Shown: piece after piece, positions 1 to 26,281 of the stretch
Position numbering within the stretch: position 1 is the stretch's first letter
Layout of the letters: each line of letters opens with the position of its first letter
DNA from: a virus
Direction: 5' to 3' (one strand)
Length of the DNA stretch: 26,281 nucleotides
IMG/VR virus record: IMGVR_UViG_3300006327_000006
Coordinates: 1-26,281 of that record
Position numbers and translations under genes: made by a program
The notes under the pieces: model-generated
Database searches by the model: none
What the model was told of the DNA's origin: nothing
The model's input: only the letters and a program-made list of their open reading frames with translations

Positions 1-299
1 TGGCTGGAGCAGGACGTGGTGGCTGGTCCTTGTCGGTGTGAGCCCCGTGATTTAATTTGTCCTGCGTTCGCCTGCATGCCCACAGGCTTTGTCCTTTCGG
101 CTTGGTTGCTTCACCGTACAGCAGAACCTGTCTGGTTCAAGTGGTGCTCCGCAGCCAGCAAAACTTTCTGCCGCTGATCTCTGGGCTCGCAACGAACGAG
201 CGGCGAGATCTAGCGCCCACAAACTTTGGCTGCCCGAGCCACTTGCTCTGCATCAGAACCTGCTGTTCACGGCGCTTCAACCAACCAGAAAGGACCAGC
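1..299. other. Non-coding, structured left-end region
   Basis: I see no convincing gene here. The open frames that cross it begin at TTG or ATG codons without a Shine-Dalgarno sequence and give cysteine- and arginine-rich products that do not look like proteins. The stretch looks GC-richer than the genes to its right. It holds a long hairpin (172-215) and a weaker stem-loop (70-87, GCCTG/CAGGC) followed by T-rich sequence. A weak promoter-like pair, TTGTCG at 30-35 and TTTAAT at 51-56, could serve the rightward early genes, but its 15-base spacer is short. It may be an early leader, a non-coding RNA or a control region; the sequence alone does not decide. Confidence 0.5.
172..215 (+). other. 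Imperfect 44-nt hairpin in the early leader
   Basis: CGCT (172-175) and GATCTC (176-181) pair with GAGATC (205-210) and AGCG (212-215, one bulged T). After a 3x3 internal loop, GCTCG pairs with CGAGC around the seven-base loop CAACGAA. The structure lies about 85 bases before the first plausible early gene. It could be a regulatory RNA structure or a protein-binding site. It has no U-tract, so a simple terminator is unlikely. Confidence 0.5.
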
Positions 300-500
300 A
301 TGTCAGCACGCACTCGGCGATCTTGGACAAAGCCAAATCCCGTGTCTCTCTCCGCCAAGGAGATGAGGGCGAGAGATGGTTTTAATTCAATGTTTGCAGA
401 TGACGAAGGTTGTCTGCAAGAGATGGGCGAGCGTTACGTTGATACGGGCAAGTATGACCGTGGAACTAGCGGTAGCGGCTGGCTGACGGATCTGGACTGA
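300..500 (+). CDS. Small hypothetical phage protein (66 aa)
   Basis: I do not recognise this protein. The start chosen is the ATG at 300, which has AGAAAGGA about eight bases upstream; a longer in-frame reading from 57 has no ribosome site and an implausible composition. The product begins MSARTRRSW and is basic at the N-terminus. The rest is rich in Asp, Glu and Gly and ends in GSGWLTDLD. No cysteines, membrane segment or known motif are evident. It is the first probable gene of the rightward early cluster and ends 20 bases before the next start. Small early phage proteins often act on the host, but nothing here shows that. Confidence 0.6.
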   Translation: MSARTRRSWTKPNPVSLSAKEMRARDGFNSMFADDEGCLQEMGERYVDTGKYDRGTSGSGWLTDLD

Positions 501-520
501 CCAATATGCAAAGGAAACAA

Positions 521-1156
521 ATGCAGCAATTACAGACAGGGGCTCAGAAGCTCCAAGCAATAGTAGACAACATGGTTACAAACCACCTTGAAGTCTACAC
601 AGATGGTAACGAACAGGAATGTGGCTTCACGACTGCAGAGTTGCAGAAGCACGCTGACCAAGGTTACCAAAACAAAAACAACGGTACGGCTAGCCAATAT
701 CTGTACGTGTTCAACAGTGACCACCAAGTGGCTGAAGGTTATGCAGAAGAAGCTGCACGACGTTCAAGTGTTCCCGGTGAGCAGGCGATAGAGATACCTG
801 CACGTTGTCAGTTGCAATTCAAGGTTGTCGGAGCAGCGTTAGACATCCGTGAAGTAACTGAAGATGGTGAGCTTACCAAGGCAAACTTCCAAGAGACTGT
901 GTGGGTGCGTGACTTTGGCAATCACAAGCTGTGGGAAGATGGCAACACCGTGGCTATAGACGGTCAAACGTATCGACACCTGTCGCGGTTCACAAGGGAT
1001 CGCCACATGGGAAAGCCTTACATTCCGTGGGTTATCTACACCACGAATCTGCTACACGACGTAGATGTTCAGCTAATGAAGGCTGAATACAGGGACGTGA
1101 CCAATAAGGCTCGTGAGTTGAGTCAAGCAACCCCAAGCATGACATACATGCGCTAG
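521..1156 (+). CDS. Hypothetical early phage protein (211 aa)
   Basis: The start at 521 is preferred over the ATG at 506 because AAAGGA lies just upstream of it, while the earlier ATG has no ribosome site. The product starts MQQLQTGAQKLQ and appears soluble. A glutamine-rich helical N-terminus is followed by a mixed region with short beta-like stretches (for example LQFKVVGAAL and TVAIDGQTYRHL) and a charged C-terminus. No catalytic motif, signal peptide or membrane helix is visible and I do not recognise the family. It stands between the 66-residue protein and a strong RNA hairpin that begins nine bases after the stop, so it may be the last gene of a short first transcript. Confidence 0.75.
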   Translation: MQQLQTGAQKLQAIVDNMVTNHLEVYTDGNEQECGFTTAELQKHADQGYQNKNNGTASQYLYVFNSDHQVAEGYAEEAARRSSVPGEQAIEIPARCQLQFKVVGAALDIREVTEDGELTKANFQETVWVRDFGNHKLWEDGNTVAIDGQTYRHLSRFTRDRHMGKPYIPWVIYTTNLLHDVDVQLMKAEYRDVTNKARELSQATPSMTYMR

Positions 1157-1164
1157 AGGTCACA

Positions 1165-1210
1165 AGGTTGTACGTCTGTCAGTCATCAAGGCTGGCAGGC
1201 GTACAAACCT
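1165..1210 (+). terminator. 20-bp RNA hairpin, possible terminator or processing site
   Basis: Positions 1165-1184 pair with 1190-1210 around a five-base ATCAA loop. The stem is about 20 bp with one bulged A (1207) and three G-U pairs (1175/1199, 1179/1195, 1183/1191). These wobble pairs work only in RNA made from the plus strand; on the minus strand they would be C-A mismatches. The downstream sequence (ACATTTATTCG) is only modestly T-rich, so it could be a factor-independent terminator with a poor tail, an RNase III site, or an attenuator before the HTH gene at 1272. Confidence 0.55.
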
Positions 1211-1271
1211 ACATTTATTCGTATTCGTGTTCAGGTTTAGAGCACTTCATGTAAACCATAAAGGAAATGTT

Positions 1272-1487
1272 ATGCGACTTAACAAGTTGATAGAAGCACA
1301 TAAAGATTCGATAGATAAGACCCGTGAGTTAGAGAAGGACATACATAGTCGAGTTCGTGCGCGGGCCAGTAATGGTAGAACACTTAGCCAGATCCAAGAA
1401 GAAACAGGGTACAGTTTCAGACACATCGGGTTTATTCTTGGCCGTAAGAAGTACGAACAAATGGTGCTTGAACAAGGCTTATGTTAA
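1272..1487 (+). CDS. Small helix-turn-helix protein (71 aa)
   Basis: The start at 1272 has AAAGGAAATGTT directly upstream; a longer reading from 1227 lacks a ribosome site. The N-terminal third is charged and probably helical (MRLNKLIEAH, DKTRELEKDI). Residues 36-58 look like a helix-turn-helix: TLSQIQEETGYS followed by the recognition-like FRHIGFILGRKK. The size and layout resemble small phage regulators or Xis-like proteins, so it may bind DNA and control early genes; no specific family is claimed. It lies after the long hairpin and before a 47-base gap. Confidence 0.65.
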   Translation: MRLNKLIEAHKDSIDKTRELEKDIHSRVRARASNGRTLSQIQEETGYSFRHIGFILGRKKYEQMVLEQGLC

Positions 1488-1534
1488 TTAATTCTGGTAA
1501 AGTATCAGTAACCGTAACTTAGAAAGGATTCACG

Positions 1535-1804
1535 ATGAATCGTGATTACATTGATATGTCTACTGCTCGTGGCATACAGAAGTATATACAGCAGAGAATA
1601 TTAGAACTGTCGTCACCGCATCCAGACAGGGTGGCGATGATTGAAATGGGTGAGCTTAAGAAGCTCGACAAGTTGATTGATGCTGGCATAGACCAGATGA
1701 TTGAAGACATGCACCGTGAAAGCCAAGAGCGTGCACGTCAGCAAGAGATCCGGTTAGAAGATGCTGGTGTGAGTGTCGATGAGTACAAAGCGGAGGCGTT
1801 CTGA
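1535..1804 (+). CDS. Hypothetical helical protein (89 aa)
   Basis: AGAAAGGA stands nine bases before the ATG, and the start codon sits inside a small hairpin (TCACGA/TCGTGA, 1530-1545). The product is highly charged and predicted helical throughout, with segments such as RGIQKYIQQRILEL, MGELKKLDKLIDAG and MHRESQERARQQE that suggest a coiled coil. No known domain is recognised. The TGA stop overlaps the ATG of the next gene by one base, so the two are probably translationally coupled. Confidence 0.75.
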   Translation: MNRDYIDMSTARGIQKYIQQRILELSSPHPDRVAMIEMGELKKLDKLIDAGIDQMIEDMHRESQERARQQEIRLEDAGVSVDEYKAEAF

Positions 1805-1992
1805 TGCCGAAACTTACGAATGTAGACACACATTATGTGAACGAAGTAGCTGTGCGTCACCAGAAGATTGGCTGGACGTTAGGCATCTTGTACGCACACA
1901 ACTATGACATAGAGCAGTCAAGTCTTACTAAGAATCAGGTTGCTCAGTTAATTCAAACAGTCCATGAGCTAGTGACAGGGGAGAAAGAGTAA
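1804..1992 (+). CDS. Hypothetical protein (62 aa)
   Basis: The start overlaps the stop of the previous gene by one base (TGATG) and the stop overlaps the next start in the same way (TAATG), a typical packed phage operon. The product begins MPKLTNVDTHYVNEVAVRHQ and has a central hydrophobic patch (KIGWTLGILYAHNY) that is too short and polar to be a clear membrane helix. Its C-terminal half (LTKNQVAQLIQTVHELV) is probably helical. No known family is recognised. Confidence 0.7.
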   Translation: MPKLTNVDTHYVNEVAVRHQKIGWTLGILYAHNYDIEQSSLTKNQVAQLIQTVHELVTGEKE

Positions 1993-2153
1993 TGGAGTAC
2001 TTCAATATTGATCCACCGGACGATCCATATGAATATATGGATGATGAAGAATACGAAGCGGCGCTCGAAGGTTACGACGAGTACGACGCAGCAGATCAAC
2101 AAATAAAAGCAATGAAGGAGGAACCGTGGACATACCAGCGGCATCTTATTTAA
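1992..2153 (+). CDS. Very acidic 53-residue protein
   Basis: The ATG overlaps the previous stop (TAATG) and the frame runs to TAA at 2151-2153. I count 17 Asp/Glu against 3 Lys/Arg in 53 residues, with several tyrosines (MEYFNIDPPDDPYEYMDDEE at the N-terminus). Such composition is seen in phage DNA-mimic proteins that block host DNA-binding enzymes, but also in many small proteins of unknown role; the mimic idea is inference. The last 28 bases overlap the next gene, whose strong ribosome site AAGGAGGA lies inside this gene. Confidence 0.65.
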   Translation: MEYFNIDPPDDPYEYMDDEEYEAALEGYDEYDAADQQIKAMKEEPWTYQRHLI

Positions 2154-2311
2154 TGTTCGGATTCGCAGCAGCGTGGTCACACATGTTGTTGATTCTGAAA
2201 TGGGAAGAACACAAGAGACGGAAGCGTGAAGACGAAGCCGTCTATGTCAGACGAGTACAAGCAGAGCTAGATCAAGTAGCTCAACGGATACGAGATGAGT
2301 ACGTGGTATGA
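2126..2311 (+). CDS. Small single-helix membrane protein (61 aa)
   Basis: It starts with GTG at 2126, directed by the near-perfect ribosome site AAGGAGGA five bases upstream, which decides the start. Residues 3-24 (IPAASYLMFGFAAAWSHMLLIL) form one hydrophobic helix. It is followed by a strongly basic stretch (EEHKRRKRED) and a charged helix to the C-terminus, giving a likely N-out, C-in inner-membrane topology. Roles such as superinfection exclusion are possible but unproven. It overlaps the upstream gene by 28 bases and the downstream start by four (ATGA). Confidence 0.7.
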   Translation: MDIPAASYLMFGFAAAWSHMLLILKWEEHKRRKREDEAVYVRRVQAELDQVAQRIRDEYVV

Positions 2312-2607
2312 GTTTCGATTTTGAATATGTAAAAGTTGGGGATATTGGTGTGGATTCAGGCCAGATAATGGTGGTTGATCCATGTTATGTAACTGACGGT
2401 GAAACTTATGAAGCGATCTGTGAAACGACGTTGAGTAATGACAATGTAGGTGAAGTTGAAGGTGCTGTTGCTACCAGTACAACGTGGGGTGATGGATATT
2501 ATCCCGTGTTTAGGTTGATGAATGGCAGTACACAGGTAGGAATCGCTGTGGTTTATGGTGATGATCCTTTAGCAAACGCTTTCGACTACGAAGAAGAAGA
2601 AGAATAG
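2308..2607 (+). CDS. Conserved hypothetical protein with DSGQ/DPCY motif (99 aa)
   Basis: The start overlaps the previous stop (ATGA), so translation is probably coupled. Residues 12-28 read DIGVDSGQIMVVDPCYV. This pattern, a GxxxVDSG strand followed by a DPCY turn, is familiar from a group of small phage and bacterial proteins related to DUF4241; I use that as a resemblance only. Beta strands with the sequence GYYPVFRLMN and GIAVVYGDDP follow. The protein ends in a run of five glutamates. Its function is unknown. It is the last gene before a structured 150-base gap. Confidence 0.7.
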   Translation: MSFDFEYVKVGDIGVDSGQIMVVDPCYVTDGETYEAICETTLSNDNVGEVEGAVATSTTWGDGYYPVFRLMNGSTQVGIAVVYGDDPLANAFDYEEEEE

Positions 2608-2757
2608 GACGTAGCTAATCGGATGTCCGCACCACGAATGCCGAAGGGTGTACATGGGGCGTTGCCTGATTAGCTGCAAGAAAGGGAGAGGGGAGCTTGC
2701 CTCCCTGATATATGACAAGTTCCTCTCTCCTGAAGATCTCAATGAAAGGGAATAGAT
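2608..2757 (+). promoter_or_regulatory. Structured leader with alternative hairpins before the DUF932-like gene
   Basis: This is one of the few gaps in the early arm and it is full of paired sequence. AGCTAATC (2613-2620) pairs with GATTAGCT (2668-2675). Inside it ATGT (2623-2626) can pair with ACAT. Then GGAGAGGGGAGCTTG (2685-2699) pairs with CAAGTTCCTCTCTCC (2716-2730) using two G-U pairs. A competing small hairpin uses GGGAG (2691-2695) with CTCCC (2701-2705). The arm CCTCTCTCC could also cover the ribosome site AAAGGGA (2746-2752) of the next gene. This suggests a translational or transcriptional switch; no known riboswitch class is recognised. Confidence 0.5.
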
Positions 2758-3786
2758 ATGAGTCATAGAATGACTGAAACAGATGCGGTGCACGCACGTT
2801 ATCGTGTGGAAGCATGGCACAAGTTAGGAAAGGTCGGACATATCGACTGGTTGGAAGCTCGTAATGCTTTTGATTGGTGTGAGGTTGAAAGATCTACATT
2901 ACATATAGAACATGGCGACGAGTTCTGGGATCTAGGTGACAGGCAACTGTTAAAGATGGTTCACTATGCTCATGCGTTTGCAGAGGTGAGCCCTCGATAT
3001 CAGATAGTGCAGCATCGGTTTATGATTGATGATCTCACTGGCATCTTGCTTGACACTGGACTAGTAGAAACTATTGAATCAGTGGGTACTTATGACAACG
3101 GTGCTGTTGGTTATGTGTCGTTGAAGTTTAAGGATGGGATTGAGATACCGGGCTGGTCCCATGTTGATTCAATCTTTAATCTTGGTAACGGACATGACAA
3201 GAATGTGCCGTTGATAGCTACTCAGTCTGCTACTGCTGTTGTGTGTGCTAACACATTTAAGTGGAACATCTTAGACAACGATGCGGTGTTTAGATTCCGC
3301 AAGGTTGGTAAGCCACAAGAGATGATGGAACAAGCAGTCAGAGAACTATGCAAAGGTTACGAACGACACAAGAGTTACGCTCAGACTATTGAACGGATGG
3401 CTAATCAAGAGTTTGTTGATGGCCAATGGGATCAGTTAGTTGTTGATCTGATTGGACACAAGCCATCGTTCAACCCAGAAGCACCGGCTTTCACAGATGG
3501 TAAACAAAATCATCAGGGTTATTACAACAAGATAACTCGATGGTCTAACAACAAAGACGATTTGAATGCAAGGTTCTATCGTGATGAAGATATAGCTGGC
3601 GTGCGTAACACTAAGTGGGGTGCGCTGATGGCTGTCCAAGCATGGGAACAGAAAGATAAACCCATGAAAGGTACAAGCAAATGGATCGCTGGCACAGGTG
3701 AACGTAACCGAAGACACCAAGCGAGCGTCATGTTCGGGAAGCTACCGATGACCGAGAAAGCTGCAAAGGAATTAGTAAATGCATAG
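2758..3786 (+). CDS. DUF932 / TIGR03299 phage-plasmid protein (342 aa)
   Basis: The start has AAAGGGA six bases upstream. The length and several motifs fit the DUF932/TIGR03299 phage-plasmid family: AWHKLG near residue 19, the central QSATAVVCANTFKWNILD, FRFRKVG, and NTKWGALMAVQAWEQ toward the C-terminus. Members are widespread on phages and plasmids, and their biochemical role is not established to my knowledge. A link to DNA metabolism is suggested only by the neighbouring recombination genes. The protein appears soluble and has no signal peptide. It overlaps the next gene by eight bases. A structured leader precedes it, so it may be separately regulated. Confidence 0.85.
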   Translation: MSHRMTETDAVHARYRVEAWHKLGKVGHIDWLEARNAFDWCEVERSTLHIEHGDEFWDLGDRQLLKMVHYAHAFAEVSPRYQIVQHRFMIDDLTGILLDTGLVETIESVGTYDNGAVGYVSLKFKDGIEIPGWSHVDSIFNLGNGHDKNVPLIATQSATAVVCANTFKWNILDNDAVFRFRKVGKPQEMMEQAVRELCKGYERHKSYAQTIERMANQEFVDGQWDQLVVDLIGHKPSFNPEAPAFTDGKQNHQGYYNKITRWSNNKDDLNARFYRDEDIAGVRNTKWGALMAVQAWEQKDKPMKGTSKWIAGTGERNRRHQASVMFGKLPMTEKAAKELVNA

Positions 3787-4159
3787 TGGTAAAGAAGCTA
3801 GAGATGCTGGCATGAGACAAGTCGAAGCTAACGCACGACCATCTCAAAAGTTTGCTGCACAAATGGCAATCAAAAAATGTGTAACTAAGTATGGGCCGTG
3901 GCGAACATGGACTACTGACGAGGTTCACATGGAACTAAAAAAGATGGGGGTCAAGTTAGATAATGCTCGGCTCTTAGGCCCATTAATTAAGAAGGCGCAA
4001 CGAGGGGGGATGATAGAGGCTGTTGTTTGTCCGACTTGCAAACGTCAAGAAACTAAATTGTCTGAACGTAAAGAGCGACACGCTGGGCCTCAGTATATTT
4101 GGCGCACATCAAGTGATTACTACCACAGGTATTGGGAGCACACTGATGGAGCTAGTTAA
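3779..4159 (+). CDS. Winged-helix-like protein with CxxC (126 aa)
   Basis: AAAGGA lies about seven bases before the ATG, inside the end of the preceding gene. Residues 28-85 have the pattern of a small winged helix: a helix (FAAQMAIKKCVTKYG), a helix after WTTDEVHMELKKMG, a likely recognition helix (NARLLGPLIKKAQRGG) and a beta wing (MIEAVV). CPTCK follows at about residue 84 and could hold a metal only if the distant C34 or another partner helps. Proteins of this shape occur in phage replication modules. I infer DNA binding and do not assign a specific role. It overlaps the nuclease gene by 14 bases. Confidence 0.65.
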   Translation: MHSGKEARDAGMRQVEANARPSQKFAAQMAIKKCVTKYGPWRTWTTDEVHMELKKMGVKLDNARLLGPLIKKAQRGGMIEAVVCPTCKRQETKLSERKERHAGPQYIWRTSSDYYHRYWEHTDGAS

Positions 4160-4982
4160 TTCTGCAACGAGAGCTTTAACTCGTAAAGGTTTAGCTGATA
4201 GTTCAAAACCTACGGCAGATGGGTCTTTCTTGCGTGTGTCTTCTATCGGGAACTGTATTCGTCAACAAATCTATGACGGGTTAAGGGCTCCAGTTGAAGC
4301 AGGTAACCCTGACACTGCAGCTAATGGGCTGGTTGCACGGGAGATAGGTAACACTTTGCATAGCCAAGTCCAGTGTGCAATGGAAACTGATCCGGTCTTT
4401 GAAAAGTTTAGATCCGAAGTGCGTGTCTCTTTCCCTGAAGTCATGCGATCAGGTCATGCTGATGGAGTTTACCTATGGTTTCACAACAAGTTCGGAAAGT
4501 TCCAAGGAAGAATCTGTGTTGTTGAAATTAAAACCATGCGTAACTTTGCTTTCCGTAAGGCAAGGAAGGAAGGGCCGAGAGAACAACATCTCTTGCAAGC
4601 TGCCACCTATGCGCTTGGACTTAATGTTCATGCTGTTCACATGGTTTATATCTGTACTGATGCAACGCCGGGCAAGTGGAAAGACCAAGCTAAAGCTGGT
4701 GACACTATCGAATGGGTCTATGAACTAGACGACAGAGTTGAAGAAAGTGGTGCCACGTTACGCACAATCACTGAGTACGTGCTCGAAATGGAGATGCGCG
4801 AAACGATTACTGCTCTGCAAACTGGTGTGGTACCATTGGGTTTGAAAGGAAGCGGCGGTTCAGGCGACACTCCTTGGGAGTGTGGTTACTGTAGCTACCG
4901 GAAGCTTTGCGAGTCACCTGAGGGGGACTCAATAAGTTCAATACTAAGAATAAAGGAAAAGGATAATGAGTCAGTTAGCTAA
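4146..4982 (+). CDS. Cas4-like PD-(D/E)XK nuclease (278 aa)
   Basis: The start at 4146 is chosen because GGGAG lies about eight bases upstream and the conserved region begins soon after; the longer reading from 4023 runs far into the previous gene. The fold is that of Cas4/RecB-type exonucleases: an N-terminal cysteine (C37 in SSIGNCIRQQIY), SGHADGVY followed by VVEIKT (the D...ExK core), QAATYALGL (the Q motif), and a C-terminal CGYCSYRKLC. The four cysteines could hold an iron-sulfur cluster, as in Cas4 and AddB. No Cas1, Cas2 or array is present. With the annealing protein and SSB downstream, it probably resects DNA ends for phage recombination. Confidence 0.85.
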   Translation: MELVNSATRALTRKGLADSSKPTADGSFLRVSSIGNCIRQQIYDGLRAPVEAGNPDTAANGLVAREIGNTLHSQVQCAMETDPVFEKFRSEVRVSFPEVMRSGHADGVYLWFHNKFGKFQGRICVVEIKTMRNFAFRKARKEGPREQHLLQAATYALGLNVHAVHMVYICTDATPGKWKDQAKAGDTIEWVYELDDRVEESGATLRTITEYVLEMEMRETITALQTGVVPLGLKGSGGSGDTPWECGYCSYRKLCESPEGDSISSILRIKEKDNESVS

Positions 4983-5385
4983 GTTAGCGACGCCATTCCA
5001 AGACAAGTTCATCGAAACTAAACCGGGGAAGTTTGCAGCAGCATATGTACCCCACGGAATAGTGACGCAGTTTCTTTTGGGGATCGTAGGAGCTTATGAT
5101 TTTTCTATTGATGATGTTGTTAGGGATGCTGATGGTACTGTTACTGGTTGCCTCTGCACTCTTGTTGTCGATGTTGATGGACGAACTACCTCGATACAAG
5201 AGGTTGGTGAGTGCGAGAATCCGACGAACTGGAAGACAGATGGAGCACGTCTGAAGGCTTGCGCTTCGGATGGTATTAAAAGATGTGCGATGAGGTTGGG
5301 CTTAGGTCTGCATCTCTGGCATAAACATGACGGGAACTATGTTCTCGCAGACATTCTTGAAAAAAGAAAGGAAGACAATGAGTGA
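4966..5385 (+). CDS. Rad52-like single-strand annealing protein (139 aa)
   Basis: GGAAAAGGAT precedes the ATG. The sequence shows the pattern of small Rad52/22-type phage recombinases: VPHGIVTQFLLGIVG near residue 29, a beta-rich middle (VTGCLCTLVVDVDGRTTSI, EEVG-like QEVGE), then TDGARLKACASDGIKRCAMRLGLGLHLW. The last motif, with a helix carrying conserved K/R and a GLGLHLW ending, is the most diagnostic part. Such proteins anneal complementary single strands, usually together with a nuclease that makes the strands. Here the nuclease lies just upstream (17-base overlap) and SSB just downstream (8-base overlap). The family call is from memory of the motif. Confidence 0.7.
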   Translation: MSQLAKLATPFQDKFIETKPGKFAAAYVPHGIVTQFLLGIVGAYDFSIDDVVRDADGTVTGCLCTLVVDVDGRTTSIQEVGECENPTNWKTDGARLKACASDGIKRCAMRLGLGLHLWHKHDGNYVLADILEKRKEDNE

Positions 5386-5776
5386 GATCACCATTGCAGG
5401 AAACATAGGACAAGACCTAGAGCTACGGTTCTCTAAACAAGGGACAGCTAACGTAATGTTTTCAGTAGCTGTAACCACTGGACGAGACACCACCAAAGCC
5501 ACGCATTGGTTCGATGTGAAATGTTTTGACACGCTAGCTGAACGCATAGCCGAGTTGTCAAAAGGAGACAGGATCATAGTTAAAGGTCGCATGAAAGAAG
5601 ATGAATGGTCCAACAAGGAAGGCAAGAGCATCAAGAAATTACGGCTGTATGCTGATGATGCTGGCCCTTCATGGAGGTGGGAACCAAGAGGTTCTCAAAG
5701 TGATACGGTACAAGCGAAAGCAGTTTCGGCTGTACAAAAGGGATTCGAAATAGAGGATGATACGGAGCCCTTCTAG
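5378..5776 (+). CDS. ssb: Single-stranded DNA-binding protein
   Basis: The start at 5378 has AAAGGA upstream; a longer reading from 5327 lies inside the previous gene. The product (132 aa) has an OB-fold layout: ITIAGNIGQDLELRF at the N-terminus, VMFSVAVTT, THWFDVKCF, LSKGDRIIVKGRMKEDEW and a final strand KKLRLYADD. It ends with a short flexible tail and the acidic tip DDTEPF, the usual protein-interaction hook of bacterial-type SSBs. It coats single-stranded DNA during phage replication and recombination. The stop overlaps the GTG start of the next gene. Confidence 0.95.
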   Translation: MSEITIAGNIGQDLELRFSKQGTANVMFSVAVTTGRDTTKATHWFDVKCFDTLAERIAELSKGDRIIVKGRMKEDEWSNKEGKSIKKLRLYADDAGPSWRWEPRGSQSDTVQAKAVSAVQKGFEIEDDTEPF

Positions 5777-6036
5777 TGGATGAGAACCATATATTGATAC
5801 CGATACTCAACGAAGATGTAACAATCTTTTCTGCTGTAGTACCTAAAGATTTCGCGGATCAATTAGAACTTGAAGCTATTCACTTTGTTGACAGGTTTGA
5901 ACGGCATCCATCTGGTTATGCAATGGATCCGAACAACAAACTCGAACAAGCTAAATCATTTATTATTCAAAACGCTTTACAGTTCTGGCTCATGTACAAC
6001 GAAGACAGAGATTACTTACCACCTGAAGTGAACTAA
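5776..6036 (+). CDS. Hypothetical protein (86 aa)
   Basis: It begins with GTG at 5776, overlapping the SSB stop by one base (TAGTG); the only nearby ATG is in another frame and ends at once. The product, MDENHILIPILNEDVTIF at its N-terminus, is acidic and contains one likely helix (FADQLELEAIHFVDRF) and a second around KLEQAKSFIIQNALQFWLMY. No family is recognised. Its place between SSB and a resolvase suggests a small accessory role in DNA metabolism, but nothing direct supports this. The stop overlaps the next start (TAATG). Confidence 0.7.
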   Translation: MDENHILIPILNEDVTIFSAVVPKDFADQLELEAIHFVDRFERHPSGYAMDPNNKLEQAKSFIIQNALQFWLMYNEDRDYLPPEVN

Positions 6037-6512
6037 TGAACAAAGCAAAACAAAAGGGGACGGCTTGGGAAACCGAGTGCGTTCGCTATCTATCTAACGT
6101 CGTCTTTAATAACACTAAAGGGTTTAGAAGATCTCCGTTGTCAGGTAGTAAGGACACAGGGGATATCGAAAGCGCTTGGCTTCCTGAATTTGTATTCGAA
6201 TGCAAAAACAGGAAGGATGCGCTGTCATCTTTATCAGAGATAATGAAAGAAACAGAACAAGAAAGGATTAATGCAGACGCAGATTACGGAGTGGCATTAG
6301 TGAAACGTAGGAACTTCGGAACCGGAGGGGCTTACGTTGTCATGGAGCTAGCACACTTTGCTTCGTTGCTTAGAACATGGATGGATATGAAAGAAAGGGA
6401 AAGTCGTGGGGGAATTAATACACTTGGATATCCCCTATCACCCGGAGTTCAAGAACGTAACTCACATGTTGAACACATGGTGGAAGGAACAAGAACGCAA
6501 GCCGCTGACTAA
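6036..6512 (+). CDS. Hjc-like Holliday junction resolvase / PD-(D/E)XK nuclease
   Basis: The 158-residue product starts KAKQKGTAWETECVRYL and continues FRRSPLSGSKDTGDIES and FVFECKNRK. The catalytic pattern is therefore E12 in the first helix, D43, then E55-x-K57, matching archaeal Hjc and phage nucleases of the same superfamily. These enzymes cut four-way or branched DNA, here probably recombination intermediates or branched replication products before packaging. The C-terminal 35 residues look unlike the family and overlap the next gene by 107 bases, which is unusually long; the true end may be shorter in relatives or the tail may simply be unconstrained. Confidence 0.85.
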   Translation: MNKAKQKGTAWETECVRYLSNVVFNNTKGFRRSPLSGSKDTGDIESAWLPEFVFECKNRKDALSSLSEIMKETEQERINADADYGVALVKRRNFGTGGAYVVMELAHFASLLRTWMDMKERESRGGINTLGYPLSPGVQERNSHVEHMVEGTRTQAAD

Positions 6513-6735
6513 ACCAGCACGCATACGACATGTCGTGGAGATGGCTATCACTGCAGGCTGGACAATCAATGAATGTTACGCAGCGTTAAGCGTAACGTGG
6601 GCGTTCACTGAAGCTGCGTTTGAGACAGCGTTACGGAAACTACGGGAAGAACAAGAAGACCGTTACGGAAAGATCGGGAATAAAATTCTCGAATTAAGAA
6701 AGGAAAGAATAAATGGGAAACGAAGAACTGAGTAG
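6406..6735 (+). CDS. Hypothetical protein overlapping the resolvase (109 aa)
   Basis: A GTG at 6406 has AAAGGGA five bases upstream, and an in-frame TGA at 6388-6390 limits the frame to the left. An internal ATG at 6466 is the main alternative start but has no clear ribosome site. The product is well balanced and helical, with HPEFKNVTHMLNTWWKEQER, then ARIRHVVEMAITAGWTINEC and FETALRKLREEQEDRYGK. The middle may form a DNA-binding helical domain, but I do not recognise it. The frame is +1 relative to the resolvase, so it is a separate overlapping gene rather than a simple extension. Confidence 0.65.
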   Translation: MGELIHLDIPYHPEFKNVTHMLNTWWKEQERKPLTKPARIRHVVEMAITAGWTINECYAALSVTWAFTEAAFETALRKLREEQEDRYGKIGNKILELRKERINGKRRTE

Positions 6736-6859
6736 GGAAGAAAAGATTGCGTGGCAAAAGAAAGCTATGAGGTCACGGAACAACCCAGTCCTATTCAAGA
6801 ATGACTCCTTTACCAAAGGAGAAATAGAAGAAGCAAGAAAGGATAAAGAGAATGCTTGA
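6713..6859 (+). CDS. Small charged protein (48 aa)
   Basis: This short frame begins at an ATG with AAGGAAAGAATAA upstream and overlaps both neighbours (23 bases with the previous gene, 8 with the next). The product, MGNEELSREEKIAWQKKAMR at its N-terminus, is rich in Lys and Glu with no hydrophobic core or cysteine, and looks like one or two exposed helices. No family is recognised. The clear ribosome site and operon position support it as a real gene. Confidence 0.6.
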   Translation: MGNEELSREEKIAWQKKAMRSRNNPVLFKNDSFTKGEIEEARKDKENA

Positions 6860-7043
6860 AGCTGTTAACGTCTTAGACTTAGATGAACTTCCGCATGTGA
6901 TTGTGCGAGGCAATCTTAGTGACGGCTACGACATCGTTGGTCCATTCAATGGATGGGATGCTGCTTTAAAATATGATGAGAACTTTATTCAGTTCGAATC
7001 AACGTGGATCATGCCACTAGTAGAACCGTTTGTTGACAAATGA
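6852..7043 (+). CDS. Hypothetical protein (63 aa)
   Basis: The ATG lies eight bases inside the previous gene, with AAGGATAAAGAGA upstream. The product is acidic with a compact mixed fold: VLDLDELPHVIVRGN, then DGYDIVGPFNGWDAALKYDE, then a hydrophobic end (STWIMPLVEPF). The strand-turn-helix order recalls small phage proteins of unknown role with a GPFxxxxxA motif, where a strand is followed by a helix. The stop overlaps the start of the transglycosylase-like gene by four bases (ATGA). Confidence 0.65.
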   Translation: MLEAVNVLDLDELPHVIVRGNLSDGYDIVGPFNGWDAALKYDENFIQFESTWIMPLVEPFVDK

Positions 7044-7375
7044 TTTGGTTAGCGATCTGGAGAATACTGGACTTCGCTACTGTAAACCACGAGCCACCTA
7101 ACCCTGAGATACCAGCAGTTGTATGCGAATACTTCCAAGAAGATTGCGTGACTGCATTAAGTATTAGTTGGTGCGAAAGTTTGCATAACCCACGGGCGTT
7201 TAATGCGAAGACTATTGATAATGGGTTGTTTCAAATCTCAACTTATTATTGGAAAGAAAGTTTTAGCAGTCAGTTGTGGGCTCAACGATTCGAAGTCGAA
7301 GCCTCGACCAAGATGGCTGCATTCATAGTTAATAACACACGCCAAGGCTGGCAGTTGTGGACATGTGGAAGGTAG
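7040..7375 (+). CDS. Secreted lytic-transglycosylase-like protein (111 aa)
   Basis: A hydrophobic N-terminus (MIWLAIWRILDFATV) could be a signal anchor. Next comes a lysozyme-like/SLT-type core: ALSISWCESLHNPRAFN with probable catalytic E46, then DNGLFQIS at about residues 60-67, and a helix KMAAFIVNN before GWQLWTCGR. The ES...NP.A.N...D.GLFQI pattern is that of goose-type/Rpf-like lytic transglycosylases, which cleave peptidoglycan glycan strands. Cysteines at 29, 36, 45 and 109 could form disulfides outside the cytoplasm. It is short for the family and lies in the early operon, away from the amidase/holin pair. Its use (DNA entry, lysis or other) is uncertain. Confidence 0.7.
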   Translation: MIWLAIWRILDFATVNHEPPNPEIPAVVCEYFQEDCVTALSISWCESLHNPRAFNAKTIDNGLFQISTYYWKESFSSQLWAQRFEVEASTKMAAFIVNNTRQGWQLWTCGR

Positions 7376-7377
7376 AT

Positions 7378-7707
7378 ATGACTGAAGATCAAGCTGATGA
7401 ACTGCTACTAGTGATGTCACAAATGTGGTTCAAGAATGTTAGTATGCCTGTTGGAACATTGAAGATCTGGACAAGTGTGCTACACGATCTGGACTATGAT
7501 TCTGTAAGAACCACAGTAAAGGAATTGGTACGTGAAACCCCTTACTGGCCGTCGATTGCCGAGTTCAAGAATGAGTACCAGAATATTATTAGACGCAATC
7601 AGATGGTCGTTAAGCCAATCGAGAGAGAGTATCTCCCTCGTGAGGAGAATGTTCGTCGCCTCCGTGAACTTCGGAAGCAACTCAGAGAAGGAACCATTGA
7701 GGGCTAG
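7378..7707 (+). CDS. Probable helicase-loader-like protein (109 aa)
   Basis: The ATG at 7378 is favoured because GGAAGG lies five bases upstream; GTG at 7357 would lengthen it by seven residues. The product is helical: MTEDQADELLLVMSQMWF, then WTSVLHDLDYDSVRTTVKEL, then YWPSIAEFKNEYQNIIRR, and a charged tail with KPIEREYLPREE. The spacing of W...L.DLDYD.V......L....YWPSIAEF resembles the G39P/G40P-loader family, whose members load the replicative helicase at phage origins. No helicase gene is in the window. The call is a family resemblance, not a demonstrated function. Confidence 0.55.
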   Translation: MTEDQADELLLVMSQMWFKNVSMPVGTLKIWTSVLHDLDYDSVRTTVKELVRETPYWPSIAEFKNEYQNIIRRNQMVVKPIEREYLPREENVRRLRELRKQLREGTIEG

Positions 7708-7726
7708 TGGGCTGGTTACCCGTGAA

Positions 7727-7768
7727 GGAGCATAGAGAGTGTTAATTTCCTTTCTATCTCTATGCTCC
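7727..7768 (+). terminator. 12-bp perfect hairpin, probable terminator of the early operon
   Basis: GGAGCATAGAGA (7727-7738) pairs perfectly with TCTCTATGCTCC (7757-7768) around an 18-base loop rich in T. It begins 20 bases after the helicase-loader stop. Downstream is GCCCTCTAATATTTTGTT, moderately T-rich rather than a clean U-tract. The loop is longer than usual for an intrinsic terminator, but position and stem strength fit an operon end. Confidence 0.6.
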
Positions 7769-7774
7769 GCCCTC

Positions 7775-7780
7775 TAATAT
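7775..7780 (+). promoter_or_regulatory. TAATAT -10 box for an apparently leaderless gene
   Basis: TAATAT matches TANNNT and ends six bases before the ATG at 7787, which would place the transcript start on the A of the start codon. No Shine-Dalgarno sequence is present. Leaderless transcripts with this spacing are common in Actinobacteria. No convincing -35 box is seen about 17 bases upstream. Confidence 0.55.
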
Positions 7781-7786
7781 TTTGTT

Positions 7787-8566
7787 ATGCAGAAGCATGT
7801 AGTCATGTTCTCAGGTGGTAAGGCATCCTTTCTTGCTGCTGCTTTAGCTAAAGAACGATACGACGATGTGCTGCTGTTATTTACTGATACTAAAACTGAA
7901 GACGAAGATCTGTACAGATTCCTTTATGAAGCAAGCGACGCTTTAGATCTACCGTTGGAACATATCGCAGATGGCCGAGACATTTGGCAAGTCTTTAAAG
8001 ACTCTAGGTTTCTTGGGAATAACAGAGTTCCTTTATGTTCAAGGATACTGAAGCAAGAAATAAGTAGACGATGGTTAGACGCTCATTGTGAATCGCCTGA
8101 AGAAACAACAATACATTTTGGTATTGACTGGACAGAGATTCATAGGACAGAAAGAATCCCCAAACACTGGACCCCATATCAAGTTGACTTTCCTTTATTA
8201 TGGGAACCATTAAGTGACAAAGAAGATGCAGATATGCTGCTCGCACGTTATGGGATAAAGCAACCAAGGCTTTATGATCTCGGCGCACCACATAATAATT
8301 GTGGAGGGCTGTGTGTACGGGCAGGACACGGCCATTTCAAGTGGGCGTTGAAAGCGATACCAGATACATTCGCTGATTGGGAGCAGAAGGAAGAAGAAAT
8401 GCGGCAAGAACTAGGAGCTAACGTCGCTATTCTTAGAGATAGATCGGGTGGGGAAAGCAAACCGATAACGCTCAAACAATTCAGGGGAAAGATCGAAGCG
8501 GAAGATACTGGTCAGCTAGATCTGTTCGACTGGGGTGGCTGCGGCTGCATGATAGATGACGAGTAA
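7787..8566 (+). CDS. PAPS-reductase-like ATP-pyrophosphatase (259 aa)
   Basis: The N-terminus KHVVMFSGGKASFLAAALA carries the SGGKxS PP-loop (residues 9-14) that binds ATP in PAPS reductase, tRNA-thiolation and DndC-type enzymes. Strand/helix alternation follows (DDVLLLFTDTK). Conserved cysteines are C84 in VPLCSRILK, C172 and C176 in NNCGGLCVRAG, and C252/C254 in GGCGCM at the end. This pattern is typical of phage proteins labelled phosphoadenylyl-sulfate reductase, whose true substrate is generally unknown; it lacks the usual catalytic C-terminal motif of true sulfate-assimilation enzymes as far as I can see. Sulfur transfer to nucleic acid or another adenylation is possible. It appears to have its own leaderless promoter. 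Confidence 0.8.
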   Translation: MQKHVVMFSGGKASFLAAALAKERYDDVLLLFTDTKTEDEDLYRFLYEASDALDLPLEHIADGRDIWQVFKDSRFLGNNRVPLCSRILKQEISRRWLDAHCESPEETTIHFGIDWTEIHRTERIPKHWTPYQVDFPLLWEPLSDKEDADMLLARYGIKQPRLYDLGAPHNNCGGLCVRAGHGHFKWALKAIPDTFADWEQKEEEMRQELGANVAILRDRSGGESKPITLKQFRGKIEAEDTGQLDLFDWGGCGCMIDDE

Positions 8567-8613
8567 CCACTAAACGTGGTAAAATAAAGGAAGACCATGA
8601 CAAGGAGAAACAA

Positions 8614-8784
8614 ATGGATGTCAAGGTTGAATCCATACCGGCACGAATACTAGGCGGACCAACGATCAAAGGCTACGCAGTCATATGCGATAGCCAGATC
8701 CGTGAATGGTACCGCACACGTACAGAAGCTGAAAGACTTGCCGACATAATCAAACAGGATTCACAAAACCCAGAAGATTACTAA
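8614..8784 (+). CDS. Small hypothetical protein (56 aa)
   Basis: AAGGAG lies seven bases before the ATG at 8614. The product starts MDVKVESIPARILGGP, with a short beta region (KGYAVICDSQIREWY) and a helix (EAERLADIIKQ), a beta-beta-alpha layout seen in many small phage proteins. It ends in TAATG, overlapping the next start by one base. No family or motif is recognised. Confidence 0.65.
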   Translation: MDVKVESIPARILGGPTIKGYAVICDSQIREWYRTRTEAERLADIIKQDSQNPEDY

Positions 8785-8951
8785 TGTTCACCGACGATCT
8801 CGGCCACATCCGGTGGGAGAAAGCCGACTTCAAGAAGCACGGAACAATAGCTAAATACCTTGTCGGCGAATGTCGTTGCCGTAAATGCAAAAAACGTATA
8901 CTCGAACCAGATATGGAACGTACTTTGCCAGCTAGGTATAACGGCTATTAA
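8784..8951 (+). CDS. Small cysteine-motif protein (55 aa)
   Basis: The ATG overlaps the previous stop. The product begins MFTDDLGHIRWEKADFKKHG and contains CRCRKCKKR at residues 30-37, that is three cysteines close together in a basic segment. This could bind a metal only with another partner, or DNA through its charge. It is the last gene of the plus-strand arm; its TAA at 8949-8951 overlaps the TAA of the convergent exonuclease gene (8948-8950). No family is recognised. Confidence 0.6.
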   Translation: MFTDDLGHIRWEKADFKKHGTIAKYLVGECRCRKCKKRILEPDMERTLPARYNGY

Positions 8952-9703
8952 ACCACTTCGGGTCTGTCGTTGTGTTGAGCCAACCGCTCTCGACAATACG
9001 CTTTACAGCGGCTGCATTGGTATTGTTGGTAGGCCAGTGTGCGTGTCCACCTGACACCACGCTTATGCAACCTGTTGCCGCCACACGTTGGACAAGCGAA
9101 CGTGGTTTGGTCGATGACGTTTCTGTTCGGGTGGTTTGTAGCCCAAGGACGCAATCGTTCATAGACATCAACAAGTAAATCGACATCTTGTTTAGCGTAT
9201 TTTTTCATGGTCGCCCATGCTTTGGCTTCACCCCTCATACATCCTGCCCACGTTTGGAATCCTCCTGTTGTTTCTTTGCCACCTAATCCGAGATGTTCTC
9301 CGAGGTGTCCAAGTCTATTGCTATTAAATTTGAAATAACGGCGAGCTATTTTCAACGTATCGACAGAACCGAAATGACTTGGTGGCCCAAGTTCGTGGTA
9401 AACAAACCTTGCATTAGCTTTCTTGATATCGAATGCGTCTGAGTTGTGACCGATCACAATGTCTGCTTCGTCGATCAGTTCCCATAGTTTCTTAACTACT
9501 TCTAAATCGTTTTCAGAATCTTCGTTGTAAAGATCAAAGTCGTTTAGCGAAACGACATGGGTTTTCTTTTGGTCTTCCCACTTATATGAGAAACATAGAA
9601 TATACCATTCTCGTTTGTGGTCGATGACATCTTGTTGCCATTGGCCCCACACGTATGCCAAGTTAGGTGCAGTTTCTATGTCAAAGAAAAGAACTTTAGC
9701 CAT
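8948..9703 (-). CDS. DEDDy 3'-5' exonuclease (RNase H-like) with C-terminal zinc ribbon
   Basis: The 251-residue product has the DnaQ-like motifs in order: LFFDIETAPN (D8, E10), IVIGHNSDAFDIKKAN (D89 or D92) and YAKQDVDLL (Y169, D173), so the active site is of the DEDDy type. CPTC at 204-207 and CSRC at 230-233 form a likely zinc ribbon at the C-terminus. It probably degrades DNA or RNA from the 3' end; no polymerase domain is attached. GAGGGG lies just before the ATG. It is the last gene of the leftward arm, seven bases after the large tail gene, which is an odd place for a DNA-metabolism gene. Confidence 0.85.
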   Translation of the reverse strand: MAKVLFFDIETAPNLAYVWGQWQQDVIDHKREWYILCFSYKWEDQKKTHVVSLNDFDLYNEDSENDLEVVKKLWELIDEADIVIGHNSDAFDIKKANARFVYHELGPPSHFGSVDTLKIARRYFKFNSNRLGHLGEHLGLGGKETTGGFQTWAGCMRGEAKAWATMKKYAKQDVDLLVDVYERLRPWATNHPNRNVIDQTTFACPTCGGNRLHKRGVRWTRTLAYQQYQCSRCKAYCRERLAQHNDRPEVV

Positions 9704-9710
9704 ATCCCCT

Positions 9711-11639
9711 CTAGCTTGGAACTGTTAAGAGCCTGACTAAGAGAGTACCTTCCCACCAGCTTCCATCATCGGATAGGCGTTCGGGTTGCATCTCTAACCG
9801 TTCAACTGTTACGTTCTCTGATCTGTCCCCTTCTTTATAATTAACAGCACCGCCGCTTTCCATTAGTGTTCTTAAACTTGTGAAGGTATCACCTGCCGCT
9901 AATGTTTGAGGGGCTCCCGAGTTGCGTGCAGTTAACACGTTACGTCTAAGAACGATAGGTAGAATGACTTCATCAATTCTGCGTGGCGTAGCTACTGCTG
10001 TTAGCTGCCAGTCGTGGCAGATAGGGGAAGCTGTAGTAGGAGAAGCTGATCGTTCTAACTCTACCGTTAGGTCATAAGAAATAGCGGTCGCTTCATCGCT
10101 AGGAAACACGAATGTTTCTGGGTTACCAGTAGTCAAAGTGCCAGATGAACTAGGAATATATGCTGCCGTGTTCTGTCTGTTGACTGCTTTTAAACGTATC
10201 TTGCCGACTGGTGTGCTGGTTTCATTGCCTAATGTATAGGTGTTGTCGTCTTGTGCGTAGTCTGTTCCTGATTGTGGGTACACCATTTTTATGCGTTCGA
10301 ATTGTGAACGGTCGAGGTCTATCACTCCAGATCTCAGAAGCTTCGGGACTACTGTTGACCAAGTGATTTCGCCTACTATCAGAGAACCAGTAGCTAGCTT
10401 CACGTCGGTGTAGCTTTCGCGAAACAATCCTCCTGCTCCACTAGCTTTATTTACTGCGAGGAACAGCTTGGGGGATCCATCGTTATTTAATCTACATAAA
10501 GAAACTACGTTGTCTCCGGCTGCGATAGAGCCTGTCATGTAAAGATCGGCTGCGTATGCAGGCACCAGTGTGTCTGTAAATCTGGCTAGGTTCGCTCGGA
10601 ATACTTGTGCGTTGTTGCCTCCCCACCACATAAACTCTTGGTCAGCTTCTAAACAGAACGCTTCGCCACCTGTGTCGATGGCTGGGCCTATGACAACACC
10701 AGAAGAATCTTGCTCGATGAGCCCGACTCGGAATCCTTTACTAGTGGCTATCCCTATTAGCCCTGCGTAAGCAACGATTTCGTTTATGTATTCGTTACGA
10801 GGGAGGGAAGCTGCGATTGTGGGAGCAGACAAAGTTCCGTCAGTTGCGTTGACTCCTATGTAATACAAAGATCCGGTGTTGTCTGTGTTGGCGGCAGCGT
10901 AGATACCGTTAGCTGCGGCGCTGGCAGACACCCATGTGCTAGAAGACAAAGGCAACGAATAGTCGAGGGAGGAACTGGCTTTAGCTCCAGAGGAATCCAG
11001 TTCGTAAATAGAATTAGAATCGGCAGCGATCATACGCCCGGCTGCGACATGCAAAAGATCAGGGGTTAGGCTGCCGTATCCCAAGTCTGAACTTAACCCA
11101 AGGGCGTATTTTTGTGGGACGTTTGTGGTGTCACGACCCACGTAGACTGATGCGCCATCGCTTGTCAGACTTGTGACGTTGCTTGTGGTGCTGATAGTTG
11201 TCCACGCTGTTCCACCGTTGGTGCTGAAAAACAAGCTGGAGTCCGATGCCATGTAAATGTATTCGGTGCCATCGCTAGCTTTCGTAAACCGTTTGATGAT
11301 TAGATCTTCTGTGCCTAAGGTCAGGCTTGACGCTGCGTCTTCAGTTTCGGGCAGCAAAGTAATCTGGCCCTTAGTCCACACATCAATACCTGTTGACGAG
11401 AAGAAACGTCTACGATCAGAGTCTTCATAGTCGAGGTAAAGTTGTCCTGCACCATAAGACCAGTCAGTTTGTGAGCGTACCCACGCACCAGTCGTATCAA
11501 GAGTGTTCTCTCCGGGTTCCCTACTGTTGTCACGTTGCTGACGCGAAACAGGAATCGTTGTACGTCGATACTCACGTGTGTCTAATAAATAAGACACACC
11601 GTTAAGTTCGATAGGTAACGATTCGGAATTAAAACTCAC
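9711..11639 (-). CDS. Large tail protein with beta-propeller-like repeats (642 aa)
   Basis: It begins with GTG at 11639, overlapping the previous stop by four bases (GTGA). The N-terminus (LPIELNGVSYLLDTREYRRT) leads to RSQTDWSYGAGQLYLDYEDSDRRRFFSSTGIDVW (split here as RSQTDWSYGAGQ and EDSDRRRFFSS), a motif I associate with actinophage minor tail proteins. The middle (about residues 105-420) repeats short beta blocks such as TEYIYMASDSSLFFSTNG and GSLYYIGVNATDG, as in a beta propeller. In podoviruses the tail nozzle is a propeller protein following the adaptor gene, and here a connector-like gene comes first. I therefore infer a tail tube, nozzle or baseplate component. No enzymatic motif is seen. 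Confidence 0.7.
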   Translation of the reverse strand: MSFNSESLPIELNGVSYLLDTREYRRTTIPVSRQQRDNSREPGENTLDTTGAWVRSQTDWSYGAGQLYLDYEDSDRRRFFSSTGIDVWTKGQITLLPETEDAASSLTLGTEDLIIKRFTKASDGTEYIYMASDSSLFFSTNGGTAWTTISTTSNVTSLTSDGASVYVGRDTTNVPQKYALGLSSDLGYGSLTPDLLHVAAGRMIAADSNSIYELDSSGAKASSSLDYSLPLSSSTWVSASAAANGIYAAANTDNTGSLYYIGVNATDGTLSAPTIAASLPRNEYINEIVAYAGLIGIATSKGFRVGLIEQDSSGVVIGPAIDTGGEAFCLEADQEFMWWGGNNAQVFRANLARFTDTLVPAYAADLYMTGSIAAGDNVVSLCRLNNDGSPKLFLAVNKASGAGGLFRESYTDVKLATGSLIVGEITWSTVVPKLLRSGVIDLDRSQFERIKMVYPQSGTDYAQDDNTYTLGNETSTPVGKIRLKAVNRQNTAAYIPSSSGTLTTGNPETFVFPSDEATAISYDLTVELERSASPTTASPICHDWQLTAVATPRRIDEVILPIVLRRNVLTARNSGAPQTLAAGDTFTSLRTLMESGGAVNYKEGDRSENVTVERLEMQPERLSDDGSWWEGTLLVRLLTVPS

Positions 11640-12586
11640 GACCAGTACCGGCCCCAGTTACCATGAGGTGTATTAGTTGAATTGTCTTTCAAGTGTTGAG
11701 GGTACTTGGCTGCTAGCCGTGCTGCTTCCGCTGATACTCTTGCGAATCTTCTTCCCATTAGATCTTTGAACGAAGCAGCGATAGCTCCGGGCGGTACTTC
11801 TTCTCCCATTCGAGACGTGCCTTGTGCATCTAAGAACTCTCTCCGTATGGGGCGAGTTGTCATCAACGCCATTGCTGCTCCCAAAGGCGGCAAATCATAT
11901 GCGGTCGTAGGCAAACCCGTTGAAACTCTAGTCGAACTGCTATTAGTAATAGACGTAAATGGGGATTTGTAGCTGACGTTTAATTTCTTTCCCGGCCACG
12001 CAGTCCCATAAAGAACAAGTGCTAAACCACTAGCGAAGGTATCTGTATCACGGTTACGTTTAAGTTCCCATGCTCTCACGTCGGGTTCACGTGCTTCGAC
12101 ACCGACTTGGGCATACGTCACTGAATAGATGGACTGGACTTCTTCATCCGTTAGTCCTGTCATGTTGTATCCGTCGATAGCTGCATTGTAAGTAATGCTT
12201 TGCAAACTTTTCATTTGGAATAAACCAGAGTCAGGTGCTGACAGATCTGCCAAGTCGTCGTTGATGGCGTCGATGATCCTGTGTGTGGGAAATTTAGGTG
12301 ATGTCCTCACTAAAGAATCGACTGCGTGACCCGTCGAAGAAGCCGTTGAGCCCCCATACCCACGGATAACAGAGACTTCGGTACCCGTTACAGCGGTAAC
12401 GTACATAAGTTCTTCGTTGATTTCTATTATTACGCCTTTGACAATGCCGCTGCTTGAAGCGTTCTGCACATGCACAGTTGTGCCAGTAGCATCAGTCAAC
12501 GCTGGGGCTATGACTAAGTTAAGTTCTTCAACATAGCCTGATAAAAGCATGTCCCTTGTCTGGTCAATCCATATTTGTGCAGGCAT
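11636..12586 (-). CDS. Probable connector or tail-adaptor structural protein (316 aa)
   Basis: The ATG overlaps the previous stop by one base. The N-terminal part has a beta domain (VKGVIIEINEELMYVTAV followed by SVIRGYGGSTAS) of a type common in phage tail-adaptor proteins, in which an IEINEELMYV strand precedes RGYGGT. The remainder is mostly helical with HRIIDAINDDLADL, a strand-rich middle and a helical C-terminus (RFARVSAEAARLAAKYP). The position between the zinc-ribbon protein and the large tail protein fits a head-to-tail adaptor or tail-tube role. This is inferred from context and shape. Confidence 0.55.
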   Translation of the reverse strand: MPAQIWIDQTRDMLLSGYVEELNLVIAPALTDATGTTVHVQNASSSGIVKGVIIEINEELMYVTAVTGTEVSVIRGYGGSTASSTGHAVDSLVRTSPKFPTHRIIDAINDDLADLSAPDSGLFQMKSLQSITYNAAIDGYNMTGLTDEEVQSIYSVTYAQVGVEAREPDVRAWELKRNRDTDTFASGLALVLYGTAWPGKKLNVSYKSPFTSITNSSSTRVSTGLPTTAYDLPPLGAAMALMTTRPIRREFLDAQGTSRMGEEVPPGAIAASFKDLMGRRFARVSAEAARLAAKYPQHLKDNSTNTPHGNWGRYWS

Positions 12587-12996
12587 TATGTGCTCCCAAG
12601 AACGTCGTTAAGGGCACGTTCTTTGCGTTTCTTTTCTGACTTCGGCCCTTGAAGAAGCGTCCCGGCTTTAATTTCGTGAGAGGTTGCGGCTTCTCGTTCC
12701 ATTTTGGCAGCGCCGTCAATGTTCTTGGGCTGAATACCTTCAGATCGGAGGCGTTTGTAGGCTGCCATATCTCTTTCTTTGTCTCTTTCTTTAGCTTTAG
12801 ATCCAGACCAATCAATCGCCTTGCCATCGTGCATACCTCTCGTTGGTGTAGCTGACGCAGCAATGTGTACTTCACCGAAGTATTTGCGAATTACTCCTTT
12901 ACAGGCATCACAAACTCCATCGTAGGTTTCGTCAAACCCATGACGGATCTCATGGGTCAACCCACAATCAAGACATCGGTAACAATAAATTGGCAC
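12586..12996 (-). CDS. FmdB-type zinc ribbon protein (136 aa)
   Basis: It begins with GTG at 12996, overlapping the previous stop (TAGTG), with AGGACC upstream. The N-terminal 40 residues read PIYCYRCLDCGLTHEIRHGF then CDACKG: CxxC at 5/8 region and a second CxxC near residue 29, the FmdB/Zn-ribbon pattern. The C-terminal half is a charged, helical, low-complexity tail (SGSKAKERDKERDMAAYKRL). FmdB-like proteins are often found in phage structural or packaging regions with an unknown role; a regulatory name in databases comes from a single bacterial case. Located among tail genes. Confidence 0.8.
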   Translation of the reverse strand: MPIYCYRCLDCGLTHEIRHGFDETYDGVCDACKGVIRKYFGEVHIAASATPTRGMHDGKAIDWSGSKAKERDKERDMAAYKRLRSEGIQPKNIDGAAKMEREAATSHEIKAGTLLQGPKSEKKRKERALNDVLGST

Positions 12997-14045
12997 TATT
13001 CTGGTCCTACTCTAAATGAGTAACCGGCTCCTACGAGTACGGTTTCTTCTGATTGTGTTAAGTCACGGGGGCTTTCATGTCCACCATAAATCCAGCGAGT
13101 AACTGTTGCCCAGTCTGCTGGTAAATATGTTTGTACAGTCGAGCCATTAACTATAAATACATTACTGCCTTGTGCGCCGGGTGCGAAGTGACGCATAAGA
13201 GCGCGGGCTGCAGGTGTCGAAGCTTCTGGAACTCCTATACGTGGAAGTGTATTAGCCGTTGGCATAACGAGCAGCCGATAAACTTCTTTAGCTCCCATTG
13301 TGCTAGTCGCTGCAATGGTATCTACAACTGCTGTGTAATTACCGCTCGGTGTTTCCGATGGCATCGTTGCGGTAGCTGCGATGACTCCCGGTGTCGCATC
13401 GACAGTGATGTAGAGCGAGTGGCCGGGGAACGTCGCCGCAGTCGCCACCGTAGCCGGTGTAACGACCGCTGAGATGGTGGGTGTGGGGAGAGTAGCTGGA
13501 GCAGTGATGCCGCCGTGTACGCTGATTGAGTTGGCAGTAACTGAAGGTACAATTACTACCGGACAGGCGACTGTAGACGGAGTAACCGTCGCCGGGACCG
13601 ATACGCCTGCCGAGAACGTCGTCGTAACACCGATTGTGGCTGGCGTCGCAATGACCGTAACAGTAAAACCAGTATCAACAGGCTGGGAATAGCCAACACC
13701 CGACTGGCTGTAATCCACCAAGATACGGTTGTCTGGTACCGAGGTGTCACGTTCGTTGTAATCGAACCCGGTCTTGTTGTAGTCATAACCGCTTGAATAG
13801 CCTACGCCACCCGGACGTTTCGGTGTATAAACATATGCAAACGTAAGCGACAGATCCGCCGAACACGCAATCGTGCTGACGGATACAGTCGCATCACGTT
13901 TCTGATAAGGAAAGCCGGACTCCGCATAAGCGATTCCGCTTTCGTTGTAATCGTAGCTGCCCGGATATTTCGGGGCGTAGTCGAACCCCGGCTCTTGATA
14001 CTCAATCTCATCTTTGTTGTACGGATTGACGGCAGGGAGCGGCAC
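12996..14045 (-). CDS. Repeat-rich tail protein (349 aa)
   Basis: It begins with GTG at 14045, with GAGG seven bases upstream. Three zones are visible. The N-terminus carries repeats of the YxxxG[FIV]xY type (YNESGIAYAESGFPY, YNKTGFDYNERD, YSQSGVGYSQ). The middle is made of Thr/Val/Ala/Pro beta repeats with PATV or PATI motifs. The C-terminal 100 residues (ARALMRHFAPGAQGSNVFIV, then WIYGGHESPRDLTQSEE and GAGY) match a domain that I know from minor tail proteins of actinophages. The product is probably a long, fibrous tail or fibre protein. Base composition shows the same repeats at the DNA level. It follows the holin. Confidence 0.7.
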   Translation of the reverse strand: MPLPAVNPYNKDEIEYQEPGFDYAPKYPGSYDYNESGIAYAESGFPYQKRDATVSVSTIACSADLSLTFAYVYTPKRPGGVGYSSGYDYNKTGFDYNERDTSVPDNRILVDYSQSGVGYSQPVDTGFTVTVIATPATIGVTTTFSAGVSVPATVTPSTVACPVVIVPSVTANSISVHGGITAPATLPTPTISAVVTPATVATAATFPGHSLYITVDATPGVIAATATMPSETPSGNYTAVVDTIAATSTMGAKEVYRLLVMPTANTLPRIGVPEASTPAARALMRHFAPGAQGSNVFIVNGSTVQTYLPADWATVTRWIYGGHESPRDLTQSEETVLVGAGYSFRVGPE

Positions 14046-14062
14046 CGAACAGCCTCATCTTT

Positions 14063-14266
14063 CTAGCTAGTAACCGATGCTGTTTCTGGATCTCCCACTT
14101 TTCTGGCAGCAACAGCCTTAGCAATAGCGATAAGCGCCGCAACTCCGGCGATCTTCAAGGAATCACCCCAGTCAGGTCCGGGTACAGCCATAGCTGCGGC
14201 CCATGCCTGAGCAAAGGTGGAGATTCCACGTTCCAAACTGTCTTTAATAAAACGCTGGTTGAACAA
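14063..14266 (-). CDS. r1t-like holin (67 aa)
   Basis: A TTG at 14266 is chosen because GGAGAC lies eight bases upstream. The longer reading from 14311 runs deeper into the amidase. The product starts FNQRFIKDSLERGISTFAQAW and has one weakly hydrophobic segment after this and a stronger one (LKIAGVAALIAIAKAVAARK, about residues 36-55). It ends in a short polar tail. ERGISTFAQ is typical of actinophage holins of the r1t group, which form membrane lesions and let the endolysin out. It overlaps the amidase by 23 bases. Confidence 0.75.
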   Translation of the reverse strand: MFNQRFIKDSLERGISTFAQAWAAAMAVPGPDWGDSLKIAGVAALIAIAKAVAARKVGDPETASVTS

Positions 14267-15056
14267 CTTCTTGTCTCCGTATCTGCATAGCCGCCCAAGT
14301 TTTTGGACCAACTACGCCATCTGCAACGAGCCCTTTGGTTCGCTGCCATTGTTTTACTTTGGCGAGTGTACCACGCCCGTATATTCCGTCGGCTAAAGCT
14401 CCTACTACTCGTTGAACATGGACAACTGCTTGGCTGCGTGAGCCTTTGCGTAGTGTTCCGGGGAACGGAACAAGTCCGTCCTCTGGTTCTTTAGGTAAAG
14501 TCATTGTTGGGACTGATGTAATCATGCGTCGATGAACCATTAAACGTAGTTCTGGCATAGAAAACGAGGGATCAACTTTGCGTGAAGTCCATTCCTTGTG
14601 GCCTATCACCGCACAGTCAGGGTTCCATTTGTGTCCGTCGCACAGAAAGGCGCACAAATCTACGAGTGCGTCCATCTGTGCCTCGGGTACATCTTCCCCT
14701 AACCCGTCATTAATAATTGAAACACCTATTAAACGAGAGTTGGCGCTGATCTTACCGGCGCTCGAAGCGTTACCCGTAACAGGATTATTCTGCTGCATTC
14801 GTGTCAACACTGACTGTAAGCCACGGCCAGCGTGGTTAGCTTTCACATTCTCAGCAGTCAACTTGACAATGGTGCCATCACGTTTTATGAGGTAGTTGTA
14901 TAGAGGTCCGGGTACCTTGTTCACTCCTCGAACACACATTGCGATCACGTTGTCGGGATCTGCGTTGCGGTTGGAGGCTGTGTGGTGGACGACTATGCCG
15001 AATGGTTTGAGTGGCCGACCGGTGTTGACTTTACCGGGTGCGTCTACGATATTCAT
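14244..15056 (-). CDS. N-acetylmuramoyl-L-alanine amidase endolysin with PG-binding domain
   Basis: The 270-residue product has an N-terminal amidase_2/PGRP domain: FGIVVHHTASN with zinc ligand H24/H25, YNYLIKRDGTIV, NHAGRG, GVSIIND, and IGHKEWTSRKVDPSF supplying H153 and D162. It cuts the amide bond between the sugar backbone and the stem peptide of peptidoglycan. The C-terminal part (about 201-257: LRKGSRSQAVVHVQRVVGAL, DGIYGRGT, DGVVGPKTWAAM) is a PG_binding_1-type domain. There is no signal peptide, so release depends on the holin that overlaps its end. The start overlaps the previous stop by four bases (ATGA). Confidence 0.95.
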   Translation of the reverse strand: MNIVDAPGKVNTGRPLKPFGIVVHHTASNRNADPDNVIAMCVRGVNKVPGPLYNYLIKRDGTIVKLTAENVKANHAGRGLQSVLTRMQQNNPVTGNASSAGKISANSRLIGVSIINDGLGEDVPEAQMDALVDLCAFLCDGHKWNPDCAVIGHKEWTSRKVDPSFSMPELRLMVHRRMITSVPTMTLPKEPEDGLVPFPGTLRKGSRSQAVVHVQRVVGALADGIYGRGTLAKVKQWQRTKGLVADGVVGPKTWAAMQIRRQEVVQPAFY

Positions 15057-15412
15057 TCTGGCTCAGGAGTAGGAGATAGCTCAAACCAATCTTCCATAAC
15101 ATCATCCCACTTCCAAGCGGTACCGCCTTCCTCACCAAACCCTTCAGGGTAAGGCTTATCGGCAGGAGGTTGCCAATCGTAGCTAGCGTCCAACACCCAT
15201 CCGTTGTGTGGAGATGGCCCATGAAATAAACCGAGAGGATAACCGTCTGCTGTTGGAACAAATGTTGAGCCGGGACCAGCTACGTTTTTGCGGATGTTGT
15301 CTGCGGTTTCATACCAACCAGACCACCCTAAATCGACTGGAGTAAGGCCATCTTCAAAGAGGGCGATATTAACAACAATGTTGTTTTCATCTACCTGCGC
15401 GAAAGTTCTCAT
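15053..15412 (-). CDS. Small tail-fibre-associated protein (119 aa)
   Basis: AAGG lies seven bases before the ATG. The N-terminus (MRTFAQVDENNIVVNIALFE), the centre (NIRKNVAGPGSTF) and the tryptophan-rich C-terminus (NGWVLDASYDWQPPADKPYP) match the layout of a small protein common in tail-fibre gene clusters of marine phages: FAQxDxNNxV, then NxRKNxAGxG, then a WxLxxxxxxWxxP segment. Its exact role is not known to me; it may be a fibre or adhesin accessory. It overlaps the amidase by four bases, so fibre and lysis genes are in one operon. Confidence 0.7.
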   Translation of the reverse strand: MRTFAQVDENNIVVNIALFEDGLTPVDLGWSGWYETADNIRKNVAGPGSTFVPTADGYPLGLFHGPSPHNGWVLDASYDWQPPADKPYPEGFGEEGGTAWKWDDVMEDWFELSPTPEPE

Positions 15413-15421
15413 CCAACAACC

Positions 15422-16429
15422 TTAAAGATCTTCAAACCTAAGTATCACTACACCATCTTGTGACGCTCCATGTCCTGCTCCGTCAAGCCAAGCAGCACCT
15501 TTACCCCAACTAGAATAACTATGAGAATCAGACGTTGGATTTAGATACTGGCCCCGACCGTCACCCGATCCATAAAAAGCATTGGTCGTAGTAGAAACTG
15601 ACCCGTTTTTGGCGTAACCATAGTTTTGCCAACGTATACCTTGGCCACCCCAACCACTACCTGTGCCCGGCATATTCTGGCCTTTACGACTATTTTGTGT
15701 GTCGTAACCACCGCCAGAACCACCGCCAGCGCCGCCACCAGCATCCCACATTTCGCCCCCAGCACCGTTGCCACCTATACCAGCAGAAGAATCTTCGTTA
15801 GGCCACCATGTGCCACTAGCCGGTGTGCCATCATACTTACCAGAAGCACCAGCACCACCGCTACTACCGCAATAGGTGTACCACCTACCGCCGCCGCCGC
15901 CCCCGCCACCAGAAGCTCGGGTAATCGAACCCCAACTTCCACCGGGAGCAGTAAGCGCAGGAGCATCAGTCCCAGTTGAACAATAAGCCCAGCCACCCAT
16001 GCCGCCTCGACCACCGCCACCAGCAACGACATCCACACCATTCATAGTGAACCCAGTTTGACCACCATTAGTACCTGATTGGCCGCCGCCTGACACTGGC
16101 CACGTGCCTTTCGCACCAATAGTTACAGAAATAGTTTCAGCGACAACCTCAAAGCCAGTTACTTGAACAACACCACCACCGCCACCGCCCCCATTCTCGT
16201 TATTAGTGCTAGAACCAACGTCGTAGCCGCCGCCACCGCCGACAACAACCATGTCGATAGTGCCGTCACCAGTAAATTCTAAACTGCCGGAAGTAGTTAG
16301 CTCAACAAAGGTATAACCCGTGCTGTTCCAATTAGTGTATTCGTTTTTAGAACCAGAATACTCATAACCAAAACCACCGCCTGCTCCGGCGGCTCCCATC
16401 ATTGCGGCTTTACTCGATCCAAACGGCAT
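15422..16429 (-). CDS. Glycine-rich adhesin-like tail protein (335 aa)
   Basis: GAGG precedes the ATG. The product is strongly glycine-rich (runs of five to eight Gly) in many loops, with short beta strands such as TIDMVVVGGGGG and ISVTIGAKGTW and a C-terminal VVILRFEDL. The fold resembles the glycine-rich domain of phage adhesins, where glycine helices form a flat sandwich that presents variable loops for receptor binding. The first 19 residues (MPFGSSKAAMMGAAGAGGG) resemble those of the protein coded at 17821-18420. This suggests a common attachment module. It is the likely receptor-binding tip or a fibre component. Confidence 0.75.
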   Translation of the reverse strand: MPFGSSKAAMMGAAGAGGGFGYEYSGSKNEYTNWNSTGYTFVELTTSGSLEFTGDGTIDMVVVGGGGGYDVGSSTNNENGGGGGGGVVQVTGFEVVAETISVTIGAKGTWPVSGGGQSGTNGGQTGFTMNGVDVVAGGGGRGGMGGWAYCSTGTDAPALTAPGGSWGSITRASGGGGGGGGRWYTYCGSSGGAGASGKYDGTPASGTWWPNEDSSAGIGGNGAGGEMWDAGGGAGGGSGGGYDTQNSRKGQNMPGTGSGWGGQGIRWQNYGYAKNGSVSTTTNAFYGSGDGRGQYLNPTSDSHSYSSWGKGAAWLDGAGHGASQDGVVILRFEDL

Positions 16430-16437
16430 AACAATCC

Positions 16438-16668
16438 TCAGCTAGTGAGCGCAGCGATCTCGTCGTCAGTTAAACCAAGATCTTTAAGTTTGGCATTACC
16501 TGACGCTTTATCCGCAGCAGCTTTCTCAGCCGCAGCTTCTTGTGCAGCGACCTCCTCTTTGTGACGAGCAGCTTGTGCTTCAGCTTCAGCGATTTCTTCT
16601 GCGGTATAAGGAACAAGTCGTTCCTCGCCCGTAGAACAATCAACTATCAATCTATTCATTGCCGACAT
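16438..16668 (-). CDS. Small Ala/Glu-rich helical protein (76 aa)
   Basis: The ATG overlaps the previous stop by one base (TAATG). A second Met (residue 4, MNRLIVDCSTGEERLVPYTA) could also start it. The N-terminus has a beta pair containing DCSTGEERLVPYT. It is followed by a long Ala/Glu/Lys helix (EEIAEAEAQAARHKEEVAAQ and on), then LKDLGLTDDEIAAL. This NCxTGEExxxxxTxEE pattern is typical of small proteins next to phage tail-fibre genes, probably a fibre or tail accessory or assembly factor. It lies between two fibre-like genes. Confidence 0.65.
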   Translation of the reverse strand: MSAMNRLIVDCSTGEERLVPYTAEEIAEAEAQAARHKEEVAAQEAAAEKAAADKASGNAKLKDLGLTDDEIAALTS

Positions 16669-17276
16669 TAGGCAACCTCATTCCGTAATCCGTAAAGCCA
16701 AAACCTTGAACCGTCACCCCAATAAGCACCGCTAGATGGCACTAAATCAATTTCGTAAACATTAACCGTACCTCCGGTTACATCCATCGCACCAGCACTA
16801 GCGCTTCCTCGATTCTTACTGGTGCTGCTGTAGTTAGAGCCAAAAGGAGTTGCAGACATAGACCAATAATTCACTACATCACCACGGTCAGAGCTTGCAC
16901 CTCCGTAGCAACCATAGATATCACAGAATCCGCTACCCCAATACCCCAAATTGTATGTGCTACGACCATGAATCAGATTACCTTTGAACCCGGCGTAGTT
17001 ACTTCGTTGCTGGTTGTTGTTGGTATCTTGGCTTGCGTTATTAGCCGGTGACCAAAACCATTGAGAATAATAGTAGTTACTTGTGACGTTGTTGATATAA
17101 ATTATCATGTCATCTTGATAATCGTAATGGTCAGCGTACCCTGACCACATCAGACGAAGAACGTCATAATTAGTACCAGAACTAGACGTTGAAGAAGGCT
17201 GAATCGAAGTAAATGCGACACCGGTAGTCGTAGTATCTGTAACTGATGCTTCTGCTATCGCTACCCAGTTGCTCAT
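16668..17276 (-). CDS. Fibre-like protein C of a three-gene paralog set (202 aa)
   Basis: The start at 17276 overlaps the previous stop (TAATG); a longer in-frame start at 17312 lies inside that gene. The product begins MSNWVAIAEASVTDTTTTGV, has strands such as YDVLRLMWSG and DDMIIYINNV, and ends GDGSRFWLYGLRNEVA. The plan of strand, loop with aromatic residues, and closing GSxFxLYGL is shared with the next two genes upstream. This is the pattern of jelly-roll-like sugar-binding or receptor-binding domains of marine phage fibres; that reading is inference. The middle is rich in Tyr, Asn, Ser and Gly, as expected of exposed loops. Confidence 0.65.
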   Translation of the reverse strand: MSNWVAIAEASVTDTTTTGVAFTSIQPSSTSSSGTNYDVLRLMWSGYADHYDYQDDMIIYINNVTSNYYYSQWFWSPANNASQDTNNNQQRSNYAGFKGNLIHGRSTYNLGYWGSGFCDIYGCYGGASSDRGDVVNYWSMSATPFGSNYSSTSKNRGSASAGAMDVTGGTVNVYEIDLVPSSGAYWGDGSRFWLYGLRNEVA

Positions 17277-17824
17277 TATGGTGCTCCCCATCCAAATACA
17301 CGCAAAGTGCAACCAGTTTGCATATTATTTCCGTTCATATTGATACTGATTTTGTTTATAGCTTCAGTCCACGGGAAACTACCTGCACCTACAACCATCG
17401 TATCCCCTCCACTCGACGTGCTTGTTTCATCTATAGTGCCGCCGTATGAAGTCCAAGACTTTTTATTCGCTGTGTCCGTGTAATCATAAACATCTAATAT
17501 TGTTATGCCTTGCACATCGTATGGACTGACACCGTTGTTGTAACCAAAATAAAACTGGTCAGCAGATCCCTCATTACCAGTAGTCCACGGATAAGCACCA
17601 GAAGTTCCACTAGCTATCATCAAACCAAATTGATAAATATCTTCGCCAGCGCCGCCGCCCTTATCGTTAAAACGACCAGTCCAATAAGTGGGATTACTTG
17701 AATGGTATCCGGGGCCAGCAATAATACATTGCAAATGCTTATAAGTGTCCGGAATATTTTCAACCTCTAACGAAGTAGTGGTGTCGTTAGGGGCCTGAGC
17801 TTCACCAATTAATTCGTAAGTCAC
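17276..17824 (-). CDS. Fibre-like protein B of the paralog set (182 aa)
   Basis: The start is GTG at 17824, which overlaps the upstream stop (GTGA) and has GGGGGA five bases before it; the longer reading from 17845 has no better site. The product begins VTYELIGEAQAPNDTTTSLE, contains YKHLQCIIAGPG, TYWTGRFND and DVQGITILDVYDYTD, and ends ISINMNGNNMQTGCTLRVFGWGAP. It shares the plan of proteins A (17821-18420) and C (16668-17276): an opening strand pair, a conserved GPG/YxxL turn, a loop core, and a closing strand with FG(W/L)G. It is probably a structural fibre or decoration protein of receptor-binding type. Confidence 0.65.
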   Translation of the reverse strand: MTYELIGEAQAPNDTTTSLEVENIPDTYKHLQCIIAGPGYHSSNPTYWTGRFNDKGGGAGEDIYQFGLMIASGTSGAYPWTTGNEGSADQFYFGYNNGVSPYDVQGITILDVYDYTDTANKKSWTSYGGTIDETSTSSGGDTMVVGAGSFPWTEAINKISINMNGNNMQTGCTLRVFGWGAP

Positions 17825-18420
17825 TTTGTTCCCCCAAGCCCACACAACGTAAAGTGCGAACCGGCATACCAGTTATTACTAGAGGTTTCGTTAGCAATAG
17901 AAATAGTGGTACCCGATGTGTTGCCGCTGCTACCTATAGCAGAACTTATAAAATAGGCGTAAGCGTTATCTGCGGCTGAAGCGTTTATTCCCATAGCGCC
18001 CCTATTGAAATTATCGTCTTGCCAATTGGGGAACCATATCCATCCCCCAGAAGATTGGGCGTACCAACTTGCAGATGTGGACCCACCCCCACCTGCAACA
18101 ATGTCGCTGTTGTATGAATACTCATAAAAACTGCTCGTATTCACCCCAGCACCCCAGCTATGGGTAGAAAAATTAGTCTCTGTGCCGTGGCTAGTACCGG
18201 AATACAACAACTCATTCCAGTTATTCGTACCACTAACCCCTACCGCAAAAAATTGCAATACAAGAGTCCGATAGCTACTCGCAATCGAATCAACATTTGT
18301 AAAACTAACTTTTTGTGTATCCGTTGAAAGTGTCGTTGTATACAGAACATCTAGTGTTCCACCGCCGCCACTTGAACCGGCGGCACCAAGTAAAGCTACC
18401 TTACCGGCCCCAAATGGCAT
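17821..18420 (-). CDS. Fibre-like protein A with MPFG anchor (199 aa)
   Basis: The ATG at 18420 overlaps the previous stop (TAATG); a longer reading from 18552 is an out-of-frame extension into that gene and is rejected. The first 20 residues (MPFGAGKVALLGAAGSSGGG) resemble those of the glycine-rich protein. The rest begins LDVLYTTTLSTDTQKVSFTN, includes SYRTLVLQFFAVGVSGTNNW, and ends AGSHFTLCGLGGTK, the plan shared with proteins B and C. The Ser/Asn/Gly/Trp-rich middle suggests exposed binding loops. It is the first of three tandem paralogs. Confidence 0.65.
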   Translation of the reverse strand: MPFGAGKVALLGAAGSSGGGGTLDVLYTTTLSTDTQKVSFTNVDSIASSYRTLVLQFFAVGVSGTNNWNELLYSGTSHGTETNFSTHSWGAGVNTSSFYEYSYNSDIVAGGGGSTSASWYAQSSGGWIWFPNWQDDNFNRGAMGINASAADNAYAYFISSAIGSSGNTSGTTISIANETSSNNWYAGSHFTLCGLGGTK

Positions 18421-19082
18421 TACGCCATTGCCGCCCCAGCGACAAACCCATACCAAGTAGGAGCAGCACCGCCATCGAAAGTGATGAACGTAAGAATATC
18501 GACACCCGTAGTCGCAGTAGTCGTCAACGTCGGAGCAGTAGCCGCAGCCCACTTAACACTAGTAAACGCACCAGTACGAGAACCCGAAGCATCCTGCGTA
18601 AGAATCAATGTCAACGCAGTACCAGCCTGCAACCCAGCACCCGAAGGCATCGTAAACGTACAGTTACCTGTCATCGTCCACGTCTGAGTGTTGCCGTTAG
18701 TTTCATCGAGAGTAACTGCGGTACTTGTGTCCCCACCGGCATACACCGTTTCGGCATAATCCTTGTGAACTACTGCCGACATGATCTGATCTGCACCAAC
18801 AACCGTGCCAGAAAGAGTTGCACCAGCAATCGTTGAGCCCGTCAGCGTACTAGACCATGCTGTGGTACCCGTACCGGTGTGCTCCAAAAAGGCGTTCGTT
18901 GCTGCTGAAGCAGCAGGCGAAGCGCTAATACCAAGTTTTGTTTCTACAGCAATCAAAGCAGTAGAAGCTGCACCATGAACTTGATCGTGTTCGTACCCTG
19001 ACGCATCCAAGTCAGTTGTTGAGCTTGGAGTTACCTGTGTTGAGGTTGTGTCAAGAGATGTTGGATAGTTTGACGTTGGCAT
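18420..19082 (-). CDS. Fibre-type tail protein (220 aa)
   Basis: GGAG lies five bases before the ATG. The N-terminus (NYPTSLDTTSTQVTPSSTTD then HDQVHGAASTALIAVETKLG) is a pattern familiar from tail fibre and tail-attachment proteins of many phages: NYPTSLD, then VH, then AIxAVExKLG, probably a helix that forms a trimer. A threonine/alanine-rich beta region follows, with GNTQTWTMTGNCTFTMPSGA and TLILTQDASGSRTGAFTSV, and a domain ending ILTFITFDGGAAPTWYGFVAG. It probably links the tail to the fibre proteins coded by the next genes. Confidence 0.7.
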   Translation of the reverse strand: MPTSNYPTSLDTTSTQVTPSSTTDLDASGYEHDQVHGAASTALIAVETKLGISASPAASAATNAFLEHTGTGTTAWSSTLTGSTIAGATLSGTVVGADQIMSAVVHKDYAETVYAGGDTSTAVTLDETNGNTQTWTMTGNCTFTMPSGAGLQAGTALTLILTQDASGSRTGAFTSVKWAAATAPTLTTTATTGVDILTFITFDGGAAPTWYGFVAGAAMA

Positions 19083-19090
19083 TATTGCTC

Positions 19091-19528
19091 CTATGGAACC
19101 AAATCAAGGGTGAAAATACCAGACGCATTCCACTGTATTTGGAATGTGCCTGACGTTGTACTGAAATCTCCCCCGAAATCTATGTACGCAATTAAACGGT
19201 CGTTCGTTACCGTGTCATCGTAGATAACTCCGGCTCGTACCGCTGACAACGTGGAACTGGTCCACGATACGTCATCTGCGTCCCATTTAATTGTGCCTGT
19301 CCCATCAGAACTACTGGTCATGGCAACACTTGTAAGAGCTTCACCACCAGCCGTGTACCCGGTACCCGAAATTTCGTTTGTTACATCTGATTTGTTTGTG
19401 TGAGTTTCAAAGTTCGGGGAGTAAGAAGCGTTGACCAACATGCACTTAAACGTGTCATTGTCCATGTCAAGTGCGAGATCGTTCTTAAACGCAGCTTCGA
19501 AAGTCTCAACGTAAAGACCACTAGCCAT
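19091..19528 (-). CDS. Conserved phage structural protein (145 aa)
   Basis: The sequence begins MASGLYVETFEAAFKNDLAL and has the order TFKCMLVNASYSPNFETH, GYTAGGEAL, DVSWTSSTLSAVRAGVIY, RLIAYIDFGGDFS and FQIQWNASGIFTL. That order (short helix, YxPxxxTH, GYTAGG, WxxSTxxxRxAVIY, LIAYIDFG, IxWxxxGIFxL) is common in head or tail proteins of tailed phages near the capsid gene. The function is not known; capsid decoration or tail is likely. AGGT lies in the upstream sequence and the next gene starts eight bases after its stop. Confidence 0.75.
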   Translation of the reverse strand: MASGLYVETFEAAFKNDLALDMDNDTFKCMLVNASYSPNFETHTNKSDVTNEISGTGYTAGGEALTSVAMTSSSDGTGTIKWDADDVSWTSSTLSAVRAGVIYDDTVTNDRLIAYIDFGGDFSTTSGTFQIQWNASGIFTLDLVP

Positions 19529-19572
19529 TAGCAGTACCTGTTCCTTGGATCGGCTTTGGCCTAATCGTTACA

Positions 19573-19671
19573 TCACCGTTTGGTTTTTGCATTCTTTTTC
19601 TTTCTTGCGGCAGCAGCAGCCTTTTTACCTTTAGCGGTATAAGGATACTTCTTTCCATCAACGATAGGCAT
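19573..19671 (-). CDS. Tiny basic protein (32 aa)
   Basis: The frame begins MPIVDGKKYPYTAKGKKAAA, ends after another twelve residues and is extremely rich in Lys, Arg and Ala. Proteins of this size and pattern (MP.V.GKK.PYTA.GKKAAA) occur near capsid genes in many phages. Possible roles include binding DNA in the head or neutralising charge; unproven. No Shine-Dalgarno sequence is seen, but TATCAT lies seven bases upstream of the ATG, so it may be leaderless. It lies between the capsid terminator hairpin and the 145-residue gene. Confidence 0.6.
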   Translation of the reverse strand: MPIVDGKKYPYTAKGKKAAAAARKKKNAKTKR

Positions 19672-19678
19672 AATTGAA

Positions 19679-19684
19679 ATGATA
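19679..19684 (-). promoter_or_regulatory. Possible TATCAT -10 box before the tiny basic gene
   Basis: On the minus strand TATCAT matches TANNNT and ends seven bases before the ATG at 19671, an arrangement like that of the gene at 7787. It stands just after the hairpin that ends the capsid transcript. No -35 box or ribosome site is convincing, so the call is weak. Confidence 0.3.
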
Positions 19685-19696
19685 GCAGAGGATAAT

Positions 19697-19733
19697 GGAG
19701 GGGCCGGGGAAAGGGGGAAAACCCGACCCCTCC
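19697..19733 (-). terminator. GC-rich hairpin after the capsid gene, probable terminator
   Basis: Read on the minus strand, GGAGGGGTCGGG pairs with CCCGGCCCCTCC with one mismatch around a 13-base loop that begins TTTT. It starts about 19 bases after the capsid stop (19752). There is no clear U-tract behind it, so termination may be partial; this would give a shorter, more abundant capsid transcript, or the stem may protect the 3' end of the mRNA. Confidence 0.6.
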
Positions 19734-19751
19734 AAACCTCTATGGCGTTAA

Positions 19752-20693
19752 CTAGGCGTTATCGCCAATACTGGATGATGCTTCCACACGTTGCAGGCAA
19801 TCTTCACGGAAGATGCCGTAACCAACGAGGTGGTACCAACCAACAGGGTTGAACCGACGCAAAGAGTCGGTCACAGGACCGAACACGATGCTTGGATCAG
19901 CGCCAAAGCCCGGAGCCCGCGAATGCGCCTTAGCAATAGCTTGGCGACCGCAGATAAGGGTTTGGTAAACATCGACATTGCTTGTGCCACCGTCGGCGAT
20001 AAGGCCAGCACGGGGGTTTTCAATGTATTCGATGCCATTGAAGGTACCGATTGAACCTGCACGAACGGGGGCTCCGTCTTGGTACAGTTGGTACTGGATA
20101 ACGTCAGTTACCGCTGTGTCTCCACGAAGATCGTAGGAAACGTCAGGGTGAATGATCGCTACATAGTTGCCATTGTCCCAACCGGGAGCGTTACGGCTAC
20201 GAAGCTGTGCGACGGCTTTACGGCCTTCGGAAGCGGTGTAGTTGTTCGCATCGGTAATTGCGCCACGGCTTGTTTGCCCGACATACGTTACGTTTGTGCC
20301 AGCATTGGCAACATCTGAAACGATTTTGTCGAGCGAGTCAGCCATGTTATAACCAACAATGTTGGCCGCATCAGCGTCAACATTGAGGAATGAAGTTCCA
20401 CGCACCTTGGCGGTTGTGATAACAGCGTTACCGTACTCAGCGAGAGTTACGGTTACTGCGCTATCAGTCAACGCAACAGCGGTAACGTCACTGTTTTCAG
20501 TGAGGGCCGATGTTGCTTGTGCCATGTCAGCGTAGAACGTGAATTGTACACCCGAACCGTTATGGCTCTGGGCTGTTGAACGGACATCAGCGATCATTTC
20601 GAACAGGGGCTGTGAACGCAAAGCGAAATAAGCAACCTGATCGAAGGCCGTTGTTACCTGATCTCCGAGAGTTGTAGTTGTTGTATAAGCCAC
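19752..20693 (-). CDS. Major capsid protein, N4-gp56-like family (313 aa)
   Basis: The product begins AYTTTTTLGDQVTTAFDQVAYFALRSQPLFE and continues YADMAQATSALTENSDVTAVALTD, AVTVTLAEYGNAVITTAKVR, MADSLDKIVSDVANAG, VAIIHPDVSYDLRGDTA and a C-terminal RFNPVGWYHLVGYGIFRE (quoted here in pieces). The central N-x-VxLxEYGxxV..T.K, the IHPDVSYDLR and the GWYxxxGYGIFR signatures are those of the N4-gp56 major capsid family, an HK97-fold branch. The start is GTG at 20693 with AGGA six bases upstream inside an 8-bp hairpin. The gene follows the scaffold gene directly and ends before a terminator-like hairpin, which fits high-level expression. Confidence 0.9.
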   Translation of the reverse strand: MAYTTTTTLGDQVTTAFDQVAYFALRSQPLFEMIADVRSTAQSHNGSGVQFTFYADMAQATSALTENSDVTAVALTDSAVTVTLAEYGNAVITTAKVRGTSFLNVDADAANIVGYNMADSLDKIVSDVANAGTNVTYVGQTSRGAITDANNYTASEGRKAVAQLRSRNAPGWDNGNYVAIIHPDVSYDLRGDTAVTDVIQYQLYQDGAPVRAGSIGTFNGIEYIENPRAGLIADGGTSNVDVYQTLICGRQAIAKAHSRAPGFGADPSIVFGPVTDSLRRFNPVGWYHLVGYGIFREDCLQRVEASSSIGDNA

Positions 20694-20695
20694 GG

Positions 20696-20717
20696 GGAGT
20701 CCTATGGTCAGGACTCC
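20696..20717 (-). promoter_or_regulatory. Hairpin covering the capsid ribosome site
   Basis: On the minus strand GGAGTCCT (20717-20710) pairs perfectly with AGGACTCC (20703-20696) around the loop GACCAT. The AGGA of the second arm is the only ribosome site for the GTG at 20693. When folded, it would hide the site; translation of the scaffold gene, which ends only 15 bases upstream, may open or close it. An alternative reading as terminator is weak because no U-tract follows. Confidence 0.55.
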
Positions 20718-20731
20718 AATGGGTTAGAGAA

Positions 20732-21211
20732 TTAGGTTGCTGCGCCCCACAGATAACCTTCGCTCTCCATCAAAGCACGCAATTCATCTGGATTACTTGT
20801 TGCTTTAATCCGAGCTTCAAGATCAGCTTGTGACACCGGATCTCCGCCTTCTCCGACAGATTGGATTCGTTGTTCTGCCATTAAAACTTCTGGCGGTATT
20901 GCTGTCGAGGCTGGAGGTGGAGCATCTGCTCCCAAGAACCCTGCCGCTGATGCTTCCTGTCGGATAGCTTCAACATCAAGTTCGCCTTCATAACCTTTAA
21001 CAAAATACTTAACACGCGAATCATCAGGGTCGAGCCCTGCTGAACGGAATGTATCTCGACGCTCATAATTAGCTAGCTGTTGAGCAAGCTGGTCACGTTC
21101 TGTACGCAACTCATCTCGTTCGCCTTCTAGCTTACGTCGAAAATTTGGTTTCGATTCGGTTGAACTGTCAGAACCTTCTTCACTGTATCCAGTGGAGTCG
21201 TTTTCTGTCAT
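20732..21211 (-). CDS. Capsid scaffold-like protein (159 aa)
   Basis: AGGTGAG lies seven bases before the ATG. The N-terminus is acidic and disordered (MTENDSTGYSEEGSDSSTES). A basic coiled coil follows (RRKLEGERDELRTERDQLAQ). Then FRSAGLDPDDSRVKYFVKGY and a long Ala/Pro-rich linker lead to VSQADLEARIKATSNPDELR at the C-terminus. This acidic/coiled-coil layout immediately before the capsid gene is that of phage scaffolding or assembly proteins. The motif F.SAGLD.....YF...YEG is common in this group. It guides capsid shell formation and usually leaves the mature head. It probably has the promoter at 21306-21335. Confidence 0.8.
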   Translation of the reverse strand: MTENDSTGYSEEGSDSSTESKPNFRRKLEGERDELRTERDQLAQQLANYERRDTFRSAGLDPDDSRVKYFVKGYEGELDVEAIRQEASAAGFLGADAPPPASTAIPPEVLMAEQRIQSVGEGGDPVSQADLEARIKATSNPDELRALMESEGYLWGAAT

Positions 21212-21305
21212 ATGTCACTCACCTGTCCTGTAACGCATCCCGGCGGTGGCACCGGAGATGGAGGGGTGTCGAATAGCTCACCCGAAGGGCCAGACAACAG
21301 TATTT

Positions 21306-21335
21306 AATATAGAAGGTTTCTATAGTGCAAGTCAA
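21306..21335 (-). promoter_or_regulatory. Sigma-70-like promoter for scaffold and capsid, with palindrome
   Basis: On the minus strand TTGACT (21335-21330) and TATATT (21311-21306) are separated by 18 bases, a good match to a primary sigma promoter. The spacer and -10 contain the palindrome TATAGAAACCTTCTATA, which could bind a repressor or activator. The -35 box overlaps the end of the 471-residue gene (stop at 21332). The leader between here and the scaffold ATG at 21211 is about 90 bases, GC-rich, and contains a CCCTTCGGG stem-loop. Confidence 0.7.
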
Positions 21336-22747
21336 GTACTGGTAGTACCCAAGCCGGTCATACCGCTGCTTGTGCCCAGCAAACCGCTGCGTCCTTTAAA
21401 ACGAGTTGCTCTACGCTCTTGCGCTCGCCGCATATTACCCACATTGCTTGCTCCCCCAAAGACTCCACGGCCTAGTTCGTCGGGGGTTAACCCTTCGTCG
21501 CCTAGCAGATTATTTTGGAGCCCTGCTACGGGAGCAATTCTTGTAGCGATTTCTCTGGCTTGAACATTCATTTTGTTCAGATCTTCAGATAGTTCTCTGC
21601 TGAATACTCTGTTAGGGCCAAGGGCTCTTTCTGAAGCTCCAGCTAATTGTGCTGAAGCGAACTGGCGGCCTCGCTGGGTTATGTTGATAGGTGCTGCATC
21701 TGGACTCCGACGGTAATTCGGGTCAAGGAATGTTGCCACAAGATCGCCGCTGTCGTACTGGTAGTAGTCGGTAAGAGCAGCAATAGTTTCTGCGTCCGCT
21801 ACGTTGACGGCTTGTTCAGCCAAAGTCACTCTGGACTTCCATTCGGATAAAGACACATCGCCTGCTATCAAAGCGTTTACGGACGCAACAGCACTATTAT
21901 TTAAAAACGCTGGGGAGATACCTGCTGTTTCTGCAATCTGGTAATACCCACGTTCCAAATCAATGTATTCAGCTTCTGTTAAAGGTGGGAGTCCGCTGTC
22001 ACGGCGAGATTTCATAGACGGGAAACGAGCATCATATAAAGCTCTGACAGTAGGGTCATCACCGAATCGAAGCTCTGTCAATATTGCGTCAGCGTTTAAA
22101 CCTTGCGAAGCAAGATCTAATGCCCACGGCGCTATATCAGCTAAACCAAATTTTTGTAAGAAACCGCTGACTATCGCTTTAGCTCCAGCGATATTAGCTT
22201 TGGTAAGGAAATCTGAATAGGGATCGTTGCCTCCCCTATTATTATTCTGGTTATTGTTCCTGCTGTTGGGACCATACTCATCGATTATTTGCCAAATATC
22301 TTCTGGGTTTGTAGCATCAGGATTGAAGTTCCATATCTGCCCCGGACCCGGTTGCAGTCCAGTTGTGGGTTGGCCCGGCATACCGGGATAATTTTTTTGA
22401 TCAGGATACAGGCTTCCGTCACGGATACCGGCAATAATTTGTTCGTCGGTCATCCCTAAAATTTCGCGAGCCGCAGCGTATTCCGGTATCCCTTCTGTCT
22501 GCAAAGGGTCGGTGCTACTCGGTGTCTTAACAGGGACAAAATCTCTAGCGCCCTCAGTCTTTGGACCAACGATACCGTCAACAACTAAAGGGACGTAAGC
22601 GTTCCCATCTGCATCGACTTTGCCTGCATTGGCTTCGTTAAGGTCACGTTGCTCTTGTTTTATTACTTCACGTGCAGCCGCACGCTTCTGGGAGGTAGAC
22701 AACCCAGCTTCGTTTGCAGCCCAATTTACTGGATTTTCAATAACCAT
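21332..22747 (-). CDS. Virion protein with PG-binding-like N-terminus (471 aa)
   Basis: The ATG overlaps the previous stop (TAATG). Residues 28-70 resemble a short PG_binding_1 domain: VIKQEQRDLNEAN then LVVDGIVGPKTEGARDF; the DGIVGPKT motif matches DGVVGPKT of the amidase. An Asn/Gln/Gly-rich linker is at about 161-174. The helical rest includes RALYDARFPSMKSRRDSGLP and LTEAEYIDLERGYYQ, a pattern I associate with actinophage minor head or internal virion proteins. No lytic residues are visible. It is probably an internal or ejected virion protein that touches the cell wall during DNA entry; this is inference. Confidence 0.65.
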   Translation of the reverse strand: MVIENPVNWAANEAGLSTSQKRAAAREVIKQEQRDLNEANAGKVDADGNAYVPLVVDGIVGPKTEGARDFVPVKTPSSTDPLQTEGIPEYAAAREILGMTDEQIIAGIRDGSLYPDQKNYPGMPGQPTTGLQPGPGQIWNFNPDATNPEDIWQIIDEYGPNSRNNNQNNNRGGNDPYSDFLTKANIAGAKAIVSGFLQKFGLADIAPWALDLASQGLNADAILTELRFGDDPTVRALYDARFPSMKSRRDSGLPPLTEAEYIDLERGYYQIAETAGISPAFLNNSAVASVNALIAGDVSLSEWKSRVTLAEQAVNVADAETIAALTDYYQYDSGDLVATFLDPNYRRSPDAAPINITQRGRQFASAQLAGASERALGPNRVFSRELSEDLNKMNVQAREIATRIAPVAGLQNNLLGDEGLTPDELGRGVFGGASNVGNMRRAQERRATRFKGRSGLLGTSSGMTGLGTTST

Positions 22748-23721
22748 TACCCTATAACTCCCATAGCTTGACCTAAGTCGTTTACAAGGCTGTAGGCATT
22801 AAGTACTTGTGGCATTGCTTTATCACCTTGCGGCGAGTTCATAAACGCCAAACTTGCATCCCAGCCACTTATTGTCATCGGGCTACCATTCGGATCGGCA
22901 TAGCTTCCGAACTTCATTACCCAGTCGTTGTCGTTGCCACCCCAATCTGGCATATACCCCATGCGTCTGTAAAAGACTTGGTTGTAAGAGTTCATTATGT
23001 CCATCGGGGTTTGACCGGCAAGAATGTCAGCAGCCCATGACGGGTAAAGTCTGGCTGCTTCGTGAGCTAACTTGTTGGTCCATTGTTCTGCTGTTGCTTC
23101 GCCACGTAATGACGCTCGTTGAAACTTTTCGTATTCCGATGGGTCGTAATCTACGAAATATTGTTGTGCTTCTCCAGCCATTGTCGCTTGGTCAATGGCT
23201 ATTGTGCTGCCGGGGAGAGCTTCGACACCAAATTTTAGATCTCCTGATTCTTCAAGGAAATCGTAAATCTGGTCTTCGGTCCAGCCTGATAGCCATGCAA
23301 TTTTTGCGAGTTCTAGGATTTGGTCGTCTTCCCAGTTGAGTTGTAGTTCACCTGCTATACGCTCAATTATTTCGGTGTCTGCTGCGACTAATGATTCTCG
23401 TCGTGTTGTCCAGCTTTCGCTGTCGTCACCGGCGTACCATTCTGATTCTTTTAAGGCTCTGCCTTCTTCAGTATCTCTGTAGTAATCTGTGTTTCGTAAA
23501 AGCGTTTGGATAGCTGAGGCGTATTGCTGCAACCCCATTTCAGTGTCACTTGCATAGCGTTCTTTAAGAACTTCTGCGGCATCCGCAAGATTCCATCCTG
23601 CAAATTCACCGTCTTTGATAGTGGCTTTAGGGTTTCTTTTAACCCACGCAAACATCGCTTGACCCAAATCATTTTCGCGTCTTGCAGTTAAAACATCTAC
23701 AGAATCAACGATATCAACCAT
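22747..23721 (-). CDS. Internal or minor virion protein (324 aa)
   Basis: The ATG lies eight bases inside the end of the previous gene. The product is acidic and largely helical: VLTARRENDLGQAMFAWVKR, LADAAEVLKERYASDTEMGL, TEIIERIAGELQLNWEDDQI, WLSGWTEDQIYDFLEESGDL. It is rich in Trp, Tyr, Asp and Glu and ends in NAYSLVNDLGQAMGVIG. No domain is recognised with confidence. Its place between other large virion genes, upstream of scaffold, and its helix-rich, cysteine-poor composition suggest an internal head or ejection protein. Its amino-terminal half resembles the plan of its 471- and 400-residue neighbours in being helix repeats without an active site. Confidence 0.55.
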   Translation of the reverse strand: MVDIVDSVDVLTARRENDLGQAMFAWVKRNPKATIKDGEFAGWNLADAAEVLKERYASDTEMGLQQYASAIQTLLRNTDYYRDTEEGRALKESEWYAGDDSESWTTRRESLVAADTEIIERIAGELQLNWEDDQILELAKIAWLSGWTEDQIYDFLEESGDLKFGVEALPGSTIAIDQATMAGEAQQYFVDYDPSEYEKFQRASLRGEATAEQWTNKLAHEAARLYPSWAADILAGQTPMDIMNSYNQVFYRRMGYMPDWGGNDNDWVMKFGSYADPNGSPMTISGWDASLAFMNSPQGDKAMPQVLNAYSLVNDLGQAMGVIG

Positions 23722-24916
23722 TAGTCAGAACCTTTAAAAATACTTGATCGAACCTGTCAGACCCACTCTTAGCCAGATCTTCACTAGCCATTTCTTTAAC
23801 TTCACTAGCGATGTAATCCTCTTGGGTATTTTCAGGAATATATTTATCGCCCGGACGTTCCTCCAAGAAATGTCTTTGCATTTGAGGCGTCAAACCTTTA
23901 GCCCACTCAATTACTTCAGGGGAAGCTGACCGCCCAGTCATTGCCTCATACACAGCTACCGCTTTATCTTCTGTAGCTGTCTGTGAAATTGTTGCTACGA
24001 GTCCCGAATCGACAGCCATGTCGAACAGCCGTTCTTGGAAATCCCCGACCGTGTAAGTAAAGCTTTCGTTTTGGGATACGTCAGGGATAAATCTGTCGCC
24101 CAGCATTGTGTACCCATCGGGGCCCAACAACTGGGCTTGGTTCGTCGCATCTCTGGACATTTCCATGATTGCTTCTTGGATATTGCCTCTATCGTAAATA
24201 GCGTCAGGGTTCTCAAACATTTCGTAGCCGAGAACCTTGAACATGTAGGAAGCAGTCTTGTCTCCGACAGCTAGTCCTTCAGCAATTCTTCGCTGTTTGT
24301 CTGGGGTTTGTGCATCATAAATACCCATTGCGTCAGCAATAGTGAAAGGCACATCTTCTTCGACTAGTTCAACGAAGTCGAAGCCGCTTGCTGCCATGTC
24401 TTCTGATTTGCTCCAGCTACGGGTAGCGTTAGCTCCCATTACCTTTTCTGTTATAGGTGACGAGGCAGCGATACCGTAGTAAGCAAGGTCTTCAGTCCCC
24501 AACATTCCTCGGTAATCGTGGCGGCCACCCGGTAACCCAGTAACATTCGGGCCACGTTGTTGAGATCCTTTACCAAATATTGCTGCTTGTGACGGGACAC
24601 GCCACGTTTCAGGATCCATTTCTGACATAAGGAAAGCGTCGGTAACAAGCCATGTTGTGCGCCCACTTGGATGCCTGCCGCCCTGTTCTTCAACGTCGAT
24701 AAACGCATCAACGCTTTCATCGTCTGCTTGTTCTGTAGCTTCTTCGCCTTCGTTAGCTTCAACTAACTTGTTCTCGTCGTCGGAACCTTCGTTCCATGCA
24801 GGCAGAATGTATTCTTCTACGAATGCTTGATTCATCTCTGCCTGATTCATCTCTGCTTGTCCTTGCGCTTCAAAAAATTTTAACGCAGCGTTCCAAACAT
24901 CGTCTAACCAACCCAT
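23714..24916 (-). CDS. Internal or minor virion protein with acidic region (400 aa)
   Basis: The start lies one base after the previous stop, with GAGAG upstream. The N-terminus (MGWLDDVWNAALKFFEAQGQ) is an amphipathic helix followed by a direct repeat (AEMNQAEMNQ, residues 21-30). An acidic zone follows, about residues 44-80 (GSDDENKLVEANEGEEATEQ and more). Later parts are helical with VTDAFLMSEMDPETWRVPSQ, FVELVEEDVPFTIADAMGIY and EAMTGRSASPEVIEWAKGLT. No enzymatic motif is seen. The amphipathic N-terminus and acidic zone fit a protein packed inside the head or ejected with DNA; this is inference. Confidence 0.55.
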   Translation of the reverse strand: MGWLDDVWNAALKFFEAQGQAEMNQAEMNQAFVEEYILPAWNEGSDDENKLVEANEGEEATEQADDESVDAFIDVEEQGGRHPSGRTTWLVTDAFLMSEMDPETWRVPSQAAIFGKGSQQRGPNVTGLPGGRHDYRGMLGTEDLAYYGIAASSPITEKVMGANATRSWSKSEDMAASGFDFVELVEEDVPFTIADAMGIYDAQTPDKQRRIAEGLAVGDKTASYMFKVLGYEMFENPDAIYDRGNIQEAIMEMSRDATNQAQLLGPDGYTMLGDRFIPDVSQNESFTYTVGDFQERLFDMAVDSGLVATISQTATEDKAVAVYEAMTGRSASPEVIEWAKGLTPQMQRHFLEERPGDKYIPENTQEDYIASEVKEMASEDLAKSGSDRFDQVFLKVLTNG

Positions 24917-24917
24917 A

Positions 24918-26281
24918 TCAAACTCTCGTTCTCGGCAAGTTTCCTACTGAAACTGTCGCTATATTACTAAAGAAATAATCGTAGACAGAACCAAAGTCTG
25001 ACTGACGCAGCAAACGCAGTTTCCCAACTTCCCATTGCTGTTGAAGATCAGCGTTGCCTCTATAACTTAATTGCAAGAAATTACGGTTCTGGTTTACCTC
25101 AGCACGTTCAACCATCGCTTGCGCTATCTGGTCGTGCAGTTCTAAATATTGAGAAATAGGCACGATATCAGGCCGTTTCTCAAACGCAGGATCGGCTACA
25201 GCGTCACGGAACCCACGCAGTATTCGTCGTTGTCTTTCTGGATCACCGCCTGCGTTGTATTCCTCGAACCAAAGCGGATTAGTTTCTGCAAGTTGAGCAA
25301 CAAAATCCTGTGTGGATGTAAACAAATCGTAGTTTGCTCGTGCCAAAAGGCTAACTGATCCACCAGCTTCTGCTCTTTCACGCAGTATAGAATCACGAGA
25401 GTTGCGGAATACTCGGAACTCTCGCCACCCGATTGATGTTTGAGCTTCCTTCAAAAGTCCTTTGCTGTCGAGATACTCTCGTTTGCCTTCGATCTTTTCA
25501 AGTCGAGCGACTGCTTCGTTGTATGCGAACTGTACATCTAGTGGGCCAATCTCACCTGTCACCCAACGACCCAACTCTGGGTTTCTGTCAGCAAACTCTT
25601 GATGTTCTTTGATCGCTGCTCGACCTTCAAGGGTTCCTGCAACCACCGATTTAATATTTGTGCGTCGCGCTGTGAAAGCCCACATATCTGGGTGGTTCTC
25701 TAGCAGCCAATCGACTGCTTCTTGGCTTCCATATTCGTCTTGTCGTTTCCAGAAATCAGAGAGTGTGGCCCAGTAAGGAGATTGTTGTTGGAAAGAAACA
25801 GGGAACGCTAGTGAGCGTGCCATAAACATTCCAAAGATATGTTGGACTCGGCGTTCTACTTCGTCAGCAACTTCGTCTTCTGTTATCTGGCCGCCTCTGC
25901 CAACAACGATGCCTTGCTCGGAGAGTTCCGTTAAGTAGCTTTGCAAGACTGTAGCTGCGGTTCGGGCACGCTGATCGGTGTCCATTCCTTTAGCGTTAAA
26001 GAAAGCTTGCGTCCATGAAGGAGTGAATGCGTCTATGAACTGCGTCGCTACGTTGTCGCCTTCGGCTGGGCCATAAGGGAGGCACGCATTAGGAATCCAT
26101 TGCATAAGTTCTGGTGCAACGATCTGTAGTTGTGCAGCACCGAAACAAACGATAGGACCGCCTCCGGGTAAGCCACCTATCATTGAAGCAGAGCCAAGGT
26201 TTAAGTCTACTTTTTGTTCTGCTAAAGCTGAGAAATCGCCAAAGAGTTTGTCGAAGCCCGGTATACGACTCAATGGCCCCG
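24918..26281 (-). CDS. Large virion protein, 5' end cut by the window
   Basis: The frame is open to the right edge: the codons before the first possible start (TTG at 26273) are GGG and CCA, with no stop, so the gene very probably continues outside. The visible 451 or more residues contain GSASMIGGLPGGGPIVCFGA, then helical repeats (TDQRARTAATVLQSYLTELS, RVQHIFGMFMARSLAFPVSF, LEGRAAIKEHQEFADRNPEL, ARANYDLFTSTQDFVAQLAE). The product is rich in Arg, Glu and Gln and lacks clear catalytic residues. It could be the end of a very large internal virion protein, tape measure or ejection protein. The missing part is needed to decide. Confidence 0.65.
   Translation of the reverse strand, partial: GPLSRIPGFDKLFGDFSALAEQKVDLNLGSASMIGGLPGGGPIVCFGAAQLQIVAPELMQWIPNACLPYGPAEGDNVATQFIDAFTPSWTQAFFNAKGMDTDQRARTAATVLQSYLTELSEQGIVVGRGGQITEDEVADEVERRVQHIFGMFMARSLAFPVSFQQQSPYWATLSDFWKRQDEYGSQEAVDWLLENHPDMWAFTARRTNIKSVVAGTLEGRAAIKEHQEFADRNPELGRWVTGEIGPLDVQFAYNEAVARLEKIEGKREYLDSKGLLKEAQTSIGWREFRVFRNSRDSILRERAEAGGSVSLLARANYDLFTSTQDFVAQLAETNPLWFEEYNAGGDPERQRRILRGFRDAVADPAFEKRPDIVPISQYLELHDQIAQAMVERAEVNQNRNFLQLSYRGNADLQQQWEVGKLRLLRQSDFGSVYDYFFSNIATVSVGNLPRTRV

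Follow-up and report, generated by a model that had tools for sequence, protein, structure and literature searches.

Setting and anatomy of the element

The window, a 26,281-base virus record analysed at its full length, carries small plus-strand genes in its left part, followed by a DUF932 gene and recombination genes. Its minus-strand structural genes are similar to those of Manuel and other Streptomyces phages, and among the matches listed the major capsid protein is 37-40% identical to that of such phages. The DUF932 gene is the first of the downstream operon in this phage. It matches PHROG 1221, a group of unknown function, and its sole relative among 50,697 deposited phage records is a distant one (23%). 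An AlphaFold2 model of the DUF932 protein from 12 sequences was of low confidence (pLDDT 37.6), and we know of no RNA-binding role for DUF932. A phosphoadenosine phosphosulfate reductase-like gene at 7787-8566 (PHROG 424, E 6.2e-43) is a candidate auxiliary metabolic gene. Between the ORF at 2308-2607 and the ATG of the DUF932 gene at 2758 lies a conserved element of two hairpins, P1 and P2, with the following features.

2605-2607, plus strand: stop codon TAG, with which the preceding ORF (2308-2607) ends; the element starts flush with it
2607-2741, plus strand: conserved RNA element matched by covariance model R1 (151 positions) at 110.6 bits, E 4e-27, the window being among the 18 copies from which R1 was built
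2611-2622, plus strand: 5' strand of P1, a 12-bp base helix, pairing with 2666-2677
2623-2665, plus strand: tip of P1, type A in the window, variable among copies
2666-2677, plus strand: 3' strand of P1, pairing with 2611-2622
2678-2683, plus strand: linker AAGAAA between P1 and P2, invariant in 25 of 25 copies
2684-2699, plus strand: 5' strand of P2, a 16-bp helix, pairing with 2716-2731
2700-2715, plus strand: loop or tip of P2, differing between phages and swapped as a module
2716-2731, plus strand: 3' strand of P2, a pyrimidine-rich arm, pairing with 2684-2699
2732-2741, plus strand: conserved single-stranded tail GAAGATCTCA, with GAAGATC in 24 of 25 copies (exception L019)
2745-2751, plus strand: Shine-Dalgarno sequence (SD) AAAGGGA of the next gene
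2758-3786, plus strand: DUF932 gene (Pfam PF06067, E 1.5e-20; PHROG 1221)
3779-5776, plus strand: downstream operon with an unknown 126-aa gene and genes for a PD-(D/E)XK/Cas4-type exonuclease, a Rad52/Erf-type annealing protein and an SSB

Across copies the element is 97-201 nt long, and its variable parts are the two hairpin tips. Three parts are fixed in sequence: ACGT at the 5' end (25/25 copies), AAGAAAGGGAG (25/25) and GAAGATC (24/25). At the base of P1 it is the pairing that is fixed and the sequence is free; in AAGAAAGGGAG and GAAGATC the sequence itself is fixed. The 5' strand of P2 opens with eight nearly invariant, Shine-Dalgarno-like bases, GGGAGAGG. In other copies the upstream reading frame stops next to the element or within its first ~36 bases, and copies with a type B tip (described below) in most cases have stop codons in all three frames near the 5' end. 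In 24 of 25 copies the start codon of the next gene follows the element at 15-21 nt, and in L019 at 42 nt; we give the 15-21 nt spacing little weight because the genomes are compact. L019 (about 1485-1520) also stands alone in its tail, which reads GAAAGTCTG and leads into a small hairpin of its own, CCAGTAAATCACTGG, before the next gene. Beyond the DUF932 gene of L047 we observed a second hairpin (10552-10667, minus strand), with a 14-bp stem followed by TGAAATCTCA. It recalls P2 with its tail and is a weak match to R1 (16.3 bits, E 0.081).

Folding and covariation of the two hairpins

The initial annotation had placed two stems ahead of the DUF932 gene, and both were found there at a strength beyond chance. 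The MFE of 2600-2780 is -64.4 kcal/mol compared with -45.5 +/- 4.4 in dinucleotide shuffles (n=200), giving a z of -4.3 with none of the 200 shuffles as good. The 135-nt element alone folds at -58.0 and the best of 436 plus-strand stretches of that length scanned in this sequence reaches -56.5; none of them folds as well.

A lack of covariation in either stem had been named beforehand as one observation that would refute the proposed structures, and the test did not refute them. Using a MAFFT alignment of 25 distinct copies (A4; 23 pairs, 573 cells), we found that 98.3% of the cells are paired, compared with 89.4% after shuffling and at most 60.0% when the partner strand was slid. Both sides have changed in 10 of the 23 pairs (a number that 33 of 500 shuffles reach) and in 51 cells (reached by none of 500), and the covariation score is 0.413 compared with 0.246 in shuffles (0/500 as high) and at most 0.143 with the partner slid, the significance from shuffling being overstated since the copies are related to one another. 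There is also a wobble bias: 101 cells are G-U and 2 are A-C, of 565 that are Watson-Crick, G-U or A-C. Because kinship inflates the shuffle-based significance, the slid control and the wobble bias are the safer evidence for an RNA fold of the plus strand.

Covariation is strong in P1, where 99.3% of the base cells are paired and 6 of 12 pairs have changed on both sides across the 25 distinct copies, six of the ten such pairs in all. The inner three pairs of P2 covary and its base is nearly invariant: the first eight pairs hardly vary, with G-C/G-U exchange at both ends, and at one pair of the base A-U has become G-C or G-U in 4 copies. The inner helices of type B copies, P1b and P1c, also covary, and the two rows of the type B alignment that are one base out of register (L049, L155) cost pairs and gain none. 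The covariation and the G-U bias identify the element as a plus-strand RNA, and comparison of the copies shows that 2607-2741 encodes a predicted transcript of two adjacent hairpins in the order P1, AAGAAA, P2, GAAGATCTCA.

A search of the window against Rfam (4227 families, gathering score) gave no match, and at E <= 10 the interval 2280-2800 gave just CRISPR-DR47 (E 7.4) and mir-9201 (E 8.7), both at chance level. This covariance-model search at gathering and permissive thresholds agrees with the initial annotation, which had recognised no known riboswitch. Our literature searches turned up no paper recognisably on the two-hairpin element. The further suggestion that this may be a new regulatory RNA stands as far as a new structured RNA is concerned, on the covariation, the wobble bias, the lack of an Rfam match and the linkage to the DUF932 operon; the layout of a switch that went with it is not supported, as detailed below.

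Distribution of the family and exchange of hairpin tips

A DUF932 search found 28 viral loci and an alignment-based search 43, of which 36 are close relatives (64-100% identity) and 7 distant (23-28%). R1 detected the element in 35 of the 36 close-relative viral contigs. The lone miss is L027/L158, a contig whose first base already lies within DUF932; R1 found no match in its whole record either. When whole records were searched, 17 of 18 contained the element, with one sense-strand copy each; three extra matches were antisense hits on the same hairpin. None of the seven distant relatives (L160-L166) has the element, R1 found no match in Streptomyces phage Manuel or the LuckyBarnes region, and ct2KA10 gave a single partial match (10.7 bits, E 1.6). 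For copies in hosts or prophages, an exact core pattern run against genome contigs gave 0 matches. A DUF932 search of genome contigs gave one metagenome-bin contig, L172, which carries the element together with DUF932 (67%). This contig (L172/G018) is of phage type in a bin labelled Gammaproteobacteria, and the window's structural genes are Streptomyces-phage-like; the label may reflect the host or a binning error.

The copies were gathered partly by the exact core pattern. Seven of them (L017, L019, L025, L143, L154, L155 and L172) were outside the training of R1 and were reached via DUF932 searches or R1, and L017, L019, L025 and L154 depart from the exact pattern. A loose 16-base pattern for the tail fetched 58 loci, five of which hold the element at E <= 3e-33. 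The 14 further R1 matches among these loci (E 0.033-0.89) were taken as chance.

The element had been described as lying before the DUF932-like gene, which is correct for the window, but in other phages several different genes follow it. Right after the element some phages have DUF932 and others one of several small genes, the gene right before it also varies, and the distance from the start of the element to that of DUF932 is 113-851 nt in 13 mapped loci. An SLT-type lysozyme gene is found ~4.4 kb downstream of the element in the window (7040-7375) and directly upstream of it in L013, L015, L020 and L024. Thus, the gene order around the element is shuffled. Comparison of the loci shows an element kept once per record at the head of what is by gene content a recombination operon, in one phage clade.

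The P1 tips of the 25 distinct copies are of type B in 17, of type A, as in the window, in 6, and a short loop in the 2 minimal copies (L020, L024). The type B tip is ~60 nt long and has an internal loop and a TATAAT/TACAAT motif. L154 and L155, which come from two samples, have 23 differences in 9,013 aligned columns, and 15 of these fall within the 39-nt P1 tip; the replaced tip is still a hairpin. In L022 and L023 the P2 tips are 49% identical, and both 60-nt flanks and the P1 tip are identical. The reverse is seen in L047 and L154, which have an identical P2 tip in flanks that are just ~60% alike. The simplest cause of such swaps would be recombination between phages helped by the conserved arms, and selection for difference would be a more interesting one. 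Assembly chimeras are a caveat for the tip swaps, weakened by the recurrence of the same tips in several samples.

Candidate functions of the element

We favour, with a probability of about 0.3, an element that would act in cis within the nascent RNA in front of the recombination operon, working like the put RNA of phage HK022 without being a member of that family. HK022 put RNA binds the beta' zinc-binding domain and suppresses pausing and termination. PMC9378689 describes putL as two stem-loops, with stem I holding a -10-like sequence that is proposed to bring about a sigma-dependent pause and so aid folding; putR as described there has no -10-like sequence and lies ~270 nt from the start site of its promoter. 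The element is like put in having two adjacent stem-loops in a phage transcript (predicted here, with covarying stems) and no protein partner evident in that text, and also in that one subtype has a -10-like motif in stem I and the other does not (PMC9378689).

A put-like element would act in cis within the nascent early mRNA, at the level of the operon. The folded hairpin pair would stay attached to the RNA polymerase that transcribes it, or to factors of that polymerase, and would keep the enzyme elongating through the operon, by anti-pausing or antitermination in the manner of HK022 put. In type B copies the -10 motif within stem 1 may cause sigma-bound polymerase to pause while P1 folds, and in the window phage, which has no -10 motif, folding would occur without such a pause. 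Three features lead us to this reading: the -10/pausing parallel, the pair of neighbouring hairpins and a position at the level of the operon. One sense copy per record, 113-851 nt to DUF932 and changing adjacent genes suit a role for the operon rather than for a single gene.

Of the 16 rows of alignment A5, 13 have TATAAT as the stem 1 motif of type B and 3 have TACAAT, and the helix around it covaries. The motif is mostly a perfect extended -10, TGNTATAAT, which is rare elsewhere in the 18 loci scanned. Of 12 scanned loci with a type A or minimal element, 8 also have a perfect TGNTATAAT upstream of it, at 308 nt (L004, L005, L007, L008, L009, L011) or 125 nt (L020, L024), these eight being two lineages and not eight independent cases; it is a possible promoter by its sequence.

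Several observations count against the put-like reading. The 700 nt before the element contain no extended -10 (7 or 8 of 8 matches) in the window, L002, L041 or L157, the last being the same contig as L041. The type B motif may simply be a promoter. There is no excess of intrinsic terminators to read through, with 7 found in 1-9000 compared with 6.6 expected, and the rapid replacement of tips is not obviously expected of a put-like RNA. R1 gave no match to HK022 at E <= 10. The element also differs from put in length (97-201 nt compared with ~70 nt), in its 6-nt invariant linker and swappable tips, and in occurring once per record where put occurs twice; a triplex is reported for put, and our comparison is at the level of the two stem-loops. 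Two other systems invite comparison. The EAR element of Bacillus is likewise an intergenic RNA within an operon, where it acts on elongation, but the window is without any Rfam match. Phage leader operators such as that of T4 gp32 are bound by the operon's own gene product; they resemble the element in being structured RNAs upstream of a nucleic-acid metabolism operon and differ from it in that the gene next to the element varies.

The initial annotation had read the locus as a switch with mutually exclusive structures. The complementarities behind this, GGGAG with CTCCC and CCTCTCTCC with AAAGGGA, are present as sequence, and the exclusive structures are possible on paper, but the alternative is not conserved. 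The local hairpin is missing in 6 of 21 distinct copies. In the window it is worth -9.8 compared with -26.6 for the full P2 stem, and it is no better than with shuffled tips (44% of shuffles as good). A switch based on the local hairpin was rejected for its lack of conservation. The proposed pairing of the pyrimidine arm with the ribosome site has the same median, -7.6 kcal/mol, for the 25 copies' own sites as for those of 188 other genes (p 0.39). With the hairpin and the mini-ORF (below) unconserved and the complementarity to the ribosome site in no excess, the layout of a switch found no support in these three tests.

The idea of the initial annotation, put as a translational switch, is rather unlikely. 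Here the 5' arm of P2 would serve as anti-anti-SD and the 3' arm as anti-SD, and a ligand, protein or ribosome occupying the 5' arm would free the 3' arm to cover the SD. The 5' arm is indeed SD-like, its duplex with CCUCCUUUCU having a median of -9.6 kcal/mol compared with -8.8 to -9.0 for real RBSs, and blocking it in silico raises mean pairing between the SD and the 3' arm from 0.00 to 0.46 (25 copies) and lowers mean SD freedom from 0.65 to 0.43. The sequence of the P2 base is kept, as a three-way match would need, and the start codon is 15-21 nt away in 24 of 25 copies. However, the arm binds the 188 other RBS regions equally well (p 0.39), and since any purine-rich SD would do there is no sign that the arm/SD pair was selected. 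Blocking costs ~15 kcal/mol of fold stability (means -68.2 native and -52.8 blocked), the adjacent gene differs between phages, and in at least four copies (L019, L022, L049, L143) the freed arm scarcely finds the SD (0.02-0.15). P3, a pairing of the tail's UCUC with the SD, was rejected as it is altered without compensation in L020, L024, L154 and L155. Translational riboswitches and anti-SD leaders share with the element a structured leader near an SD and a complementary pyrimidine arm; here there is no Rfam riboswitch match, the arm is not specially matched to the adjacent SD and the adjacent gene is not constant.

We consider it unlikely that the element serves in RNA processing, stabilisation or self-cleavage, whether as an RNase III-type site, a novel ribozyme or the source of a small RNA cut from early mRNA. 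It is a discrete structured unit flush with the genes on both sides and, like many ribozymes, has a conserved unpaired core at a helix junction and dispensable tips. Neither a ribozyme nor any other Rfam family matches it, however, and P1 in the minimal copies (L020, L024) consists of 12 bp and a short loop, which is a short helix for RNase III. A hammerhead-like CUGAAGA...GAAA noticed by eye was rejected, its U being C in 12 of 25 copies and no matching stem III being seen.

The tip swaps raise the prospect, a doubtful one in our judgement, that the core presents variable tips as an identity tag to antisense RNA, superinfection immunity or a host RNA-sensing defence, with exchange under selection for difference. 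Wholesale tip replacement between near-identical phages (L154/L155, L022/L023), the recurrence of the same P2 tips in unrelated flanks (L047/L154) and the pairing kept by new P1 tips would fit such a tag. Against it, neither an antisense RNA nor a receptor turned up in a shallow search, some copies (L020, L024) have minimal tips, and the pattern could also have arisen by homologous recombination at the conserved arms or by chimeric assembly of phages that occur together. We regard as more doubtful still the combined proposal in which the tips are tag cassettes under selection for difference, for antisense immunity or escape from defence, on a core that controls the recombination operon.

It is very unlikely that the hairpins act as single-stranded DNA, as a site for priming, for the origin of replication or for recombination. 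The single copy per record, the place next to the genes for SSB, annealing protein and exonuclease, and a purine-rich tract in the 5' arm of P2 would suit this, but 101 of the 565 cells scored as Watson-Crick, G-U or A-C are G-U, a G-T pair costs a DNA hairpin more stability than a G-U pair costs an RNA one, and there is no GC-skew turn at the element. A leader-peptide attenuator, in which a mini-ORF within the P2 tip would use the 5' arm of P2 as its SD, is highly improbable: a mini-ORF of 2-8 codons starting with ATG or GTG comes after the arm in L009, L017, L019, L022, L041, L143 and L172 and a 3-codon TTG mini-ORF in the window, L002 and L008, but the scanned interval has no start codon in L004, L013, L020, L024, L025, L026 and L034, the peptide is unconserved and P2 hides the SD-like arm. 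The scan found no plus-strand intrinsic terminator at P2, after which comes GAAGATCTCA. One minus-strand terminator-like site overlaps P2 (2705-2686), within a total that fits chance numbers, and was rejected because plus-strand G-U would be minus-strand A-C (101 compared with 2).

The element is a new RNA family of uncertain function within the structured RNAs of phage operons, with exchangeable tips as an unusual trait. It is a well-supported structured RNA without an Rfam counterpart, present in essentially every member found of its clade, and gives structure probing and transcription assays something small and concrete to work on. If its tips were identity tags, phages would have a new kind of variable recognition element. 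If the element is put-like, as we tentatively favour, the control of elongation by a nascent RNA without protein would extend beyond the lambdoid phages.

Follow-up and report, generated by a model that had tools for sequence, protein, structure and literature searches.

Why should a phage carry three related small proteins in tandem, shortly ahead of a glycine-rich protein that opens with nearly the same residues as the first of them? The initial annotation of this locus proposed a modular receptor-binding system with swappable heads, comprising proteins A, B and C and a glycine-rich adhesin. In the window (the whole stretch of DNA analysed, a 26,281-base record of a marine bacterial virus), A, B and C have the lengths and coordinates given there, and all the genes named here were found on the minus strand. 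From the fibre stem to the lysin, the features are as follows.

18420..19082, minus strand: fibre stem protein (220 aa) with a C-terminal ...TWYGFVAG domain; matches phrog_7760, tail fiber (E 9.8e-7)
18376..18420, minus strand: slot 1 leader MPFGAGKVALLGAAG, a proposed docking peptide (pattern match)
17821..18420, minus strand: protein A (199 aa), trio gene 1, leader plus S-family beta-sandwich
17276..17824, minus strand: protein B (182 aa, GTG start), S family, without leader
16668..17276, minus strand: protein C (202 aa), S family, without leader
16438..16668, minus strand: small gene (76 aa) behind the trio, a proposed fibre assembly chaperone
16385..16429, minus strand: slot 2 leader MPFGSSKAAMMGAAG
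15422..16429, minus strand: glycine-rich adhesin (335 aa), the slot 2 head
15053..15412, minus strand: 119-aa protein behind slot 2; matches phrog_7759 (E 8e-11)
14244..15056, minus strand: amidase with peptidoglycan-binding domain (lysin); PF01510 (E 3.1e-24) and PF01471 (E 5.7e-12)

The cassette is broader than first described, adding the stem upstream, the 76-aa gene and the downstream 119-aa gene, and the amidase gene forms its conserved right border. Its genes had been described as all coupled by overlaps of 1–4 bases; this holds from the stem through A, B and C to the small gene (1, 4, 1 and 1 bases) but not for the glycine-rich gene, which lies 8 bases from the small gene and 9 bases from the gene that follows. 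The 119-aa protein keeps its position behind slot 2 in relatives, and from that position it may help to assemble the slot 2 head; a sequence search of PDB returned no match to it. Virus records of this kind are fragments, with genes called by a simple ORF procedure. Streptomyces phage Manuel has its capsid gene and several structural genes in the same order as the window (capsid identity 37–38%), and the window phage is a distant relative of the Streptomyces Beephvirinae; we take both it and these relatives to be short-tailed phages. An actinobacterial host is possible, and a search of the window for tRNA genes found none.

Protein A opens with MPFGAGKVALLGAAGSSGGG and the glycine-rich protein with MPFGSSKAAMMGAAGAGGG, confirming the common MPFG...GAAG start reported for the two. 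They are the only matches to the leader pattern in the window record (reversed-pattern controls gave 0), and B and C have no leader. Far from being absent in other phages, the leader is widespread: MPFGxxKxxxxGAAG matched 57 IMG/VR stretches and MPLGAFKxxxxG matched 55, some of them on contigs shared with the MPFG set. We collected 129 leader genes from roughly 95 viral loci. Residues M1, P2, G4, K7 and G12 were invariant over 103 distinct leaders, some of these positions having been fixed by the search patterns. Three of four matches in cellular genomes (L063, L064 and L066) were rejected as chance matches in unrelated proteins, while the fourth, L065, is a true cassette of the leader kind on a 4.6-kb contig from an Anaerolineales MAG, though too weak for host assignment.

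Leaders sit on three unrelated head classes: S-family proteins, glycine-rich proteins and proteins of ~480–560 aa that are possibly propeller-like, given faint matches to beta-propeller repeats. In relatives, the slot 1 leader directly follows a stem ending in WYGFxAG or a near variant and the slot 2 leader follows the small gene; leader sequence varies both with slot and with stem class. The leader region of an AlphaFold2 model of A is of low confidence (pLDDT about 50). The idea of a common docking peptide thus stands insofar as many phages share the leader on differing heads, while the docking role itself is one that we infer.

The kinship of A, B and C could not be demonstrated from the window alone because their pairwise alignments carry no signal (z of 0.5, −0.1 and 1.2). 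Profile comparisons with relatives, by contrast, bear out the proposed common origin with divergent loops. Profile–profile alignment (hhalign) found the three homologous over their full length at 99.3–99.7% probability, against below 1% for trio-position profiles aligned with glycine-rich or propeller-like heads. Searched against a family profile lacking their own type, A, B and C scored E values of 7.6e-11, 7.2e-24 and 1.7e-23, respectively, whereas the best of 300 shuffles against such profiles reached 0.12. By profile, then, A, B and C are one family (S) rather than unrelated folds; structure was predicted for A alone, as an all-beta sandwich (AlphaFold2, pLDDT 74, pTM 0.74).

Among 117 S-family members, none matched PF07484 and no other Pfam family matched convincingly, nor did NCBIfam offer a convincing model; 24 of the 117 matched phrog_14820, whose function is not known. 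Searching PDB with the fold of A gave nothing below E 0.001 and only weak lectin or jelly-roll matches (E ≥ 0.011), including the TNF-like BC2L-C lectin (E 0.035). No C1q/TNF-like domain was recognised in S, given the lack of a Pfam match and the weakness of these folds. Among predicted viral proteins, 100 matched the fold of A at E ≤ 0.001, the best at 1.5e-12; several of these are longer chains and carry fibre-like annotations. Direct searches of cultured phages with A, the glycine-rich protein and two relatives found nothing, though the BLAST low-complexity filter may hide glycine-rich matches; cultured-phage matches came only through a pelagiphage-like branch of the S family. Judging by position and fold, the family is very likely part of what SAR11 phages grip their hosts with.

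Across phages, stand-alone S genes follow a rule of three. We counted 87 complete and distinct runs of neighbouring S genes: 78 consisted of three genes, one of six and eight of one, and runs of two, four or five were not found. The six-gene run (L129) comprises a canonical trio and a diverged trio. Seven of the eight single genes are stem+S fusions of 230–253 aa, with the S domain at the C-terminus and a start like that of fibre stems ([ML][AS]YIG..P); the only lone stand-alone S gene is in Pelagibacter phage Lederberg EXVC029P. Pelagiphage-type trios (n = 59; 80 of the 344 loci found were fetched) may owe their threes largely to common descent, so the 78 are not independent events, and a better count is the 15 other trio types in which the rule holds, across lineages with quite different neighbouring genes. 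In the pelagiphage type, trio position was assigned correctly for 174 of 177 proteins. A single ancient triplication with fixed positions finds no support between types, where same-position and different-position comparisons scored nearly alike (z of 4.10 vs 3.95).

In every leader-bearing trio (38 of 38), the leader is on gene 1 only. Trio members are also inherited together (Mantel r 0.92–0.94, with 0 of 2000 permutations as high and one discordant pair); the underlying A/B/C tree has many long branches and was used solely to define co-inherited sets. Since B and C lack leaders and the set is co-inherited, A, B and C move as one unit, and the suggestion that they are three individually swapped heads was not borne out. 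The homology of A, B and C, their co-inheritance and the rule of three all belong to what can be read from sequence. S domains come either one per chain on a stem or as three unfused genes, which is most simply read as three S domains to each tip: the fused form would use three copies of one stem+S chain, and the split form a single copy each of A, B and C. The near-invariable presence of three neighbouring sister genes suggests that three different proteins form one binding tip.

The main rival to such a heterotrimer is that each of A, B and C forms a homotrimeric fibre of its own, their three tips widening host range and B and C being attached in some other way. Single-chain stem+S fusions, which are expected to be homotrimeric, fit this view, as do the strong divergence of the window's A, B and C and the solved fibre of phage Pam3, a homotrimer (PMC9608196). 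It is nonetheless the less probable account, perhaps a one-in-four prospect: it leaves B and C without leader or stem, does not predict that runs of two, four or five are never found, and sits poorly with a set inherited as a unit with almost no exchange of single members. Among the points that count against the heterotrimer, three homotrimers would give an identical gene order and Lederberg EXVC029P has its lone S gene.

How the heads came to share leaders is clearer from comparisons among relatives. In at least five cases, the same S head occurs with two or three different leaders (L041/L049/L077, L042/L050/L085, L023/L070, L009/L031 and L007/window), with leader DNA identity of 58–87% in such pairs. 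Heads also change slots, each then carrying the local leader: one is shared between L032 (slot 2) and L083 (slot 1) at 87% DNA identity, another between L034 (slot 1) and L053 (slot 2) at 88%, and those found in both slots are propeller-like or glycine-rich. Conversely, in all 13 pairs of MPFGAGK leaders that stand before unrelated heads, the 45 bases of leader DNA are the same, against an identity of 58% in the head and 86% in the upstream DNA. Together, the cases of same head with different leaders, same leader with different heads and same head in the other slot show that heads are swapped at the leader and support recombination at the leader/head junction, which the initial annotation had suggested looking for in close relatives. 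One trio type is paired with either a glycine-rich (L043, L056) or a propeller-like (L046) slot 2 head; therefore, the slots vary independently. Leader sharing and head swapping, like the grouping into trios, are read from the genes, and they support the original view of a modular, swappable and probably host-binding system.

These data raise the alternative that the leader is no docking peptide and acts purely as a recombination hotspot, where a short stretch of DNA homology aids swaps. The 45 bases kept identical in 13 pairs with unrelated heads would be expected of a hotspot. However, five residues are invariant in 103 leaders (partly by search pattern) even though leader DNA identity falls to 58–87%, which suggests selection at the peptide level, and leaders differ between slots and between stem classes. 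Leader DNA was in any case rejected as a general recombination anchor: MPFGAGK leaders exceed their upstream DNA in conservation (1.00 vs 0.86), but MPFGVEK leaders fall below theirs (0.90 vs 0.97), and for that reason we make no such general claim. A leader serving solely as a hotspot is improbable, and the two roles can coexist. A diversity-generating retroelement as the source of loop variation in A, B and C is hardly credible, extreme though that variation is among relatives, since RVT_1 was absent from the window record and six relatives (all incomplete records) while control genomes were positive, and since heads vary over the whole domain rather than in a single stretch.

Within the glycine-rich family, 21 of 28 members match PF21722 (Gly_rich_2) at E ≤ 0.001 (best 1.1e-18), while the window's protein scores 17.4 bits, below the cut-off of 24.3. 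The family profile matches the Pam3 tail fibre (E 7.4e-4). Foldseek matched the glycine-rich model to the Bxb1 tail tip (E 7.7e-4, probability 1.00) and the Pam3 fibre (probability 0.96), both with the tip at low confidence and TM-scores of 0.31–0.42. At the place of the small gene, L032 encodes a protein matching PF16778 (Phage_tail_APC, E 1.2e-14) and phrog_4912 (tail fiber assembly), and HTVC010P has a PF16778 tail fibre assembly gene behind its trio. The window's own 76-aa protein does not match PF16778, its best match being phrog_21239 at 0.0048.

Our preferred reading, to which we give a probability of roughly 0.55, is a two-slot leader-docked cassette with an A-B-C heterotrimer as the head in slot 1 and the glycine-rich adhesin in slot 2. 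The cassette would serve host recognition in a phage that is probably short-tailed. In each slot, a leader of ~15 residues, MP[FL]GxxKxx[LMVI][LMF]G[AST][AGS]G plus a glycine linker, would fix the head to the virion, probably by anchoring to the fibre stem protein encoded directly upstream of slot 1. In slot 1, the diverged paralogs A, B and C most likely form one 1:1:1 heterotrimer docked via the single leader of A; in slot 2, the adhesin is probably a homotrimer like Pam3 gp24. Both heads would bind receptors, the small gene behind each probably encodes a folding chaperone, and phages would exchange heads through recombination next to the leader.

We see about even odds for a wider claim: that ocean-abundant tailed phages have a receptor-binding head that is obligately heterotrimeric and made of three tandem S paralogs, kept as three across lineages and, in the window lineage, docked by one peptide and swapped whole. 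The single leader on gene 1 does not hold everywhere, since in pelagiphage trios all three proteins carry N-terminal extensions of their own. Should the three genes make a heterotrimer, a single head would display three distinct surfaces where a homotrimer repeats one, and such a design for host range and escape is scarcely known beyond a virophage. Neither Pfam nor NCBIfam has a model for the S family, whose members are labelled 'hypothetical protein' in cultured SAR11 phages, and the leader offers an easy sequence tag by which receptor-binding heads, and exchanges of them, can be traced in viromes.

Within the searches made, the new elements are the unfused S-family trio found across marine phages, the leader system with two slots and the coupling of one to the other; peptide-docked heads (Klebsiella and K1-5 phages) and a three-gene heterotrimeric fibre (a virophage) were already known separately. 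The Beephvirinae phages Manuel and Immanuel3, whose major capsid proteins are 37–38% identical to the window's and whose structural genes are collinear, have in their fibre region a 421-aa 'minor tail protein' and other genes that do not match the leader cassette. In KP32/KP34, K1E/K1-5/SP6 and G7C, short docking peptides carry exchanged heads: a conserved N-terminal peptide of 7 to 29 residues anchors a second, horizontally exchanged receptor-binding protein (PMC6872550). The window resembles this kind in that otherwise unrelated heads begin with a short conserved peptide, but the peptide differs, there are two leader-bearing slots, and the heads are S trios, glycine-rich or propeller-like proteins rather than depolymerase tailspikes. 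A Pfam/NCBIfam sequence search of the stem (18420-19082) found no T4gp10-like docking domain, the matches being to PHROG tail fiber families only.

In the cyanophage Pam3, gp24 is a trimer (PDB 7ypx, 7yfw) that docks by its N-terminal domain, binds receptors by a glycine-rich tip and also has a TNF-like domain; it is assembled with the chaperone gp25 (PMC9608196). The gp24 tip resembles the slot 2 protein by profile and fold, and the adjacent assembly chaperone gene has a proposed counterpart in the window cassette, though Pam3 docks via an N-terminal helical domain and the window's heads would do so via a ~15-residue leader.

Cultured pelagiphages carry the S trio as annotated hypothetical proteins (HTVC010P gp30-32, HTVC019P gp45-47 and HTVC034P gp37-35), followed in HTVC019P and HTVC034P by genes similar to the tail fibre assembly gene of HTVC010P. 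These otherwise different phages lack the MPFG leader. Near relatives of HTVC010P, tail fibre and C1q-like genes have been described in marine host-recognition islands (PMC3909814). Finally, the virophage DSLV2 has three consecutive related fibre-tip genes, whose products co-purify as a 1:1:1 heterotrimer (PMC12724248). DSLV2 is a virophage and the window phage a tailed phage, and its proteins have the T4 gp37 collar domain PF07484, which is absent from the 117 S-family members; what the two share is the run of three consecutive paralogous genes, seen for the S trio at the level of the genes.

In each of three viral records (L092, L106 and L109), a single phage carries two complete cassettes of a glycine-rich head plus an S trio (three adjacent genes of the uncatalogued beta-sandwich family); this is a third way in which these modules are arranged. 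On a pelagiphage-type contig (L129), six S genes from position 2072 onward form two trios in tandem, one canonical and the other diverged.

In the single-slot lineage with the MPFGVEK leader (L017), two proteins, recognised by eye, lie between the post-head gene and the amidase, and their sequences look like those of 2OG-Fe(II) oxygenases:
2387-2998, locus reverse complement, oxygenase-like protein 1, ~203 aa
2982-3623, locus reverse complement, oxygenase-like protein 2, ~213 aa

The window itself encodes a protein with tandem tyrosine-rich repeats at its N-terminus (NPYNKDEIEYQEPGFDYAPKYPGSYDYNESGIAYAESGF), for which PHROG and Pfam searches found no convincing family match:
12996-14045, 349-aa protein with tyrosine-rich repeats

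A cultured phage perhaps carries a second leader family, in a layout like that of the leader cassettes:
L068:5563-8903, Roseobacter phage CRP-9 gp45-gp43
Here a stem ending in WYGFTAG is followed by a 649-aa protein, whose N-terminus is MATKKKLLQAAAGSAGG, and then by a chaperone-like gene.
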